Notes under the pieces: generated by a model | The model's database searches: none | What the model saw: the letters and a program-made list of their open reading frames with translations, nothing else | Told to the model about the DNA's origin: nothing | Assembly (NCBI RefSeq): GCF_004564135.1 | Contig: NZ_CP038255.1 | Coordinates: forward strand, 94,501 to 158,500 | Direction: 5' to 3' | Source of the DNA: Terasakiella sp. SH-1 | Lineage (GTDB): Bacteria; Pseudomonadota; Alphaproteobacteria; Rhodospirillales; Terasakiellaceae | Length of the DNA: 64,000 nt | Shown here: positions 1-64,000 of the stretch, piece after piece | Position numbering within the stretch: position 1 is the first letter of the stretch | How the letters are laid out: each line of letters starts with the position of its first letter | Position numbers and translations under genes: made by a program

Positions 1-1
1 G

Positions 2-745
2 ATCCTCGTCGCAGTAAAGCGCGTCATTGATTATAACGTGAAAATCCGCGTTAAATCAGACAACACAGGTGTAGAAACCGCCAACGTCAAAATGTCTATG
101 AACCCGTTTGACGAAATCGCGGTTGAAGAAGCCATTCGTCTCAAAGAAGCAGGTGCCGCTGAAGAAGTTGTGGTTGTTTCCATGGGTGAGAAAAAATGTC
201 AGGAAACCATCCGAACCGCTCTGGCTATGGGCGCTGATCGTGGTATTTTGGTTGAAATTGACGAAGACCTACAGCCGCTGGCCGTTGCCAAGCTGCTCAA
301 AGGCATCGTTGAAAAAGAAAACCCGGATATGATCATCCTGGGTAAACAGGCAATTGATGACGACAATGGTCAAACCGGTCAGATGCTCGGCGCTTTGCTG
401 GGTTGGCCGCAAGGCACATTTGCTTCCAAAGTCGAAATGGCCGACGGTTCCGTCAATGTCACCCGTGAAGTTGACGGTGGCCTGCAGACTGTGAAACTGG
501 CCCTGCCTGCAATTGTGACAACTGACCTGCGCCTCAATGAGCCTCGTTTTGCATCATTGCCCAATATTATGAAGGCCAAGAAGAAACCGCTTGAAACAGT
601 CACTCCAGCTGACTTTGGTGTGAATACAACACCAGGCCTGAAAACTCTGAAAGTTGAAGAACCTGCGACACGTTCTGCTGGCGTAAAAGTGGAAACAGTC
701 GCCGAATTGGTCGACAAACTGAAAAACGAAGCGAAGGTGATCTAA
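2..745 (+). CDS. etfB: Electron transfer flavoprotein beta subunit (5' truncated)
   Basis: The beta subunit of the heterodimeric electron transfer flavoprotein carries electrons from acyl-CoA and other dehydrogenases to ETF:quinone oxidoreductase. The reading frame is open from the window edge and begins [16 protein letters not shown], the conserved EtfB N-terminus, so only the start codon and perhaps one more codon are missing. An internal GTG at 38 is not the real start. Recognisable family segments are the [16 protein letters not shown] stretch and [15 protein letters not shown] (AMP-binding region), followed by [16 protein letters not shown], the ETF-beta signature area. The remaining 248 codons match the usual family length of about 249. 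It is followed by etfA after a single base, so the two are co-transcribed and probably translationally coupled. Confidence 0.96.
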
Positions 746-746
746 G

Positions 747-1676
747 ATGAGCATTCTTGTTATTGCGGAACACGATAATGCGTCCATCAAAGACGCAACG
801 TTAAACACAGTTACGGCTGCAAAAGAGCTCGGTGACGTAACAGTTCTGGTTGCCGGTAACGGTTGTGCTGCTGCCGGTGAAGTCGCTGCAAAAATCGACG
901 GTGTCGCCAAAGTATTGCTGGCGGATGACGCCGCTTACGATCATGAAATCGCTGAAAACATGGGTACCCTTGTTGTATCTTTGGCAGGCGATTACACACA
1001 TATTCTGGCACCGGCGACAACAAACGGCAAAAACTTCATGCCGCGCGTTGCGGCCCTTCTTGATGTTGCTCAAATTTCTGACATCACCAAGATTGAGTCT
1101 GCTGACACATTTGTGCGTCCGATCTATGCCGGTAACGCCATGGCGACCGTTCAGTCTTCGGACGAAAAGAAGGTCATCACGGTTCGTACCACAGCCTTTG
1201 ATGCGGCCGCAAGCGAAGGTGGTTCTGCGGCTGTTGAAGCTGTGGCATCCCAAGGTGACTCCGGCAAGTCTTCCTTCGTTGGTGAAGAACTGTCTGTTTC
1301 TGAACGCCCTGAACTGACATCCGCCAAGATTGTGATTTCAGGTGGTCGTGGTATGGGCAGCGGTGAAAACTTCAAGATCCTTGAAGCTGTTGCAGACAAG
1401 CTTGGTGCGGCCATTGGTGCATCACGTGCTGCTGTTGATGCAGGTTTTGTCCCGAACGACCTTCAGGTTGGTCAAACAGGTAAGATTGTTGCCCCTGAGC
1501 TCTACATCGCAGTTGGTATCTCCGGTGCGATCCAGCACCTGGCAGGTATGAAAGACTCCAAAGTGATTGTTGCGATCAACAAAGACGAAGAAGCCCCTAT
1601 CTTCCAGGTGGCAGACTACGGCCTAGTTGCGGACCTCTTCGACGCGGTACCTGAACTGGAAAAAGAGCTGGGTTAA
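747..1676 (+). CDS. etfA: Electron transfer flavoprotein alpha subunit
   Basis: The alpha subunit binds FAD and completes the ETF heterodimer that feeds electrons into the respiratory quinone pool. The 309-residue length is normal. The N-terminal half has the adenine-nucleotide alpha-hydrolase-like fold ([10 protein letters not shown] start). The C-terminal FAD domain shows [30 protein letters not shown] and [10 protein letters not shown], the conserved FAD-contacting segments. The ATG lies one base after the etfB stop. The operon seems to end here, because a 9-bp hairpin follows about 45 bases after the stop. Confidence 0.97.
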
Positions 1677-1720
1677 ATTTGACAATTTCACCTGCGGCGC
1701 TCCCTAGACGCAGGAAACTA

Positions 1721-1758
1721 CCGTATCTAGTCCTCGGGTTAGATACGGGATTTTCATA
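1721..1758 (+). terminator. Probable terminator of etfBA
   Basis: A perfect 9-bp stem (CCGTATCTA at 1721-1729 with TAGATACGG at 1740-1748) and 10-base loop is followed by GATTTTC. The T-run is short, so intrinsic termination is probable rather than certain. Confidence 0.55.
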
Positions 1759-1830
1759 GAGTTGTACCTTTAAAGCAACTTATAGTACTGCACACGTTTT
1801 AAACTTTCTGAAAGCATGTGCCTGACTTAC

Positions 1831-1874
1831 CCAAAGGCTAAAAGGTCGGTTCCCGTACTTCTTTTAGCCTTTGG
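1831..1874. repeat. Perfect 14-bp inverted repeat upstream of pyc
   Basis: CCAAAGGCTAAAAG at 1831-1844 is exactly complementary to CTTTTAGCCTTTGG at 1861-1874 across a 16-base loop. It lies 75 bases before the pyc start. No long T-run follows, so it could be a second terminator for etfBA or a structured leader or operator for pyc. The sequence does not decide between these. Confidence 0.6.
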
Positions 1875-1948
1875 ACACCTTTTCAATTTCTAGAAGAAAA
1901 ATGAATGTGCCTAAAGTCATTCTGACATGCAGGAAATGAGCCTTTAAA

Positions 1949-4900
1949 ATGATCAATCGTCCCAAAAAAATTCGCCGTTTATTGGCAGCCAATCGTGGTG
2001 AAATTGCCATTCGTATTTGCCGTGCTGCTTCAGAGCTTGGCATTGAAACGGTGGCGATTTATTCCAACGAAGACCGATTTGCCCTGCATCGATTTAAAGC
2101 AGATGAGTCTTACCTCATCGGTGAAGGCAAAGGGCCAGTTGAAGCCTACCTAGATATCGAAACTATCGTACACATTGCCAAAGAAACCAATGTAGATGCC
2201 ATTCATCCTGGCTATGGTCTGCTGTCTGAAAACCCGACCTTTGCGCGTCGTTGCCGTGAAGAAGGTATTATCTTTGTTGGGCCAAGCCCGGAAGTTATGG
2301 AAGGTCTGGGCAACAAGGTTTCTGCACGCGAGCTGGCGGTCAAAGCCGGTGCCCCGGTTGTACCTGCAACCAATGCCTTGCCGGAAGATGAAGAAATCAT
2401 CAAAGCAGAAGCAGCTAAAGTGGGCTACCCGATGATCACCAAAGCGTCTTGGGGTGGTGGTGGCCGTGGCATGCGTGAAATCACGTGTGAAAAAGATCTG
2501 TTGCGCGAAGTCGATGCTGCCAAACGTGAAGCTAAGGCGGCCTTTGGTAATGACGAGATCTATCTGGAAAAATTGGTACGTCGTGCCCGTCATGTGGAAG
2601 TCCAGATCATGGGGGATGCCCATGGAAATATCGTCCATTTGTTTGAACGCGACTGTTCTGTTCAGCGCCGTAATCAAAAAGTCGTGGAACGCGCCCCGGC
2701 TCCTTATTTCTCAGATGAAAAACGCAAAGAATTGTGTGAGGCTGCGTTGAAAATTGCGCGCACGGCGGGGTATAGCTGTGCGGGTATTATGATAGTTTGC
2801 TTGAAAAAGTAACTGCCTGGGGCAAAACGCCGAACGAAGCGGTGGCCCGTATGGACCGTGCCTTGCGGGAGTTCCGCATTCGTGGTGTAGCGACCAACCT
2901 GTCGTTCCTTGAAAATGTCCTGTCTCATGAAAAATTCCTCACAGGCAGCTATACGACCAAATTCATCGACACAAGCCCTGAATTGTTTGATATGCCCAAA
3001 CGTCAAGACCGGGCATCCAAACTGCTGAATTTCCTTGGTGAAGTTATGGTCAATGGCAATCCGGAAGTGGCAGGGCGCAAACATCCGGATTATATTCATC
3101 ATCCCGTGGCCGAAAATTACAATGTATCATCCAAGTCGGGTCTGAAACAAAAACTTGCTAAAGAAGGTCCAAAAGCGGTGGCAGACTGGATACTGACCCA
3201 GGACCGCCTGCTTTTAACCGATACCACCATGCGAGATGCGCATCAGTCCTTGCTGGCAACCCGTGTACGTACTGATGACTTGGTTAAAATTGCTCCAACT
3301 TATGCAAAACGATTGCCCGAATTATTTTCGGTTGAATGTTGGGGCGGGGCGACTTTCGATGTGGCGATGCGTTTCCTCAAGGAATGCCCATGGGATCGTC
3401 TGGAACGCTTGTCTGCGGCTATGCCGAACCATCTAACACAAATGTTGCTGCGCGCTTCCAACGGTGTCGGTTACACCAACTATCCGGATAATGCAGTGAA
3501 GTTCCTGGTGAAACGTTCTGCTGAAGCAGGTATGGATGTCTTTCGTGTGTTTGATAGTTTGAACTGGGTGGATAACATGCGCGTTGCCATGGATGCAGTT
3601 AATGAAACCGGTAAAATCTGTGAAGCCGCAGTTTGTTACACAGGTGATATTCTGGACCCGAACCGGGACAAATACAGCCTGAAATATTATGTTGATATGG
3701 CGAAAGAGCTAGAAGCCGCCGGTGCCCATATTCTAGCGATCAAAGATATGGCGGGTTTGCTGAAACCGGCCGCGGCGACGCAGCTCTTTACCGCTTTGAA
3801 AAACGAAATATCCATTCCTCTTCATTTCCATACCCACGACACATCTGGCATTGCCGCAGCATCTGTTTTGGCGGCAAGTGAGGCTGGTGTCGACGTGGTC
3901 GATGGTGCGCTGGACTCCATGAGTGGTTTGACCTCACAAGCCAATCTGGGCTCTATCGTGGCAGCATTGCGTAATACCCCGCGCGACACCAGTATTAATC
4001 AGGGCGCGATGCGTAAAGTATCTGATTACTGGGAAGATGTCCGTGCCAACTATGTCGGTTTCGAAAGTGACATTCGTTGTGGCACATCTGATGTTTATAA
4101 CCACGAAATGCCGGGTGGTCAGTATACCAACCTGCGCCAGCAGGCACGTAGCCTGGGGATTGAAGAGCATTGGTCAGAAGTGTCTGATGCCTATGCCGAT
4201 GTCAACCAGATGTTTGGCGATATTATCAAGGTGACACCGTCTTCCAAAGTAGTTGGCGATATGGCTCTGATGATGGTGACGTCTTCTTTGACCCGTGATG
4301 ATGTGGAAAAACCAGACAAGGAAATTGCCTTTCCAGAATCCGTTGTCAGCTTCTTCCGCGGGGAATTGGGCCAACCGACAGGGGGATTTCCCAAAGAACT
4401 GCAGAAAAAGGTTCTGAAAGGTGAAGAACCTATCACTGTCCGTCCGGGTTCTGCCATGGAACCACTTGACCTTGATCTGGCGCGCAAGACGGCTGAAGAG
4501 ATGGCCGGACGTGACATCAGTGACAATGAACTGGCTTCTTACATCATGTATCCGCAGGTCTTCCGTGATTATGTCGCGCATCAAAACCAATATGGTGATG
4601 TGACAGTCCTGCCGACCAGCGCTTTCTTCTATGGTATGGAGCTGGGCGAAGAGTTGGTGGTGGATATTGAAAAAGGTAAAACGCTCTTCATTAGTTTCCG
4701 TGCGATTTCAGATGGCGATGACGAAGGTCGCCGCACCGTCTTTTTCGAACTAAACGGTCAGCCACGCAACGTCAAAATTACTGACACCTCACAGACGCCC
4801 AAAAAAGAAAGTGCGCCCAAAGCCGAAGATGGCAATGAAAACCATGTCGGTGCGCCAATGCCAGGACTTGTAGTATCTGTTTCTGTAAAAGAGGGAGACA

Positions 4901-5049
4901 AAGTCAAACGCGGCGATGTCCTACTGTCCATTGAAGCGATGAAAATGGAGACATCTGTTTTGGCAGAACGAGACGGGGTGATCGACAAAATCATTACAGG
5001 ACCAGGATCTCAAATAGATATGAAGGATCTCCTTGTTGTGTTTACCTAG
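1949..5049 (+). pseudogene. pyc: Pyruvate carboxylase gene with internal out-of-frame deletion
   Basis: Pyruvate carboxylase makes oxaloacetate from pyruvate and bicarbonate (anaplerosis). Residues 1-283 (1949 to about 2785) are the N-terminal part of a biotin carboxylase domain, with LAANRGEIAIRICRA, HPGYGLLSENP and the glycine-rich loop ASWGGGGRGM, ending at ARTAGYSCAG. The next bases encode YYDSLLEKVTAWG in another frame; in intact PYC this motif lies near the end of the biotin carboxylase domain. The segment between, roughly 130 residues including the EVNPRIQVEHTVTE catalytic region, is absent. Downstream, the carboxyltransferase domain (DTTMRDAHQSL, HFHTHDTSG) and biotinyl domain (EAMKMET) are intact to the stop. 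Total coding span is about 1030 codons against the usual 1150. This is not a natural PycA/PycB split, because the break falls inside the ATP-grasp domain. It is either a true pseudogene or an assembly deletion. Confidence 0.88.
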
Positions 5050-5224
5050 AATTTGGCTTTTACCATTTCACCCAATTTTCCATTGTGGATCAATTAGTCT
5101 CTCATTGTGTATTCCATCCTCAGGAATTGAATGCACCGAAAATTCCCAATTAGATCTTGGTTGTGCTGAAAGAGAGCTTTTGCGTTGCCCAACTCATCTC
5201 TACTCAAAAATGAGGAGTAATAAA

Positions 5225-5407
5225 GTGATAGATCTGAAAAAGGCTAACGGAAATGACCGGATTAGTCATGCTCCTTGCGTAAAACATAGAGCTGAAAAAG
5301 CTGCACATAATGAGAAAAACAAAAGAAAAGAGTGGTTAATGCTTCAAGGCTACGAAGGTGTTGCAAGTTTGTTCGATTGTTTCATTGAAACTCAGAAGAA
5401 TGTTTAA
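5225..5407 (+). CDS. Small hypothetical protein, 60 aa
   Basis: A GTG at 5225 is preceded by a good ribosome-binding site (GAGGAG at 5213-5218). The product is basic and hydrophilic (KANGNDR, HRAEKAAHNEKNKRKEW) with no membrane segment. No family is recognised. It lies in the short accessory stretch between the broken pyc gene and the integrase, so it may be cargo of the integrated element. The upstream frame stays open into the end of pyc, but the GTG with its Shine-Dalgarno is the better start. Confidence 0.4.
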   Translation: MIDLKKANGNDRISHAPCVKHRAEKAAHNEKNKRKEWLMLQGYEGVASLFDCFIETQKNV

Positions 5408-5409
5408 TT

Positions 5410-5658
5410 GTGGATCTTAAGATCACAAAAACCCAAAGATTGACCTGTTTCGCGCATCCGGGACCAGTTGATAAACTATTTCATCACTGGAATGGAAATT
5501 TTATGATCAAGCACACAAGCTACTCAGATGCATTCAGAGCCTGTACCGTTGTCGGAATTTTAATAGAGGGTGAAAAACCGACAGCGGGTGCTCGACAAAA
5601 TACAGAAGCCGCAAAACTAAAATCCCTGCGTCAAGAAAATCCAATTCCATGTATTTGA
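5410..5658 (+). CDS. Doubtful small hypothetical protein
   Basis: An 82-codon frame opens with a GTG two bases after the stop of the preceding small gene. An internal ATG at 5503 would give a 51-residue product starting MIKHTSYSDAFRA. Neither start has a strong ribosome-binding site, and no domain is recognised. It is kept only because it runs in the same direction as its neighbours in a stretch without other genes. Confidence 0.25.
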   Translation: MDLKITKTQRLTCFAHPGPVDKLFHHWNGNFMIKHTSYSDAFRACTVVGILIEGEKPTAGARQNTEAAKLKSLRQENPIPCI

Positions 5659-5752
5659 CGATCTATACTTGAAGATAAGTTTATCGACTTTCTTTGCATT
5701 GCTGCGTCAAAATACCATCGAGTTACACAAAAAATAACAAGGAGTAAATCCG

Positions 5753-6103
5753 ATGGTAGAAATCATTCATCACGAAGAAGCCCCTTATCGCAGCCATCTT
5801 CCCCACGATGGCGAGAACCAATATGTTTTCGTCCGTTCAGATGTTCATGAAACATGTTGGGGTACGTTTCAGACGTGCTCTGTCAGTAAAGGCGAATCCC
5901 TTAAGTTGGAAATGGCAGTAGATGAATTCACTACAACAGCTTACAACGACTGTTCCCTGGACTGTCGTCATGACCCTACATGGCATCATATGGCTTTATT
6001 GGCCAAGAGCGATCAGCATGCTCAAGAGATGACAGAAATCCTCAAGGAGAAGGGGTATGATGTCATTGAAGGCATTGATGTGTTATGGCCGAATGTCATT
6101 TAA
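5753..6103 (+). CDS. Hypothetical protein, 116 aa
   Basis: The ATG at 5753 has a clear ribosome-binding site (AAGGAGT, 8 bases upstream). The product is acidic and soluble, with no signal peptide or membrane helix. It has several His and Cys residues (IIHHEEAPYRSHLPHD, TCWGTFQTC, CSLDCRHDPTWHH) that could bind metal, but no known motif is matched. The end GYDVIEGIDVLWPNVI looks like a small alpha/beta fold. It overlaps the integrase tail to tail by 21 bases. Function unknown. Confidence 0.6.
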   Translation: MVEIIHHEEAPYRSHLPHDGENQYVFVRSDVHETCWGTFQTCSVSKGESLKLEMAVDEFTTTAYNDCSLDCRHDPTWHHMALLAKSDQHAQEMTEILKEKGYDVIEGIDVLWPNVI

Positions 6104-7471
6104 CATCACATATCTGACTTTATTCAGCTCAGTCAGAACAGCCTTTATGGTAAAGCCTTTACCATAAAACAGTTGGGCAGACTTTCCGCGTGATCCGTCT
6201 GCCCATCCTCCCAATTGCATTGCAATTTCATGCCGCACATCGGCTTCCCGCAGAGCATCCCGGAAGTTGTGGCGGAACGAATGGAACGATGTTTTTGGGG
6301 CATCGGCATCAATTGATTTAAGAAATCGGGCGAACCGCTTGGAGAATGTATCTGATCTATACCCTGTGGTCCCGAGTTTGATATCAGGAAATAATTTTAA
6401 ACGGGTATTTTTCTCAAACTGTTTCAGATATCGCATAAAACCCAATTCCAATAACTGCGGGTGAATGGGAATGACTCGTTCCGATGCTTTGGTCTTCAAG
6501 ATTTTGTCATCAATCCCACGATCCGTTTCGCAGGTAATATTAAAGCACCAGGTTTCATCCTTCTGAACAACATCTTCGACATTCAACTGACAGATTTCGT
6601 TCAAACGAAGACCATTATAAAGTCCGATGTGTGGAACCCAGTATTCGGCACCAAATTTATCAGCTAGCCCTTCAAATATTTTAATCAATTGATGATCTGA
6701 GAACGGCAATCGTTTATCCTGGGCATGAATAGGGTCGGCGACTTTCAATCCAATCGCTGGGTTATGGTCCAACAATTCTTCTTCCACAGCCCAATTCAAC
6801 ATCGCCGACAACTTGTTGACATATTTGTTGATGGTAAGTGGTGCCATCGGTTTCATGCGACGCTCTTTCGCCAATTCAGATATTTCCACCAGTGATTTCC
6901 GTGGAAAGCGTTTCTTCGCATTTGCAGGCAGGTGACGAACAACATTCATGAATTGACGGCAGTCTTCGCGATCAATATCTCCAATCGGTTTATCGTCACC
7001 AAATATTTCCATCAACACGTTATAAACAGATTGATACGTCATGATGGTCTTTCTGCTTCTGGAACGTGCCGGATCGTCCATATAACGGTGGTACAGTTCA
7101 TCCAGAGTGAGGGATGGCTTCCGTGGTGCAGATACCGATAATACTTCCTCTACGACCGTTTGAATTAACGTTCTGAGACCGTCATCGTCGGATGTTGGTG
7201 GAGCTTTGATTTGTGGTTCGTGTGTATCACTTTTGTGTATCACCGTGTATCGTTCAGTTGTGTCATTTAAAACCACTCCACGGGCTTCGGCGATGATCTG
7301 CTCAACATTATTGCATACGGTTCGATAACGTCGCACAGCGGTACTGTAATCGGCAGTATTCAGCGATTTAAGGAACTCTTTGCGACCAATATTATCTTGA
7401 ATATCATGGGGCACCCGACGACGGTATCGCCAGATATTTCCACGCCGATATAGGTTGGGGAGATTAGCCAT
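6083..7471 (-). CDS. Tyrosine site-specific recombinase (integrase)
   Basis: This phage- or island-type tyrosine recombinase is about 462 residues long. The N-terminus MANLPNLYRRGNIWRYRRR is the DUF6538-type start seen in many alphaproteobacterial integrases. A SAM-like core-binding domain follows (around TLDELYHRYMDDPARSR and INKYVNKLSAMLNWAVEE). The catalytic domain has GLYNGLRLNEICQL (first Arg), SFHSFRHNFRDALRE (H-x-x-R box), LGGWADGS and the LFYGKG tyrosine. All catalytic boxes look intact. In-frame starts at 7516 and 7480 are possible; 7471 is chosen because the family conventionally begins at this Met. The gene starts about 190 bases from the 3' end of tRNA-Ala and reads away from it, as expected for an element integrated at that tRNA. 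Confidence 0.9.
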   Translation of the reverse strand: MANLPNLYRRGNIWRYRRRVPHDIQDNIGRKEFLKSLNTADYSTAVRRYRTVCNNVEQIIAEARGVVLNDTTERYTVIHKSDTHEPQIKAPPTSDDDGLRTLIQTVVEEVLSVSAPRKPSLTLDELYHRYMDDPARSRSRKTIMTYQSVYNVLMEIFGDDKPIGDIDREDCRQFMNVVRHLPANAKKRFPRKSLVEISELAKERRMKPMAPLTINKYVNKLSAMLNWAVEEELLDHNPAIGLKVADPIHAQDKRLPFSDHQLIKIFEGLADKFGAEYWVPHIGLYNGLRLNEICQLNVEDVVQKDETWCFNITCETDRGIDDKILKTKASERVIPIHPQLLELGFMRYLKQFEKNTRLKLFPDIKLGTTGYRSDTFSKRFARFLKSIDADAPKTSFHSFRHNFRDALREADVRHEIAMQLGGWADGSRGKSAQLFYGKGFTIKAVLTELNKVRYVMLNDIRP

Positions 7472-7605
7472 AATGACCATTCCCGATACACGGTGTGTAC
7501 CAGTTTTGTGTATCACTTTGCCGATTCTGATTGAAAATAGCCTTCAAACCGGCATCAAGAATCGTCCATACACCGTCATTGTAACGGTCTGTAATCAGCA
7601 GAATA

Positions 7606-7654
7606 TAAGGGTAAAAGTAAAACAGGTACCGAGCGTTGCAGCATCGGTACCTGT
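7606..7654 (-). terminator. Intrinsic terminator of tRNA-Ala
   Basis: A perfect 11-bp stem (ACAGGTACCGA at 7622-7632, TCGGTACCTGT at 7644-7654) on the minus strand is followed by TTTACTTTTA. It lies 6 bases beyond the CCA end of the tRNA and would end its transcript. Confidence 0.8.
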
Positions 7655-7660
7655 GAATTT

Positions 7661-7736
<76 letters not shown>

Positions 7737-7810
7737 ATAAGTTGGTGGCGCAGAAGATAGCTGATTTTTATGGGGTTGCAAGATAAAAATGTGTCTTTGA
7801 GCAAAAAACT

Positions 7811-8149
7811 TTACAGGTTTTGGTCAGCAACCCCTTCGTCGATATGTTCCATGACTTCTGACATATCCATTTCATCACTGCCCACCAGATCGTCGGCATC
7901 TTCGATGAAGTCATCTTCACCTTCACGGGGCTCTAGATCTGTTTCAACATCTTCAAATTCAGCGAGGATGTCTTTGTTTTCTTCTTTGGGTGGGGGCGTG
8001 CTGTCATAGTCACTGGTTTTGGCCAGCAAGGCGGCTTCGTCATTGACGGGGGCATTGCATTTGGGACAGGTGGCATCCGGTTTGCGCATATCATAAAAGT
8101 GTGCGCCACAACCAGGGCATTCGTGTTTTTGTCCCCATTCCGGTTTCAT
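7811..8149 (-). CDS. FYDLN-type zinc-ribbon acidic protein (TIGR02300 family)
   Basis: A small conserved alphaproteobacterial protein of unknown role. The start MKPEWGQKHECPGCG is followed by AHFYDMRKP and CPKCNAPV, giving two CxxC pairs that form a zinc ribbon and the FYD(L/M) motif that names the family. The C-terminal two thirds are very acidic and low in complexity (EENKDILAEFEDVETD). The chosen ATG at 8149 has an excellent ribosome-binding site (AAGGAGGG); the frame extends 23 codons upstream without support. It lies beside tRNA-Ala and diverges from aroA, a usual arrangement in Alphaproteobacteria. Confidence 0.88.
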   Translation of the reverse strand: MKPEWGQKHECPGCGAHFYDMRKPDATCPKCNAPVNDEAALLAKTSDYDSTPPPKEENKDILAEFEDVETDLEPREGEDDFIEDADDLVGSDEMDMSEVMEHIDEGVADQNL

Positions 8150-8443
8150 GTTCAGCCCTCCTTCGCAAATCCTGACAAAGGCTGGTGAAGCGCGCAGATA
8201 AATATCTGTATGAGCCACCAGATTCAGGACATTTGCCCTTTAAAAAAACTGTTTGAAGCGGTTTGTTCGCCCGCTCCAATGACACGTACACATCTAATTC
8301 TCCAATACTGTAAAACGAAAATGACAAAAAGTCTCGTTTAGAGTGATCCTAATTTAAATTTTTCTGATTTTTCTTTAATTGACTTACGCGTCACACTGTA
8401 CGAAAGTGCGCTGAATTTCTGACTTTATGTAAAGGCCCAAGCT

Positions 8444-9763
8444 GTGAAAACCGTTGCATCTCATCAAACTGAAAATCTTGCGGGCACAATCCGTGTCCCT
8501 GGTGATAAATCCATTTCGCACCGTTCTTTAATGTTTGGCGCGATGGCGGCCGGGCAAACGAAAGTGACGGGCCTGCTGGAAGGCGAAGATGTGCTGTGTA
8601 CAGCCGCAGCCATGCAAAGCCTTGGGGCACAGGTTGAGCGTCAGGATGATGGCACATGGGTTATTCAGGGGCGTGGTGTTGGTGGCTTTTCTGAACCGAC
8701 TGGGGTGCTGGATATGGGCAATTCCGGTACGGCTGCGCGTTTGTTGATGGGCGTGTTGGCGACGCAATCTTTCACCACTTTCATGACAGGCGATGCCTCC
8801 TTGTGTTCGCGCCCAATGGAACGGGTGATGAAGCCGTTGCGCCTGATTGGTGTTAATTTCGTGTCGCGTGAAAATGGCCGCATGCCGATTGCCATTCAGG
8901 GGACAGACAGCCCCATGCCGATTTCTTATGAATTGCCGGTGGCCTCAGCACAAGTCAAATCGGCTGTTTTGTTGGCCGGGCTCAATGCACCGGGCAAAAC
9001 AACAGTGATTGAACCCAATCCCAGCCGTGACCATACCGAAAAAATGTTGCAGCATTTCGGTGCTGAGGTTGAGGTGGAAGAAACGGATAAGGGCGGACGT
9101 GTCATCACCTTGACTGGTCAGCCGGAGCTTGTTGCCCGTGATGTGGTTGTGCCGACGGACCCAAGTTCAGCAGCTTTTCCTGTTGTTGCTGCCTTGATCA
9201 CACCGGGCTCTAAAGTCACGGTGGAAGCTGTCGGGATGAACCCGTTGCGCACAGGTCTCTTTACAACCCTGAAAGAGATGGGCGGTAAGATCACCGAAGT
9301 GAATACCCGCATTGAGGCAGGGGAAGAAGTTGCTGATTTGGTGGTGGAATATTCCGAACTTACAGGCGTGACGGTTCCAGCCTCACGTGCTCCTTCCATG
9401 ATTGATGAATATCCAGTATTGGCCGTGGCAGCCTCTTTTGCCAAAGGCACAACCCATATGGAAGGGCTGGAAGAGTTGCGTGTGAAGGAAAGTGATCGTC
9501 TGGCCGTGGTGGTGGAAAGCCTGAAAGCCTGTGGTGTTGATGTGGAAGAAGGCGAAGACTTCATGATCGTTAAGGCCGATGGTCAGCCTGCCTTGGGTGG
9601 GGGCGAGATTAAATCGCGCTTGGATCACCGTATTGCCATGTCTTTCATCGTCTTTGGTTTGGCGTCTCAAAAGCCTGTAACTATTGATGATGCGTCACCG
9701 ATTGACACCAGCTTCCCGGGCTTTATTGATCTGATGAACGGGCTGGGTGCGAAAATCAGTTAA
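8444..9763 (+). CDS. aroA: 3-phosphoshikimate 1-carboxyvinyltransferase (EPSP synthase)
   Basis: This enzyme catalyses the sixth step of the shikimate pathway, joining shikimate-3-phosphate and phosphoenolpyruvate to EPSP. It is full length at 439 residues with a GTG start. Visible signatures are PGDKSISHRSLMFGA (phosphate and PEP binding), DMGNSGTAARLLMG, and EELRVKESDRLAVV (second family signature). It is probably the alphaproteobacterial class II type, judged by the length and the LDHRIAMSF segment near the end. It leads a run aroA-cmk-rpsA found in many Alphaproteobacteria; an REP-like element separates it from cmk. Confidence 0.97.
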   Translation: MKTVASHQTENLAGTIRVPGDKSISHRSLMFGAMAAGQTKVTGLLEGEDVLCTAAAMQSLGAQVERQDDGTWVIQGRGVGGFSEPTGVLDMGNSGTAARLLMGVLATQSFTTFMTGDASLCSRPMERVMKPLRLIGVNFVSRENGRMPIAIQGTDSPMPISYELPVASAQVKSAVLLAGLNAPGKTTVIEPNPSRDHTEKMLQHFGAEVEVEETDKGGRVITLTGQPELVARDVVVPTDPSSAAFPVVAALITPGSKVTVEAVGMNPLRTGLFTTLKEMGGKITEVNTRIEAGEEVADLVVEYSELTGVTVPASRAPSMIDEYPVLAVAASFAKGTTHMEGLEELRVKESDRLAVVVESLKACGVDVEEGEDFMIVKADGQPALGGGEIKSRLDHRIAMSFIVFGLASQKPVTIDDASPIDTSFPGFIDLMNGLGAKIS

Positions 9764-9766
9764 TTT

Positions 9767-9836
9767 ACGTCATCCTCGCGGATGCGGGGATCTCTTTCAG
9801 TATGGATAAAGGCCCCCGCTTTCGCGAGGACGACGG
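9767..9836. repeat. REP-like palindromic element
   Basis: An imperfect inverted repeat has a left arm, CGTCATCCTCGCGGATGCGG, starting at 9769 and a right arm, CCCCGCTTTCGCGAGGACGA, starting at 9814. The right half recurs at 12751 and 25251. The element ends directly against the ribosome-binding site of cmk. Confidence 0.75.
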
Positions 9837-9845
9837 AGAGTTTAT

Positions 9846-10484
9846 ATGGGCATTGTTGTTGCAATTGATGGTCCGGCCGCGGCAGGCAAGGGCACATTGG
9901 CGCGCCGAGTCGCAGCGGATTTGAATTTGGCTTATCTGGATACGGGGCTTTTGTACCGTGCCACGGGGTTTGCCGTTGTGCAGGCAGGTGGCGATCTGGA
10001 GAATGAAGCTGATGCGCTGAAAGCGGCACAAAACTTGAAGGCTGATGACCTGACAAACGAGAAATTACGCCATGACGAAGCCGCGCAAGCAGCCTCAAAA
10101 GTTGCTGTAATTCAATCGGTTAGAGACGAGCTGTTGGAGTTTCAGCGTCGCTTTGCCAAGGAACCACCACAGGGCAAGGTTGGGTCTGTTCTGGATGGGC
10201 GCGATATTGGCACAGTGGTTTGCCCGGATGCGGATGTGAAGCTGTTTGTGACAGCCTCAACAGAGGTACGTGCTCAACGTCGACTAAAAGAGTTGCAAGA
10301 GCGTGGCCTTGAAGCTATATACACGCAGGTTTTACAGGATATGAAAGACCGCGATGCGCGCGACAGCCAACGCAGCTCCGCGCCATTAAAGGCAGCTGAT
10401 GATGCGGTGATTTTGGATACCTCTGATCTGGGGATTGAAGAAGTTATTGCACAGGCTAAATCAATCATTTCTGAAAAAGCCTGA
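9846..10484 (+). CDS. cmk: Cytidylate kinase
   Basis: The enzyme phosphorylates CMP and dCMP with ATP in pyrimidine nucleotide salvage and synthesis. It is 212 residues, the normal bacterial length. The P-loop is GPAAAGKGT at residues 9-17, followed by AYLDTGLLYRAT (CMP-binding), VLDGRDIGTVVCPDAD, and the lid region RRLKELQERG with RDARDSQRSSAPLKAADDAV. The ATG follows a GGAGAG ribosome-binding site that abuts the REP-like element. It sits between aroA and rpsA, as in many proteobacteria. Confidence 0.97.
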   Translation: MGIVVAIDGPAAAGKGTLARRVAADLNLAYLDTGLLYRATGFAVVQAGGDLENEADALKAAQNLKADDLTNEKLRHDEAAQAASKVAVIQSVRDELLEFQRRFAKEPPQGKVGSVLDGRDIGTVVCPDADVKLFVTASTEVRAQRRLKELQERGLEAIYTQVLQDMKDRDARDSQRSSAPLKAADDAVILDTSDLGIEEVIAQAKSIISEKA

Positions 10485-10681
10485 ATAGATACGTCTGTGA
10501 ACTGACTTTTGACGCTTTCTTTTAGAAGGAAGTGCTGAGGGTCTTTTTCACTTTCATGAAGGTGGATCGGCAGTTAGTCACTGCGCTGTCTGGTCCTGAT
10601 ACCTTTGACGCAATTGCGGGTGACAGACCAACGGAACCAACCGTTTGGCATGAAACAACATTATTATAGGACTTATATATT

Positions 10682-12370
10682 ATGACTGAAGCAGCTCCAG
10701 TAGTTGAAGATTTTGAAGCGCTTTTTAACGAAGCGTTCGGTGAAGAAGCCCTTTTTGAAGGTCAAGTACTGACAGGTACAATCATTCGCGTTGATAATGA
10801 TTTCGCAATGGTTGACGTCGGTTTGAAATCTGAAGGCCGTATCCCCCTTAAAGAATTCGGTTTCGGCGAAGAAGCACAGAAACTGTCTGCCGGTGACAAT
10901 GTTGACGTATTCGTAGAGCGCTACGAAAACAAAGACGGCACAGTTGTTCTGTCTCGTGAAAAAGCGAAACGTGAAGAAGCATGGAAAAACCTCGAGAAGC
11001 AGTTCGAAGCTCAAGAGCGTGTTAACGGTGTTATCTTCGGTCGTGTTAAAGGCGGCTTCACAGTTGACCTTAACGGTGCTGTTGCCTTCCTGCCGGGCTC
11101 TCAGGTTGATATCCGTCCGGTACGTGACGTAACACCGCTGATGGGCAATGCTCAGCCGTTCCAAATCCTGAAAATGGACCGCCAGCGTGGCAACATCGTT
11201 GTTTCTCGTCGTGCTGTTCTTGAAGAAGCACGCGCTGAAGCACGTGGCGATCTCATCAAAGGTCTGGAAGAAGGTCAGGTTCTTGACGGTGTTGTTAAAA
11301 ACATCACTGATTACGGTGCGTTCATCGACCTTGGTGGCATCGACGGCCTGCTGCACGTTACTGACATTGCATGGCGCCGCATTGCTCACCCGTCTGAAGC
11401 ACTGCAAATTGGCGAAACTGTTAAAGTACAGGTTATCCGCTTCAACTCTGAAACTCAGCGTATCTCCCTTGGTATGAAGCAGCTTGAAGCTGACCCTTGG
11501 GAAGGCGTTGACGGCAAATATCCGGTTGATGGCAAGTTCTCTGGTCGCGTTACAAACATCACTGACTACGGTGCGTTTGTTGAGCTGGAGCCGGGCGTTG
11601 AAGGTCTGGTACACGTTTCTGAAATGTCCTGGACGAAGAAAAACGTACACCCGGGCAAAATCGTTTCTACTTCTCAAGAAGTTGAAGTTATGGTTCTGGA
11701 TGTGGATCCGGTTAAACGCCGTATCTCCCTTGGCCTGAAACAGTGTCTGGCAAACCCATGGGATGCGTTCCTGGCTGAACACCCGCAGGGTTCTGAAGTT
11801 GAAGGCGAGATTAAGAACATCACTGAATTCGGTCTGTTCATCGGCCTTAACGGCGAAATCGACGGTATGGTTCACATGTCTGATCTGGCATGGGAAGGCA
11901 CACCTGAAGAAGCACTGGCTTCCTTCAACAAAGGTGATGTTGTGAAAGCGAAAGTTCTCGACGTTGACGTTGAGAAAGAACGTATTTCTCTGGGCATCAA
12001 GCAACTGTCTGAAGATCCTTTTGAATCTGCGTCTTCTGACATCAAGAAAAACCAAATCGTGACTTGTACAGTTCTTGCTGTTGAAGAAAATGGTCTGGAA
12101 GTTGAAGTTGACGGCGGCCTGACTGGCTACATCCGTCGTGGTGATCTGGCGCGTGATCGTGGTGATCAGCGCACAGACCGCTTCAACGAAGGTGACAAGA
12201 TTGACGCCAAGGTAACTCAGTTTGACAAGAAAAACCGTAAGGTTTCCCTGTCTGTGAAAGCTCTGGAAGTTGAAGAAGAGAAGAAAGCAATGGCTGAATA
12301 CGGCTCTTCTGACTCCGGCGCGTCTCTGGGTGACATCCTGGGTGCAGCACTGGAACAAAAGAAAGGCTAA
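10682..12370 (+). CDS. rpsA: 30S ribosomal protein S1
   Basis: S1 binds mRNA on the small subunit and promotes initiation on structured leaders. The 562-residue protein carries six S1/OB-fold repeats, seen as recurring blocks such as NITDYGAFIDLGGIDGLLHV, NITDYGAFVELEPGVEGLVHV-like segments and NITEFGLFIGLNGEIDGMVH, each ending in a RRISLG(M/L)KQ strand. The C-terminus is Lys/Glu-rich. Codon use is strongly biased (GAA, AAA, GGC, CGT), consistent with high expression. About 200 bases of leader separate it from cmk, so it probably has its own promoter and possibly autoregulatory structure; no specific leader motif could be assigned. Confidence 0.98.
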   Translation: MTEAAPVVEDFEALFNEAFGEEALFEGQVLTGTIIRVDNDFAMVDVGLKSEGRIPLKEFGFGEEAQKLSAGDNVDVFVERYENKDGTVVLSREKAKREEAWKNLEKQFEAQERVNGVIFGRVKGGFTVDLNGAVAFLPGSQVDIRPVRDVTPLMGNAQPFQILKMDRQRGNIVVSRRAVLEEARAEARGDLIKGLEEGQVLDGVVKNITDYGAFIDLGGIDGLLHVTDIAWRRIAHPSEALQIGETVKVQVIRFNSETQRISLGMKQLEADPWEGVDGKYPVDGKFSGRVTNITDYGAFVELEPGVEGLVHVSEMSWTKKNVHPGKIVSTSQEVEVMVLDVDPVKRRISLGLKQCLANPWDAFLAEHPQGSEVEGEIKNITEFGLFIGLNGEIDGMVHMSDLAWEGTPEEALASFNKGDVVKAKVLDVDVEKERISLGIKQLSEDPFESASSDIKKNQIVTCTVLAVEENGLEVEVDGGLTGYIRRGDLARDRGDQRTDRFNEGDKIDAKVTQFDKKNRKVSLSVKALEVEEEKKAMAEYGSSDSGASLGDILGAALEQKKG

Positions 12371-12405
12371 TTCGTTAGTTCCTTCTTTTTGAAGTTTAAG
12401 ATCGA

Positions 12406-12441
12406 CCCCTTCCTGTTCTTGCAGGAAGGGGTTTTTCTTTT
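12406..12441 (+). terminator. Intrinsic terminator of rpsA
   Basis: A perfect 10-bp stem (CCCCTTCCTG with CAGGAAGGGG), 6-base loop, and a T-rich tail TTTTTCTTTT directly after it. This is a textbook rho-independent terminator 36 bases after the rpsA stop. Confidence 0.95.
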
Positions 12442-12444
12442 ATA

Positions 12445-12717
12445 TTAGGGCGTAAACTCATAAAATAGACTTGTTTGGCGGAGATGTATTTGAGGATAGA
12501 CAAGGCATGAAACCCGCAGAAGTGCAAGCACTTTAAGGGTTTTATAACGCAGTTCTATCCTCAAATACATCCCGTCCCTTACGGGATTTCCCAGAAATAT
12601 AGGCATTACTGCGTTAAAGTCTTTTGAAAGTACAAGTACTTCCTGCAAGCCTTTGCCTTGTCTTGCCTATATTTCTGGGAAACCAAAGCAAGTCTATTTT
12701 ATGGGTTTACGCCCTAA
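12445..12717. repeat. 273-bp nested palindromic element (MITE-like)
   Basis: Outer arms of 29 bp (12445-12473 and 12689-12717) are inverted copies with one mismatch and begin TTAGGGCG. Inside lie two further perfect 17-bp inverted pairs, 12483-12499 with 12555-12571 and 12589-12605 with 12664-12680. There are also AGACAAGGCA/TGCCTTGTCT arms, AACGCAGT/ACTGCGTT arms, and small hairpins AAGTGC-AA-GCACTT and AAGTAC-AA-GTACTT. It contains no open reading frame of note. It fills the gap between the rpsA terminator and sppA. It could be a miniature inverted-repeat transposable element or a highly structured RNA. Confidence 0.8.
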
Positions 12718-12750
12718 TCATGTAGGTGTCTTGGTATGTCACCATGGAAA

Positions 12751-12777
12751 AAGGTCCCCGCCTTCGCGAGGACGACG
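12751..12777. repeat. REP-like half element
   Basis: AAGGTCCCCGCCTTCGCGAG followed by GACGACG matches the right half of the element at 9767-9836 and the copy at 25251-25276. It abuts the AAGGAG ribosome-binding site of sppA. Confidence 0.7.
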
Positions 12778-12789
12778 AAGGAGAATTAA

Positions 12790-13710
12790 ATGACCTTTTC
12801 AGCTGACTATCTTTTGGACCGTATTCGCCTTAAACGCCGCCTGCGCATTTGGCAGGGGATTGGTATTCTTGCTATTTGCGCAGCACTTTTGGCTTTGGCA
12901 GCACGTTTTGATGTGTTTGGTCATGGGGATCATATTGCACGGCTGTGGGTTGAGGGCATTATTCGCGATGATGTTGCTCGAGATGAGATGATTGCAGAAC
13001 TCAAGCGCGACCCCAAGGTCAAGGCTGTGATCGTGCGCATTAATAGTCCGGGCGGGTCCGTTGTTGGAGGAGAGGCTCTTTATAGGAACTTGCGCGACTT
13101 GGCGAACGAAAAGCCCGTCGTTGCTGTCATGGGGGAAGTTGCGGCAAGCGCAGGCTATATGACTGCATTGGCTGCGGATTATATTGTGGCGCGTGAAGGG
13201 ACGATTACCGGTTCCATCGGGGTGTTGATGCAATCAGCCAATGTGAAAGGTTTGATGGAAAAAATCGGGGTCAAGCCTGTGATTATCAAGAGTGCTCCAC
13301 TTAAGGCTGCACCGAATCCTATGGAAGATTTGACACCGCAATCCAGAAAAGCGACAGAAGCGGTGATTTTGGATATGTTTGATATGTTCCAGTCCATGGT
13401 TATGGAACGACGCAATCTGAGCAAGGCCGAAGTCAGCAGGCTTGCCGATGGGCGTATTTATACGGGCAGGCAGGCCAAAAATGCACGCCTTATAGATGAA
13501 ACAGGCAGTGAAGCTGCGGCTTTGGCGTGGTTGAAACGGGAAAAAAAGGTGCCCTCTACACTGGAGGTTATTGATGCCATTTATGGGGAAGAAGACTTGT
13601 GGGCAGGTGCACAAAGTGCAATTGCGAAAAGCTTTTTCGATAAAACATTGATTTCTAAGGGACTTAGTCTTGACGGCTTGATTTCTGTCTGGCAACCTGA
13701 ATTGAAGTAA
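12790..13710 (+). CDS. sppA: Signal peptide peptidase SppA, short (36-kDa type) form
   Basis: A membrane-anchored serine/lysine peptidase that digests released signal peptides. The 306-residue length matches the single-domain family. A hydrophobic anchor lies at about residues 22-40 (WQGIGILAICAALLALAA), after a basic N-terminus. Catalytic-core motifs are VIVRINSPGGSVVGGEALY, GEVAASAGYM (nucleophile Ser in the ASAGY turn) and TITGSIGVLM, then IIKSAPLKAAPNP, which carries the likely general-base Lys. It is followed by ihfB, as in many Alphaproteobacteria. Confidence 0.93.
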   Translation: MTFSADYLLDRIRLKRRLRIWQGIGILAICAALLALAARFDVFGHGDHIARLWVEGIIRDDVARDEMIAELKRDPKVKAVIVRINSPGGSVVGGEALYRNLRDLANEKPVVAVMGEVAASAGYMTALAADYIVAREGTITGSIGVLMQSANVKGLMEKIGVKPVIIKSAPLKAAPNPMEDLTPQSRKATEAVILDMFDMFQSMVMERRNLSKAEVSRLADGRIYTGRQAKNARLIDETGSEAAALAWLKREKKVPSTLEVIDAIYGEEDLWAGAQSAIAKSFFDKTLISKGLSLDGLISVWQPELK

Positions 13711-13764
13711 TGAGCATTGTGTTAGGTCGATAAACCTACTTTGAAAGAAAGGGAGCAGGTGCCC

Positions 13765-14046
13765 ATGACAAAATCGGAACTGATTGCACGTTTGGCTGAA
13801 GCTAATCCTCACCTTTTTCAGCGTGATGTAGAACGGATCGTGACAACGATTTTTGATGAAATCACGCAAGCCTTGGCTGAGGGCAATCGCGTCGAGCTAC
13901 GTGGTTTTGGGGCTTTTTCGGTGAAAACACGAGGGTCCCGTGTAGGACGCAACCCGCGCACAGGTGAGTCTGTGGATGTGGGGGAAAAAGCTGTGCCTTA
14001 TTTTAAAACAGGCAAAAAATTGAGAGAGCGCCTGAATACCGCCTAA
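13765..14046 (+). CDS. ihfB: Integration host factor beta subunit
   Basis: A DNA-bending nucleoid protein that pairs with IHF-alpha. The 93-residue product starts [17 protein letters not shown] and has [15 protein letters not shown] and [14 protein letters not shown], the HU/IHF DNA-binding arm with the minor-groove proline. The ATG at 13765 has a GGGAGCAGG ribosome-binding site and matches family starts; an upstream TTG at 13741 is rejected. It sits between sppA and a LapA-domain gene. Confidence 0.96.
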
Positions 14047-14150
14047 AAGGAAAACGCCTTCTTCCCATTGTGGTAAGGGGGAATCTGGTGTAAACGACGT
14101 ATGCTATTGTATGTCGTTGGTCATTGGTGTTGTGTTGAAAGTAGGCGCTT

Positions 14151-14498
14151 ATGAAAATCTTATCTTGGCTGATCTTTATTCCCTTTGCTGCGGTTGTGGT
14201 CTTTTTTGCCATTTCAAACCGCGAAGAGATTGCTGTGAATTTCTGGCCCTTACCCTTTAGTCAGGATATCCCCCTTTACTTGTTGAGCTTGGGCACTTTG
14301 GCCTTTGGTTTTTTCTTTGGTGCACTGCTGACCTGGATGTCGGTGGCAAAGTGGCGTGTGATTGCCATGAGCCGAAGAAAAGACACGAAATATGCCGAAG
14401 CCGAAGTCGCACGCCTGCAAAAACAATTGCAGGAAGTTGAGAAAAAACAGCAGCCAAATCAGGAGGTTTTGCCTGCTGTTAAGCCAGATGTGGCATAA
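14151..14498 (+). CDS. LapA-domain (DUF1049) membrane protein
   Basis: A 115-residue inner-membrane protein with two hydrophobic segments (about residues 4-22, and 42-66) separated by AISNREEIAVNFWPLPF, the hallmark of the LapA/DUF1049 family. A basic, coiled-coil cytoplasmic tail follows (AEAEVARLQKQLQEVEKKQQ). Related E. coli LapA works with LapB in lipopolysaccharide assembly; the role here is inferred only. The magnetosome protein MamL further downstream has the same two-helix plan. The position after ihfB is the usual alphaproteobacterial location. Confidence 0.85.
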   Translation: MKILSWLIFIPFAAVVVFFAISNREEIAVNFWPLPFSQDIPLYLLSLGTLAFGFFFGALLTWMSVAKWRVIAMSRRKDTKYAEAEVARLQKQLQEVEKKQQPNQEVLPAVKPDVA

Positions 14499-14644
14499 AA
14501 GGGAAAGGTCTTTGCATACGATGGAATGCATTGTGAGGCAGGGGTTTTAAAAGGATCATAAACCCGTAAGAAACCTTATTGACAGATGAACAACTGTGGG
14601 TCATATGGAATAGATATTGTGTCGTTATATCAGGAGTAACGAAA

Positions 14645-15076
14645 TTGTCTTTAGTTTGGCAAGAAAGCATGTCCGTCGGCATTTCTGTCGTTGATGATGA
14701 TCATAAAAAACTGTTGTTAATGATTGAACAGTTTCGCGGCCTTGTAGAGACGCTGAACGAAAAAGACCCTGATGAAGCCGCCATCGAATTGGATCAGGTT
14801 TTTTATCTTCTTCATGATTTCACCAAGACACATTTCCGCCGTGAGGAAATGATTATGAAGGCCCTTAAATTTCCAGATATTAAACGCCATATCATCTTGC
14901 ATCAGGAATTGATTAAGCAGTTGATGGGGGCTTATGCCAAATTCAAGGAAGAACGAAAGAAAGGGCTTTTGGATAAGCCGATCAATGAATTGGCAACTCT
15001 TTTAAATCAATGGGTTGTGAATCATATTCTGCAAGAGGATTTGCAGTTGAAGCGTATGAGAAAATTTGCATCTTGA
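14645..15076 (+). CDS. Bacteriohemerythrin
   Basis: A di-iron, O2-binding four-helix protein of about 143 residues. The metal-ligand pattern is present: VDDDHKKL, HDFTKTHFRREEMIM (H...HxxxE), IILHQELI and NHILQEDLQL. The frame is open upstream to 14579, but a TTG at 14645 with an AGGAG site 8 bases upstream yields the usual family start LSLVWQESMSVGI. Magnetotactic bacteria carry many such proteins, which are thought to serve O2 sensing or delivery; it starts a block with another hemerythrin domain in the next gene. Confidence 0.9.
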   Translation: MSLVWQESMSVGISVVDDDHKKLLLMIEQFRGLVETLNEKDPDEAAIELDQVFYLLHDFTKTHFRREEMIMKALKFPDIKRHIILHQELIKQLMGAYAKFKEERKKGLLDKPINELATLLNQWVVNHILQEDLQLKRMRKFAS

Positions 15077-15202
15077 TTGGGCTAAATCAATTTAAGGTTG
15101 ATTATTTTCTCTGAAAACCGCAAAAAAATATTAGTATTCAACCAACCCATAGTGTATTAGACTTCCCTGTGGAAGAGTAGTGGTTATGACGTTGGTATAA
15201 TT

Positions 15203-16642
15203 ATGTTTATTGTAGCTGTTCTTAAGAACTCTGGACAAAAAAATTTCGAAGCTTTTTGGAATAAACAAGAAGCGGCTACATTTTGGTCAAATATTATTTC
15301 GAGTCGACGCAAGCTTGAAGGCGATGCTGTTCGCGAGGTGGTGCTTTATGAAAGTGAAACCTCTTCTATTGAACATGGTATCAAAGAAGCGCGTCAAAAT
15401 CGGCTTCAGCCGATCAAAACCCATAAAATGAATGAGAACGTCCCGTTTTATGAAAAGATAAAACGTACAGGACCGGGGTGTGTCACACCTGAAACCATTA
15501 TGGAAGCCGAACGCCAGATTAAGGCGGAAGGGGCCCGTTTTGTTGAAGTTACCAAAGAAACGGTTCAAAGCTTCCAGAAAAAGGTTGAAGCGCTGGCCTC
15601 TGCCAAGGAGGTCCATCCCCATCACAAGGTCGTGATGGACGAGATTTGCTATAACCTCAAGGCCCAAGGCGGGGGATATAGCTACACACTGATTACATTC
15701 GTCGCCGGCCATTTGGAAAAATACCTTAAGCGCGCCCAGGATGAAGATATGGTCAGTGAACGCGGGGTGAATATCCTGCGTGCCTATGTCACTACATTTG
15801 AATTTATCCTGAATAACCGGATCACAGGTACAGGCGGGGATTTGGGCCGCACGTTGATCAAGAAATTGGATGAAGTCATTAAAGGTGTGAACGCCGATAT
15901 TGATGTGGCCGCTGTACGTGCGGCTGCCAAGCCAAAGCCGAAACCAAAACCGCAGCCCAAACCAGAGGTCAAGCCGGAAGTCAAGCCAGAGGTCAAGCCG
16001 ACGCCAGAAGTCGCACCCACTGTCGAAAAACCGATCGAAGAAGAAATGCCTGCTGCACCTGTTCAGCCGAAGCCGGAACCTGGTGTTATTTCGCAGGAGT
16101 CTTTGGCAGAACTTTTCGAACAGAAGAAAGCCGAGCCTGAACCTGAAAATGCAGGCAAGGCCAATGAGGTCAATGAAAAGACCTTTGACTGGTCAGAGAA
16201 ATATTCGGTTGGTATTCCAGAACTGGATGAAGACCATCGTTATCTCTTCCATTTGATGAAGCACTTCTATCTCACCAGCGAACGTGATGGCGGTTTGTAT
16301 GAAGTGGATATTATTTTCTCCATCTTGAAAGCTTTTGCCCGTGTCCACTTTGGCCGCGAAGAAGCTGCCATGGCCATCGCAGGGTATGACAAGACGGTCG
16401 AACATGTGAAGCAGCATGAAAAGCTGATGGTCGAACTGGAAGAAATGCGTGACTATTATGTGATGTTGACGGATGAAGAAGCCGGTAAGAAAGTCAGTAA
16501 TATGTTTGTGAAATGGTTAAGCGGCCATATTCAGGAAGAAGATTCAGGCTATCAGAATAGTATGCAGGCAAAATCTGAAAAGATTTCCAGCTTCTTACAG
16601 GAAATGGATATGCCCAAGGCGTGGATTGGGGAAGAAGAATAA
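15203..16642 (+). CDS. Hpt-like / hemerythrin fusion protein
   Basis: The 479-residue protein has four parts. Residues 1-80 form a small alpha/beta domain shared with the gene at 17157. Residues about 95-235 are helical and contain CYNLKAQGGGYSY, which aligns with the histidine phosphotransfer (Hpt) signature but has Tyr where the phospho-His should be. Residues 240-330 are a Pro/Lys/Glu linker ending in ISQESLAELFEQ, similar to the CheY-binding EIDALL motif of FliM. Residues about 345-460 are a complete hemerythrin domain (DEDHRYLFH, HFGREEA, VKQHEKL, GHIQEED). It overlaps the next gene (a receiver domain) by one base. This suggests an O2-responsive scaffold; the function is not known. Confidence 0.75.
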   Translation: MFIVAVLKNSGQKNFEAFWNKQEAATFWSNIISSRRKLEGDAVREVVLYESETSSIEHGIKEARQNRLQPIKTHKMNENVPFYEKIKRTGPGCVTPETIMEAERQIKAEGARFVEVTKETVQSFQKKVEALASAKEVHPHHKVVMDEICYNLKAQGGGYSYTLITFVAGHLEKYLKRAQDEDMVSERGVNILRAYVTTFEFILNNRITGTGGDLGRTLIKKLDEVIKGVNADIDVAAVRAAAKPKPKPKPQPKPEVKPEVKPEVKPTPEVAPTVEKPIEEEMPAAPVQPKPEPGVISQESLAELFEQKKAEPEPENAGKANEVNEKTFDWSEKYSVGIPELDEDHRYLFHLMKHFYLTSERDGGLYEVDIIFSILKAFARVHFGREEAAMAIAGYDKTVEHVKQHEKLMVELEEMRDYYVMLTDEEAGKKVSNMFVKWLSGHIQEEDSGYQNSMQAKSEKISSFLQEMDMPKAWIGEEE

Positions 16643-17133
16643 TGAAAAAATTCCAAAGCTACGGTTTTACGGATTTAACATTTTTGATTGTCGATGTAGA
16701 CCGTTGGGCGGCGAATCTGACCGAAACCACTTTGCGGACATTCGGGGTGAAGAAATGTGTTTTTGCCACCAATGAATTCGATATGATGGAATCGCTGTTG
16801 CGTGACCGTCCAGATATCATTTTCATGGAATGGAAGCTCAAGTCAGATAGCGGTATTGATTTGGTGCGAAAGATCAGAACAGCATCTTTTGAAACCTATC
16901 AACATACGCCGATCATTATGGCAACGGCGATGACCGATATGGAAAATGTCGCAGAAGCCCGCGATGCCGGGGTCAACGAATTTATTGCGCGGCCATTTTC
17001 ACCGGGAAATCTCTATAGCCGGATTTGTGCGATGGTTGCCAATCCACGCCCCTTTGTGGATTGTTCGACCTATAAGGGGCCGGACCGCCGCCGCCGCCGG
17101 ATGCCCGTACCGATTGATCGCCGCCGCAAGTAA
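16642..17133 (+). CDS. Receiver-domain protein with Asp to Glu at the phosphosite
   Basis: A 163-residue, stand-alone CheY-like receiver. The first strand reads LIVDVD. The phosphoacceptor strand reads DIIFMEWKLKSDSG, with Glu63 where Asp is expected, and the conserved Lys is Arg (FIARPFSP). The switch Thr is kept (IIMATAM). The C-terminus carries YKGPDRRRRR and a second basic stretch DRRRK, like the arginine-rich tails of alphaproteobacterial CheY-like proteins, some of which bind c-di-GMP (Cle family). The substitution would prevent phosphorylation or mimic it. The ATG is at 16642, in a TAATG overlap with the upstream gene, so the pair is translationally coupled. Confidence 0.85.
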   Translation: MKKFQSYGFTDLTFLIVDVDRWAANLTETTLRTFGVKKCVFATNEFDMMESLLRDRPDIIFMEWKLKSDSGIDLVRKIRTASFETYQHTPIIMATAMTDMENVAEARDAGVNEFIARPFSPGNLYSRICAMVANPRPFVDCSTYKGPDRRRRRMPVPIDRRRK

Positions 17134-17156
17134 GCGTGATAAAGGGGGAGGGGAAG

Positions 17157-18107
17157 ATGCATGTTATCGCAATTTTGGCACAAGCCGGTGATGATGAGTT
17201 TCTAGCCTTTGAAAAAAAGGGCCGGGCTTCCCAATATTGGTCAAACGCGGTTGATCAGGCAAAACGCGGTGAGGCATCCGTACAGGGAAAGCGGGCTTTC
17301 AAGCTGTTTGTTATTGATGGTGATGATGAAGAAGCCGCTCTTAGCCTTGCCAGAAAGGGGGAGGTTGAGGCCGTTAAGACCTTTGATGTTGAAAACTACG
17401 TCCCCTTGTCAGAAAAGGCTGCCGCAGATGAAACCATGCTGGCGATTGATTTTAACGATATCGCTGCCGCAGAAAAAGATGTTGAAGAGCTGACGGATAC
17501 CTATCAAAGCTGGGTTAAATCCGATGTGAAACTTTTACAGGACCGGATTAATCTGATCAAAAGTACCGGCGACTTTGACGAAAACGATTACCGCACCATG
17601 CATGATATTGCCTATAACCTGACCGGGATGGGCGGGACGTTTAATTATCCGATGGTGTCATTTCTAGGGGTGCGGTTGATGTATTTCATCGAAACCCTGG
17701 AAAACAAGCCATTAACCAACGCACATCTCCAAATTCTCTCAGCCTATTTATCAGCCCTTAAAATCGTTGTGGCCAAAGGGATCAAGGGCAATGGCGGGGC
17801 GCTGGGTCGTAAGTTGCTGGATAATCTCAATAGCGTAATTCTAAAATTTTCTGGTCGGGAAAAAGCAAAAGCGAAACCAAAGCCTGAGCCAAAATCGGCG
17901 ACGAAAACCCCTCAGGTCATACAAGATATTATTCAGAGTGAAAAAAACCTTGAAGAAAATAAGGTTAAGGTAGTAAAAAATAAACCAGAAGCCGCGCAGA
18001 CCCGAAAGTCAGATGGGGTTGAGGTTGAAAAGCGGTCACAGGAAAAAACAGCGCCGAATGCTATGTCACAGGAAGAGCTTTCACGAATTCTTAACGACAA
18101 AAAGTGA
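17157..18107 (+). CDS. Hpt-like scaffold protein, paralogue without hemerythrin
   Basis: The 316-residue product is a paralogue of the N-terminal two thirds of the 15203 gene (MHVIAILAQAGDDEF against MFIVAVLKNSGQKNF, both with a YWSN/FWSN motif). The Hpt-like segment is HDIAYNLTGMGGTFNYP. It closely fits the Hpt signature but again has Tyr in place of the phosphorylatable His. A Lys/Pro-rich linker follows, and the last 14 residues are MSQEELSRILNDKK, resembling the FliM CheY-binding peptide. The ATG at 17157 has a GGGGGAGGGG site; a GTG at 17136 is less likely. It is followed 12 bases later by another receiver gene, repeating the scaffold-receiver order. Confidence 0.7.
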   Translation: MHVIAILAQAGDDEFLAFEKKGRASQYWSNAVDQAKRGEASVQGKRAFKLFVIDGDDEEAALSLARKGEVEAVKTFDVENYVPLSEKAAADETMLAIDFNDIAAAEKDVEELTDTYQSWVKSDVKLLQDRINLIKSTGDFDENDYRTMHDIAYNLTGMGGTFNYPMVSFLGVRLMYFIETLENKPLTNAHLQILSAYLSALKIVVAKGIKGNGGALGRKLLDNLNSVILKFSGREKAKAKPKPEPKSATKTPQVIQDIIQSEKNLEENKVKVVKNKPEAAQTRKSDGVEVEKRSQEKTAPNAMSQEELSRILNDKK

Positions 18108-18119
18108 TATTTTCTCTGT

Positions 18120-18704
18120 ATGAATGATGTAACTGGAAATACGCAAAATAATACGACTGGCTTAAATTTCCGCGATCTTTCTTTTTTGATTGTGGATAAG
18201 GATCGCCGCGCAGCCACGGTATTGCGCACCATTTTGCGGAACTTTTATGCCCGTGATATTGATTTTGCGCCCAGTACCATTCAGGCATATGCCCATTTAC
18301 ATGAAAAACATACAGATATCATTCTGGTTGAAAGTGATTTGGGCGGGGATGATACGGGTTTTGATCTGGTTAAGAAAATTCGAGCCTCTTCTTTTGAAGA
18401 TTACCAGCATATCCCGATTATCATGATGACGGCGGACGCCAGTGAAAAAAATGTCAGCATGGCACGTGATATTGGTGTGAATGAATTTATGGTTAAGCCG
18501 GTTTCACCAAAAGAAACCTTTGACCATATCTCATCGGTTATCACCCATCCGCGTCCCTTCATCGAAGTTGAAAACTATGCCGGCCCGGATCGCAGGCGCA
18601 AAAAGGAATTTTTTGAGCAAGAACGCCGCAAAGAGAACCTTCAAAAGCAGGCACGCGAAGAGTCTGAAACCCTTGCTGAGACTCAGGTTGAGACTCAAGG
18701 TTAA
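18120..18704 (+). CDS. Second receiver-domain protein with Asp to Glu
   Basis: A 194-residue CheY-like protein and paralogue of the 16642 gene. The first strand is FLIVDKD, the phosphosite strand DIILVESDLGGDDTG has Glu71 for Asp, the switch Thr is in IIMMTADA, and the Lys is retained (FMVKPVSP). The tail has PRPFIEVENYAGPDRRRKK, then a charged helix rich in Glu, Gln and Arg. It completes the second scaffold-receiver pair of this block. The matching Glu substitution in both paralogues argues that it is functional rather than decay. Confidence 0.85.
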   Translation: MNDVTGNTQNNTTGLNFRDLSFLIVDKDRRAATVLRTILRNFYARDIDFAPSTIQAYAHLHEKHTDIILVESDLGGDDTGFDLVKKIRASSFEDYQHIPIIMMTADASEKNVSMARDIGVNEFMVKPVSPKETFDHISSVITHPRPFIEVENYAGPDRRRKKEFFEQERRKENLQKQAREESETLAETQVETQG

Positions 18705-18808
18705 CTCTTTTTTAATCCCAAAATGGCACAATAAACTCGATCAGGAGACTCTGTGCGATTCTAGAATCGGATAGGTCTGTTGGGCAAGTTTAATGAACGC
18801 GTAAGACT

Positions 18809-20386
18809 GTGATGAGGCTTAGAATGGCTTTGTCCAGGGTAATGCGCATGTGTAAGGATTATGGTCTGATGCCAAATGTATACCACCTACAGAATTTAGG
18901 GATGGGCTCATCGGAATGGAATGCGTGGCGTGAATCCGAAAAAGGGATGACCCCGGACCTGTCCAATGCGGAGATCAGAGCAGTTAATCTGGCTCGCATT
19001 GACCTACAGGGCGCTGTCCTGACCAAAGCCAACCTTAAACGAACCAACCTGAACGGGGCCAATCTTTCAGGCGCCAATATGGCCGGATCCAACATGGAAG
19101 GGATCAACTTGGCCGGGGCCAACCTGGAAAGGGCCAACTGTGCAGGGGCTTACTTAATGAAAGCCAACTTGTCTGGCTGTAAGTTACGCTGGACCAACCT
19201 GTCAGGGGCTGCTCTTGTGGGCAAAACCAATATGACGGGGGCGGATTTAACCGGGGCGAACCTTTGTGGGGCGCGTTTGACCGGGGTTAATTTGTCCGGT
19301 GCAAATTTAACCCGTGCGAATTTGGCAGGGGCGGATTTCCGCGATGCTGATTTGACCGGGGCAAATTTTGAAAATACCGATACCAGCGGTGCCTTTTTTG
19401 GTGGGGCCGATCTTCGTGGGACGTTATTGGAACATTCCATTGATTTATACCTGCCAGAAGAAGACGAACCAGAGGAAATGATGGAGATGGGGCCTGTGCC
19501 ACAACCGCAAGCCCAGCCCTATCCTTATCCTCAGCAGCCGCAACCTCAGCCACAGCCGCAGCCCATGCAAACGGCAACGGTTGAGCCTTTCCCGCAGCCA
19601 CAGCCCGCACCGCAGCCCATGCCGGAACCGATTATGGAACCGGAACCTGTGGTACAGGTGGCACCCGAACCCGTCATGGAACCCGTGATGGAGCCGGAAC
19701 CAATTCCTGAACCCGAGCCCGAGCCCATTCCAGAGCCTGAACCCATTGTTCAGCTTGCCCCGGAACCTGAGCCCGAGCCGGAACCTATGCCCGCACCCGC
19801 ACCAGTGCAGGAAGTGATTGAACCTGAAAAGCCAGATGATGATGCCTATCAGGTTTATGAAACAAAGGATTTTGCGATCCTGACCCTGTGCTTACCGGGC
19901 TTTAGCGAGAAAAAACATGGGGAGGAAGAGGACCTTCTCGGACTGTTGCGTCGTTATAACCAGTATTTTATGGATGGCAGTGATCAAAAAGGGGTACCTA
20001 TGGCAACCCGTGGAGATGCATTCTACGGTGCCTTTGAAAACCCTAATACGGCGATCACTTGTGCACGTGGGTATCTCAATATCCTGCGTGACATGAAAAC
20101 CGATGCCTATGTAGGCATCAACTGGGGCAATGCGACCTCAACCGGGGAAGCCGGGTCTGAAATTAAGGATTTGATTATTTCCTCAATTTCACCCATGGCG
20201 CGGCTTATGCCTGTGGCTAATCCGGGGGAAGTTTTGATTTTGGATGAATTGTTTAATCGACCGGAAATCAGAACTGAAAGGTTTGAATTCACCAAAGTAT
20301 CCCGGCGCTGGATGAAAGCCAGTGTCAAGGCAGACGGACCCACCATTGAGGTGCTCTGTTACGCTGTTAAGGAACGGGCTGAATAA
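18809..20386 (+). CDS. Pentapeptide-repeat / nucleotide-cyclase-like fusion protein
   Basis: The protein has up to 525 residues. Residues about 50-215 are pentapeptide repeats (A(N/D)LxG units such as [10 protein letters not shown]), forming a right-handed quadrilateral beta helix. Residues 220-345 are a Pro/Glu/Gln-rich linker (PEPEP, PQPQ runs). The C-terminal domain (about 350-520) resembles a class III adenylate/guanylate cyclase fold: [29 protein letters not shown], then YVGINWG and [14 protein letters not shown]. The two metal-binding Asp of active cyclases are not obvious, so it may be a degenerate, ligand-binding version. The start is uncertain: GTG 18809, ATG 18812 or ATG 18824. It ends the signalling block, before a terminator. 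Confidence 0.75.
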
Positions 20387-20403
20387 GACAAGCCAATGAA
20401 GAG

Positions 20404-20432
20404 GGCTCCTGAGAAATCAGGGGCCTTTTTTC
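20404..20432 (+). terminator. Intrinsic terminator after the signalling block
   Basis: Stem GGCTCCTGA / TCAGGGGCC (one T-G pair), GAAA loop and six T residues, 18 bases after the stop at 20386. Confidence 0.9.
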
Positions 20433-20775
20433 ATGGCTTCAAGAAAGCACGAACGTGATAGCGTTTTGTATAAGGCGCAGCTTGACTCAGTTTCAAAATA
20501 ATTAAAAAGGTGCATGTAAAGCAATTAAAGGTGGTTCGATTTCTACGTTAATCGGTGCAATTTATCTTTTTGGGTAAAAAAGTATATTTCAGAGGTATAA
20601 TATAAGGCCGTATGCGCAAGCTCTTATGCTAATTATTAGTATCATTATAATATAATGAAGTAAAAGAGGGAATCTACGTAGTTGACAGTGCAAGTAAGTC
20701 GCAATACGATGCGAAAATTGAATACCTACATATGTATTCAATAGGGGAAACTGCTTAAAGTTTGGAAGGTAAGAT
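20433..20775 (+). promoter_or_regulatory. feoAB upstream region with candidate Fur-type site
   Basis: These 343 bases hold no gene. Two TATAAT -10-like boxes occur at 20596-20601 and 20646-20651. Overlapping the second is ATGCTAATTATTAGTATCAT (20626-20645), AT-rich and partly symmetric like Fur boxes of the GATAAT-ATTATC type. Iron repression of feoAB by Fur is expected from the family, but the exact site is inferred. The stretch is clearly more AT-rich than the genes around it. Confidence 0.5.
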
Positions 20776-21009
20776 ATGGCGACTTTAGCAAATCTGGGAA
20801 AAGGCCAGCGGGCCTATATCAATCAAATCGGGGGCGATTCAACTCTGAAGCGTAAGCTCTTGTCTATGGGGATTGTCAAAGGCGTTGAAGTGTCTTTGTC
20901 TCACACGGCCCCATTGGGTGATCCACGCATCTATTCTTTGCTGGGTTATGATCTGTCTCTTCGCAATGACGAAGCGGCCAATATCACCGTTGACAGCACA
21001 AAGCCTTAA
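20776..21009 (+). CDS. feoA: Ferrous iron transport protein A
   Basis: A 77-residue cytoplasmic SH3-like protein that assists FeoB. It shows NLGKGQRAYINQIGG and KRKLLSMGIVKGVEV, the FeoA core (LxxGxxxxV and RLxxMGxxxGxxV pattern), and ends LSLRNDEAANITV. It is preceded by a GGAAGG site and followed 24 bases later by feoB. FeoAB supplies Fe(II), and in magnetotactic bacteria FeoB homologues support magnetite formation. Confidence 0.94.
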   Translation: MATLANLGKGQRAYINQIGGDSTLKRKLLSMGIVKGVEVSLSHTAPLGDPRIYSLLGYDLSLRNDEAANITVDSTKP

Positions 21010-21033
21010 TCAAGGCATTCGGAGTTACATTTC

Positions 21034-23169
21034 GTGAACACACAAACCAAGACCTTGACGGTTGCCTTGGCGGGGAACCCGAACTGTGGTAAAACGACCC
21101 TGTTGAATAAACTGACAGGCTCTCATAAAGGCGTGGGTAACTATGCCCGTGTGACAATTGACAAACAGGGCAGCAAGCTGACCCATAAAGGCTGGACGAT
21201 CAATGTGATTGATCTGCCGGGGATTTATTCTTTAAGCTCCCAGTCCCCGGAAGAAATCGTTGGCCGTGATTTTATTCAGGACGAACAGCCGGATCTCATC
21301 CTGAACGTTCTGGATGCAACAAACATTCAGCGTAGCCTGTTTTTGTCCACCCAATTGATTGAAATGGGTGTGCCGCGCATTTACGACATCAACATGATTG
21401 ATGAAGCCAATGCCAAGGATATCTCTTTTGACACCCTCGCGCTGGCTGAAATCCTCGGCAGCCCGGTGGTGGAGACAGAAGCGCGCAAAGGTTTTGGTTT
21501 TGAACTGCTGCTCGACACCATTGTTGAGATGGCGGAAAAAGGTCTGCCCAAAGACAGCATTAACATCAAATATGACAGCCACCTTGAAGAAGCCATCGTT
21601 GATGTACAGAAAATCATTTCTGACCTTCACCCTGGGGAGATGAATGAACATCAGACCCGTTGGTTGGCAATCAAGCTGATGGAAGGCGATGATGACCTGC
21701 TTAAACGTGAAGCAGAACATGCAGAACTGATTGAAGCGGTTGATGCCAAACGTGCAGAGATCGAACGCACCCATGGTGAAAGCACGGAAGTGATGTTTGC
21801 ACAAGGGCGTTACGGTTTCATCAACGGTGTTGTTCAAGAAGCGGTGACTTTGCCTGCAACGTCTGAACAATCTTCAAGCCTGACACAAAAACTGGATCAC
21901 ATCTTCTTGCATCGTTTCCTCGGCCTGCCGATTTTCCTTGGCCTGATTTGGGCCATGTTTGAAGCAACCTTTACATTGGGGACTTACCCGATGGACTGGA
22001 TTGATGGCCTGATGGGTGATTTCACCGATGTTGTTGCAGGCGCCATGAGCGAAGGCTTGCTGCGTGACCTGATGGTTGACGGTATCTTGGCCGGGGTTGG
22101 GGGCACGATCATCTTCCTGCCCAACATTGTGATCCTGTTCTTCTTTATGGCTGTGTTCAGCGAAACCGGTTATCTCGCCCGTTCTGCCTTTTTGGTGGAT
22201 CGCACCATGCATGCCTTTGGTCTGCACGGGAAAGCCATGATCCCGCTGGTGATGGGCTTTGGCTGTAACGTTCCCGCCATTATGGCGTGTCGCACGATCG
22301 AAAGCCCGCGTGCACGCCTGATCGCCATTTTGGTGAACCCGTTCATGGCTTGTACAGCGCGTCTTCCGGTTTTCGTACTGTTTGCCGGGGCCTTCTTTGC
22401 CGATGTCGCAGGGACCATGGTTTTTGCCATGTATATGCTGAGTATCGTTGTGGCCATGCTGTCGTCGATCTTCTTATCTAAATTTATTATCAAAGGGCAA
22501 AACGAGTCCTTTGTTATGGAATTGCCGCCGTTCCGCGTACCCACATTCAGCGGCATTTTCTTCCATATGTTTGAAAAGGCCATGGGCTTTATCAAGAAAG
22601 TTGGTGGTATCATCCTTGTTGGTTCGATCATCATCTGGATCTTGCAAGCCTTCCCGCAGAATGTTGAATATTCTCAGGATTTTGAAGCGAACATCGAAGC
22701 GCTTCAGGCCCAGCCGGAAACAGAGGCTCGTAACGAGCAGATTACAGCCTTGTCACGCCAGCAGACGCTGGAAACAATGGAAAAAAGCTATCTGGGTCAA
22801 ATCGGTGTAGCCGTAACCCCCGTGTTTGAGCCGCTTGGCTTTAACTGGAAAGACACCGTTGCGATCCTGACTGGCGTTGTTGCCAAAGAGGTTGTGGTTG
22901 CCACATATGCCGTGCTTTACGGTCAGGATGAGGAATCTACTGAAGAATCCGTCTCCCTTCGTGAAGCCATGACGGGCATTATGACGCCGCTTGTTGCCTT
23001 TACCTTCATGGTCTTTGCGCTTCTTTATGCGCCGTGCTTCAGCACATTGGCGGTGATCAAGCGTGAAGCCGGTGGCTGGAAATGGGTAGGCTTCTCTGTT
23101 GCCTTCTCCGTTACCGTTGCCTGGTCTTTGGCTTTCGTTATTTCGATTATCGGGAATATATTGATCTGA
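21034..23169 (+). CDS. feoB: Ferrous iron transport protein B (GTPase permease)
   Basis: A 711-residue Fe(II) transporter of the inner membrane, starting at GTG 21034. The N-terminal G domain has G1 AGNPNCGKTTLLNKL (about residue 13), G2 region NYARVTID, and G3 DLPGIYSLSS. The G4 motif reads NMIDEA, where Asn-x-x-Asp is kept as N-M-I-D. A helical guanine-dissociation-inhibitor domain follows, then two Gate repeats in the membrane part (LGFGCNVPAI-like MGFGCNVPAIMACRTIES, and KEVVVATYAVLYG), with YAPCFSTLAVIKRE near the end. It is the normal bacterial size for FeoB with fewer extra domains. A strong terminator follows directly. Confidence 0.97.
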   Translation: MNTQTKTLTVALAGNPNCGKTTLLNKLTGSHKGVGNYARVTIDKQGSKLTHKGWTINVIDLPGIYSLSSQSPEEIVGRDFIQDEQPDLILNVLDATNIQRSLFLSTQLIEMGVPRIYDINMIDEANAKDISFDTLALAEILGSPVVETEARKGFGFELLLDTIVEMAEKGLPKDSINIKYDSHLEEAIVDVQKIISDLHPGEMNEHQTRWLAIKLMEGDDDLLKREAEHAELIEAVDAKRAEIERTHGESTEVMFAQGRYGFINGVVQEAVTLPATSEQSSSLTQKLDHIFLHRFLGLPIFLGLIWAMFEATFTLGTYPMDWIDGLMGDFTDVVAGAMSEGLLRDLMVDGILAGVGGTIIFLPNIVILFFFMAVFSETGYLARSAFLVDRTMHAFGLHGKAMIPLVMGFGCNVPAIMACRTIESPRARLIAILVNPFMACTARLPVFVLFAGAFFADVAGTMVFAMYMLSIVVAMLSSIFLSKFIIKGQNESFVMELPPFRVPTFSGIFFHMFEKAMGFIKKVGGIILVGSIIIWILQAFPQNVEYSQDFEANIEALQAQPETEARNEQITALSRQQTLETMEKSYLGQIGVAVTPVFEPLGFNWKDTVAILTGVVAKEVVVATYAVLYGQDEESTEESVSLREAMTGIMTPLVAFTFMVFALLYAPCFSTLAVIKREAGGWKWVGFSVAFSVTVAWSLAFVISIIGNILI

Positions 23170-23184
23170 TAATTAGACAGGCTT

Positions 23185-23229
23185 AAAAAAGGATCGTCGT
23201 GTGATTATTTACACCTCGATCCTTTTTTT
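23185..23229. terminator. Terminator after feoB
   Basis: A 12-bp stem AAAAAAGGATCG / CGATCCTTTTTT with partly paired interior, followed by T residues. The A-tract on the 5' side means it could act in both directions. Confidence 0.9.
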
Positions 23230-23244
23230 GCTAATATCGCTTAA

Positions 23245-23263
23245 ATTGAGACTTATTCTCATA
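23245..23263 (+). promoter_or_regulatory. Fur-like palindromic operator
   Basis: ATTGAGACTTATTCTCATA holds the perfect arms TGAGA / TCTCA around CTTAT. It lies 17 bases upstream of the ATG of the small Cys-rich gene and right after the feoB terminator. The form resembles Fur-regulated operators; iron control is inferred from this and from the feo context. Confidence 0.55.
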
Positions 23264-23279
23264 TCAAAAGGTAGTGACA

Positions 23280-23432
23280 ATGGAAGCTTTAATCCTCACC
23301 ATCATTTTTGCCGTCTGTGTTTTTCTGGCGATGCGTCATATCCGCACCAAGTTTAATCCCAGTGATGGCTGTGGCAGTGGTTGCGGGGGCTGTAGCTCTC
23401 AGCCGACCTGCAGCACGACTGAAAAAAAATAA
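23280..23432 (+). CDS. Small Cys-rich membrane protein (FeoB-associated type)
   Basis: A 50-residue protein below common length cut-offs. One N-terminal membrane helix (EALILTIIFAVCVFLAM) is followed by a short basic linker and a Gly/Cys-rich tail (CGSGCGGCSS, then PTCST) with five Cys in all counting the helix. This matches the architecture of the FeoB-associated Cys-rich membrane protein family. Such proteins are thought to help FeoB, but no mechanism is shown. It has a GGTAG site, its own Fur-like operator, and lies 15 bases before the permease gene, with which it is probably co-transcribed. Confidence 0.75.
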   Translation: MEALILTIIFAVCVFLAMRHIRTKFNPSDGCGSGCGGCSSQPTCSTTEKK

Positions 23433-23447
23433 TCAAGAAGATCAAAA

Positions 23448-24506
23448 ATGGACCTGCTTGGTAATACGCTTCACCTCTATCTAGAGGCTGCACCCTGGTT
23501 GTTATTCGGCCTGATTATGGCCGGTGTGATCAAAGCCTGGATGTCTGAAAAGGCCGTGCAAAAATATGTCGGCGGGCGGGGTATTGGGTCCATTTTCGGC
23601 GCAGCCTTGTTTGGGGCGCCTTTACCTTTATGTTCTTGTGGGGTGTTACCCGCAGCCGTCGGTATGCGCCGTGCAGGCGGCTCGCGCCCCGCCACGCTGT
23701 CTTTCTTGATCTCTACTCCGGAAACCGGGGTTGATTCTGTGGCCGTATCCTACGCTTTGCTGGGGCCGTTCATGGCAATTGTGCGCCCGATTGCTGCGGT
23801 AAGCAGCGCGGTCTTTACCGGGCTTTTGTCTTTGTTCCTTCCCGAAGAAGATCAAAAGCCTACGCCAGCCGCAGCACCATCGAGCTGCTGTACCAGCACC
23901 TGTTGCGGGTCTTCCAAGCCTGTTGAGCCGAAAAAGCCCAATGCCTTTGTCAAAACCTATGACGGAATTGCGTATGCACTCAGCGATATTCTGGATGATA
24001 TCGCCCTGTGGCTTGGCATCGGCTTGCTGATTGCCGGTGTTGTCACCACCTATGTACCGGAACAGGCGCTGGTGGAATGGGGCAGCGGCCCGCTGGCCAT
24101 GTTGGTCATGCTGGTGGTTGGAATTCCCATGTATATTTGCGCTACAGCTTCCACCCCTTTGGCAGCCAGTTTTTTGTTGGCGGGTGTGTCGCCCGGCGCC
24201 GTGATGGTCTTTTTACTGGCTGGTCCGGCAACCAACATGGCAACCATTGCGGTTGTACGCAACGAAATGGGCACCCGCACCATGTGGGTGTATCTGACAG
24301 GTGTGTGCGTTTCCAGTCTTGCCATTGGCTTTATCGTCAACCAATTGGTGAACCTGTGGGCCATTGATATTCAGGCTGAACTTGCAGCCAGTGCCCATGT
24401 TCTACCCGCCGGAATGGAAGAGGCGTGCGGTATTTTGCTGGCCTTGCTGTTTGTGAAACGCATCCCTGCCATTGTCAGTGCGAAGCTGGCCCCGAGTAAC
24501 GGCTGA
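23448..24506 (+). CDS. DUF318/SO_0444-type permease, possible metal exporter
   Basis: A 352-residue polytopic membrane protein of the permease family that includes ArsP and the SO_0444 Cu/Zn efflux group. Eight or more hydrophobic segments are evident. Motifs are GAPLPLCSCGVLPAAVGMRR, where the Cys-Ser-Cys is characteristic, then STPETGVDS, ATASTPLAASFL and GPATNMAT. Between the two halves lies a Cys-rich cytoplasmic loop (SSCCTSTCCGSSK), likely to bind metal. Located after feoAB and the Cys-rich protein behind a Fur-like site, it may handle excess metal or thiol-binding ions. Substrate unproven. Confidence 0.8.
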   Translation: MDLLGNTLHLYLEAAPWLLFGLIMAGVIKAWMSEKAVQKYVGGRGIGSIFGAALFGAPLPLCSCGVLPAAVGMRRAGGSRPATLSFLISTPETGVDSVAVSYALLGPFMAIVRPIAAVSSAVFTGLLSLFLPEEDQKPTPAAAPSSCCTSTCCGSSKPVEPKKPNAFVKTYDGIAYALSDILDDIALWLGIGLLIAGVVTTYVPEQALVEWGSGPLAMLVMLVVGIPMYICATASTPLAASFLLAGVSPGAVMVFLLAGPATNMATIAVVRNEMGTRTMWVYLTGVCVSSLAIGFIVNQLVNLWAIDIQAELAASAHVLPAGMEEACGILLALLFVKRIPAIVSAKLAPSNG

Positions 24507-24509
24507 CCC

Positions 24510-24827
24510 TTATCCCCACGGCCTGCGTTCTGTGTCGTTTAAGCGATAAAGCGGCAGGCGCGACAGGGTTAAAATCAGGAAAAACGCCACATCGACTTCC
24601 TGATCATCCAAGGCATGATGGATTTGCTTGCGCAAGGCCGCATCCAGATTATCCCCATACGTTTGGCTGAGTGTTGCCAGATAATCCTGCGGTGTGGTTG
24701 TGCGCCACAGGCTGGCCCCGCTTTTGCGTTCATCTGCGGTGGATTTGGTGGGGTCCGTATGGTCGCGCAGGGCGTCGATAATACGGTTAATGAAGATGTC
24801 GTAATCGTTGTTTTGGTCCAGATGCAT
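24510..24827 (-). CDS. Hypothetical protein, 105 aa
   Basis: A soluble protein starting MHLDQNNDYDIFINRIIDAL, with AAGGA about 7 bases upstream of the ATG at 24827; the frame runs further upstream without a better start. It is helical and charged, with no known motif (TPQDYLATLSQTYGDNLDAA, HHALDDQEVDVAFFLILTLS). It converges on the permease gene with only 3 bases between stops. No function is proposed. Confidence 0.55.
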   Translation of the reverse strand: MHLDQNNDYDIFINRIIDALRDHTDPTKSTADERKSGASLWRTTTPQDYLATLSQTYGDNLDAALRKQIHHALDDQEVDVAFFLILTLSRLPLYRLNDTERRPWG

Positions 24828-24846
24828 GTCGCTTTTCCTTTTTAAA

Positions 24847-24890
24847 ACTCCATCTCTGGTCACCAGAGTTTTTTCTGGTGACCGGGAGTT
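24847..24890. promoter_or_regulatory. Inverted repeats upstream of the 24510-24827 gene
   Basis: CTCTGGTCACCAGAG (24854-24868) is itself a palindrome, and the next TCTGGTGACC repeats and inverts part of it. ACTCC and GGGAGT flank the whole. The site lies 20-60 bases before the minus-strand gene start and could be an operator or a hairpin in its leader. Confidence 0.45.
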
Positions 24891-25113
24891 TAGCAACATG
24901 CTGTTAGACATGCGGACCTATTTCCCGAGGGTGTTATATTCAGCCCACTCCCGACCATAGGAAAAGCCTTGCATGCCGTTTTACAGACACACAAAGACCG
25001 CCCAGTCGGGGGCAGTAAACCGCTAACAGAACGTTGCTAAACGTCATCTTCACCATAAGGTGAAAAACCGTGGGGAACAAGGGGGGATTGGAAAAAGGTC
25101 CAAACCATCTGTC

Positions 25114-25277
25114 GTCATCCCGGATTTATTCCGGGACAATCCCGATGGGCCAGAGATTGCCTTTCCAAGGTTGTCGCGCAACAGGTGCGCGATGACGGGG
25201 ATGAGGCGCGTCATCCCCAGCTTGACTGGGGATCTTTGTCCGTCATCAAAAAGGTCCCCGCATCCGCGAGGACGACA
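25114..25277. repeat. Cluster of REP-like palindromes in a gene-free spacer
   Basis: The 24912-25304 stretch has no credible gene. It contains CGTCATCCCGGATTTATTCC with its complement GGGA (25115 on), CGCGTCATCCCCAGCTTGAC with TGGGGATC (25207-25233), and a third copy of the half element AAGGTCCCCGCATCCGCGAG (25251 on) seen at 9814 and 12751. Elements of the form CGTCATCCCGGxxTTxxTCC are common intergenic repeats in Alphaproteobacteria. Confidence 0.7.
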
Positions 25278-25304
25278 GGTGGGGGATGGGGGGGATGATC
25301 GGGC

Positions 25305-25343
25305 AACAAAAAACCGCCAGCAGACTGTTCTGAACTGGCGGTG
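25305..25343 (-). terminator. Terminator of the minus-strand coiled-coil gene
   Basis: On the minus strand, a CCGCCAG/CTGGCGG stem with a 14-base loop is followed by TTTTTTGTTG. It lies 25 bases after the stop at 25368. Confidence 0.8.
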
Positions 25344-25367
25344 TTTCGTGTGTGGGTTTTTCAGCTT

Positions 25368-26405
25368 TTAGGACATGGCCTTAAAAGGGCTGGAGGTGGA
25401 TTTTACCGTGCGCGGGCCGTTTTTGGCAGAACCATCGGCATAGAATTCTTTATCCAGTTGCAGGGCCAATGTTTTGAGCGGCGCATCATTAAAGGCTGTT
25501 TTGGTCAGGTCGCCTTCTTTACACAGGGCCAGAGCATTTTCCACATCCTGGGCTGATTTTAAGACTTTGGCGATATCAGCGCGGACCAGTTCGGATTTCA
25601 CACTCAGGTCGGCCAATGGCTTCACCCCATTTTTCGACGCGGCAATTTGTTGGGATAAAACGGTAAGGAAGACATTTTTTTCCCCCACGCTATAGGCACT
25701 CATCAAGCCTTGGACCAGTTGCAGGCTTTCTGTTTTGGGATGGCCGTTACCGTCCAGCAGGTTCACCAGCAAGCGGGTGGCGGAGACGTTGGTGTCGTTG
25801 AGGATAATGTCAAACATGCCCAGCAGGGTGGTTTGCTGGGTGATCGCCTTAAGCGGATCATTTTCCAGTTCTTCTTGTGCGCGTTTGGCGCGTTCATCGC
25901 GTTCTGTTTCCAGTTGCACCAGCATGGAAAGTTTATGTTCTATGGACCCCAGATCAGCATGATGGCTGTTCAGGGCCGAAGCAAAGGCACGGTGCATTTC
26001 CCCGTTTTCGATCAGCGCTTGTTGATTGGCTGTGCCGCTTTGGGAGATTTTCCCAAGCAGGTCTGACATGGCGGACAGGGCTTCGCTCTCTTTAACCTGA
26101 TCGGATTTCAGTTGGGAAAATTCGTCTGATTGCGCTTTGGAGTGCAGGGCCAGCTTTTCGACCAGTTCTTTATTTTTTTGCAGGATGTCCTGATAAAAAG
26201 ACAATCCGACCACAACAACAAACAGCAGGAAAGGTGGGAAGATAAAGGCAGATAAGACCCCGGCAACTTCATGGGGCAGGAGGTAGAAGAAGTTCCCCCA
26301 GCCCATGTAAACCGAAATGTAGCTTGCCCAAACGAATGTCCAAATCAGAGAAGGGACGATAAAACCCGTTTGAAAGGCTTTGCCTTGAAGAAGATGCTTG
26401 ATCAT
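25368..26405 (-). CDS. Membrane-anchored coiled-coil protein, function unknown
   Basis: A 345-residue protein with two N-terminal membrane helices (about residues 14-34 and 43-69: FIVPSLIWTFVWASYISVYM, then VLSAFIFPPFLLFVVVVGLS). A long helical, probably coiled-coil region follows at 70-185 (KNKELVEKLALHSKAQ, TERDERAKRAQEELE). The last 150 residues are a globular helical domain without recognised motif. The layout recalls membrane-anchored receptors or scaffold proteins without a signalling domain. It stands alone on the minus strand between the feo cluster and the magnetosome genes. Confidence 0.65.
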   Translation of the reverse strand: MIKHLLQGKAFQTGFIVPSLIWTFVWASYISVYMGWGNFFYLLPHEVAGVLSAFIFPPFLLFVVVVGLSFYQDILQKNKELVEKLALHSKAQSDEFSQLKSDQVKESEALSAMSDLLGKISQSGTANQQALIENGEMHRAFASALNSHHADLGSIEHKLSMLVQLETERDERAKRAQEELENDPLKAITQQTTLLGMFDIILNDTNVSATRLLVNLLDGNGHPKTESLQLVQGLMSAYSVGEKNVFLTVLSQQIAASKNGVKPLADLSVKSELVRADIAKVLKSAQDVENALALCKEGDLTKTAFNDAPLKTLALQLDKEFYADGSAKNGPRTVKSTSSPFKAMS

Positions 26406-26510
26406 GTCGATTTACCCTCACGCATGAAAAGCGCGACCCAAATTCGCGCTATAACCCTTTTCTAGACTTTATGCAATTACGCAGGGCAGTGCAATATTAA
26501 GAGGCGGATT

Positions 26511-26930
26511 TTATTCACTTTTCGCACTGTTTTGAAGGACATCACGAATTTTCATATCCTCTTCCATAATGTGGTGCAAAATCCATTCTTTTAAATAAGC
26601 GGTGAGCTTATTGGCAAAAGGTTCCAGATCCTCTTCATCCAGTAAAAGATATTCATCCATCAGCTCTTCAATTTTTACAAGGAAGGTGCGATGCTCTTTA
26701 ATATGAAGGGCAAATTCAGGATAGCCTGCCTGATGCATGGTTTTTTCTTCAAAAGAAAAATGTTCCTGCGTGTAATCAGACAGATTATTCAGTGTGTCTG
26801 TAATTTCTTGCGTACTGAGCTTTTGCGAAAGATGGTCGTGAAGCGTATTAATCCACCCACAAAGTTGCCGATGTTGTTCATCAATGACTTGTACGCCCAG
26901 TAGATATTCGTCTGTGAGTTGAATAAACAC
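26511..26930 (-). CDS. Bacteriohemerythrin
   Basis: About 139 residues starting VFIQLTDEYLLGVQ. The complete di-iron ligand set is visible: VIDEQHRQL, EHFSFEEKTM, ALHIKEHRTF and HHIMEEDMKI. A GTG at 26930 preceded by GAGG is preferred to the TTG four codons upstream. With 14645 and the fusion at 15203 this is the third hemerythrin domain in 12 kb, close to the magnetosome cluster; it probably binds or senses O2 in a microaerophile. Confidence 0.88.
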   Translation of the reverse strand: MFIQLTDEYLLGVQVIDEQHRQLCGWINTLHDHLSQKLSTQEITDTLNNLSDYTQEHFSFEEKTMHQAGYPEFALHIKEHRTFLVKIEELMDEYLLLDEEDLEPFANKLTAYLKEWILHHIMEEDMKIRDVLQNSAKSE

Positions 26931-27064
26931 CTTATACCTCAATGGGTTGTGATCATCTGTGAGGGTAGAATAGGCAGTCTGTTTTGTTTAAGTCAAGTCT
27001 GGCTATCAAAGGTTGGGCAAGCTATTGTAAGGGGGCATTGAGATGAAATGGGAAAGAATTTAAG

Positions 27065-27628
27065 ATGGCTCTTTGGCAAAGTCAGCTGATTACAAAGACT
27101 TCTGAGGAAATCACACACGCGCAATATTATATGAACAATAGTTCAGATATTGCTGTCTGGTTTGTATTTTTTTTCCTGATTGCCCTGTTTGTTGCCTTGG
27201 GATATGCGGTGCATCGTTTTTTGCCCCCTTCTGTTTCACCGAAACCTGAAGAAGAAATTGAAACAGATATCAGCGAGGAAATAGAGGAGGAGGGGCCTTT
27301 GGTGCAGCCTCCCAAAATATCATTTGGGCATGTCTGTGTTCCTGAGGGTGCAATGAGTGTGACATGGGTGAATTTGGCCGGAGAAAGCTGTGCGGCGGTT
27401 GTGAAAAATATTACGACCAAAGAAGTAATTTTTGATGCGCCGAATTTTAATGGCGATACAATAAAGGAAATCACCGTCTCTCTCACTAAGCACCGCTTCA
27501 TTGTTGAAGAGGCACATGTGCGCGATAGTGACGGGGATCAGGTAGTAATTGCTTTGGAACGATTTCAGGATAATGAAAACAGCTGGATGGCCTGGATCGA
27601 ACTGCAAACACGCATTGACGGGGTATGA
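27065..27628 (+). CDS. Membrane protein with cytoplasmic beta-rich domain
   Basis: A 187-residue protein with one membrane helix (about 29-52: DIAVWFVFFFLIALFVALGY), an acidic linker (EEEIETDISEEIEEEG), and a C-terminal beta-rich domain (SVTWVNLAGESCAAVVKNIT to WMAWIELQ). That domain has a faint PilZ-like strand pattern but lacks the RxxxR and D/NxSxxG motifs, so no c-di-GMP binding is claimed. The internal ATG at 27131 (MNNSSDIAV) may be the real start. It overlaps the next gene by four bases (ATGA), so the two are co-translated. Confidence 0.6.
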   Translation: MALWQSQLITKTSEEITHAQYYMNNSSDIAVWFVFFFLIALFVALGYAVHRFLPPSVSPKPEEEIETDISEEIEEEGPLVQPPKISFGHVCVPEGAMSVTWVNLAGESCAAVVKNITTKEVIFDAPNFNGDTIKEITVSLTKHRFIVEEAHVRDSDGDQVVIALERFQDNENSWMAWIELQTRIDGV

Positions 27629-28164
27629 TAATGCTTTCTGCGACTTATGCTTTTTGGACTTTTTTCGGAACGGCCGTTTTGATTCAGGCCGTTGATGAAA
27701 AACATAATATTACCGTGCGCCGTAAGGTGAAGGATAAAAAGAAACCGGACCTTTTACAAAAACAGGGGGCGCAAGGTGCGGCGCAAGCTTTTCAACCGAT
27801 GACTGAAAAAGAGCGCGAGATGCTTAAGCAGGTGCAGGCCATGGAAAATGACCTGAATACCTATCGTGAACAAAAGCTGACAGAAATGAATGGGGCCTTG
27901 GAAGAACAAAAGAAAAGGGCGCTGGCCGAAGTCATGGACTGGTCGGTTGAAGAGAAAAAACGCCTCGAAGAACGCTTTAATCAGGACTATCAAAGCGCAT
28001 TGGCGGGGATGCGCAATGAGGTGGTGCGTCAGATTGATGATGAGTTTGAACAAATCATTGTACATTTTGAAGAAATGGCTGTTGAAGACAAAACCATGGC
28101 GCAAAACCAGATTCGTGAATTTCTGGAGAAAAAGAAGAAAAAGCTTGTTTCCAGTCTTGGTTGA
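27625..28164 (+). CDS. Membrane-anchored coiled-coil protein, function unknown
   Basis: A 179-residue product. A short hydrophobic N-terminus (MLSATYAFWTFFGTAVLIQA) is followed by a strongly charged helix over residues 60-175 (EKEREMLKQVQAMENDL, EEQKKRALAEVMDWSVEEKK, EFLEKKKKKL). This is typical of a coiled coil, and it recalls ATP synthase b-like stalks without being one. It is translationally coupled to the previous membrane protein. The pair lies 200 bases before mamD and is a candidate magnetosome-associated unit on position alone. Confidence 0.6.
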   Translation: MIMLSATYAFWTFFGTAVLIQAVDEKHNITVRRKVKDKKKPDLLQKQGAQGAAQAFQPMTEKEREMLKQVQAMENDLNTYREQKLTEMNGALEEQKKRALAEVMDWSVEEKKRLEERFNQDYQSALAGMRNEVVRQIDDEFEQIIVHFEEMAVEDKTMAQNQIREFLEKKKKKLVSSLG

Positions 28165-28364
28165 GAATGCGTTTTATCGAAAAAGATAAAAACCCCTAAG
28201 ATTGGTGAGGTTTTAAAGGGGCGAAAAACACCGGAAAACTGCGGAAAACACCAGTGTTAATAATGACTTGCAACTGGCTTTTTGGGCTTTTTAAACTTGC
28301 TTAAAAGTGAATGCTTATGTATGTTAGGTGCAAATAAACATCTAGATTTATCGGGGGTACCTGA

Positions 28365-29363
28365 ATGTTATTACTTAAAGCGGAACAAGCGAGATCAGTT
28401 CCTGCACTTGTTGGCAAGACATGGAAAGTCGGTGAAGTCACCAAAGCTGGTGGCGGCGCAAAAGGCTTGACCAACTGGCTGGTGTTGCACCCAGCAGGCT
28501 CTGGTGCGGGTTCCAAAACTGTTATGGTTAAAGTGACTGGTGCGGGCCAGCAATTGCCGTCTTTGGTGGGTAAGACTTTTACATTCGGTAAGTCTCCGGT
28601 TCTGGGCAACGCTGGCATGAAGTACATGGCGCTCTATCCGGCCAAGGCTGGTTCAGCAGCCGCTGGTGCTGCGGCAGCAGGTACAAAAGGTACGGTTGCG
28701 GTTAAGCTGGCAAACACAAAAGCAGCAGCTCAGCTGCAAGCGTTCCAAGGTAAAGCTTTCGTAATCGGTAAAGCGCCGGTTATGGGCAATAACCTTGCAA
28801 ATAACATGCTGGTGCTTGAACCTCTTAAAGGTGCGGGTGTTAAGACTGGTGCGGCGGCTGCGGCCAAAGGTGGTGCGGCAGCGAGCAAAGGTTTGATGAT
28901 CGGTAAGACGACAATCGGTTCTGCCGGTGTTGTAACAAAAGGCGCGGCTGCGGCAGCCCCAGTTGCGATTATCGGTGCAGATGCGGCTGGTAATGCAGCA
29001 GCAACAACTGTTGCCAAAACGGCTGCGACAAAAGCGGTTGCGACAAAAGCAGTAGCAACCAAAGCGGCAGCAGCGACAGCAGGTAAAGCAGCAGCTGGTA
29101 AGGCTGCGGCAGCTTCTGCGGGTGCGGCAGCGGCCGGTACAGCAGCAAGCGGTACAATTTGGACTGGTACAGGTCTGAGCCTTGGTCTCGGCCTCGGTCT
29201 TGGTGCGTTGGGTCCGGTTTTGTTGACAGCAGCGGCTGCAACAGGCGGGTACTTCCTGTACAAGCGTAATAAAGACGCCGAAGAGTGTGAAGCGGAAGAG
29301 TTGGATGCCACAGAAGCATTGATCAACCCGCCAGCACCAAGCGGTAATGTGGCTCCGGCCTAA
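28365..29363 (+). CDS. mamD: Magnetosome protein MamD (Mms7-like)
   Basis: A magnetosome-membrane protein associated with control of crystal size. The 332-residue length is close to the roughly 314 of Magnetospirillum MamD. The N-terminal half has three loosely repeated beta units (VGKTWKVGEVTKAGG, VGKTFTFGKSPVLGN, QGKAFVIGKAPVMGN). The middle is Ala/Lys/Thr-rich (AATKAVATKAVATKAAAA). The signature segment is SGTIWTGTGLSLGLGLGLGA, the Leu-Gly repeat shared with Mms6 and MamD, followed by a membrane helix and the acidic tail DAEECEAEELDATEA. It opens the cluster and is followed 28 bases later by mms6. Confidence 0.85.
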   Translation: MLLLKAEQARSVPALVGKTWKVGEVTKAGGGAKGLTNWLVLHPAGSGAGSKTVMVKVTGAGQQLPSLVGKTFTFGKSPVLGNAGMKYMALYPAKAGSAAAGAAAAGTKGTVAVKLANTKAAAQLQAFQGKAFVIGKAPVMGNNLANNMLVLEPLKGAGVKTGAAAAAKGGAAASKGLMIGKTTIGSAGVVTKGAAAAAPVAIIGADAAGNAAATTVAKTAATKAVATKAVATKAAAATAGKAAAGKAAAASAGAAAAGTAASGTIWTGTGLSLGLGLGLGALGPVLLTAAAATGGYFLYKRNKDAEECEAEELDATEALINPPAPSGNVAPA

Positions 29364-29391
29364 ATCTAGGGGAAAAAAAGGAATTTAGCGG

Positions 29392-30054
29392 ATGGTTGCG
29401 ATGAATGGTGGTAATGCAGCAGCTTGTGTGGCAGGTGCCGGTGCTGGTAAAGGCACTGGTGCTGCTAAAGCTGGTGCTGCGGGCGCTGCACGTCGTGAAA
29501 TGGAACGCGAAGGTATGCGTAATGCAGGCGGTAAAGCCGGTGCAAAAGGCATGGCTGGCAAAGGTGCAGGTGCCAAAGGTGGTGCTGCGCAGGCCGCTCG
29601 CGGTGAAATGGAACGCGAAGGCATGCGTAATGCTGGCGGCAAGGCTGCGGGCAAAGGCATGGCTGCAAAAGGTGGCGCTGCGAAAGGTGCTGCCGGTAAA
29701 GGTGTAGCGGCAAACGGCGGTAAGGCTATGGCGGCCAAGGCAACAGCTAATGGTGCTGGTGCAACGGGTAAAGCTGCTGCAGCGACAACGGCAAAAGCTG
29801 GTGCAACCAAAGCAGCTACGGCGAAGGCGGCTGCGGCAACAACAGGCAAAGCGGCAGCAACGAAGGCTGCTTCTGGCACTGGGGCTGCTGCGGCGACAGC
29901 CAAAACTGTTGGTTTTGGTCTGGGGCTGAGCTTCTGGGCACCGGTTGCGGTTGCAGCTATTGGTGCTCTGGCGGTCTATGGTTATATGCGCAAGAAAAAT
30001 GCGGGTATCGACCAGTCTGAAACAGACGCTGAAATTCAAGAGGCACTCAGCTAA
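29392..30054 (+). CDS. mms6: Magnetosome crystal-shaping protein Mms6
   Basis: Mms6 binds iron at the crystal surface with its acidic C-terminus. The 220-residue product ends with VGFGLGLSFWAPVAVAAIGA, a membrane helix, then KKNAGIDQSETDAEIQEALS, which closely parallels the known Mms6 end. The N-terminal part is an Ala/Gly/Lys low-complexity region. The block EMEREGMRNAGGKA occurs twice (about residues 37 and 71); Magnetospirillum Mms6 precursors begin with one GEMEREG. The region is longer than usual. As Mms6 is processed, the long N-terminus may be removed. The start at ATG 29392 has AAGGA upstream; ATG 29401 is an alternative. Confidence 0.88.
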   Translation: MVAMNGGNAAACVAGAGAGKGTGAAKAGAAGAARREMEREGMRNAGGKAGAKGMAGKGAGAKGGAAQAARGEMEREGMRNAGGKAAGKGMAAKGGAAKGAAGKGVAANGGKAMAAKATANGAGATGKAAAATTAKAGATKAATAKAAAATTGKAAATKAASGTGAAAATAKTVGFGLGLSFWAPVAVAAIGALAVYGYMRKKNAGIDQSETDAEIQEALS

Positions 30055-30124
30055 GGGTAGGCTGAGTTTTGGGGGCTGGCCGTTTATTTTGGCGGCCAGT
30101 CGGAAGTAATATTTTAAGGAACCA

Positions 30125-30454
30125 ATGGATATGGTTATGTCAACAGTTCAAAGTAATGGTGGGATGAAGTCTCGCATCATGGCAGCGATGAGCTATCTCG
30201 GTATTTTGTGCTTTGTACCTCTGTTTTCTAACAAAGATGACGAGTTTGTCTATTTTCACGCGAAACAGGGCCTGGTTATTTGGGTCTGGGGCGTTCTGGC
30301 TGTCTTTGCACTGCACCTGCCGGGTCTTGGCAAGTGGTTCTTCAGTGTGTCTGCCATGGCAATCGTCATGTTTTCTCTGATCGGTTTTGTATCTGTGATG
30401 CTGAACCGCGCATGGAAGCTTCCGTTTATTTATGGTGTTTCTACAAAGATTTAA
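30125..30454 (+). CDS. mamF: Magnetosome membrane protein MamF
   Basis: A 109-residue protein with three hydrophobic helices. Diagnostic segments are AAMSYLGILCFVPL, DDEFVYFHAKQGLVIWVWG, and LPGLGKWFFSVSAMAIVM, nearly word for word MamF. In Magnetospirillum, MamF and the close relative MmsF control crystal size and shape. A homologue in the DUF4870 family would be similar, but the context with mamD and mms6 supports mamF. An AAGGA site precedes the ATG; a terminator follows. Confidence 0.92.
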   Translation: MDMVMSTVQSNGGMKSRIMAAMSYLGILCFVPLFSNKDDEFVYFHAKQGLVIWVWGVLAVFALHLPGLGKWFFSVSAMAIVMFSLIGFVSVMLNRAWKLPFIYGVSTKI

Positions 30455-30479
30455 ATCTTGGTGAAGACCTGAATAACAC

Positions 30480-30517
30480 AAGTCGCTTCAGCTGTTTTTT
30501 ATCGGCTGTAGCGACTT
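30480..30517 (+). terminator. Terminator after mamF
   Basis: Stem AGTCGCTTCAGC / GCTGTAGCGACT (one internal T-T mismatch) with loop and TTTTT tail. It would separate the mamD-mms6-mamF unit from the mamAB-type operon starting at mamH. Confidence 0.85.
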
Positions 30518-30553
30518 TTTAATGTAAGAAAAACGAATCGACTAAAGAAAATT

Positions 30554-31858
30554 ATGTCAGATCACTCTTTCGAACGAGAACAACGTAACGCCTTATATTT
30601 CCTGTCGGCGATCTGCATGGTCTTTATGACTTTGGCAATTGCTGTTCAGCCGTTGTTCTTGCGCAATGTTCTGGATATTTCTTTTGAAACAGCCGGTGCG
30701 GTAAATGCCAGCGTACAGGTTGTGACAGAGATCCTCGATCTCGCCTTGATCTTCTATCTGGGCTATTTGTCGGATCGTTTTGGCCGGGTGCCGATTGCCA
30801 CAATCGGCTTCCTTGTTGCCGCCCTTGGTGCCTTGCTGGCACCTGCCAGTGCCCAAATCGGTGTCTGGACAGGGATCGGCGGTCTGGCATTCTATTATAT
30901 CATGCGCATCATCATGTCCCTGGGCACAGGCGCGGTCTGGCCGCAAATCTCTGCTTTGGCAGGGGATGGGACAGATTTTGATAATCGTCCTCGCTTTATG
31001 GCGAATATGGCCTTTATGATGGCCTTGGGGGGAACCCTCGTTTACGCCATCTTGATGCAGATGCCACAATATACAGGCTATATCGTTGTCATGGTTTTGA
31101 CCGCAGGGGTGGCTTTGATCGGGGCCTATGTTTCGCATCGTTGTCTGGTCGATATCGCGCCCAAGCTGGAAAAGAAAGCATTTCCGTGGAAGCGTATTCT
31201 TGAGCATCTCAAAAAAGATGATCGCCTGCGTCTGAGCTTTGCCAGTGCCTTTTTTGCCCGTGCTGACATGGTGTTCATCGGGCTGTTCCTGATGATGTGG
31301 TTTATCTACTTTGCCGATCTGGTGAAAATCGAACAGGAAGTGGCCGCTGCGGAAGCTGGTTCTCTCATCGGTCTGGTCGGTATTGTGGTTCTGGTTTCCC
31401 TTCCGGCATGGGGACGTGCCATTGAGGTCATGGGTCGTGTGAAAACCCTGGCTCTTGGTATGGCCTTTTCCGGTGTTGGATTCGTTGGGTTGGGCTTCAT
31501 CGTCAATCCGTTTGAGTGGGAAATTGTCCCGTTTTTGGTTTTAGCTGCCTTGGGCCAGGCTGGCTGCCTTGTGGCGCCGCAGGTTCTGACCATTGATTTG
31601 ACGCCAAAGGATATTCGCGGTTCCATGCTGGGCATGTTCAACGTGGTTGGCGGCATCGGTATTGTGATTTTTGTTCAGATTGGCGGCTTCCTATTTGACC
31701 ATATTGGACCCCATGCCCCGTTTGTGCTAATCGGTGTGGCGAACTTCGCTGTTGTGACTTATGGCATTTGGGTGTTGCGCGGTGATGGAACGGACGAACA
31801 GATTTGTGAAGACACGCTGGAAGATGGGGAAGACATCAACAAGGTGTTTGAACAGTAA
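30554..31858 (+). CDS. mamH: Magnetosome MFS transporter MamH
   Basis: A 434-residue major facilitator superfamily protein with twelve predicted helices, thought to carry iron into the magnetosome. The loop 2-3 motif is LGYLSDRFGRVPIA (GxxxDRxGR). It begins MSDHSFEREQRNALYFLS and has the helix 8-9 loop WGRAIEVMGRVK with the C-terminal acidic tail. It is the first gene of the mamAB-type operon, as in Magnetospirillum, and is preceded by a terminator, so a promoter is expected in 30518-30553. Confidence 0.93.
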   Translation: MSDHSFEREQRNALYFLSAICMVFMTLAIAVQPLFLRNVLDISFETAGAVNASVQVVTEILDLALIFYLGYLSDRFGRVPIATIGFLVAALGALLAPASAQIGVWTGIGGLAFYYIMRIIMSLGTGAVWPQISALAGDGTDFDNRPRFMANMAFMMALGGTLVYAILMQMPQYTGYIVVMVLTAGVALIGAYVSHRCLVDIAPKLEKKAFPWKRILEHLKKDDRLRLSFASAFFARADMVFIGLFLMMWFIYFADLVKIEQEVAAAEAGSLIGLVGIVVLVSLPAWGRAIEVMGRVKTLALGMAFSGVGFVGLGFIVNPFEWEIVPFLVLAALGQAGCLVAPQVLTIDLTPKDIRGSMLGMFNVVGGIGIVIFVQIGGFLFDHIGPHAPFVLIGVANFAVVTYGIWVLRGDGTDEQICEDTLEDGEDINKVFEQ

Positions 31859-31951
31859 GAAATTTTGATCGCAAATTGACGATCAGCATTTTTTTGCAAA
31901 GTTTCTTCTTTTATTTATGAAGGAAGAAACAAAATGAGAGGATGACAATTA

Positions 31952-32158
31952 ATGCCTGTCGTGATTTTTGGCCTGGTGGCCATTTCATTGGGTCTTTGGG
32001 CGATGGCTGCCTGGTGGTGGTCTGTAACCGAGCTAATGCGTGGCTTGGTGCCTATCATTCTCGTTATTTTGGGTATTGTCGCTGTTGCAGCTGGCCTGTC
32101 CAAAGTACGTGAAGACAAACCTGTCGATGACGAAGACCTACTTAACGGTGAAGGATAA
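31952..32158 (+). CDS. mamI: Magnetosome protein MamI
   Basis: A 68-residue protein with two membrane helices: VVIFGLVAISLGLWAMAAWW and GLVPIILVILGIVAVAAGL. The intervening WWWSVTELMRG matches the MamI signature. MamI is essential for magnetosome membrane formation in Magnetospirillum. The tail is acidic (EDKPVDDEDLLNGEG). It lies between mamH and mamE, as expected, with 6 bases to mamE. Confidence 0.95.
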   Translation: MPVVIFGLVAISLGLWAMAAWWWSVTELMRGLVPIILVILGIVAVAAGLSKVREDKPVDDEDLLNGEG

Positions 32159-32164
32159 TTCACA

Positions 32165-34834
32165 GTGGAAGATCAAAAAGTATTATTGGATCTGGAAGAC
32201 GAACTGGAAGACAACGTTCCAGAATATTGCAGCCTTGAAATCCGCAAATACCTTCTGTTTGTCGGTTTGATCGCTGCCATGATCCTTGTTGGTACCTTCT
32301 GGTATATCAACTATTACAAAGAAGGCATCGGTGTTGAAACCGCTGCTGTGGCACTGGGCAATGACACTGCTGTGACTGAAACGTCAAAGCAGTTTGCCCA
32401 GCCCACGGGTCCCAAGGCGCAGCTGGTGAACTGGTTCCCGCGCCAACCGGGTGGGGCTGCACCGGGCTTTGGTGTGTCTGTTCCTTCTATGGGGAACCCG
32501 CTGATCCCGGCTGCAATGCCGATGGGTCAAGCTGGTATGCCGGTTGCTATGCCTGTGGCGATGCCAGGTGGCAAGAAAGCACCTAAGGCGCTCAAGGGTG
32601 GTTTTGCCTCTGTTGCTGATGTGATCCACGATAGTGTGGTCAATATTTCAGCTGTTCGTGGGGTCGGTCCACAAGCACCACAAAATAAGCCTAATCCGGC
32701 TATGGGTAATATTTTCAGTAATCCGTTTTCCGGGCGTTCTTTTGAGAATATCGGTTCCGGCGTAATTGTGCGCGACGACGGATACATTGTAACGAACTAT
32801 CACATCATCCGGGACGCTGGTTCCGTCACCGTAAATGTCTTTACGGGTGATTTGACAGATCGTTATCCTGCAACCGTTATCAAGCTCGATGAAGTGCTTG
32901 ATTTGGCGTTGCTGAAAATCGAACCGAAAAAACCACTGACAGCAGGTATTCTGGCCAACAGTGATCTGGTCAAGGTTGCCGATGAGGTGATCGCTGTGGG
33001 CAGCCCCTTTGGTCTCAGCCAAACGGTCAGCCGTGGCATTATCTCTGCCAAGCGTAAATCATTGACCATTGAAAATATTACGCACGCGAACCTGTTGCAG
33101 ACAGATGCGGCCATTAACCAGGGGAACTCCGGTGGCCCGCTTGTCGGTGCAATGGGTCAGGTCGTCGGGATTAATACGGCGATCTATACGCCAACAGGCT
33201 CTTTTGCCGGGATTGGTTTTGCTGTTCCCAGTAATCAGGTTCGTACTTTCTTGCTCGAACAAATCAATGGCCTGCCGACACGCGTTAAAAAACCGATGAT
33301 GCAGACTGTGGCGATGCCGCAAGGGGGCGCGATGGCACCGCCGATTGCAGCCAATGCCAAGCCGCCGCATACGGATGGCCGTGAAATGATGGATTGTCAG
33401 ACTTGTCACCAGATCACAGGTGGTGGTGTTGCGGCACAGACTGTGGCTTTGACCAAGCGTCAGATGCGTCAAGGCCCACCGATTGCAGCCAATGCCAAAA
33501 GCCCGCATGGCGATGAGCGTGATCAAATGAACTGTGCCATGTGTCACCAGATTAATGGGGGCCCGAAAACCGCAAATGGTAAGCGTCCGGGCATGCAGGT
33601 TGTGGCTTTGACCAAACGTCAGATGCGCCAAGGCCCGCCGATTGCACCGAATGCACGTAACCCGCATAATGATGAACGTGCGCAGATGAATTGTGCCATG
33701 TGTCACCAATTCACAGGCAACGGCCAGCAAGCCGCAGCAGGTGGTCAGCCTGCCATGCAAGCTGTGGCCTTGACCAAACGTCAGATGCGTCAAGGTCCCC
33801 CGATTGCGGCCAATGCGCGTAACCCGCATAATGATGAACGTGCCAAGATGAATTGTGCGATGTGTCACCAGATCAATGGCGGTGGACAGCCCGCAGGTCG
33901 TCCGGTTGCCATGACACAGCCCACTGGGGCACCGCCAATTCCGGCCAATGCCAAGCCACCCCATACAGATGGGCGTGAGACCATGAACTGTGCAACTTGT
34001 CACCAGATCATTGGGGCAGGTGGAGCAACGCCAGCGGCTTTTAACTATTCCTTTGCAGGTCCGAACAAATCCTTCGGCCTGAATGTAGCAGCCCCGCAAT
34101 TCGGTGGTATGACAAAGGAAATGAATAAAGCTACATTGCCGGCCCGCGATTTTTTTATCCAGGGCGCTAGTGTTCTGCCAATCGATTCACCGTTGGTGCA
34201 GCACAATGGTCCCAGTCCGGGGCGAGGCGTCTTTGTAAATAAAGTTATGCCAAATTCACCAGCGGATATGGCTGGGATTAAAATCAGTGACATTATCCTG
34301 CGTGTGGATGGGCGTCGTGTGAATTCTCCGTTAGAGATGACGCAAGCGATGGACAAAATCCTTGTCGGGGATCCGGTGCGTTTGACGGTGATGCATAAAG
34401 GGCGTCGTGCTGATCTTGAATTGATCAAGAAAAAAGCTCCAACCCTGAAAGATATGCAGACCATGCAGCAAGCTGCGGTTCAGCAAAAGCCGAACACACC
34501 AACCTTGCGCAAAAAAGCACAGGCACAGATCAAACAACCTGTTCCGACAGAATTTAACTGGCGTGGCATTGAGGTTGAAAACTTCCGCCGTCCCACCCCG
34601 GCAGACTCTCCGATGGGTAAACAACCCGGTGGGGCCATTGTGGGGGATGTGACACGGGGCTCCCCTGCTGAACGTGCGGGGGTCATGCGCAATGATGTGA
34701 TTCTTGAGGTCAATGCCCGTTCTGCCAAAAATGCGAAGAAATTCAATAAAGCGATTAAAAAAGCGCGAGAAGAGCGTATGATCGTTTTGAGAATTGATCG
34801 TGCAGGCCAAGAAAAGTTCCTTGTGTTGCGCTGA
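32165..34834 (+). CDS. mamE: Magnetosome serine protease MamE with five haem-binding motifs
   Basis: MamE is an HtrA-type protease that activates crystal growth and processes other Mam proteins. This one has 889 residues, longer than the roughly 730-770 of Magnetospirillum. A membrane helix at about 30-48 follows the GTG start. The trypsin-like domain keeps the whole triad: His213 (VTNYHII), Asp246 (VLDLALLKI) and Ser322 (NQGNSGGPLVG). Five CXXCH haem motifs follow at residues 411, 457, 510, 564 and 609, each in a repeat with PPIAANAK..PH.DxRxxMNC. Two PDZ domains complete the protein (about 680-760 and 810-889). Known MamE has two such magnetochrome motifs, so the expansion is unusual. It lies between mamI and the J-like genes. 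Confidence 0.95.
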   Translation: MEDQKVLLDLEDELEDNVPEYCSLEIRKYLLFVGLIAAMILVGTFWYINYYKEGIGVETAAVALGNDTAVTETSKQFAQPTGPKAQLVNWFPRQPGGAAPGFGVSVPSMGNPLIPAAMPMGQAGMPVAMPVAMPGGKKAPKALKGGFASVADVIHDSVVNISAVRGVGPQAPQNKPNPAMGNIFSNPFSGRSFENIGSGVIVRDDGYIVTNYHIIRDAGSVTVNVFTGDLTDRYPATVIKLDEVLDLALLKIEPKKPLTAGILANSDLVKVADEVIAVGSPFGLSQTVSRGIISAKRKSLTIENITHANLLQTDAAINQGNSGGPLVGAMGQVVGINTAIYTPTGSFAGIGFAVPSNQVRTFLLEQINGLPTRVKKPMMQTVAMPQGGAMAPPIAANAKPPHTDGREMMDCQTCHQITGGGVAAQTVALTKRQMRQGPPIAANAKSPHGDERDQMNCAMCHQINGGPKTANGKRPGMQVVALTKRQMRQGPPIAPNARNPHNDERAQMNCAMCHQFTGNGQQAAAGGQPAMQAVALTKRQMRQGPPIAANARNPHNDERAKMNCAMCHQINGGGQPAGRPVAMTQPTGAPPIPANAKPPHTDGRETMNCATCHQIIGAGGATPAAFNYSFAGPNKSFGLNVAAPQFGGMTKEMNKATLPARDFFIQGASVLPIDSPLVQHNGPSPGRGVFVNKVMPNSPADMAGIKISDIILRVDGRRVNSPLEMTQAMDKILVGDPVRLTVMHKGRRADLELIKKKAPTLKDMQTMQQAAVQQKPNTPTLRKKAQAQIKQPVPTEFNWRGIEVENFRRPTPADSPMGKQPGGAIVGDVTRGSPAERAGVMRNDVILEVNARSAKNAKKFNKAIKKAREERMIVLRIDRAGQEKFLVLR

Positions 34835-34872
34835 TCAGCGTTAAACCATAAGCGAGCAGTTGGGATTTAGTC

Positions 34873-36702
34873 ATGGCAAACGATCCGAAAGATCAGAAAG
34901 AGGCCCCTGAACAGGAGCAGTTTGATATGTTGGCAGGCAGTGAGCCGGAGCCAAAGCCCAAAGCTGCGCCTAAGAAGCCTCCGGCAAAGAAAACTGCCGA
35001 GGTAAGGGACGAGCCGAAAGAGGATTCTGAAACGGAAAGCAAGCCTGCATCTCCAAAAGCGCCGACAAAGCCCAAGGCAACGCCGCGTAAAACGGCAACG
35101 GCGACCAAGGCAGCTGCCAAAAAGGTTGAAGATGATAAAGCTGCGCAAGATAAGCCAGCGGCGAAGAAAGCGACAACAAGATCGACTGTAAAACCACAAG
35201 CAACTTCAAAAAAAGAAGAAGAGGCTGAGGTCGTCGAAAAAAAGTCTGCTGCCAAAAAAGAAACTGCGAAGACGCCAACAAAGGCAAGGACAGCCTCTTC
35301 AACAGTGAAGTCTACAACGACAAAGAAAACAACCAAAACCACAACAACTAAGGCGAAGCCAAAACCAAAGGCCGAGCCTGTTGAGGAAAAGAAAGAAGCT
35401 GTTGTTGAAGAAAAAAAGCCTGAACCTATTTCACCGCTTTTGATGGATGCCTTTAATGTCTCGCCTTGGGCCGGGGCACTCATGGGGCAGGGTGCACAGC
35501 CCATTATTCAGCCTGATGAAATTATCAAGGTGCCGGAAGCTGAACTGATTGTGGAAGAAAAGCCGCAAATTACACCTGAGACCCCCCCCGCAGATCCGGT
35601 CAATTCTGTTAGTGCAGAACCTATTCATGTGGAAACTGTCAAGGCCCCTGTTGCAGAAGAAAAAACGGTTGAAAAACAGCCTGAGCCCACAAAAGTTGAA
35701 GCCAAGGCCGAAGAAAATAAACCGGAAAAAACAGTAGAGCCTGCAAAAGTACAAGAACCAGCCAAGCCTGTGTTCAAAAATGCCAGTGGCGCAACAATTG
35801 ATTCGCCCTGGAAGACGTTCAACAATGAACCTGCACAGCAAACCAGTGACAGCGAAACCATTACCTATAAGGCACACGCTAAACCAGTAGAGCCTGCTGT
35901 TGTCATTCGCAGTTCGACAACGCCAATACCTGCGCCTGCTCAGTCTTCTCCCCCTATGGAACCTGTAGCAACAGTCAAACGCCGCCTTAAACGTGGTGAA
36001 CGTAAGGCCATGCGGGCTGAAAATATTGAACATTGGCTACATGAAAATGGGGATGGTGAGATTCCAACACGAACCCCTTCGCAGCCAACTGTAGGGGCTA
36101 AACAGCCAGCAGCCCCCGTTGAAAAAACGTCTGAGCCTGCACAAAAGCCGAAAGCATCAATTCCATGGCGTGAACCAGAAGCGGTTATTCCGCCAGAACT
36201 GGCCAAGGTGCAGATTGAACAGGCAGCTGCCAAGCCGCGTGTATCAAAACGTAAAAAGCCGACAGCGTGGGATGGGAATCCGGCGACAGAAACAAAACGA
36301 TTATCTGAACGTCTGGCAGAAGAACAGCCGGAAAGACAGCCGCAGGATATCGCGGTTGAAGGTATGGCTATCGGTATTATCAATGCCCTTGGTGATGGGG
36401 TGGAGGCTGTTGTCGATACGGCAAAAGGGGCTGTGGCCTCAATCGGGGAGCAGCCGACACGTCATTTGGATAAGGATGAAGTCTTAGTTGAAAACATTGC
36501 CCGAGGCACGGTTGATGCCTTGGGAAGTGGGGTGGAAGCCATTGTGGATGCAGGCACCTGTGCGGTCAAAGGGATCGGCATGGGGATTGATTGCGGCGTG
36601 CAATCTGTGAAAGGCGGCGTAACCCGGATAAAAAATGCCGGAAGCGGTGCTGCACACGGTTTTGTGGATGGAATCAAAAAGCCTACATCTTCAAAGGATT
36701 GA
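34873..36702 (+). CDS. mamJ: MamJ-like acidic chain-assembly protein (1)
   Basis: The 609-residue protein is of low complexity, rich in Lys, Pro, Ala and Glu (KKPPAKKTAEV, TTKKTTKTTTTKAK). The C-terminal part has two related segments, AIGIINALGDGVEAVVDTAK and ARGTVDALGSGVEAIVDAGT, and ends in a Gly-rich amphipathic stretch. The same motif occurs in the next gene. The position between mamE and mamK is that of mamJ, whose acidic repeat protein ties magnetosomes to the MamK filament. The bulk of the sequence does not align with Magnetospirillum MamJ by eye, so the name rests on position, composition and the LGDGxEA segment. Confidence 0.65.
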   Translation: MANDPKDQKEAPEQEQFDMLAGSEPEPKPKAAPKKPPAKKTAEVRDEPKEDSETESKPASPKAPTKPKATPRKTATATKAAAKKVEDDKAAQDKPAAKKATTRSTVKPQATSKKEEEAEVVEKKSAAKKETAKTPTKARTASSTVKSTTTKKTTKTTTTKAKPKPKAEPVEEKKEAVVEEKKPEPISPLLMDAFNVSPWAGALMGQGAQPIIQPDEIIKVPEAELIVEEKPQITPETPPADPVNSVSAEPIHVETVKAPVAEEKTVEKQPEPTKVEAKAEENKPEKTVEPAKVQEPAKPVFKNASGATIDSPWKTFNNEPAQQTSDSETITYKAHAKPVEPAVVIRSSTTPIPAPAQSSPPMEPVATVKRRLKRGERKAMRAENIEHWLHENGDGEIPTRTPSQPTVGAKQPAAPVEKTSEPAQKPKASIPWREPEAVIPPELAKVQIEQAAAKPRVSKRKKPTAWDGNPATETKRLSERLAEEQPERQPQDIAVEGMAIGIINALGDGVEAVVDTAKGAVASIGEQPTRHLDKDEVLVENIARGTVDALGSGVEAIVDAGTCAVKGIGMGIDCGVQSVKGGVTRIKNAGSGAAHGFVDGIKKPTSSKD

Positions 36703-36795
36703 GTCTGAATTATGTTAGACAAAAAAGGGTCTAACTGGTATCAAACATGGGGGTCCGGCCCAGCGTCGGATTTCTGAAAAAATAGGAACTGTATA

Positions 36796-37299
36796 ATGGT
36801 CACTAAAGCAACAGAAACACAACAAGAAGCTGAGAAAACAGAAACAACTGACTCAGCTGAAAAAACAGCGACTACGCCAAAAGCGGCTGACAAACCGGCT
36901 GCGGCAAAAGCTGAACCTGCGGAAGATAAATCTGTTGAAACAAAGACTGAAGCAGCTCCAAAGAAAGCTTCTGAAACTGAAGCTGAGAATGCAGATGCAC
37001 CCAATGGTCAGGAAATCCCGGTTGAGGATCTGGTCAACGGTGTGATCAATGTTCTTGGTGACGGTCTGGAAGCGATCATCAATTCAAGTTCATCTGCGCG
37101 TCAGAATGTTCTCCCTCATGCCAAAAGCAGCTTCAATGAAATGGTAAGCGGTGTGAAGGATGGCTTTACTGATCTGCGTGGATATGTAAATGACAAGCTC
37201 TCTTCCAATAAAGATGCTTCTGTTGAGGAAGAAATCGACGCTGCTGTTAGTGGGGATAACAAAGCGGACGAAAAGGCAGAGAGCGCTCCGCAAAGTTAA
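36796..37299 (+). CDS. MamJ-like acidic protein (2)
   Basis: A 167-residue protein, acidic and low in complexity at the N-terminus (TEAAPKKASETEAENADAP). It has the segment VNGVINVLGDGLEAIINSSS, matching both C-terminal segments of the preceding gene, then a helical tail (KSSFNEMVSGVKDGFTDLRG). It looks like a short paralogue of the upstream MamJ-like gene, and lies directly before mamK. Two J-type proteins could divide filament binding and magnetosome binding; that is inference. Confidence 0.6.
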   Translation: MVTKATETQQEAEKTETTDSAEKTATTPKAADKPAAAKAEPAEDKSVETKTEAAPKKASETEAENADAPNGQEIPVEDLVNGVINVLGDGLEAIINSSSSARQNVLPHAKSSFNEMVSGVKDGFTDLRGYVNDKLSSNKDASVEEEIDAAVSGDNKADEKAESAPQS

Positions 37300-37323
37300 C
37301 AGGTTTATTAAAGGTTTGAACAT

Positions 37324-38400
37324 ATGAGCAGTACACAAGACAGCTGGAACACTGGCAACGACACAACAAATGCAGGCGGTGAAAATGAACCACTGCTGAT
37401 CGGCTTTGATTTCGGCACTTCTTATACTGCGGTGATGTCAAACCGTGGGCATCAGCAGGTTTTCCGTTCTGTTGTGGGTTATCCCAAAGATATGATCGGG
37501 GTAAAATTGCTGGGTGAACCTTATGTGGTGGGCGATGCAGCCTTTGAAAAACGTTCTTTCGTTGATCTGCGCAGCCCGCTGAAAGACGGTGTTCTGCGTG
37601 AATATGTGGAACGCGATATGGAAGTCGCGCGTGATTTCGTTGACCATACCATCAATGCCATTGCCAAAGAGGGCGATGAAGTTGCTGTGATTGTGGGTGT
37701 TCCAGCACGTGCGTCAAACACCAACAAGGACCTGATGGTTCAGGTCTTTGAAGATTTTGTTGATACGGTTCAGGTGATTTCTGAACCGTTCCTCGTGGCT
37801 TATGGTCGTGGTTCGCTGGTGAACAGCCTGGTCATTGATATCGGGGCAGGGACTGTTGACATCTGTGCGCTTAAAGGCGCCATGCCGGGTCAAAAATCCC
37901 AGATTACGATTAATAAGGCCGGTAATTTTATTGACGAACAGATCGAAGCCTTGATCATGCAGGCCCACCCGGAAGTTCAGATGAATATCCATATGGCTCA
38001 AGCCATTAAGGAAAAACATGGTTTTGTCGGTACGGCTGCGGAACCCGCCATGGCTGAATTGCGTGTAGAAGGTAAACCGGCACAGTTCGATATTACCCGC
38101 GAAGTCAGCGCGGCGTGCGAAATGATCGTTCCGGGTATCATCGAAGGTGTGGAAAAACTGATCCAGACCTGTTCACCAGAAGATCAGGCCACCATGTTGA
38201 ATAATATCTTCCTGGCTGGCGGCGGCTCGCGCATTGGCGGTCTGGACAAGATGATTGCAGAACGTCTGGTTAGCTTTGGCGATGTGCAGGTGTCCCGCGT
38301 TTCTGATCCCACCTATGCTGTGGCGTCCGGTGCGTTGAAACTGGCACAAGAGCTGCCACCGCAATATTGGGACCAATTGGGCAGCGTGACAGACAACTAA
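37324..38400 (+). CDS. mamK: Actin-like magnetosome filament protein MamK
   Basis: MamK forms filaments that align and segregate the magnetosome chain. The 358-residue protein shows the actin-fold ATP motifs: phosphate 1 IGFDFGTSYTAVM, phosphate 2 SLVIDIGAGTVDICAL, and adenosine IFLAGGGSRIGGLD. Also typical of MamK are NRGHQQVFRSVVGYPKD and the end TYAVASGALKLAQEL. The length is close to the family norm of 347-360. It follows the MamJ-like genes by 24 bases. Confidence 0.97.
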   Translation: MSSTQDSWNTGNDTTNAGGENEPLLIGFDFGTSYTAVMSNRGHQQVFRSVVGYPKDMIGVKLLGEPYVVGDAAFEKRSFVDLRSPLKDGVLREYVERDMEVARDFVDHTINAIAKEGDEVAVIVGVPARASNTNKDLMVQVFEDFVDTVQVISEPFLVAYGRGSLVNSLVIDIGAGTVDICALKGAMPGQKSQITINKAGNFIDEQIEALIMQAHPEVQMNIHMAQAIKEKHGFVGTAAEPAMAELRVEGKPAQFDITREVSAACEMIVPGIIEGVEKLIQTCSPEDQATMLNNIFLAGGGSRIGGLDKMIAERLVSFGDVQVSRVSDPTYAVASGALKLAQELPPQYWDQLGSVTDN

Positions 38401-38437
38401 GTCTGAGCTGTCTTACAGGTCATTTGGAGAATAGAAC

Positions 38438-38668
38438 GTGGCAAAACTGATCATATATTTGATCTTGGCGATTGCTATCTTGTTATTTGCGCTGCAAAAC
38501 AATGTGCCGGTGGTGATTGATTTGATCTTTTTGCCCCCTGTGCAGATGCCGATGATTTTGGTCCTTGCTCTGGCCTTTTTCAGTGGCTTCATTGCGGCAC
38601 TCTTTAGTGTGGCGCGCATAACAATGAAAAAGAAAAACCGGGAACAGATCGAATATCATCCCAAATGA
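38438..38668 (+). CDS. mamL: Magnetosome protein MamL
   Basis: A 76-residue protein with two helices (LIIYLILAIAILLFALQ and MILVLALAFFSGFIAALF) joined by NNVPVVIDLIFLPPVQMP, and a basic tail (KKKNREQIEYHPK). This is a LapA-like plan. MamL is required for membrane invagination in Magnetospirillum. A GTG start with a GGAG site upstream. It is placed between mamK and mamM as expected. Confidence 0.93.
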   Translation: MAKLIIYLILAIAILLFALQNNVPVVIDLIFLPPVQMPMILVLALAFFSGFIAALFSVARITMKKKNREQIEYHPK

Positions 38669-38732
38669 GATGATGTTTGCTTTGTTTCCAAATGACCTTT
38701 GAGACGACTTTAAAGACTTAGGATTTTAGGGA

Positions 38733-39695
38733 ATGAAATACGATAAATGCGGTAAGTGCATAAAAACCATTGGCTGGGTCGGCTTGGTGGTCAATACCGT
38801 GCTGACTTTTCTCAAGGCTTTTGTCGGGCTGGTTTCCGGTTCCCACGCCCTCTTGGCCGATTCCCTGTATTCCTTTAAAGATGTGGTCAGCTCTCTTCTC
38901 GTCATTGTCGGCGGCAAGGTGTCTGAACAGACGTTGGATAAGGAACACCCGTACGGCCACGGCAAGATCGAATTTGTCCTCTCCCTCTTTGTCAGTGTGG
39001 TCTTTCTCGTCGTCACCGGCTTCTTGCTGGTTTACGCCATCTCCATGCTGTTTGGCGATAATATCCACGAAGCCCCGCACCTAATCGCGCTTTGGACCGC
39101 TGTGCTTTGTGCGGTTGTCAATGTGGTCATGTATGCCTATTCCAAATGTGCGGCTAATGAGAGCAACAGCCCGCTAATCAAGACCCTGTCCAAACATCAT
39201 CACGCCGATGCCTTTTCTTCAAGCGCGGTTGCGGTGGGGATCGTTGGGGCACATTACCTCAATATGCCCTGGATTGATACGGGTGTGGCTGTGGTGGAAA
39301 CCCTGCACCTGATGCATTTGGGCGGCCATGTCTTTAAAGATTCTGTCATGGGCCTGATGGACCGTCAGATCGACATGCCGAAACGCAAAATCCTCACCAA
39401 TCTGGTGCTGGGTGTGGAAGGTGTGAAGCAGCTCAAAGAAATGCGCACACGCTATATCGGTCAGAACATCTCTGCGGAAATCACCATCGGGGTGGATGAA
39501 AACTGCACCGTCGATGAGGCCACGGCCATTGCCGATAAGGTGAAAGACACCATTGTCCATACGGTGGCACGCATTGGCGCGATTCAGGTCAAGGCTGAAG
39601 CACAAGGCAGCAAGGAAAGCACGGCTGCTGAAGAAGCCGCAGATGCCATGAGCTTGCTGGATGAGGGTCCCGCACCGCAAGGTGGAACGGCTTAA
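38733..39695 (+). CDS. mamM: Magnetosome cation diffusion facilitator MamM
   Basis: A 320-residue CDF-family transporter believed to bring Fe(II) into the magnetosome lumen and to stabilise MamB. Six helices and a C-terminal cytoplasmic domain are present. The transport site residues appear as Tyr and Asp in LLADSLYSFKDV and His and Asp in SKHHHADAFSS. HPYGHGKIEF is the family signature. The C-terminal domain (RYIGQNISAEITIGVDEN) is conserved, and the tail is acidic and longer than in MamB. The next magnetosome gene is mamO: mamN is absent here. Confidence 0.95.
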   Translation: MKYDKCGKCIKTIGWVGLVVNTVLTFLKAFVGLVSGSHALLADSLYSFKDVVSSLLVIVGGKVSEQTLDKEHPYGHGKIEFVLSLFVSVVFLVVTGFLLVYAISMLFGDNIHEAPHLIALWTAVLCAVVNVVMYAYSKCAANESNSPLIKTLSKHHHADAFSSSAVAVGIVGAHYLNMPWIDTGVAVVETLHLMHLGGHVFKDSVMGLMDRQIDMPKRKILTNLVLGVEGVKQLKEMRTRYIGQNISAEITIGVDENCTVDEATAIADKVKDTIVHTVARIGAIQVKAEAQGSKESTAAEEAADAMSLLDEGPAPQGGTA

Positions 39696-39751
39696 AAAGC
39701 CAAGTAGTGAATAGACGAAATTAAAGTGACAACCAACAGGTTGAGAAAGAC

Positions 39752-41683
39752 ATGAGCGAGAAAGAAAACGTAAAGAAACTGGCCTTTTGGGGCGATCGGG
39801 GATTTTGCGCAAGTCCGTGGCAAGGTTTGGCCATTGGCTTTACGGCTCTGGTCTTCTTGACCTTTGCCTGGGGCTTTGTCGTTCTGGATGGCTTTAAGGA
39901 AGACGATCATTTTGATCGTTTCCACGATCTTTCCATCCCTGAATTCCTCTTCCGTGATGCTGCGGGTGCCCCGCAAGCCATTGCCGATGCCTTGGCACCG
40001 GGGATTGTCGGGATCAGTGGTTCTCAACCCAATATGCCGATGATGGCGTCTGGTTCTATCGTGAGTGCTGAAGGCCATGTACTGACGGTTCTTCATCCGT
40101 TGAAAAACCTTGATCAGCTTTATGTCCATGTACGCACGGTTGAAGGCATTACACCCTTTAAGGCCGAAGTGATTGAGACCAATGCCAATCATAATCTGGC
40201 CTTGTTGAAGATTACATCGCCAGAACGTTTTCAATATTTCACGCTGGCAAATACCTCAAACCTGAAGGTCAAAACAACAGTTGTTGCCTTGGGCCAAACC
40301 CGCAATGGCAATATCGTTATTAACCAAGGCCAAGTGCAGACGCTGGATACATCCTTGAAAGTCAATGGTCGCCCGATGAAAGCATTGGCGGCGACCGACG
40401 CGGTCTTTTCCTGGCAGCAAACAGGTGGCCCGCTGGTCAATACCCGTGGTGAAATTGTCGGTGTCAACGTTGCCTTTAAGGGGCCAAACGGTGTTGTTGA
40501 TGGCTTCATGATCCCCAGCTATGTGGTCATGACCCATTTTGGAAATATTGCGAAATTCAAGGTGGGCCAAGACGTTGTGGTTCCGGTGATGTGGAAACCT
40601 AAATCCCAAGTCGGTAATAACGCCCAAGTGACTGCCCCACCGATGTGGCAGATTACAGCAACACCGAACCCGCAAGTTCAAACGTTGAACCCGAGCCAAA
40701 CCACGTCTAACACCTTTGGCATGAATGTGGTTGCCAATGGGGTGAACCACGCCATGACCGATCTGGAGCATCTGGGCGGCACGCGTATTTTGGGTTTTCC
40801 GCTGAAAGATATTATCGGCTTGGCCCTCTTGGGTCTGGGGGCTGGCTTGATCAGCGGGATGATGACTATGGGCGGCGGCATCTTGCATGTGGCCGGGATG
40901 ATGATTGTCTTTGGTTATGGGATTTACCTCATTCGTCCGGTGGCTTATCTGACCAACTTGTTTATCTTCGGGGCCGCAGCACAGCGTAACCTGAAATCCG
41001 GTCTCGTCATGTGGGATACGGTGAAAAAGCTCCTGCCTTGGGCGGTAATTGGTATGGTTGGCGGTTACTTTATCGGTAACTATATCGGGGATGGTGGCAT
41101 TGCCTTCTTGCTCGGTGCCTTCGCTGCGATTATGACCCTGAAGGGCTTGCATGAAATTTTTGTCCCTGTTCAGGAAAATATTCTGGTCAAAACAGGTGAT
41201 GATAAAGAAGATAAAAACGTCATTCATGAAGGTATTGATGATGACGATTATATCGACGAGCTTCTGGCCGAAGAAAAAGACAAGCCGAAGATCGGGTCCT
41301 GGGCACTGGATATCAAGGATGTCTTGCTTGGTCTGCCCATCGGTTTGATCAGTGGTATTCTGGGTATTTCCGGTGGTGTTCTGGCCGTTCCGCTGCAACG
41401 CTTCTTTAAAGGCCAAGCCATTCAAAACGCCATTGCCAACAGCTCCATCGTTGTCTTCTGGGCCTCGGCCATGGGGGCATTGGTTGCCTTTATCCACGGC
41501 ACGAGCGCGGGCCTGATTGATTGGGAAACACCGCTGATCATGACCATGATCATGGTGCCGGGTGCCTTTGCTGGTGGTGCGTTGGGTGCACGTTTGATGA
41601 AGGTTCTGCCTTCCATCTTCCTGAAATGGTTCTACACCATCATCATGGCGGCCATCGCGGTTCGTATCCTCTTCTTAAGCTAA
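39752..41683 (+). CDS. mamO: Magnetosome protein MamO (pseudoprotease with TauE-like domain)
   Basis: MamO is needed for magnetite nucleation. The 643-residue protein has a membrane helix (about 26-48), then a trypsin-like domain whose triad is degenerate: His115 (TVLHPL), Asn148 where Asp is expected (NHNLALLKI) and Thr224 for Ser (QQTGGPLV). This matches known MamO, a non-proteolytic domain that binds metal. The C-terminal half has 7-8 helices of a TauE/SafE-type permease domain (MMTMGGGILHVAGMM, GILGISGGVLAVPLQR). It lies between mamM and mamP. Confidence 0.95.
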   Translation: MSEKENVKKLAFWGDRGFCASPWQGLAIGFTALVFLTFAWGFVVLDGFKEDDHFDRFHDLSIPEFLFRDAAGAPQAIADALAPGIVGISGSQPNMPMMASGSIVSAEGHVLTVLHPLKNLDQLYVHVRTVEGITPFKAEVIETNANHNLALLKITSPERFQYFTLANTSNLKVKTTVVALGQTRNGNIVINQGQVQTLDTSLKVNGRPMKALAATDAVFSWQQTGGPLVNTRGEIVGVNVAFKGPNGVVDGFMIPSYVVMTHFGNIAKFKVGQDVVVPVMWKPKSQVGNNAQVTAPPMWQITATPNPQVQTLNPSQTTSNTFGMNVVANGVNHAMTDLEHLGGTRILGFPLKDIIGLALLGLGAGLISGMMTMGGGILHVAGMMIVFGYGIYLIRPVAYLTNLFIFGAAAQRNLKSGLVMWDTVKKLLPWAVIGMVGGYFIGNYIGDGGIAFLLGAFAAIMTLKGLHEIFVPVQENILVKTGDDKEDKNVIHEGIDDDDYIDELLAEEKDKPKIGSWALDIKDVLLGLPIGLISGILGISGGVLAVPLQRFFKGQAIQNAIANSSIVVFWASAMGALVAFIHGTSAGLIDWETPLIMTMIMVPGAFAGGALGARLMKVLPSIFLKWFYTIIMAAIAVRILFLS

Positions 41684-41693
41684 GGAGAGGCTG

Positions 41694-42725
41694 ATGACAC
41701 GCAATGTCATATTGGCTGGTTTTACGTTAGGGGCGGTTTTGCTTGTTTTACTTGTTGTGTTTTTTGTCGATAGCTTCGGCTTTGGCAAGAAGGCGGCGGG
41801 TGATCAGGCTTCTGCAGCGACCTCTTCGTCGCTTGCTTCTCCTGCGCCTCAAGGCTCGACCTCTGTACCCTCCATGGCGGCGGTTCCGCCTGTGGCAGCC
41901 TATCAGAGCCCGTCTCTTCAGGGTAATGTGGGGGTGTCCCCGGTGCAAGGGGCGGTTCAGCCGATGAGCCCGAACGTGAACATTCAGTCACCGCAACAAG
42001 CTCAGGCACAGCCTGCCCCGGTTCAGCCGGATATGGCGGCGCAATCCAGCCCGGCCATCCAGTTTCAAAAGCCGTTGAGCCAGTTGATCCAGCCGGAAAA
42101 AGCGGCTGAGGTGCCGCCAAACTATATCCCCAAGACGGTGGAGCTGTTTGAAGCGCACTGGCAGGGCCTTGATAGCCGCGCCTGGACCGATGAGCTGCGC
42201 CGCAAACTTAAATATCCCAAGGGGCTGACGGGTATTCTGGTCGGTGAAGTCACGCTGAACGCCGCCGAAGCCGGTATTCTCGCAGGTGATATCATCAATA
42301 AGGTGGGCGATGTCAAAGTCAGCTCCCTTGAAGAATTCCAGATGGCGACCCGTGAAGTGCGCACCCAGACCAATGTGAAGCTGCGCCTCATGCGTCCGGG
42401 TAAGAAAAAGCAAGACGGCCGCTTCCCCATGCGCACGCTCACCCTGGTCATGATGGGCCAGCCGGATTTGGGTATGGCACAGGTGGAAGGGGCACCGATG
42501 ATCCTGCCCGGTGATCCGCGCCCGCACCCGCACCGCGGAGTCTGTACCAATTGCCACACAGTGGGTGATGGTTTTGAGCTGAGCCCGGACCCGGATTTGG
42601 TCTCTGTCCCGCCGCCCGTTATCGATCATGCCACTGTGGTTAAGGGTATTCGCCCGCACCGCGACCGTGGCCCCTGTGAAGCCTGTCATTTGATTCGTAA
42701 AGACCAAAAAGGAAAGAACCCATGA
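41694..42725 (+). CDS. mamP: Magnetosome haem protein MamP
   Basis: MamP is a c-type cytochrome with iron oxidase activity that sets the Fe(II)/Fe(III) balance for magnetite. The 343-residue protein has one N-terminal membrane helix (NVILAGFTLGAVLLVLLVVF) and a Pro/Gln/Ser-rich linker. A PDZ-like domain follows (GLTGILVGEVTLNAAEAGIL, AGDIINKVGDVKVSSLEEF). Two magnetochrome CXXCH motifs follow at residues 284 (CTNCH) and 328 (CEACH), each with a preceding PHPHRG or PHRDRGP segment. The C-terminus overlaps mamA by four bases. Confidence 0.95.
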   Translation: MTRNVILAGFTLGAVLLVLLVVFFVDSFGFGKKAAGDQASAATSSSLASPAPQGSTSVPSMAAVPPVAAYQSPSLQGNVGVSPVQGAVQPMSPNVNIQSPQQAQAQPAPVQPDMAAQSSPAIQFQKPLSQLIQPEKAAEVPPNYIPKTVELFEAHWQGLDSRAWTDELRRKLKYPKGLTGILVGEVTLNAAEAGILAGDIINKVGDVKVSSLEEFQMATREVRTQTNVKLRLMRPGKKKQDGRFPMRTLTLVMMGQPDLGMAQVEGAPMILPGDPRPHPHRGVCTNCHTVGDGFELSPDPDLVSVPPPVIDHATVVKGIRPHRDRGPCEACHLIRKDQKGKNP

Positions 42726-43369
42726 GCATTATCAAAGGCGACCTGGTTGGGCGTTCGGAAGAATACGCTCAATATACCGCGATCATCTTAAAACGTTTGG
42801 GCACCAAACTGGTTGGGGGCTTCCACGACCTGTTTACCATCGATGATGAAACGCGCATGGAATATTTCCGTGACAAGGCCATCAATCTGGCGAAAGCCGG
42901 CAAGCACCAGCGTGCCGGCCAATTGCTGGAACAGCTTTATAAATCCAACCCGGAAGACGGCGAAGTCATGCTGCATCTGGGCGTGTGCTACCTTAAACTC
43001 GGCCATCGCAATGAAGGGATCGAGCTTCTGGAAAAAGCCAGCGATGAACATAAGGACGATATCAAACTCGCCACCGTGCTCGGCCTGTCTTACATTCAGA
43101 ATGAAGATTTTGAAAAAGCCATCCCTTTGTTGGAAAAAGTCATTGAAGATACGCCGAACTCGGCCAATATCCTCTATCGTCTGGGTGTGGCTTACGACAA
43201 TACAGGTAACTATCAGCGCGCGGTGGAATGTTTCCTCAGTGCGCTTGAGATCAAGCCGGATGAAGCGCGTATCCACCGCAGCGTGGGGTATGCCTTTGAA
43301 CAGATGGATGATCACGAAGCAGCCATGGCGCATTTCAAACGTGCCAACGAGCTCGGCGGTGGGGAGTAA
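42722..43369 (+). CDS. mamA: Magnetosome TPR protein MamA
   Basis: A 215-residue TPR protein that coats the magnetosome surface and activates vesicles. After residue 50 there are at least four TPRs, with helical pairs at AINLAKAGKHQRAGQLLEQL, VMLHLGVCYLKLGHRNEGIE, ATVLGLSYIQNEDFEKAIPL and ANILYRLGVAYDNTGNYQRA. The order mamP-mamA-mamQ and the ATGA overlap with mamP support the assignment. No membrane segment is present, as expected for a peripheral protein. Confidence 0.95.
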   Translation: MSIIKGDLVGRSEEYAQYTAIILKRLGTKLVGGFHDLFTIDDETRMEYFRDKAINLAKAGKHQRAGQLLEQLYKSNPEDGEVMLHLGVCYLKLGHRNEGIELLEKASDEHKDDIKLATVLGLSYIQNEDFEKAIPLLEKVIEDTPNSANILYRLGVAYDNTGNYQRAVECFLSALEIKPDEARIHRSVGYAFEQMDDHEAAMAHFKRANELGGGE

Positions 43370-43400
43370 TCGCTTTTAAAAGCGAAGGTTAGTGTGAACC

Positions 43401-44228
43401 ATGGTGAATTTCTTTAATACCGGCAATCAGGCCCCGTCTCAGGAACTGCAACGGCTCAAACGCTCCGAAGCGATGCTGGCGCAGCTCTATCGTGATGAGA
43501 CGGAACCGCGCTTTTCCGTGCCGTCCATGAAAGGGGTCAAAACCCTGTTTCTGGTCTCGGTGCTGGGGATTTTGCTGTTTTCCGGCACACTATTTTACAA
43601 GTTCAACGACTTCATTATTTTCCGTGAAGACGTGCTGGCCAAGGCCGGGAACCTGCAATCAGCCTTACAACGGCGCAAAGACTTGTTCTCCAACCTGGTC
43701 AACCTGACCCTGAACCATGCGTCTCTTGAACATTCCATTTTCTCCTATACCGCCAAAATGCGCACCGAGATCATCAAGAAAACTGGTGATGTGCTGCCAC
43801 CCGAAGCGGTGAAAGATGCCTTGGGGAAAAACAAGGATCTGGCCAAAGGCTTAGGTGCCTTGGGTGTGGGCGAAGCCAATGGGGCAGACGGGCTGGATCT
43901 TAATGACATGGGGGCATCGCTTGGTCGCTTGCTTGCCGTTGTAGAAAAATATCCGGATATTAAATCCGCCCAGACTTATACGGAAGCCATGGTGGCTTTG
44001 GTGCAGATGGAAGACCTGATTACCCAGCGTCGTATGGATTATAACGAGTCCTTGCGGATTTATAATTCAGCCATCTCCAAATTCCCCTGGAAGATTTTGG
44101 CGGATTTCACCAACTTCCCGCGCTTTGAATATTTCAACGAGAAAACCATCACCGACAGCGCCCCGAAACTGGGTCTGGAAACCTATCGCCCGTTGGTTCC
44201 TTTCATCGATGAGGGAGGCGGACACTAA
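43401..44228 (+). CDS. mamQ: Magnetosome LemA-like protein MamQ
   Basis: A 275-residue LemA-family protein with one membrane helix (about 51-70: TLFLVSVLGILLFSGTLFYK). The LemA core follows: LQSALQRRKDLFSNLVNLTL, then the helices through YTEAMVALVQMEDLITQRRM and the conserved YNESLRIYNSAISKFPW near the end. MamQ is essential for magnetosome membrane formation. The stop codon overlaps the mamR start by one base. Confidence 0.95.
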   Translation: MVNFFNTGNQAPSQELQRLKRSEAMLAQLYRDETEPRFSVPSMKGVKTLFLVSVLGILLFSGTLFYKFNDFIIFREDVLAKAGNLQSALQRRKDLFSNLVNLTLNHASLEHSIFSYTAKMRTEIIKKTGDVLPPEAVKDALGKNKDLAKGLGALGVGEANGADGLDLNDMGASLGRLLAVVEKYPDIKSAQTYTEAMVALVQMEDLITQRRMDYNESLRIYNSAISKFPWKILADFTNFPRFEYFNEKTITDSAPKLGLETYRPLVPFIDEGGGH

Positions 44229-44482
44229 TGTGGACAATGATCGCACGGGTGGGCACCTTAATGTCCTTAGGCGCCGCCCTGATGGAACTATACAATTCGC
44301 GCCATCGCGAAGTGAACTCAAGTAGGATTTATAACTCTACGGAAGCGGCCCGTTTTTTGGGTGTTGAACGTAAGGAAGTGATCCGACTTTTAGAACAGGG
44401 ACGCATGCGCGGGCGCCTTGTCAATGGCAATTACCGCGTTCCCGGTAGCAGCATAATTGAGTATTTGAGCCATGATTCCTAA
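44228..44482 (+). CDS. mamR: Magnetosome protein MamR (excisionase-like HTH)
   Basis: An 84-residue protein. A short hydrophobic N-terminus is followed by the MerR/excisionase-type helix-turn-helix YNSTEAARFLGVERKEVIRL, and LVNGNYRVPGSSIIEYL, which is typical of MamR. Its effect on crystal number and size is known in Magnetospirillum, without a defined mechanism. It overlaps mamQ by one base and mamB by eleven. Confidence 0.9.
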   Translation: MWTMIARVGTLMSLGAALMELYNSRHREVNSSRIYNSTEAARFLGVERKEVIRLLEQGRMRGRLVNGNYRVPGSSIIEYLSHDS

Positions 44483-45341
44483 TAAATGTAAGCAATGTAA
44501 AGAAGAAGTCGTCTGGTGGGCCATTGTCGTCAATATCTGCCAAATGACCTATAAGGGCCTGTTGGGCGCCATGACCGGATCTGTGGCTTTGGTGGCAGAC
44601 TCGCTGCACTCTGGTGCGGACGTAATCGCCTCTATCGTGACCATGTTGTGTGTGAAAATCTCCAAGCGCAAGGCGTCTGATAAATATCCTTATGGCTTCG
44701 GGAACATCCAGTTTATCTCTTCGTCCATCGTCGGGATCATTCTGATTTTGGGGGCGATCTACCTGATGTATGAATCGATCCTCAAGATCATTGAAGGCAA
44801 TATTGAAGCGCCAAGCTTCCTTGCCGTGCTCGGTGCCGGTATGTCTGTTGTGGTCAATGAGCTGATGTATCGCTACCAGCATTGTGTGGGCAAAGAAAAC
44901 AACAGCCCGGCAATTATCGCGAACGCGTGGGACAACCGTTCGGATGCGCTGTCTTCTGTCGGGGTGTTGATCGGTATTTTGTTTGCGGTTCTTGGCTTCC
45001 CCATCGCTGACGTTGTGGCCGCCATGGTCGTGGCGATCCTGGTGGCACGCATCGGGATTGAGCTGAACATTGATGCCATTGACGGCTTGATGGATACTTC
45101 TGTTGAAATGGACGTTCTTAAAGATGTTTACAATATTGCCGCCAACGTGCCGAATATTGAAGAGGTCCGTCACCTGCGCGGTCGTAACGTGGGCGAAGAC
45201 ATCCATCTTGATATCTCCATCGGGGTGAGTGGCTCGCTTAAGGTCTATGAGAGTGATCTTATTGCTCAGGCCCTGAAAGAACGCATCTATGCCGAAGTCC
45301 GTCACGTCACCGACGTGCAGATTGCCGTTGTGAATAGTTAA
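44472..45341 (+). CDS. mamB: Magnetosome cation diffusion facilitator MamB
   Basis: A 289-residue CDF transporter needed for vesicle formation and iron import. Six helices. Transport-site residues lie in VALVADSLHSGADVIAS (Asp, His, Asp) and NAWDNRSDALSSVG (Asp, Asp). The N-terminus MIPNKCKQCKEEVVWW has the CxxC motif typical of MamB. The cytoplasmic domain includes EVRHLRGRNVGEDIHLDISI. This is the last gene of the cluster; mamS, mamT and mamU do not follow. About 190 bases without a gene come next. Confidence 0.96.
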   Translation: MIPNKCKQCKEEVVWWAIVVNICQMTYKGLLGAMTGSVALVADSLHSGADVIASIVTMLCVKISKRKASDKYPYGFGNIQFISSSIVGIILILGAIYLMYESILKIIEGNIEAPSFLAVLGAGMSVVVNELMYRYQHCVGKENNSPAIIANAWDNRSDALSSVGVLIGILFAVLGFPIADVVAAMVVAILVARIGIELNIDAIDGLMDTSVEMDVLKDVYNIAANVPNIEEVRHLRGRNVGEDIHLDISIGVSGSLKVYESDLIAQALKERIYAEVRHVTDVQIAVVNS

Positions 45342-45528
45342 AAGAAAGCGCAAGAGGTCTAGACATGAAGGCGGCTTAACAAAAAAACATACTGGTCCGG
45401 AATTCTCGAAACTGGTCATAATTGTTAATTCCCTAAGAAGATTGATAAAAAATTCAAAATATTCCCTCTAGTGTTTTCATATGACAAAGTGAACAATGAA
45501 AAGATGAAATCCCTTTTGAGCTGAAATT

Positions 45529-46518
45529 ATGTATAGAGCTATCTTCACAATTCTTATCGTCGGACTATTGACCCCTGTAAATGCGGATGCGAGTTCTGAG
45601 CCACTTCCTAAAGGTAGCGCTTCTGAAATCCTATGGAAAAACTCAAGCCACTTTCACAGTGATTTTGACAAGGGTGTAAATGGGGATTGCGTCTCACTAC
45701 TGTCTCGCCTTGAAAAAGAAATTCAGGACCCAAATGAAGACAGAGAATATGCAGCGCATGTTGTTTATGGGGAATTGTATGATCGTGCGATTTGTGTGCC
45801 GTTTGACCCTGACAAGGCATTTGACCATTTTAAACAGGCTGCGGATATGGGTGGACCAACTTATTATGCACAGGTCGGCTGGAAATATTTTCATGGTCAT
45901 GGTATAGAGAAATCTGATGCTAAGGCACATGACGCATTCAAGTTATTGCTTATTCGAAATGCAACTTGGAAGCAGCCAACCAATGAGCAGCATTTCCATG
46001 AAATATTACGTGATAGAGGGATGCCAGATATCTTGGCTGCAGGTGTGGGTTGGTTCACTAAAATGACCAAGACTGACGAAAGTGCAGTGTCCTTGGCTCT
46101 TTCACTGATAGATGGGAGTGGACGATATTATGATGATACGGCACTTCCAATCGATAAATTGGCAGCAATGTATGCTCTTAACCAATTGAGTTCAGATAAT
46201 AGAAAAGCTCGATATCATTTGGGGTTTGAAATGCTGAAAGGTACATTTGGAGAACCTCTTAAACGTGAAGGTGAGATGCATTTAATACGGTCTGCTAAAT
46301 GTGGATATGTACCTGCAATGTTAAAGCTAGCGCATTTATCCCAAACTGGAGAGTTTGGTGCCCGGCAAAACAATAAGGATGCTTATGGTTGGTATTTAAT
46401 GGCACAACGAAATGGAGCCAGCGTAAAAACTGAACTTGAAGAAGCAAAGAAAAACGCTGGCTCTTTCGCAGAACTAACTGTCCCGAATGACAAGAAATTT
46501 ATGATCTCTTGTCATTGA
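45529..46518 (+). CDS. Secreted Sel1-repeat protein
   Basis: The 329-residue protein starts with a probable signal peptide (MYRAIFTILIVGLLTPVNADAS). Sel1-type repeats are seen at VPFDPDKAFDHFKQAADMGG, YYAQVGWKYFHGHGIEKSDA, ALNQLSSDNRKARYHLGFEM and AMLKLAHLSQTGEFGARQNN, as in SEL1/TPR solenoid proteins that scaffold protein complexes. It is more AT-rich than the mam genes, suggesting separate origin. It probably acts in the periplasm; no specific partner is evident. Confidence 0.75.
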   Translation: MYRAIFTILIVGLLTPVNADASSEPLPKGSASEILWKNSSHFHSDFDKGVNGDCVSLLSRLEKEIQDPNEDREYAAHVVYGELYDRAICVPFDPDKAFDHFKQAADMGGPTYYAQVGWKYFHGHGIEKSDAKAHDAFKLLLIRNATWKQPTNEQHFHEILRDRGMPDILAAGVGWFTKMTKTDESAVSLALSLIDGSGRYYDDTALPIDKLAAMYALNQLSSDNRKARYHLGFEMLKGTFGEPLKREGEMHLIRSAKCGYVPAMLKLAHLSQTGEFGARQNNKDAYGWYLMAQRNGASVKTELEEAKKNAGSFAELTVPNDKKFMISCH

Positions 46519-46522
46519 GGCA

Positions 46523-46790
46523 CTAACCTTGACGCCAGCCATAAATACGACAGTGATACGGCGCGGCTGCAGCTGTATCCTTGATGCGATCGCGTTCAGA
46601 TATAAAGCCCTCATACTCATTGTACTTGGTGTCTGCTTTACTTTGGGCGGCTTTTTCTTTTTCGAAGCTATTATATAATGTCCATGCTGCGTTAACGATC
46701 TGAGCCCATTCTTCTGCATCTTCAATCATGTCTTCAATTTTATCTAAACCTGCTTGAGGTGAACCGTCCTTTATTCGCCCAAGGAGCAGA
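46523..46790 (-). pseudogene. C-terminal remnant of a gene cut by the IS element
   Basis: On the minus strand an open frame runs out of the IS end, giving NLLLGRIKDGSPQAGLDKIE and then DMIEDAEEWAQIVNAAWTLY to the stop at 46523. The part within the chromosome is about 89 codons, ends RIYGWRQG, and is helical and charged. No matching N-terminal part lies on the other side of the IS, where the hlyD-like gene ends instead, so sequence was lost there. No family recognised. Confidence 0.5.
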
Positions 46791-48043
46791 TTGGACCTGT
46801 ACGGAAAAAGTGGAGTGTGTCTCCTGAGTTAACTATGCTGACTACAGGAGAATATGATGAGTCGCAAACGTACCCCAGAATTTAGAGAAGAAGCCGCCCG
46901 TGTTGCTTTAAGCAGTAATCAGCCGCGTAAAGTGGTCGCCGCCGATTTTGGTGTCAGTGTCGGCAGTTTGAACCGTTGGGTTTCCCAATATCGTGAACGA
47001 GAAGGTTCATCCCCTAACGATGATGCTCAAAAGGAGTTAGCCCGTCTTCGCCGTGAAGTACGAGAACTGCGGGAGGAGAGGGCTCGCGAAGCGGACGGAA
47101 CGGCACATTCTAAAAAAGGCGGCTCGTTACTTTGCGAGCCAAAAGCCGTGAAGTTCCAGTTTGTCCACCTGCAACGTGAGAACCATAGCATTGCTGGTCT
47201 GTGTCGTGCGATGAGCGTTTCTGAGAGTGGCTTTTTGCTTGGCGTAATCGTCCTACCAGCAAACGCCAACGAGAAGATATGGTACTGCTGGCCCATATCA
47301 AGTCCATCCATTATGCCAATTACCAATCCTATGGGCGAGGCCGTATGAAAGATGAATTGCAGGAAGAGGGAATTTGTGTCGGTGAACACCGCGTTGCCCG
47401 TATTATGAAGCAAAACAATTTGCGGATCGTGCGAAGTCAGAAATTCAAACGCACCACTGACAGCGATCACAAACATAATATTTCGCCTAATCTGTTGGAT
47501 GGTGACTTTGCCGCGACAGCACCGGATCAAAAATGGGCGGGTGATATTACCTACCTGTGGACGGGTGAAGGCTGGCTTTACTTGGCGGTTGTCATCGACC
47601 TTTACTCCCGTCGCGTGATTGGTTGGTCTGCAAGTCGACGTATGAAAAAGGATTTGGTGATGGATGCCCTAAACAAGGCAATTGCCCTTCGCAAGCCACC
47701 TGCTGGTGTGATTTTTCATTCAGATCGCGGTTCACAATATTGTTCAAATAAATTCCGTAAACTGCTGGCAAAGTACAAGTTCGAACAGTCAATGTCCGGC
47801 AAGGGGAACTGCTACGATAATGCCGCTGTGGAGACATTCTTTAAGACCTTGAAAGCGGAAATGGTCTGGAAAATCGCCTTCCAGACACGCGACCATGCTA
47901 AAAAGGAGTTGTTCAAATATATAAATGGATTTTATAACGCAAAGAGACGCCATTCATATCTGAATGGCCTCAGTCCGATTAAATTTGAAAAACGGGCTGT
48001 CTAAGTGAGTGAGACGCACTCCACTTTTTCCGTACAGGTCCAA
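46791..48043 (+). mobile_element. IS3-family insertion sequence, degenerate
   Basis: The element is 1253 bp with 33-bp terminal inverted repeats (46791-46823 and 48011-48043) that differ at one base and start TTGGACCTGTACGGAAAAAG. It encodes an IS3-type OrfA/OrfB transposase interrupted by frameshifts. Flanking bases (CAGA on the left, CTTA on the right) show no target-site duplication, which suggests that the ends have been rearranged since insertion. It separates the magnetosome cluster and Sel1 gene from the type I secretion operon. Confidence 0.88.
46857..48004 (+). pseudogene. IS3-family transposase OrfAB, frameshifted
   Basis: OrfA begins MSRKRTPEFREEAARVALSS with a helix-turn-helix and leucine zipper (KELARLRREVRELREER). 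An apparent 22-base insertion (near 47070-47104) then shifts the frame, so that the expected ILKKAARYFASQKP and its A-AAA-AAG slippery site (47111-47117) are read in the -1 frame. The OrfB part starts VKFQFVHLQRENHSIAGLC, then loses one base at SESGF(Y)AWR (about 47235), and resumes in another frame to 48004. The DDE residues are otherwise intact (WAGDITYLW, FHSDRGSQY, NAAVETFFKTLK). The element is probably unable to move without help. Confidence 0.8.
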
Positions 48044-48049
48044 CTTACC

Positions 48050-49495
48050 TTACCTCTCCCTTAAGCTCTCATCCTGATATTCTTGTAGCGGGGCGAGCAG
48101 GTATTCAATGAGCTTGCGTTTGCCTGTTTTAATCTCAACTGTCACAGACATCCCCGGTGTCAGGTCGACCATTTTGTTTCCAGAGTGTATTTGGGTTTCT
48201 GCCATGGAAATACGTGCGGGATAGACCAGTCCCTGTTGTTCATCTTCTACGGAGTCTAGGGACAGGCTGAGCAGTTTGCCTGCAATGGTGCCGTATTTGG
48301 TGAAGGGGAAGCTGTCGACCTTGATCTCCACTTCCTGATCTTCATGAACAAAGCCGATATCCTTGTTCAGCACCTTAACCTCAATCTCCAAACCGCTGTC
48401 AGCTGGCACAATGGACAAAAGTTCTTGGGCTGGCGTCACCACACCGCCGACCGTATGAATAGCCAGTTCCTGAACCTTTCCTGCCACAGGAGCAATGAGC
48501 TTTTGATGACGGGCACGTTCCTTGGCTTTGATGAGTTCCTGTTCCAATGTTGAGACCTGTTGTTCAGCCTCAACAAGTTCAGTCAGGATGGTGCGACGGA
48601 ATTCTGCTTTGAGTGTTTGCAAGCGACTTTGCGCAGCGCCCAATGTGGCTTCTGTCTCAATCACTTTTGCGCGCTGTACAGCCAACTGGCCCTCATATTC
48701 AACCAGTTCCTGTTCAAGTTCCAGAAAGTCCGTGCGTGATGAAATCCCCTTATCAACGAGGGCGCGTCGGGCATTCACCCGTTGGCGGACTTTGGGCAGG
48801 ATCTTGTCTAAACGATTGATGTCGGCATTAACTGTTACAAGCTCGGCTTGACGTTGGGCCACTTCTGCACGAATGGTTGCGGCTTCGGCCTTTTGTTTTT
48901 CCCACTGACTGAGCATTTGGGTCAAATACATCTCAGCCAAGCGTTTCGGCGCACCTTCAGGAACCTGATACGCCTTTTGCGGGGAGGTTTCCAGCAAGGC
49001 AGATAAACGCGCCACATTCAGGCGAGCATTAAGAAATTCTTTTTTTAGCCGTTCCAGGTCAGCTTGCGTATCTGTGGGGTCTAGCTCAATGAGTGTTTCC
49101 CCGGCCTGTACAACTTGTCCATCCCTGACGTGAATGGCACGCACAATACCGCTTTCCAACGGTTGAACGGTTTTGGTGCGTTCTGTTGGCACGATCTTTC
49201 CGGTGGTCGTCGCCACAATATCAATACTGCCAAATACGGCCCATAAAATGGCCAGTGTAAAGAAAGAGGCAATAGTCAGGGCTACGGCCCGGCCAATGGG
49301 ATGGGCCGGGGTTTCCATAATTTCTAAAGAAGCCGGGAGAAAGGCCAGTTCATGGCGATCCTTTTTCACTTTCTCTTTTTCATTTTCCTGTTGCCAGGAT
49401 TCACGGGCAATATGAGCATGATGCTTGGCCCCGGCGATCAGGCCAAATAGCCAATCTGGAAAGAAGCGTTCTTTCACATTTTCCCAAACACTCAT
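48050..49495 (-). CDS. Type I secretion membrane fusion protein (HlyD family)
   Basis: The 481-residue periplasmic adaptor links the inner-membrane ABC transporter to a TolC-type outer membrane channel. A membrane helix lies at about residues 66-90 (AVALTIASFFTLAILWAVFG), followed by a lipoyl-like half motif (VRAIHVRDGQVVQAGETLIE), a long coiled-coil hairpin (120-320) and the second lipoyl half with beta-barrel (LIAPVAGKVQELAIHTVGGV). The end PGMSVTVEIKTGKRKLIEYL is the HlyD family signature. It starts 2 bases after the ABC transporter gene. Its likely substrate is the RTX protein encoded divergently at 51910. Confidence 0.95.
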   Translation of the reverse strand: MSVWENVKERFFPDWLFGLIAGAKHHAHIARESWQQENEKEKVKKDRHELAFLPASLEIMETPAHPIGRAVALTIASFFTLAILWAVFGSIDIVATTTGKIVPTERTKTVQPLESGIVRAIHVRDGQVVQAGETLIELDPTDTQADLERLKKEFLNARLNVARLSALLETSPQKAYQVPEGAPKRLAEMYLTQMLSQWEKQKAEAATIRAEVAQRQAELVTVNADINRLDKILPKVRQRVNARRALVDKGISSRTDFLELEQELVEYEGQLAVQRAKVIETEATLGAAQSRLQTLKAEFRRTILTELVEAEQQVSTLEQELIKAKERARHQKLIAPVAGKVQELAIHTVGGVVTPAQELLSIVPADSGLEIEVKVLNKDIGFVHEDQEVEIKVDSFPFTKYGTIAGKLLSLSLDSVEDEQQGLVYPARISMAETQIHSGNKMVDLTPGMSVTVEIKTGKRKLIEYLLAPLQEYQDESLRER

Positions 49496-49497
49496 GC

Positions 49498-51711
49498 TTA
49501 TTCCCCCGCCTGTGGTTCAGCTTGTAAGCCTTTAAAGGGAACCGGATTGAGCTTGACCTCAGGCGTACTTGTTCCTCGTGGACCTGCGGCCTGATGGTTC
49601 CACAGTTTGGAATAGCGCCCCCCTGTTTTTAACAGCTCATTATGAGAACCATCTTCGACCACCTCACCGGCTTCAATCGTAATGATGCGATCACAATCGC
49701 GCACAGTTGAAAGGCGGTGAGCAATGACAAATACAGTGCGCCCCTTACTGATGGAGCGCATATTTTCCTGAATGATATGTTCGGACTCATAATCAAGGGC
49801 GGAAGTGGCCTCATCAAAGATCAAAATGCGTGGATTGGTGATCAAGGCCCGCGCAATAGCGATGCGTTGACGTTGCCCGCCTGATAAGGTTGAACCGCGT
49901 TCCCCCACTTGTGTGTCATAGCCTTCTGCCAGTTCCAAAATGAAGTCATGGGCCCCGGCCAATTGGGCGGCTTCAATGATCCGTTCCATGGGTAAAGAAG
50001 GGTCGGATAAGGCAATATTTTCACGTACGGTGCGATTAAACAGAGTGTTTTCTTGCAAGACCACACCGACTTGACGGCGCAACCAGGCGGGATCGACCAT
50101 GGACAGGTCGGTGCCATCCACCAGCACCCGCCCGCTTTCCGGGACATAAAGACGTTGCACCAGTTTGGTCAGGGTCGATTTACCAGACCCAGATGGGCCC
50201 ACGACCCCCACAACTTGGCCTGCGGGAAAATCAAGGGAGACCCGTTTTAAAATCTCTGGTCCATCGGGGCGATAACGAAAAGTTACCCCCTCAAAAGACA
50301 CATCGCCCTTAATGGCCGGAAGGGCTGCGCGTGATCCGCCACCAAGTTCCTGTTTGGTGTTCAGGATATCGCCGAGCCGTTCCACAGAAATCCGCATCTG
50401 CTGGAAATCCTGCCACAGTTGAGCCAAGCGTAAGATGGGCTGAGATACACGACCAGACAGCATGTTAAAGGCGATCAATTGTCCCATGGTTAAATCGCCA
50501 TCCATCACAAGTTTTGCGCCAAAATAAAGCGTCAGGGCCATGGTCAGTTTTTGAATGCCTTGTGTGGCTTGTGAAGCAATATTACCCAGGTTAGAGGTCT
50601 TGAAGGAGCTGCTCACATAACCTGCCAGCTTTTCTTCCCAGCGGCGTTGCATTTGCGGTTCAACCGCCAAGGCTTTAAGCGTTTCCACACCGGAGACACT
50701 TTCGGTTAGAAAGGCGTTGTTTTCTGCCCCACGCTGAAACTTCTCTTCGGTACGTTTGCGCAACACAGGGGTGACAATAATGGACAGTGTTATATAGCAG
50801 GGAATAGAGCCGACAACGATCCAGGTGAGCGTCGGGGCATAGTAAAACATGATGGCAAAGAAGACGACCGTAAAGGCGAGATCAATGATCAGGGTCAGGC
50901 CGGAACCGGTGATGAAATTGCGGATATTATCCAGCTCGCGCACCCGCGCAACCGTTTCGCCCACCCGGCGTGCGCCAAAAAAGGAAATGGGCAGGTTCAT
51001 CATATGTTGGAAAAGACGTGCCCCCAACTCCACATCCACCCGGTTGGTCGTATGGGAGAAAATATAGGTGCGCAAACCACCGATCAGCACTTCAAAAATA
51101 CCCACGGCAATCATGGCGATGATGAGCACATCCAGACTGGTCAGGCCACGATGAACCAGAACCTTATCAATAATAACCTGAAAGAACAGGGGCGAAATCA
51201 CTGCAAATACTTGCAGGAAAAAAGAAGCTAGTAAAACTTCGCCAAACAGGCGGCGGTATTTCATAAAGGCCGGGATAAACCAGGAAATATCGAACTTGCG
51301 CTGCTCCCCGGCGATCTGCGCACGCGTGGTCAGCAAGATCAAGGTCCCATCCCAGGCTTCCTCAAGTTCATCACGAGACAGTTGTTCCGGTTGTCCCGCC
51401 TCCGGACATTGGATCAACACTTTGTTTTCGGCTGCTTTCGCTAGAACAAAGAACCGCCCGTCAGGACGACGTGCAATGGCAGGCAGCGGTGTTTTTGCCA
51501 GGCGATCAAAACCTGTCTCCACCATCCGCGCCTTGAATTCCAGCCCCTTGGCTGCGAGCAAGAGATCATCGGCTTCAAATGCCTTTTGCAGCCCCATGGA
51601 ATGACGGATTTGTTCGGCCTCAGCAGGTCTCTCAAAAAACTGTGACAACATTACCAGGCAAAGAAGCCCCGTGTCGAGAAGAGGGGGGGAAGTTTCTTCT
51701 TGTGCAGTCAT
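49498..51711 (-). CDS. Type I secretion ABC transporter (HlyB type)
   Basis: A 737-residue permease/ATPase that exports RTX proteins. The N-terminal ~130 residues are a C39-peptidase-like domain in which the catalytic Cys of the DCG motif is replaced (LLDTGLLCLVML), so it is an inactive docking (CLD) domain as in HlyB. Six helices follow (about 155-440). The nucleotide-binding domain has Walker A VGPSGSGKST, Q-loop VVLQENTLF, signature TLSGGQRQRIAIARAL, Walker B ILIFDEATSALD and the switch His in VIAHRLSTV. It leads the operon with hlyD; an outer-membrane component is not in this window. Confidence 0.95.
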   Translation of the reverse strand: MTAQEETSPPLLDTGLLCLVMLSQFFERPAEAEQIRHSMGLQKAFEADDLLLAAKGLEFKARMVETGFDRLAKTPLPAIARRPDGRFFVLAKAAENKVLIQCPEAGQPEQLSRDELEEAWDGTLILLTTRAQIAGEQRKFDISWFIPAFMKYRRLFGEVLLASFFLQVFAVISPLFFQVIIDKVLVHRGLTSLDVLIIAMIAVGIFEVLIGGLRTYIFSHTTNRVDVELGARLFQHMMNLPISFFGARRVGETVARVRELDNIRNFITGSGLTLIIDLAFTVVFFAIMFYYAPTLTWIVVGSIPCYITLSIIVTPVLRKRTEEKFQRGAENNAFLTESVSGVETLKALAVEPQMQRRWEEKLAGYVSSSFKTSNLGNIASQATQGIQKLTMALTLYFGAKLVMDGDLTMGQLIAFNMLSGRVSQPILRLAQLWQDFQQMRISVERLGDILNTKQELGGGSRAALPAIKGDVSFEGVTFRYRPDGPEILKRVSLDFPAGQVVGVVGPSGSGKSTLTKLVQRLYVPESGRVLVDGTDLSMVDPAWLRRQVGVVLQENTLFNRTVRENIALSDPSLPMERIIEAAQLAGAHDFILELAEGYDTQVGERGSTLSGGQRQRIAIARALITNPRILIFDEATSALDYESEHIIQENMRSISKGRTVFVIAHRLSTVRDCDRIITIEAGEVVEDGSHNELLKTGGRYSKLWNHQAAGPRGTSTPEVKLNPVPFKGLQAEPQAGE

Positions 51712-51909
51712 TGAAATCTCTTTTCTCGCCAGATTGAATGAATTGCAACTTATAGAAATGCAATTAAAAAGGCAATAATCTGAAGTTAATTAAAATTTTA
51801 ATAAATAATTTTTAGTTGCGTTTTGATTTTATATTGATACATAAGATTGGTTAATTCGTATTTATAATTGTATTTTATTGTTCTTTCGCTGCTAAACAGG
51901 AGGGGTGTT
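51712..51909. promoter_or_regulatory. AT-rich divergent promoter region
   Basis: The 198 bases between the secretion operon and the RTX gene are very AT-rich (for example TTAATTAAAATTTTAATAAA at 51785), unlike all sequence on either side. It must hold promoters in both directions. No clear operator was found; such composition is typical of regions bound by H-NS-like silencers. The RTX gene has a strong AGGAGGGG ribosome-binding site at 51898-51905. Confidence 0.5.
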
Positions 51910-54900
51910 ATGTCCGTTGAATATACCGGTGGGAATGGGTCTGAAACTATTATTGGTAGTGATGAGGCAGATACGATCGAGGCCAAAGGTGGCAACGATT
52001 ATGTCTCCGGTGGCGATGGTGATGACCATATCCTTGGGGGCAGCGGCAATGACCGCCTCGATGGCAATGCCGGTGATGATGTGATCACTGGCGGTGACGG
52101 CAGTGATGTTCTTAATGGTGGTTCCGGTTCTGACACCTATGTGTGGAACAATGGCGATGACCGTGATGCCTATCGCGACAACGGCAAGGATGGTCAGGAC
52201 ACGATTGTCAGTACGTCGCAGAACTTTGATGGTCTACAGGCGAGCTTTAATGCCAAGAGCCACGGGATTGAAGCGATTGAACGCGATAATGGCGGTGATC
52301 TGACGGTTCGCGGTACGGACGGTAAGGAAAGCTGGAACTTCACTGGCGCAGATCTGCAAGACGGCAGCAAAATCAGCACCAAGGGCGGGAACGACACGGT
52401 CTATGGTTCTGCCAATTCTGAAACCATTGATGCCGGCAGCGGCAACGATTATGTCTCCGGTGGCGATGGTGATGACCATATCCTTGGGGGCAGCGGCAAT
52501 GACCGTCTGGATGGCAATGCCGGTGATGATGTGATCACTGGCGGTGACGGCAGTGATGTTCTTAATGGTGGTTCCGGTTCTGACACCTATGTGTGGAACA
52601 ATGGCGATGACCGTGATGCCTATCGCGACAACGGCAAGGATGGTCAGGACACGATTGTCAGTACGTCGCAGAACTTTGATGGTCTGCAATCCAGCTTTAA
52701 TGCCAAGAGCCACGGGATTGAAGCGATTGAACGCGACAATGGCGGTGATCTGACGGTTCGCGGTACGGACGGTAAGGAAAGCTGGAACTTCACTGGCGCA
52801 GATCTGCAAGACGGCAGCAAAATCAGCACCAAGGGCGGGAACGACACGGTCTATGGTTCGGCCAATTCTGAAACCATTGATGCCGGCAGCGGCAACGATT
52901 ATGTCTCCGGCGGTGAAGGTGATGACCATATCCTTGGGGGCAGTGGCAATGACCGCCTTGATGGTAATGCCGGTGATGATGTGATCACTGGCGGTGACGG
53001 CAGTGATGTTCTCAATGGTGGTTCCGGTTCTGACACCTATGTGTGGAACAATGGCGATGACCGTGATGCCTATCGCGACAACGGCAAGGATGGTCAGGAC
53101 ACGATTGTCAGTACGTCGCAGAACTTTGATGGTCTACAGGCGAGCTTTAATGCCAAGAGCCACGGGATTGAAGCGATTGAACGCGACAATGGCGGTGATC
53201 TGACGGTTCGCGGTACGGACGGTAAGGAAAGCTGGAACTTCACTGGCGCAGATCTGCAAGACGGCAGCAAAATCAGCACCAAGGGCGGGAACGACACGGT
53301 CTATGGTTCTGCCAATTCTGAAACCATTGATGCCGGCAGCGGCAACGATTATGTCTCCGGCGGTGAAGGTGATGACCATATCCTTGGGGGCAGTGGCAAT
53401 GACCGCCTTGATGGTAATGCCGGTGATGATGTGATCACTGGCGGTGACGGCAGTGATGTTCTCAATGGTGGTTCCGGTTCTGACACCTATGTGTGGAACA
53501 ATGGCGATGACCGTGATGCCTATCGCGACAACGGCAAGGATGGTCAGGACACGATTGTCAGTACGTCGCAGAACTTTGATGGTCTACAGGCGAGCTTTAA
53601 TGCCAAGAGCCACGGGATTGAAGCGATTGAACGCGATAATGGCGGTGATCTGACGGTTCGCGGTACGGACGGTAAGGAAAGCTGGAACTTCACTGGCGCA
53701 GATCTGCAAGACGGCAGCAAAATCAGCACCAAGGGCGGGAACGACACGGTCTATGGTTCTGCCAATTCTGAAACCATTGATGCGGGCAGCGGCAACGATT
53801 ATGTCTCCGGTGGCGATGGTGATGACCATATCCTTGGGGGCAGCGGCAATGACCGCCTCGATGGCAATGCCGGTGATGATGTGATCACTGGCGGTGACGG
53901 CAGTGATGTTCTCAATGGTGGTTCCGGTTCTGACACCTATGTGTGGAACAATGGCGATGACCGTGATGCCTATCGCGACAACGGCAAGGATGGTCAGGAC
54001 ACGATTGTCAGTACGTCGCAGAACTTTGATGGTCTACAGGCGAGCTTTAATGCCAAGAGCCACGGGATTGAAGCGATTGAACGCGATAATGGCGGTGATC
54101 TGACGGTTCGCGGTACGGACGGTAAGGAAAGCTGGAACTTCACTGGCGCAGATCTGCAAGACGGCAGCAAGATCAGCACCAAGGGCGGGAACGACACGGT
54201 CTATGGTTCTGCCAATTCTGAAACCATTGATGCAGGCAGCGGCAACGATTATGTCAAAGGCGGGGACGGCTATGACACGTTGCTTGGCGGTTCTGGCAAC
54301 GACCGTCTTTACGGTAATACGGGCAATGACTGGTTGAACGGTGGTTCTGGCAGTGATGTTGTTGATGGTGGTAGCGGCGTTGATGTGTCTGAGTTTTCAG
54401 GCAAGATTCAAAATTATGAAGTGACGAAGCTGTCTGGAGAAAAATATCGGGTTAAGAACTTACGTAATGGGGAAATCGATACTGTTGTCGGTGTGGAACG
54501 CCTTAAATTCGATGATGGATTTGTCTTCTTTCAGGAAAATCAGGAACCTGTTGCTGAATATTTTGAAACAATCATTGCTGAGGATGCACCTCTTTTAGAA
54601 AGTTCTGTCGTTGCCTCTGATCTTGACGGTGATCGCCTGGTCTTCTCTTTACTAAGTGATGTTCCTGCTGGACTCACATTTAATACGGATGGCACTTTCA
54701 GTTTCGATGCTTCTCATGCTGCTTATCAGCATTTGGCTGTGGGCGAAGAAGCAATTATTCAATTTACCTATCAGGTGGAAGATGGCTTTGGTGGAAGTGA
54801 TAGCCAGAGCGCCAGTATTATCGTGACAGGGACAAATGATGTGCCTGTGGCTGTTATGGACGAAGCTACAACAGATGAAGATACGGCCATCTTGATTGAT

Positions 54901-57900
54901 GTCTTGGCAAACGACACAGATGTTGATCAAAGCGATACGCATACCATTGAAAGTGTTGAGATCCTTTCTGGGCAAGGAAATGTTAGTATCGCTGATAATA
55001 AGCTTCGCTTTGATCCCGGTGCTGCATATCAAGAACTTGAAAGTGGGGATGTTGCTACAGTAACCCTTTCCTATACTATGCGTGATGCTCATGGCGCCCT
55101 GAGTACAGCCACGGTTGATATTAATGTTGATGGCTTGGCTGAGATGGGCCTTGGCCCCGTCATGCAGGCATCTGCTCATGAAGAGCTTGTGAACACGCGT
55201 GTGATTGATGCGCAGTCCAATCCGGATACGACGGCGTTGAAAGACGGTGGTTATGTGGTGAGCTGGACGTCGAACAATCAGGATGGGTCCGGTGCAGGGG
55301 TTTATGCCCAGCGTTTTGATAGCGATGGTCATCCGCAAGGTGTTGAGTTCCGTGCCAACAGCCGGACTTCTCATGGGCAATTCCATTCAGCGGTTGCCAG
55401 CCTTGAAGATGGCGGCTTTGTCATGACGTGGGAAAGCCAGCATCAGGACGGGTCGGATTCAGGGATTTACCATCAGCGTTTTGATGCACAGGGCAACCGG
55501 GTTGGTGCAGAAGGGCTGGTCAACAGCTATACCCCTCATAATCAGACCCGTCCGGAAATCACCGGTCTGGCCGATGGTGGGTATGTGATCACCTGGCAGT
55601 CGCAGCATCAGGATGGCTCTGGCTATGGGGCGTATGCGCAACGTTACGATGCGCAGGGCAACAAGTTTGGCAAGGAGTTCATGCTGAGTGATGTGGGCAG
55701 TGGTGATCAGGCTTACCTGGATGTTACGTCCCTTGAAGACGGTGGCTTTGTTGCAACCTGGGGCTCGCGTGGGGACATTCGAGCACAGGTGTTTGATGCC
55801 GACAGCGAACGTGTGAATGGTGGCGAGGTTCTGGTCAACCTGCAGACGCGTGACGATCAGAATGAACCGAAGATTTCTGCACTAAGTGGCGGTGGCTTTG
55901 TGGTGAGCTGGCACAGCAAAAACCATGATGGCGATGGGTATGGCGTTTATACACGTCGTTTTGATGCCAAGGGTCAGGCGATTGATACACGTGATGTGCT
56001 GGTGAACCAGTATGTTCGCTCCAATCAAATGCATAGCAGCGTGACGGGCCTGGATGACGGTGGTTATTTTGTGACCTGGTCGTCTTATGGTCAGGATGGC
56101 GACAACTGGGGTGTTTATGGGCGTCGTTATAGTGTTGACGGTCAGGCCATGGGCAATGAGTTCCGGATGAACAATTACACGGGCAGTTGGCAGATTGCCC
56201 CTGATGTGTCCAGCCTTGAAGACGGTTCTGTACTTGTAACCTGGCATTCCCATGGTCAGGACGGTTCCAACGACGGGATCTATAGCAAGATCTATCGCTT
56301 CACCGATGAAGGCATGCTGGTCGAAGGCACAAACGGCGACGACGTTCTGTCCGGTGCACGCGGTGATGACACTCTGGTCGGCGGTGCCGGTGATGATGTG
56401 GTTGAGTTCAGCGGGGCACGTGAGGATTATTCCATCGTGCAAACCAGCAACGGTCTGGTGGTCAGCGATAAGCGTCTGGTCGGTCAGGGCGATGGCCGTG
56501 ACGTGCTGCAAGAGATTGAGACCCTGCGCTTTAGCGATGGGGACTATAGTGTGGCCGATGCTCTGGGTGTGCGTGATCTCGGTGCTGTCATGCAGGCATC
56601 TGCTCATGAAGAGCTTGTGAACACGCGTGTGATTGATGCGCAGTCCAATCCGGATACAACGGCGTTGAAAGACGGTGGTTATGTGGTGAGCTGGACGTCG
56701 AACAATCAGGATGGTTCTGGTGCAGGGGTTTATGCCCAGCGTTTTGATAGCGATGGTCATCCGCAAGGTGTTGAGTTCCGTGCCAACAGCCGGACTTCTC
56801 ATGGGCAATTCCATTCAGCGGTTGCCAGCCTTGAAGATGGCGGCTTTGTCATGACGTGGGAAAGCCAGCATCAGGACGGGTCGGATTCAGGGATTTACCA
56901 TCAGCGTTTTGATGCACAGGGCAACCGGGTTGGTGCAGAAGGGCTGGTCAACAGCTATACCCCTCATAATCAGACCCGTCCGGAAATCACCGGTCTGGCC
57001 GATGGTGGGTATGTGATCACCTGGCAGTCGCAGCATCAGGATGGCTCTGGCTATGGGGCGTATGCGCAACGTTACGATGCGCAGGGCAACAAGTTTGGCA
57101 AGGAGTTCATGCTGAGTGATGTGGGCAGTGGTGATCAGGCTTACCTGGATGTTACGTCCCTTGAAGACGGTGGCTTTGTTGCAACCTGGGGCTCGCGTGG
57201 GGACATTCGAGCACAGGTGTTTGATGCCGACAGCGAACGTGTGAATGGTGGCGAGGTTCTGGTCAACCTGCAGACGCGTGACGATCAGAATGAACCGAAG
57301 ATTTCTGCACTAAGTGGCGGTGGCTTTGTGGTGAGCTGGCACAGCAAAAACCATGATGGCGATGGGTATGGCGTTTATACACGTCGTTTTGATGCCAAGG
57401 GTCAGGCGATTGATACACGTGATGTGCTGGTGAACCAGTATGTTCGCTCCAATCAAATGCATAGCAGCGTGACGGGCCTGGATGACGGTGGTTATTTTGT
57501 GACCTGGTCGTCTTATGGTCAGGATGGCGACAACTGGGGTGTTTATGGGCGTCGTTATAGTGTTGACGGTCAGGCCATGGGCAATGAGTTCCGGATGAAC
57601 AATTACACGGGCAGTTGGCAGATTGCCCCTGATGTGTCCAGCCTTGAAGACGGTTCTGTACTTGTAACCTGGCATTCCCATGGTCAGGACGGTTCCAACG
57701 ACGGGATCTATAGCAAGATCTATCGCTTCACCGATGAAGGCATGCTGGTCGAAGGCACAAACGGCGACGACGTTCTGTCCGGTGCACGCGGTGATGACAC
57801 TCTGGTCGGCGGTGCCGGTGATGATGTGGTTGAGTTCAGCGGGGCACGTGAGGATTATTCCATCGTGCAAACCAGCAACGGTCTGGTGGTCAGCGATAAG

Positions 57901-60900
57901 CGTCTGGTCGGTCAGGGCGATGGCCGTGACGTGCTGCAAGAGATTGAGACCCTGCGCTTTAGCGATGGGGACTATAGTGTGGCCGATGCTCTGGGTGTGC
58001 GTGATCTCGGTGCTGTCATGCAGGCATCTGCTCATGAAGAGCTTGTGAACACGCGTGTGATTGATGCGCAGTCCAATCCGGATACAACGGCGTTGAAAGA
58101 CGGTGGTTATGTGGTGAGCTGGACGTCGAACAATCAGGATGGTTCTGGTGCAGGGGTTTATGCCCAGCGTTTTGATAGCGATGGTCATCCGCAAGGTGTT
58201 GAGTTCCGTGCCAACAGCCGGACTTCTCATGGGCAATTCCATTCAGCGGTTGCCAGCCTTGAAGATGGCGGCTTTGTCATGACGTGGGAAAGCCAGCATC
58301 AGGACGGGTCGGATTCAGGGATTTACCATCAGCGTTTTGATGCACAGGGCAACCGGGTTGGTGCAGAAGGGCTGGTCAACAGCTATACCCCTCATAATCA
58401 GACCCGTCCGGAAATCACCGGTCTGGCCGATGGTGGGTATGTGATCACCTGGCAGTCGCAGCATCAGGATGGCTCTGGCTATGGGGCGTATGCGCAACGT
58501 TACGATGCGCAGGGCAACAAGTTTGGCAAGGAGTTCATGCTGAGTGATGTGGGCAGTGGTGATCAGGCTTACCTGGATGTTACGTCCCTTGAAGACGGTG
58601 GCTTTGTTGCAACCTGGGGCTCGCGTGGGGACATTCGAGCACAGGTGTTTGATGCCGACAGCGAACGTGTGAATGGTGGCGAGGTTCTGGTCAACCTGCA
58701 GACGCGTGACGATCAGAATGAACCGAAGATTTCTGCACTAAGTGGCGGTGGCTTTGTGGTGAGCTGGCACAGCAAAAACCATGATGGCGATGGGTATGGC
58801 GTTTATACACGTCGTTTTGATGCCAAGGGTCAGGCGATTGATACACGTGATGTGCTGGTGAACCAGTATGTTCGCTCCAATCAAATGCATAGCAGCGTGA
58901 CGGGCCTGGATGACGGTGGTTATTTTGTGACCTGGTCGTCTTATGGTCAGGATGGCGACAACTGGGGTGTTTATGGGCGTCGTTATAGTGTTGACGGTCA
59001 GGCCATGGGCAATGAGTTCCGGATGAACAATTACACGGGCAGTTGGCAGATTGCCCCTGATGTGTCCAGCCTTGAAGACGGTTCTGTACTTGTAACCTGG
59101 CATTCCCATGGTCAGGACGGTTCCAACGACGGGATCTATAGCAAGATCTATCGCTTCACCGATGAAGGCATGCTGGTCGAAGGCACAAACGGCGACGACG
59201 TTCTGTCCGGTGCACGCGGTGATGACACTCTGGTCGGCGGTGCCGGTGATGATGTGGTTGAGTTCAGCGGGGCACGTGAGGATTATTCCATCGTGCAAAC
59301 CAGCAACGGTCTGGTGGTCAGCGATAAGCGTCTGGTCGGTCAGGGCGATGGCCGTGACGTGCTGCAAGAGATTGAGACCCTGCGCTTTAGCGATGGGGAC
59401 TATAGTGTGGCCGATGCTCTGGGTGTGCGTGATCTCGGTGCTGTCATGCAGGCATCTGCTCATGAAGAGCTTGTGAACACGCGTGTGATTGATGCGCAGT
59501 CCAATCCGGATACAACGGCGTTGAAAGACGGTGGTTATGTGGTGAGCTGGACGTCGAACAATCAGGATGGTTCTGGTGCAGGGGTTTATGCCCAGCGTTT
59601 TGATAGCGATGGTCATCCGCAAGGTGTTGAGTTCCGTGCCAACAGCCGGACTTCTCATGGGCAATTCCATTCAGCGGTTGCCAGCCTTGAAGATGGCGGC
59701 TTTGTCATGACGTGGGAAAGCCAGCATCAGGACGGGTCGGATTCAGGGATTTACCATCAGCGTTTTGATGCACAGGGCAACCGGGTTGGTGCAGAAGGGC
59801 TGGTCAACAGCTATACCCCTCATAATCAGACCCGTCCGGAAATCACCGGTCTGGCCGATGGTGGGTATGTGATCACCTGGCAGTCGCAGCATCAGGATGG
59901 CTCTGGCTATGGGGCGTATGCGCAACGTTACGATGCGCAGGGCAACAAGTTTGGCAAGGAGTTCATGCTGAGTGATGTGGGCAGTGGTGATCAGGCTTAC
60001 CTGGATGTTACGTCCCTTGAAGACGGTGGCTTTGTTGCAACCTGGGGCTCGCGTGGGGACATTCGAGCACAGGTGTTTGATGCCGACAGCGAACGTGTGA
60101 ATGGTGGCGAGGTTCTGGTCAACCTGCAGACGCGTGACGATCAGAATGAACCGAAGATTTCTGCACTAAGTGGCGGTGGCTTTGTGGTGAGCTGGCACAG
60201 CAAAAACCATGATGGCGATGGGTATGGCGTTTATACACGTCGTTTTGATGCCAAGGGTCAGGCGATTGATACACGTGATGTGCTGGTGAACCAGTATGTT
60301 CGCTCCAATCAAATGCATAGCAGCGTGACGGGCCTGGATGACGGTGGTTATTTTGTGACCTGGTCGTCTTATGGTCAGGATGGCGACAACTGGGGTGTTT
60401 ATGGGCGTCGTTATAGTGTTGACGGTCAGGCCATGGGCAATGAGTTCCGGATGAACAATTACACGGGCAGTTGGCAGATTGCCCCTGATGTGTCCAGCCT
60501 TGAAGACGGTTCTGTACTTGTAACCTGGCATTCCCATGGTCAGGACGGTTCCAACGACGGGATCTATAGCAAGATCTATCGCTTCACCGATGAAGGCATG
60601 CTGGTCGAAGGCACAAACGGCGACGACGTTCTGTCCGGTGCACGCGGTGATGACACTCTGGTCGGCGGTGCCGGTGATGATGTGGTTGAGTTCAGCGGGG
60701 CACGTGAGGATTATTCCATCGTGCAAACCAGCAACGGTCTGGTGGTCAGCGATAAGCGTCTGGTCGGTCAGGGCGATGGCCGTGACGTGCTGCAAGAGAT
60801 TGAGACCCTGCGCTTTAGCGATGGGGACTATAGTGTGGCCGATGCTCTGGGTGTGCGTGATCTCGGTGCTGTCATGCAGGCATCTGCTCATGAAGAGCTT

Positions 60901-63900
60901 GTGAACACGCGTGTGATTGATGCGCAGTCCAATCCGGATACAACGGCGTTGAAAGACGGTGGTTATGTGGTGAGCTGGACGTCGAACAATCAGGATGGTT
61001 CTGGTGCAGGGGTTTATGCCCAGCGTTTTGATAGCGATGGTCATCCGCAAGGTGTTGAGTTCCGTGCCAACAGCCGGACTTCTCATGGGCAATTCCATTC
61101 AGCGGTTGCCAGCCTTGAAGATGGCGGCTTTGTCATGACGTGGGAAAGCCAGCATCAGGACGGGTCGGATTCAGGGATTTACCATCAGCGTTTTGATGCA
61201 CAGGGCAACCGGGTTGGTGCAGAAGGGCTGGTCAACAGCTATACCCCTCATAATCAGACCCGTCCGGAAATCACCGGTCTGGCCGATGGTGGGTATGTGA
61301 TCACCTGGCAGTCGCAGCATCAGGATGGCTCTGGCTATGGGGCGTATGCGCAACGTTACGATGCGCAGGGCAACAAGTTTGGCAAGGAGTTCATGCTGAG
61401 TGATGTGGGCAGTGGTGATCAGGCTTACCTGGATGTTACGTCCCTTGAAGACGGTGGCTTTGTTGCAACCTGGGGCTCGCGTGGGGACATTCGAGCACAG
61501 GTGTTTGATGCCGACAGCGAACGTGTGAATGGTGGCGAGGTTCTGGTCAACCTGCAGACGCGTGACGATCAGAATGAACCGAAGATTTCTGCACTAAGTG
61601 GCGGTGGCTTTGTGGTGAGCTGGCACAGCAAAAACCATGATGGCGATGGGTATGGCGTTTATACACGTCGTTTTGATGCCAAGGGTCAGGCGATTGATAC
61701 ACGTGATGTGCTGGTGAACCAGTATGTTCGCTCCAATCAAATGCATAGCAGCGTGACGGGCCTGGATGACGGTGGTTATTTTGTGACCTGGTCGTCTTAT
61801 GGTCAGGATGGCGACAACTGGGGTGTTTATGGGCGTCGTTATAGTGTTGACGGTCAGGCCATGGGCAATGAGTTCCGGATGAACAATTACACGGGCAGTT
61901 GGCAGATTGCCCCTGATGTGTCCAGCCTTGAAGACGGTTCTGTACTTGTAACCTGGCATTCCCATGGTCAGGACGGTTCCAACGACGGGATCTATAGCAA
62001 GATCTATCGCTTCACCGATGAAGGCATGCTGGTCGAAGGCACAAACGGCGACGACGTTCTGTCCGGTGCACGCGGTGATGACACTCTGGTCGGCGGTGCC
62101 GGTGATGATGTGGTTGAGTTCAGCGGGGCACGTGAGGATTATTCCATCGTGCAAACCAGCAACGGTCTGGTGGTCAGCGATAAGCGTCTGGTCGGTCAGG
62201 GCGATGGCCGTGACGTGCTGCAAGAGATTGAGACCCTGCGCTTTAGCGATGGGGACTATAGTGTGGCCGATGCTCTGGGTGTGCGTGATCTCGGTGCTGT
62301 CATGCAGGCATCTGCTCATGAAGAGCTTGTGAACACGCGTGTGATTGATGCGCAGTCCAATCCGGATACAACGGCGTTGAAAGACGGTGGTTATGTGGTG
62401 AGCTGGACGTCGAACAATCAGGATGGTTCTGGTGCAGGGGTTTATGCCCAGCGTTTTGATAGCGATGGTCATCCGCAAGGTGTTGAGTTCCGTGCCAACA
62501 GCCGGACTTCTCATGGGCAATTCCATTCAGCGGTTGCCAGCCTTGAAGATGGCGGCTTTGTCATGACGTGGGAAAGCCAGCATCAGGACGGGTCGGATTC
62601 AGGGATTTACCATCAGCGTTTTGATGCACAGGGCAACCGGGTTGGTGCAGAAGGGCTGGTCAACAGCTATACCCCTCATAATCAGACCCGTCCGGAAATC
62701 ACCGGTCTGGCCGATGGTGGGTATGTGATCACCTGGCAGTCGCAGCATCAGGATGGCTCTGGCTATGGGGCGTATGCGCAACGTTACGATGCGCAGGGCA
62801 ACAAGTTTGGCAAGGAGTTCATGCTGAGTGATGTGGGCAGTGGTGATCAGGCTTACCTGGATGTTACGTCCCTTGAAGACGGTGGCTTTGTTGCAACCTG
62901 GGGCTCGCGTGGGGACATTCGAGCACAGGTGTTTGATGCCGACAGCGAACGTGTGAATGGTGGCGAGGTTCTGGTCAACCTGCAGACGCGTGACGATCAG
63001 AATGAACCGAAGATTTCTGCACTAAGTGGCGGTGGCTTTGTGGTGAGCTGGCACAGCAAAAACCATGATGGCGATGGGTATGGCGTTTATACACGTCGTT
63101 TTGATGCCAAGGGTCAGGCGATTGATACACGTGATGTGCTGGTGAACCAGTATGTTCGCTCCAATCAAATGCATAGCAGCGTGACGGGCCTGGATGACGG
63201 TGGTTATTTTGTGACCTGGTCGTCTTATGGTCAGGATGGCGACAACTGGGGTGTTTATGGGCGTCGTTATAGTGTTGACGGTCAGGCCATGGGCAATGAG
63301 TTCCGGATGAACAATTACACGGGCAGTTGGCAGATTGCCCCTGATGTGTCCAGCCTTGAAGACGGTTCTGTACTTGTAACCTGGCATTCCCATGGTCAGG
63401 ACGGTTCCAACGACGGGATCTATAGCAAGATCTATCGCTTCACCGATGAAGGCATGCTGGTCGAAGGCACAAACGGCGACGACGTTCTGTCCGGTGCACG
63501 CGGTGATGACACTCTGGTCGGCGGTGCCGGTGATGACACCTACTTGTTTGAGCTTGGTGATGGAAATGATTTAATTATCAACCATAATGAAGGCGCAAGT
63601 AACGATACCCTTTTGTTTGGAGAGCAAATTGACAAAGATCAGTTGTGGTTCTCGCGTGATGGCAATGACCTGAAGGTACAAGTTATTGGGACGAAGGATA
63701 CTATCGTTGTTGATGATTGGTACGAGGATAATGGTGCCAATCAGGTTGCTGAATTTGAAACATCAACAGGTGACACGATAACGTCTACCAATGTGGAGAA
63801 CCTCGTACAGGCAATGGCTAGCTTTACTGCACCAATTGAGGGCGAAATGGAGCTGTCTCAGGATTTGCAAGGAGCACTCGATCCGGTTATTGCTGCAAAT

Positions 63901-63909
63901 TGGGAGTAA
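51910..63909 (+). CDS. Giant RTX calcium-binding, repeat-rich secreted protein
   Basis: A 3999-residue protein with ATG at 51910 after AGGAGGGG; a start at 51868 is open but lacks this site. Residues about 1-777 are RTX-rich: five copies of a 150-residue unit with GGxGxDxLxG nonapeptides (GGSGNDRLDGNAGDDVITGG) and a spacer domain. Residues about 876-1077 are cadherin/VCBS-like domains (VVASDLDGDRL, DVLANDTDVDQSD). Residues about 1083-3875 are six near-identical 476-residue units. Each has seven W-containing strands of the form DGGFVVTWxSxxQDGSxxGVY, like a seven-bladed propeller, then RTX nonapeptides. The C-terminus (DDTYLFELGDGNDLIINHNE to VENLVQAMASFTAP and DPVIAANWE) is a typical type I secretion end. 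It is probably a surface adhesin, exported by the divergent operon. Confidence 0.93.
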   Translation: MSVEYTGGNGSETIIGSDEADTIEAKGGNDYVSGGDGDDHILGGSGNDRLDGNAGDDVITGGDGSDVLNGGSGSDTYVWNNGDDRDAYRDNGKDGQDTIVSTSQNFDGLQASFNAKSHGIEAIERDNGGDLTVRGTDGKESWNFTGADLQDGSKISTKGGNDTVYGSANSETIDAGSGNDYVSGGDGDDHILGGSGNDRLDGNAGDDVITGGDGSDVLNGGSGSDTYVWNNGDDRDAYRDNGKDGQDTIVSTSQNFDGLQSSFNAKSHGIEAIERDNGGDLTVRGTDGKESWNFTGADLQDGSKISTKGGNDTVYGSANSETIDAGSGNDYVSGGEGDDHILGGSGNDRLDGNAGDDVITGGDGSDVLNGGSGSDTYVWNNGDDRDAYRDNGKDGQDTIVSTSQNFDGLQASFNAKSHGIEAIERDNGGDLTVRGTDGKESWNFTGADLQDGSKISTKGGNDTVYGSANSETIDAGSGNDYVSGGEGDDHILGGSGNDRLDGNAGDDVITGGDGSDVLNGGSGSDTYVWNNGDDRDAYRDNGKDGQDTIVSTSQNFDGLQASFNAKSHGIEAIERDNGGDLTVRGTDGKESWNFTGADLQDGSKISTKGGNDTVYGSANSETIDAGSGNDYVSGGDGDDHILGGSGNDRLDGNAGDDVITGGDGSDVLNGGSGSDTYVWNNGDDRDAYRDNGKDGQDTIVSTSQNFDGLQASFNAKSHGIEAIERDNGGDLTVRGTDGKESWNFTGADLQDGSKISTKGGNDTVYGSANSETIDAGSGNDYVKGGDGYDTLLGGSGNDRLYGNTGNDWLNGGSGSDVVDGGSGVDVSEFSGKIQNYEVTKLSGEKYRVKNLRNGEIDTVVGVERLKFDDGFVFFQENQEPVAEYFETIIAEDAPLLESSVVASDLDGDRLVFSLLSDVPAGLTFNTDGTFSFDASHAAYQHLAVGEEAIIQFTYQVEDGFGGSDSQSASIIVTGTNDVPVAVMDEATTDEDTAILIDVLANDTDVDQSDTHTIESVEILSGQGNVSIADNKLRFDPGAAYQELESGDVATVTLSYTMRDAHGALSTATVDINVDGLAEMGLGPVMQASAHEELVNTRVIDAQSNPDTTALKDGGYVVSWTSNNQDGSGAGVYAQRFDSDGHPQGVEFRANSRTSHGQFHSAVASLEDGGFVMTWESQHQDGSDSGIYHQRFDAQGNRVGAEGLVNSYTPHNQTRPEITGLADGGYVITWQSQHQDGSGYGAYAQRYDAQGNKFGKEFMLSDVGSGDQAYLDVTSLEDGGFVATWGSRGDIRAQVFDADSERVNGGEVLVNLQTRDDQNEPKISALSGGGFVVSWHSKNHDGDGYGVYTRRFDAKGQAIDTRDVLVNQYVRSNQMHSSVTGLDDGGYFVTWSSYGQDGDNWGVYGRRYSVDGQAMGNEFRMNNYTGSWQIAPDVSSLEDGSVLVTWHSHGQDGSNDGIYSKIYRFTDEGMLVEGTNGDDVLSGARGDDTLVGGAGDDVVEFSGAREDYSIVQTSNGLVVSDKRLVGQGDGRDVLQEIETLRFSDGDYSVADALGVRDLGAVMQASAHEELVNTRVIDAQSNPDTTALKDGGYVVSWTSNNQDGSGAGVYAQRFDSDGHPQGVEFRANSRTSHGQFHSAVASLEDGGFVMTWESQHQDGSDSGIYHQRFDAQGNRVGAEGLVNSYTPHNQTRPEITGLADGGYVITWQSQHQDGSGYGAYAQRYDAQGNKFGKEFMLSDVGSGDQAYLDVTSLEDGGFVATWGSRGDIRAQVFDADSERVNGGEVLVNLQTRDDQNEPKISALSGGGFVVSWHSKNHDGDGYGVYTRRFDAKGQAIDTRDVLVNQYVRSNQMHSSVTGLDDGGYFVTWSSYGQDGDNWGVYGRRYSVDGQAMGNEFRMNNYTGSWQIAPDVSSLEDGSVLVTWHSHGQDGSNDGIYSKIYRFTDEGMLVEGTNGDDVLSGARGDDTLVGGAGDDVVEFSGAREDYSIVQTSNGLVVSDKRLVGQGDGRDVLQEIETLRFSDGDYSVADALGVRDLGAVMQASAHEELVNTRVIDAQSNPDTTALKDGGYVVSWTSNNQDGSGAGVYAQRFDSDGHPQGVEFRANSRTSHGQFHSAVASLEDGGFVMTWESQHQDGSDSGIYHQRFDAQGNRVGAEGLVNSYTPHNQTRPEITGLADGGYVITWQSQHQDGSGYGAYAQRYDAQGNKFGKEFMLSDVGSGDQAYLDVTSLEDGGFVATWGSRGDIRAQVFDADSERVNGGEVLVNLQTRDDQNEPKISALSGGGFVVSWHSKNHDGDGYGVYTRRFDAKGQAIDTRDVLVNQYVRSNQMHSSVTGLDDGGYFVTWSSYGQDGDNWGVYGRRYSVDGQAMGNEFRMNNYTGSWQIAPDVSSLEDGSVLVTWHSHGQDGSNDGIYSKIYRFTDEGMLVEGTNGDDVLSGARGDDTLVGGAGDDVVEFSGAREDYSIVQTSNGLVVSDKRLVGQGDGRDVLQEIETLRFSDGDYSVADALGVRDLGAVMQASAHEELVNTRVIDAQSNPDTTALKDGGYVVSWTSNNQDGSGAGVYAQRFDSDGHPQGVEFRANSRTSHGQFHSAVASLEDGGFVMTWESQHQDGSDSGIYHQRFDAQGNRVGAEGLVNSYTPHNQTRPEITGLADGGYVITWQSQHQDGSGYGAYAQRYDAQGNKFGKEFMLSDVGSGDQAYLDVTSLEDGGFVATWGSRGDIRAQVFDADSERVNGGEVLVNLQTRDDQNEPKISALSGGGFVVSWHSKNHDGDGYGVYTRRFDAKGQAIDTRDVLVNQYVRSNQMHSSVTGLDDGGYFVTWSSYGQDGDNWGVYGRRYSVDGQAMGNEFRMNNYTGSWQIAPDVSSLEDGSVLVTWHSHGQDGSNDGIYSKIYRFTDEGMLVEGTNGDDVLSGARGDDTLVGGAGDDVVEFSGAREDYSIVQTSNGLVVSDKRLVGQGDGRDVLQEIETLRFSDGDYSVADALGVRDLGAVMQASAHEELVNTRVIDAQSNPDTTALKDGGYVVSWTSNNQDGSGAGVYAQRFDSDGHPQGVEFRANSRTSHGQFHSAVASLEDGGFVMTWESQHQDGSDSGIYHQRFDAQGNRVGAEGLVNSYTPHNQTRPEITGLADGGYVITWQSQHQDGSGYGAYAQRYDAQGNKFGKEFMLSDVGSGDQAYLDVTSLEDGGFVATWGSRGDIRAQVFDADSERVNGGEVLVNLQTRDDQNEPKISALSGGGFVVSWHSKNHDGDGYGVYTRRFDAKGQAIDTRDVLVNQYVRSNQMHSSVTGLDDGGYFVTWSSYGQDGDNWGVYGRRYSVDGQAMGNEFRMNNYTGSWQIAPDVSSLEDGSVLVTWHSHGQDGSNDGIYSKIYRFTDEGMLVEGTNGDDVLSGARGDDTLVGGAGDDVVEFSGAREDYSIVQTSNGLVVSDKRLVGQGDGRDVLQEIETLRFSDGDYSVADALGVRDLGAVMQASAHEELVNTRVIDAQSNPDTTALKDGGYVVSWTSNNQDGSGAGVYAQRFDSDGHPQGVEFRANSRTSHGQFHSAVASLEDGGFVMTWESQHQDGSDSGIYHQRFDAQGNRVGAEGLVNSYTPHNQTRPEITGLADGGYVITWQSQHQDGSGYGAYAQRYDAQGNKFGKEFMLSDVGSGDQAYLDVTSLEDGGFVATWGSRGDIRAQVFDADSERVNGGEVLVNLQTRDDQNEPKISALSGGGFVVSWHSKNHDGDGYGVYTRRFDAKGQAIDTRDVLVNQYVRSNQMHSSVTGLDDGGYFVTWSSYGQDGDNWGVYGRRYSVDGQAMGNEFRMNNYTGSWQIAPDVSSLEDGSVLVTWHSHGQDGSNDGIYSKIYRFTDEGMLVEGTNGDDVLSGARGDDTLVGGAGDDTYLFELGDGNDLIINHNEGASNDTLLFGEQIDKDQLWFSRDGNDLKVQVIGTKDTIVVDDWYEDNGANQVAEFETSTGDTITSTNVENLVQAMASFTAPIEGEMELSQDLQGALDPVIAANWE
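51991..54240 (+). repeat. Five tandem 450-bp coding repeats
   Basis: Copies start at 51991, 52441, 52891, 53341 and 53791 at GGCAACGATTATGTC, each exactly 450 bases. They differ by a few scattered bases. The next unit at 54241 diverges after GTCAAAGGCGG. Within the RTX gene, each unit encodes about 150 residues: RTX nonapeptides plus a SDTYVWNNGDDRDAYRDNGK spacer domain. Confidence 0.97.
55159..63536 (+). repeat. Six tandem 1428-bp coding repeats (last one partial)
   Basis: CATGCAGGCATCTGCTCATG recurs at 55161, 56589, 58017, 59445, 60873 and 62301, exactly 1428 bases apart. Copies 2-6 read as identical wherever compared; the first differs at a few bases (for example ATACGACGG for ATACAACGG near 55228). 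The sixth ends after 1238 bases at 63536, where the C-terminal region begins. The 1428-bp unit is 476 codons, so the frame is kept through all copies. Confidence 0.97.
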
Positions 63910-64000
63910 TTGTTAGATCTCAAAGCCTATTTAAGGCTGATAGAGAATGAAGGGCATCTGAGTGTCCTGAAAGGAAAGTCCATTAGGTGTTGTGCTTAAT

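What the first reader, a model, noticed from the sequence alone, without database searches (positions are those of the whole stretch)
15203..18704. Duplicated pseudo-phosphorelay: Hpt His to Tyr paired with receiver Asp to Glu
Two tandem scaffold-receiver pairs occur. Both scaffolds carry a good Hpt signature (CYNLKAQGGGYSY and AYNLTGMGGTFNY), but the phospho-His position is Tyr. Both receivers carry Glu at the phospho-Asp position (FMEWKL and LVESDL). The matching substitution in both partners of both pairs suggests selection rather than decay: a binding interaction that has lost phosphotransfer, or one where Glu mimics the phosphorylated state. One scaffold is fused to an O2-binding hemerythrin domain, so O2 may act through this domain. 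I know of no described system of this form.
Basis: partly seen in the sequence, partly recalled or inferred. Interest (0 to 1): 0.75.

Follow-up and report, generated by a model that had tools for sequence, protein, structure and literature searches.

The report
Paired signalling proteins without phosphate sites
An alphaproteobacterium carries five copies of a two-gene signalling module that looks like a phosphate relay but has lost the phosphate-carrying residue in both partners (His to Tyr, Asp to Glu) and kept everything else; the receiver half resembles a known family controlled by c-di-GMP instead of phosphate, so the pair probably works as a binding switch, in some copies linked to an O2-binding domain.

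Summary
Both window pairs have Tyr (Y150, Y153) at the Hpt phospho-His position and Glu (E63, E71) at the receiver phospho-Asp. The genome has five such pairs; all 13 pairs of this architecture found, in four genera, are Tyr/Glu. His-type relatives sit beside Asp receivers (48 His/Asp, 0 Tyr/Asp). AlphaFold2 puts both Tyr in helix B of an Hpt-like bundle. Every Glu receiver has also lost the second Mg-binding acid, so phosphotransfer is very probably dead, under purifying selection. The two window pairs are paralogues, so their match is one inherited event. [quoted passage not shown] Caulobacter CleD has Glu at this site. All ten scaffolds of this genus carry a segment resembling FliM's CheY-binding motif; five carry hemerythrin domains with all iron ligands. 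Best reading (inferred, no complex tested): a phosphorylation-independent docking switch in which c-di-GMP, and in some copies O2 or NO, sets how much receiver is held or freed. A second Tyr/Glu lineage without the N-domain exists. New variant of a known kind.

The parts
14579..15076 (+). free-standing bacteriohemerythrin, 126 nt upstream of scaffold 1; neighbour, conserved in the sister species
   Evidence: TIGR02481 E 5e-25; same place and 85% identical in G001
15203..16642 (+). scaffold 1 (479 aa): N-domain, pseudo-Hpt (Tyr150), Pro-rich linker with FliM-like segment, hemerythrin
15203..15472 (+). N-terminal alpha/beta domain of scaffold 1 (aa 1-90), no Pfam match; marks the family
15482..15892 (+). 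pseudo-Hpt domain of scaffold 1 (aa 94-230)
15650..15652 (+). Tyr150 at the phospho-His position
16088..16117 (+). FliM-like segment ISQESLAELF (aa 296-305)
   Evidence: 10/10 scaffolds of the genus; E. coli FliM SILSQAEIDALLNG; own FliM VLNQDEIDSLLG
16184..16558 (+). hemerythrin domain of scaffold 1 (aa 328-452), all iron ligands present
   Evidence: TIGR02481 E 2e-25; ligand alignment
16642..17133 (+). receiver 1 (163 aa), Cle-type pseudo-receiver
   Evidence: Response_reg E 2e-17; ARR tail and alpha4 Arg
16693..16701 (+). D18-V19-D20 of receiver 1: second Mg-binding acid lost, acid one residue further on
16828..16830 (+). Glu63 at the phospho-Asp position
17071..17130 (+). arginine-rich tail YKGPDRRRRRMPVPIDRRRK (Cle ARR-like) of receiver 1
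   Evidence: motif as in PMC5677366
17157..18107 (+). scaffold 2 (316 aa): N-domain, pseudo-Hpt (Tyr153), linker, C-terminal FliM-like segment; no hemerythrin
17445..17858 (+). pseudo-Hpt domain of scaffold 2 (aa 97-234)
17613..17615 (+). Tyr153 at the phospho-His position
18063..18092 (+). FliM-like segment MSQEELSRIL (aa 303-312), near the C-terminus
18120..18704 (+). receiver 2 (194 aa), Cle-type pseudo-receiver
   Evidence: Response_reg E 2e-16; ARR tail
18195..18203 (+). D26-K27-D28 of receiver 2: second Mg-binding acid lost
18330..18332 (+). Glu71 at the phospho-Asp position
18576..18647 (+). arginine-rich tail YAGPDRRRKKEFFEQERRKENLQK of receiver 2

Best explanation
Each pair is a phosphorylation-independent docking switch derived from a receiver-Hpt phosphorelay. 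Shown: the Hpt and receiver folds are kept, the phospho-His is Tyr, the phospho-Asp is Glu, the second Mg acid of the receiver is gone, the pair is duplicated and retained as a unit, and the receiver carries the tail signature of Cle (CheY-like c-di-GMP effector) proteins. Inferred: control of the receiver has passed from phosphate to c-di-GMP, so the two phospho-residues became part of a fixed Tyr-Glu docking face; the scaffold holds its cognate receiver through that face and through its FliM-like segment, which would occupy the surface that CheY-type receivers offer to the flagellar switch; the hemerythrin domain of some scaffolds (O2, NO or redox state) changes how tightly the receiver is held. 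Release or capture of the receiver would then adjust flagellar motor behaviour or the motile-sessile choice.
For: Five Tyr/Glu pairs in the genome, 13/13 pairs of this architecture in four genera. His-type relatives beside Asp receivers: 48 His/Asp, 4 His/other, 0 Tyr/Asp. Second Mg acid lost in 13/13 Glu receivers, kept in 63/66 Asp-set receivers; Thr/Ser and Lys/Arg of the switch kept. Tyr is the only invariant column of the Tyr group that differs from the His group; Glu and the shifted acid are among 18 of 163 invariant receiver columns. Scaffold and receiver trees agree (mirror-tree r 0.81, Mantel p 0.0002). dN/dS 0.05-0.13 between species, dS saturated. First ARR motif 13/13, alpha4 Arg 13/13. 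Cle proteins are activated by c-di-GMP and not by phosphorylation, bind the flagellar switch whose FliM motif is LSQxEIDxLL, and CleD has Glu70 at the acceptor site (PMC5677366). FliM-like segment 10/10 in this genus' scaffolds, 0/80 in His-type Hpt tails. Hemerythrin ligands intact 5/5. 37 GGDEF domains in the genome. Precedent for Tyr-for-His with receiver docking kept: DivL.
Against: No complex was predicted or measured, so docking of scaffold on cognate receiver is inference. The second ARR repeat is degenerate in all 13 Glu receivers (strict second motif 0/13 against 49/66), so c-di-GMP binding is uncertain. The FliM-like segment lacks the exact EID core. Two of the five scaffolds in the genome have no hemerythrin, so O2 is not a general input. 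No flagellar or chemotaxis genes flank the window pairs. The three Tyr/Glu pairs outside the genus have no FliM-like segment on the scaffold; a similar motif lies on their receiver tails.
Confidence: 0.5

Rival explanations
1. Constitutive phosphomimic: Glu (with a basic residue replacing the second acid in several copies) locks the receiver in an active CheY-like shape, and the scaffold is a permanent anti-activator; c-di-GMP plays no part.
For: Glu 13/13; second acid replaced by Lys or Arg in eight of 13 and by Val in two; Thr and Lys of the switch kept. From own knowledge, CheY D13K is constitutively active and NtrC D54E mimics phosphate.
Against: The ARR tail is kept in 13/13, which argues for a nucleotide input; from own knowledge CheY D57E alone is not active; three members have Gly or Asn at the second acid.
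Confidence: 0.2
2. Decoy Hpt: the Tyr scaffolds compete with authentic Hpt or CheA P1 domains for Asp receivers, as plant AHP6 (His to Asn) competes with true HPts, and the adjacent Glu receivers are only a buffer.
For: AHP6 precedent (PMC7402358); the same genome keeps a His-type REC-Hpt fusion and a His-type Hpt-REC protein.
Against: Every N-domain Tyr scaffold lies directly beside a Glu receiver with a matching tree, which a decoy for other receivers does not need.
Confidence: 0.15
3. Decaying paralogues: the pairs are duplicated relics that lost phosphotransfer by drift.
For: Loss of both sites; one scaffold copy in the sister species (G001, group D) is broken between N-domain and Hpt.
Against: Tyr and Glu fixed across 25%-identical members, dN/dS 0.05-0.13, hemerythrin ligands and FliM-like segment kept.
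Confidence: 0.05
4. Changed chemistry: Tyr is phosphorylated by a tyrosine kinase, or the Glu/shifted-Asp site binds a metal or ligand, so the pair still carries a covalent or metal signal.
For: Tyr and the shifted acid are both invariant in the 13 pairs; the one Phe partner lies beside a receiver with Asn at that place.
Against: No kinase gene next to the pairs; a single Phe case; nothing tested.
Confidence: 0.08

Closest known systems
[quoted passage not shown] PMC5677366)
   Same: CheY-like receiver; [YF]xGP[DE]RR arginine-rich tail; alpha4 Arg; Glu at the acceptor site as in CleD (E70); loss of dependence on phosphorylation
   Different: second tail repeat is degenerate here; the second Mg acid is lost; each is locked in a gene pair with a pseudo-Hpt scaffold, a partner the Cle paper does not mention
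DivL, Tyr-for-His pseudo-kinase that binds the receiver DivK (PMC4211667)
   Same: Tyr at the phospho-His site, receiver docking face kept, no phosphotransfer
   Different: DivL is a histidine-kinase-type protein and its partner DivK is phosphorylated; here the scaffold has an Hpt-type fold and the partner very probably cannot be phosphorylated
Plant pseudo-HPt AHP6 and pseudo-response regulators (PMC7402358, PMC10743665)
   Same: His lost in the HPt; N-terminal acid changed and central Asp to Glu in the pseudo-receivers
   Different: His to Asn rather than Tyr; not a gene pair; no dedicated pseudo-HPt/pseudo-receiver partnership described in the papers read
CheA3 P1:CheY6 of Rhodobacter sphaeroides (PDB 3kyj, 3kyi) and Hpt domains
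   Same: best structural matches of the scaffold's helical bundle, and a CheY-type receiver is the partner
   Different: true phospho-His and phospho-Asp
FliM N-terminal CheY-binding motif LSQxEIDxLL
   Same: SQ and the hydrophobic spacing in the scaffold linker or tail
   Different: EID core not kept; sits on a scaffold, not on the motor

Membership tests
Hpt domain (PF01627) | four-helix bundle with the active-site residue in helix B | tested here: met
   AlphaFold2 pLDDT above 90 in the bundle; Tyr150/153 in helices 139-158/142-158; Foldseek best hits CheA P1 and Hpt domains, weak E-values
Hpt domain (PF01627) | match to the curated profile | tested here: not met
   no match for the window scaffolds, sub-threshold for L050 (E 0.1); relatives with His match above cut-off. 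Homology rests on these relatives
Hpt domain (PF01627) | phosphorylatable His | tested here: not met
   Tyr in 13/13; no other invariant His in the domain
phospho-accepting receiver | acidic pair, phospho-Asp, Thr/Ser and Lys | tested here: not met
   Asp to Glu and second acid lost 13/13; Thr/Ser kept 13/13; Lys 11/13, Arg 2/13
Cle (CheY-like c-di-GMP effector) | CheY-like receiver with C-terminal arginine-rich region, motif [YF]xGP[DE][RK]R | tested here: met
   first motif 13/13; motif definition PMC5677366
Cle (CheY-like c-di-GMP effector) | tandem second copy of the motif | tested here: inconclusive
   a second RR within 22 residues in 13/13, but the full second motif in 0/13 (49/66 in the Asp set)
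Cle (CheY-like c-di-GMP effector) | conserved Arg in helix alpha4 | tested here: met
   AR[DE]xG 13/13; taken to be the alpha4 Arg by its place before beta5
Cle (CheY-like c-di-GMP effector) | binds c-di-GMP and the flagellar switch | not testable with these tools
   needs binding assays
bacteriohemerythrin | H, HxxxE, HxxxH, HxxxxD iron ligands | tested here: met
   all present in 5/5 fused domains and in the upstream free protein
FliM-type CheY-binding peptide | LSQxEIDxLL | tested here: inconclusive
   SQExLxx[LIM][LF] in 10/10; SQ and hydrophobic spacing kept, EID not
DivL-like pseudo-kinase | histidine-kinase DHp and CA domains | tested here: not met
   no such domain found

The most novel reading that the evidence does not exclude
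A branch of two-component signalling in alphaproteobacteria (Cle-type receiver plus Hpt-fold partner) has exchanged phosphate for c-di-GMP: the old phospho-His/phospho-Asp pair has become a fixed aromatic-Glu docking lock (Glu always with Tyr or Phe), the scaffold carries a FliM look-alike that competes with the flagellar switch for the receiver, and hemerythrin-bearing copies let O2 or NO decide how much receiver is free.
Probability: 0.3. Interest if true: 0.82.

Novelty: new variant of a known kind. Interest (0 to 1): 0.62.

Why it matters
It would show both halves of a phosphorelay losing their chemistry together while partnership, gene pairing and fold are kept for a long time and multiplied to five copies in one cell. 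That makes testable how phosphate signalling turns into second-messenger signalling, and what a receiver-Hpt interface is worth without phosphate. It would also give Cle-type receivers, so far known as free proteins, dedicated partners, some with an O2-type sensor.

Tried and rejected
Pfam/NCBIfam alone could not call the Hpt domain; solved by His-type relatives and folding. PDB sequence search with the scaffold profile gave only coiled-coil noise. A first genome-contig scan with the scaffold found nothing (own and near genomes may be left out there); the second, on a mixed Tyr/His alignment, worked. Scaffold-receiver complex: the two genes of pair 2 share a frame and can be read through the TGA as one chain, but the mixed alignment misplaced the Hpt rows onto the receiver and the tool reports no inter-domain confidence, so the second folding job went to scaffold 1. 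N-domain: no family match, no clear fold. Strict FliM-motif scan of the genome: no hit. Decay rejected. 'Tyr segment is not the Hpt helix' rejected. Promoter/terminator scan no better than shuffles.
Full report
OBSERVATION. Scaffold 1 (15203-16642) has an N-terminal alpha/beta domain, an Hpt-like bundle with Tyr150, a Pro-rich linker and a hemerythrin domain; its stop overlaps the start of receiver 1 (16642-17133, Glu63). Scaffold 2 (17157-18107, Tyr153, no hemerythrin) is followed after 12 nt by receiver 2 (18120-18704, Glu71). Pfam sees the receivers and the hemerythrin domain but not the Hpt part.

IS IT AN HPT? Yes by descent. The same genome holds a fused REC-Hpt protein with Asp and His (L005: LLAHELRGQGGTFGYP) and an Hpt-REC protein with His (L007), both found by the scaffold search. 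Free His-type relatives across the order pass Pfam Hpt. The Tyr stands in the His column in all alignments. AlphaFold2 (66 sequences) gives a four-helix bundle at pLDDT above 90 in both scaffolds, Tyr inside helix B, and Foldseek's best solved matches are CheA P1 (3kyj, 3kyi, 8c5v, 1i5n), the Shewanella Hpt 3myf and others. The E-values are weak (0.06-0.2), the probabilities near 1.

HOW MANY. The genome has five pairs, a sister species five (one scaffold broken), and one each occurs in G060, G192 and Caenispirillum bisanense (G194, whose contig length equals that of NZ_OCNJ01000001.1). The N-domain marks this family: 5 of 317 genomes of the order; in a sample of 385 of the class only the window's own genome matched. 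That makes 13 distinct pairs, all Tyr/Glu. Of neighbouring pairs from the order, 48 are His/Asp, 4 His with another residue, 1 Tyr/Thr (L102, no N-domain), 0 Tyr/Asp (Fisher p 3e-12, but the rows are related and the Tyr/Glu cell includes two cut duplicates, so the p-value is only descriptive).

A WIDER LOOK. Receivers of this kind are common in Alphaproteobacteria (156 of 289 genomes). In sampled loci the partner's His is also replaced by Met, Leu, Arg or Asp beside receivers that keep Asp (12 cases), while every Glu receiver with a partner has Tyr (24 rows, 23 distinct loci, 22 of them in one genus) or Phe (1); one Glu receiver has no partner. So Glu goes with an aromatic residue and, in these samples, never with His. 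This second lineage has the order receiver-Hpt and no N-domain. All Glu receivers with partners may be one old clade (support 59/81, residue columns not removed), so independent origins are not shown. One origin for the 13 N-domain scaffolds is not rejected (AU p 0.38).

CONSTRAINT. Tyr is one of 5 of 134 invariant Hpt columns and the only one that differs from the His group; Glu is one of 18 of 163 invariant receiver columns. In all 13 receivers the second Mg-binding acid is Val, Lys, Arg, Gly or Asn (Asp in 63 of 66 others), and the residue after it is an invariant Asp where the others have mostly Asn; 'DGD' recurs in the second Tyr lineage, and the Phe partner sits beside 'DPN'. Phosphorylation by the normal route is thus very unlikely. 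dN/dS is 0.05-0.13 against 0.04-0.11 for neighbouring genes, with saturated dS. Receiver and scaffold trees match (r 0.81, Mantel p 0.0002).

WHAT THE RECEIVERS ARE. All 13 end in [YF]xGP[DE]RR plus a further RR and have Arg in alpha4. This is the signature of Cle proteins, CheY-like receivers that bind c-di-GMP through this tail, act on the flagellar switch, and do not need their acceptor residue; CleD has Glu70 there (PMC5677366). The test is fair for the Glu receivers, which were chosen by position beside scaffolds, but not for the Asp set, which was filtered on the motif. The second repeat is degenerate in all 13. The genome has 37 GGDEF domains, so c-di-GMP is likely in use.

THE FLIM-LIKE SEGMENT. 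All ten scaffolds of the genus carry SQExLxx[LIM][LF] after the linker; E. coli FliM begins MGDSILSQAEIDALLNG and the own FliM has VLNQDEIDSLLG. No His-type Hpt tail has it (0/80), but 22 of 66 related receivers end in such a motif, e.g. LSQDEINALLNG, as do in weaker form the receivers of the three Tyr/Glu pairs outside the genus. The segment seems to lie on one or the other partner.

HEMERYTHRIN. Five fused domains (three in this genome, two in the sister species) and the free protein upstream keep all iron ligands.

MECHANISM. Shown: fold kept, phospho-sites replaced, pairing and purifying selection, Cle signature, FliM-like segment, intact hemerythrin ligands. Inferred: c-di-GMP took over from phosphate; Tyr-Glu became a docking lock; the FliM-like segment holds or shields the receiver; hemerythrin state tunes it. 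Known precedents: DivL (Tyr for His, docking kept), AHP6 and plant pseudo-receivers with the same kind of receiver changes. No description of the combined module turned up in ten searches of an open-access library, which is not proof of absence.

ORGANISM. Unnamed; its order includes Magnetovibrio (identical Hpt rows L079 and L025/G025), so Rhodospirillales in the broad sense.

Noticed in passing
L062:2787-3365, L079:2716-3276, L105:457-1038 and others: A third (22/66) of the related receivers end in a near-perfect FliM CheY-binding motif (e.g. LSQDEINALLNG), i.e. a receiver carrying its own target peptide at its C-terminus.
   Followed up: partly
L168, L169, L162, L202, L176, L179, L180, L189, L186, L222: Hpt-fold partners of tail-bearing receivers with Leu, Met, Arg or Asp at the phospho-His position while the receiver keeps Asp: loss of the Hpt His looks recurrent in Alphaproteobacteria.
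   Followed up: partly
L184/L224-L245 (one genus), L246, L208: Second Tyr/Glu (once Phe/Glu) lineage without the N-domain and with the gene order receiver-Hpt.
   Followed up: partly
L102:2855-3902: Tyr Hpt beside a receiver with Thr at the Asp site and Ile for the switch Lys: probably a separate loss.
   Followed up: no
L041:2814-3934 (G001 C2): Sister-species copy of the group D scaffold has its N-domain and Hpt part in different open frames (stop inside); the receiver is intact.
   Followed up: no
window 18809-20386: Downstream gene: pentapeptide repeats plus a C-terminal part that looks like a class III cyclase domain; synteny kept in G001.
   Followed up: no
window 26514-26942 (-) and 21034-23169 (+): Another hemerythrin-like ORF and a FeoB-like gene lie nearby: iron and O2 genes seem to cluster here (read by eye, not searched).
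   Followed up: no
L151:7737-9677: In G060 the Tyr/Glu pair lies downstream, same strand, of a chemoreceptor-like protein with a CheW-like end (read by eye).
   Followed up: no
L107:4080-5036: Receiver-like protein with Asn at the Asp site, the tail motif and a long extra C-terminal part, beside a His-type Hpt.
   Followed up: no

Follow-up and report, generated by a model that had tools for sequence, protein, structure and literature searches.

The reading frame examined here raises the question of whether five CXXCH motifs crowded into one gene of Terasakiella sp. SH-1 belong to a genuine MamE, how unusual that number is, and what the additional haem motifs might do in a protein involved in magnetosome formation. 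The window, i.e., the whole 64-kb stretch of DNA that was analysed, contains the following features of this gene.

32165..34834, + strand: mamE, 889 aa, GTG start; an ORF whose best family is NCBIfam MamE
32225..32320, + strand: N-terminal membrane helix, residues 21-52; a hydrophobic stretch that is also a helix in the predicted model
32753..33172, + strand: trypsin-like domain, residues 197-336, with triad H213, D246, S322; PF13365, 8.7e-30
33338..33427, + strand: magnetochrome (MCR) unit R1, outer, DGR type, CQTCH at 33395-33409; PF18509, 57.1 bits
33443..33487, + strand: linker VALTKRQMRQGPPIA before R2; comparison of linker sequences
33476..33562, + strand: MCR unit R2, middle, DER type, CAMCH at 33533-33547; PF18509, 46.2 bits
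33602..33646, + strand: linker VALTKRQMRQGPPIA before R3; comparison of linker sequences
33635..33721, + strand: MCR unit R3, middle, DER type, CAMCH at 33692-33706; PF18509, 43.8 bits
33764..33808, + strand: linker VALTKRQMRQGPPIA before R4; comparison of linker sequences
33797..33883, + strand: MCR unit R4, middle, DER type, CAMCH at 33854-33868; PF18509, 45.9 bits
33932..34021, + strand: MCR unit R5, outer, DGR type, CATCH at 33989-34003; PF18509, 60.7 bits
34208..34423, + strand: first PDZ domain, residues 682-753; PF13180

Judged by its architecture, operon place, and best family, and not by the NF040960 cut-off, the SH-1 protein is a divergent MamE. Five PF18509 stretches lie between the trypsin-like domain (ending at residue 336) and the first PDZ domain (starting at 682), PF13180 matches two stretches with the second PDZ domain C-terminal to the first (Pfam), and the triad represented here by H213, D246, and S322 is invariant across 14 aligned MamE proteins. 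The match to NF040960 (MamE) reaches 737.8 bits in three pieces, with the next family at 313.6 bits. This is below the equivalog cut-off of 800 bits set for this family, to which Magnetospirillum MamE belongs, probably because the array splits the match into three pieces. The cut-off is also strict, since it is passed by just 1 of 19 other genomes (a set chosen for having no MamE captured earlier). According to NCBIfam, mamE is preceded by MamH and followed by MamK, MamM, MamO, MamP, MamA, and MamQ, and the published SH-1 mamAB map, in its accessible passages, agrees with this order (PMC6819731). Pfam domains, operon place, and best family thus all support the original prediction, which had identified the product as MamE with five MCR repeats between protease and PDZ; the CXXCH positions that it gave (residues 411, 457, 510, 564, and 609, from the start of the first motif at 33395 to the end of the last at 34003) are also correct.

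Other ORFs of the window deserve a brief description. Between mamE and mamK lies a 609-aa ORF rich in Lys, Ala, Glu, and Pro (34873-36702, + strand), which matched no NCBIfam family and has a homologue near mamE in the congener G002 (54% over residues 187-609). In Magnetospirillum this place between mamE and mamK is occupied by mamJ, according to passages of PMC6783814. The ORF is a candidate MamJ-like linker. Another ORF of 4013 aa (51868-63909, + strand) is rich in GGxGxDxL-type repeats, which we take to be the RTX-type motif, and at 51991-54255 it contains five units of 450 bp with 98% similarity; further ORFs recur every 1428 bases. It appears to encode a large secreted or surface protein of the RTX type.

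As for the MCR units themselves, all five exceed the PF18509 family cut-off of 30.4 bits (43.8-60.7 bits) and match the minimal MCR motif [P/T/H]H-X5-9-CXXCH, searched with a regular expression that also allowed up to two residues before H. A six-frame scan of the whole window reports 10 CXXCH motifs, including five in MamE, two in mamP, and those at 24032 and 45495 in short frames; with so few in 64 kb, five evenly spaced ones in a single frame are not a matter of chance. The longer published MCR pattern, which requires [GN] after H and by which almost all MCRs were harvested according to its authors (PMC3971196), is matched by R1 and R5, whereas R2-R4 fail. These three units read D-E-R, while most MCR units read D-G-R: among 175 units, 97 are DGR, 7 DNR, and 6 DER, with 65 fitting none of these, and DER is confined to R2-R4 of SH-1 and G002. 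The outer and middle units also differ around the haem motif, so that MNCAMCHQ, ascribed earlier to every repeat, is found in R2-R4, but R1 reads MDCQTCHQ and R5 MNCATCHQ. The reported similarity of linkers across repeats 1-4 is confirmed, with VALTKRQMRQG identical in the three linkers between R1 and R4 and absent from the linker between R4 and R5.

To estimate how common five units are, MamE-type frames were collected from three sets of genomes (order, 317; class, 385; phylum, 398) and from 27 loci found with one pattern, a scope that excludes Nitrospirota and Desulfobacterota. Frames were counted if they combined the protease Ser motif with CXXCH, the others being dropped before the final set of 92 was reached; phylum-level genomes whose MamE-type frames were initially missing were searched again, some of them yielding none. 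The 92 distinct frames contain one motif in 25 cases, two in 49, three in 13, four in 2, and five in 2, the latter being SH-1 and G002, and a single frame from a gammaproteobacterial MAG (L057) has one motif before the protease and five after it. Within the family, SH-1 and G002 are also the two of six genomes that have magnetochromes. In terms of the sequences surveyed, five lies at the upper end of a continuous range, a number attained at least twice. The view that known MamE has two motifs is therefore incorrect, as both the literature (one to four, PMC3971196) and the survey (one to six) indicate. No published report of a MamE with five MCRs was found in the literature searched, including the accessible passages of PMC6819731, PMC12724286, PMC6783814, PMC12791574, and PMC4287615, with subscription papers (such as that on the PR-1 genome and Quinlan 2011) outside this scope. 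The five repeats, however, had been presented as novel unless close relatives shared them, and their presence in G002 makes them a lineage trait. Beyond MamE, three MCR matches each were observed in two non-protease frames, G815:C113:1808-2185 (182 aa) and G704:C4:49929-50273 (321 aa); unit number appears to vary in MamT- or MamX-like proteins as well.

The number of units is labile. In a maximum-likelihood tree computed without the array for 84 of the 92 frames, it changed at least 19 times, with at least four changes between the classes 1-3 and 4-6, although long branches make single placements unsure, and adjacent counts are found inside one genus (three units in L037, two in L142). A range of one to six units and at least 19 changes fit poorly with the published idea that magnetochromes are paired since magnetite needs two electrons (PMC3971196). 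The same lability favours neutral turnover, according to which any MCR number of one or more is tolerated, and a flexible linker under low constraint happened to end up with five units, by slippage or by unequal crossing-over, without functional gain.

The two MamE proteins are 79.9% identical over 866 aligned residues and use the same codon at 363 of 664 identical residues. Within SH-1, R2-R4 have a DNA identity of 77-86%, falling to 59-71% at third positions, which marks the duplication as old. Hence, of the recent tandem duplication proposed earlier, the tandem duplication stands, but these identities and the same layout in the congener contradict its recency. A DNA tree of the ten units separates the six middle units from the four outer ones with support of 100/100. 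Among the 129 sites of the middle units, 7 are fixed species differences, 4 pair SH-1 R2 with G002 R3 against all others, and 1 pairs SH-1 R2 with G002 R2, a pattern that would be expected if units had been homogenised within each genome and their order reshuffled between the species. The middle units of G002 form one clade (81/99), while those of SH-1 do not, and constraining the latter to one clade gives p-AU of 0.0486, against a single clade; homogenisation is thus stronger in G002. As for the outer units, the G002 R1 protein is closer to SH-1 R5 (85%) than to SH-1 R1 (76%). SH-1 R3 and G002 R4 have the same codon at 20 of 22 identical residues, in comparison with 10.5 expected from the rest of the gene, and this synonymous similarity may be due to conversion, transfer, or codon constraint. 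Plasmid transfer of the array was also considered and rejected, as tblastn against the plasmid collection returned no match.

Codon changes in the linker were counted over 15 codons, starting one or two residues before VALTKRQM. Across the middle units, 14 of 16 variable linker codons are synonymous (6 of 7 in SH-1 and 8 of 9 in G002), and neutral simulations produced so few replacements in 3 of 5000 runs for SH-1 and 0 of 5000 for G002. For the MCR core the ratio of synonymous to replacement changes equals 7:8 and 3:3, respectively (42 and 505 of 5000 simulations), and constraint is visible by simulation in SH-1 only. Based on these codon counts, the linker VALTKRQM is under purifying selection, which suggests that it belongs to the functional unit. 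Both the conservation of linker and motif residues and the retention of five units in SH-1 and G002, despite the limited codon sharing given above, argue against neutral turnover, which is conceivable but on the whole doubtful. On sequence grounds, the five-unit MamE is a lineage-level variant of a known protein, neither unique nor recent, and the features that appear to be absent from the literature searched are the DER subtype, concerted evolution, and the conserved basic linker.

The reading we favour, and consider probable, is that of an ordinary magnetosome HtrA-type MamE whose MCR linker has been enlarged to five one-haem modules, giving a flexible multi-haem tether. Each CXXCH would bind one haem c covalently, the second ligand being the histidine of the upstream PH, and attachment would proceed via the Ccm system, of which CcmF scores above the cut-off in both the SH-1 and G002 genomes. 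In the structure of MamP, itself a ferroxidase, every MCR forms a domain with a single haem, whose sixth ligand is the PH histidine (PMC3971196). By analogy, five units would correspond to five one-electron sites in MamE. In the magnetosome lumen the array would link protease and PDZ like beads on a flexible string, single electrons passing between it and either the iron pool or the proteins MamP, MamX, and MamT, while unequal exchange between repeats, together with gene conversion, would shift its unit number. The AlphaFold2 model, in which protease and PDZ are confident and the array has mostly pLDDT <50 with short helices at CXXCH, suggests haem beads on a flexible tether, although the model places no haem. 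A comparison of the array with PDB sequences gave no match at E 0.001, though MamP structures are published.

Under the same reading, extra units would add haems and tether length and leave the basic role of MamE unchanged. According to passages of PMC4794232, AMB-1 MamE is needed for magnetite formation, and its active site is required for the cleavage of MamE, MamO, and MamP. Haem-site mutants of AMB-1 MamE show partial complementation only (PMC3971196), and AMB-1 MamE restores magnetite in the MSR-1 mamE deletion, as described in the accessible part of PMC10470508. Since MamE of the AMB-1 type has two units, haems beyond that number are dispensable for basic function. The longer electron path or larger redox capacity suggested by the original prediction would be compatible with the sequence. 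A broader version sees in the MamE MCR region a quickly evolving, modular array of several haems, with lineage-specific tuning of both the number and the type of units. In Terasakiella, the new DER subtype with its conserved basic linker would have been amplified to three copies and homogenised by gene conversion, and the array would act as a redox buffer or short molecular wire controlling the balance of Fe(II) to Fe(III) and thereby crystal growth; taken in full, this is rather unlikely.

Tether length might also matter in itself. If the units counted only as tether length between protease and PDZ (e.g., for substrate reach or oligomer geometry), haem chemistry of the extra ones would be incidental, and the flexible linker of the predicted model, the conserved linker segments, and the reliance of MamE, MamO, and MamP proteolysis on the MamE active site (accessible passages of PMC4794232) would all be in line with this. 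Selection on length alone, however, should let motifs decay, yet CXXCH and the PH histidine are kept in all five units of both species, which makes this explanation improbable.

CXXCH is the haem attachment signal in cytochrome c maturation, and its presence in R2-R4 bears on the proposal that the DER units are degenerate and bind no normal haem, leaving R1 and R5 to work alone in a functionally two-haem MamE. The failure of R2-R4, but not of R1 and R5, against the longer MCR pattern and the restriction of DER to 6 of 175 units, all from Terasakiella, agree with it; however, with 43.8-46.2 bits these units lie above the cut-off of 30.4 and keep both PH and CXXCH, and the proposal is very unlikely. 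An assembly artefact was offered originally as an alternative; tandem repeats, which can be wrongly multiplied or collapsed, are a known source of error, but here an artefact is hardly credible at all: the middle units differ at 14-23% of nucleotides and other units more, the genome is a single contig of 3,832,570 bases, published as a single 3,832,570-bp chromosome from PacBio and Illumina reads, both mamAB operons were re-sequenced by PCR with mamAB-1 products, which may not span all of mamE, 100.0% identical to the template (PMC6819731), and the independently assembled G002 has five units as well.

With MamE thus read as carrying an enlarged array of one-haem modules, the natural variants with one to five units represent a ready series on haem number versus crystal growth, for which the MSR-1 mamE-deletion complementation assay is in print (accessible part of PMC10470508). 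If unit number proves to be without effect, ordinary repeat turnover would be the appropriate description.

In comparison with known systems, SH-1 MamE shares with MamE of Magnetospirillum/Paramagnetospirillum (NF040960) the trypsin-like domain with its triad, the MCR linker, PDZ, and the mamAB context, but has five CXXCH motifs in contrast to two in the 732-aa frames and three in the 776-aa frame of G126, a genome that we take to be MSR-1. The three motifs of the latter frame (L028, G126:C1) are to be compared with two given for MSR-1 in PMC3971196, and its length with the 772 aa of MSR-1 MamE reported in passages of PMC10470508. The MamE-like protein Amb0410 from the magnetotaxis islet of AMB-1 also has an enlarged MCR array between protease and PDZ; unlike SH-1 MamE, it is a paralogue beside a two-unit MamE, and every unit is DGR. 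The frame L027 from G144, presumably AMB-1, has four CXXCH motifs. Four is also the number in print for Amb0410 (PMC3971196). L057 (JADFYS010000184.1, MAG nER1bin10) likewise has five MCRs between trypsin and PDZ, but differs from SH-1 in the sixth MCR before the protease, in its DGR units, and in the coverage of 2.0 given in the record title; being distant on the tree, it represents a separate expansion. MamP, MamT, and MamX have magnetochromes of the same family (PF18509), and two-CXXCH frames are found elsewhere in the SH-1 genome, but these proteins lack the protease and usually have paired MCRs. A record titled Terasakiella sp. PR1 (L055, CACVCF010000323.1) contains MamE of the three-unit Magnetospirillum type and is possibly mislabelled. 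MamE of G002, an 878-aa frame with five MCRs, resembles SH-1 in having two outer units of DGR type and three middle ones of DER type, and differs from it in middle units that consistently read GPAISATA and KCTMCH and in its even linkers.
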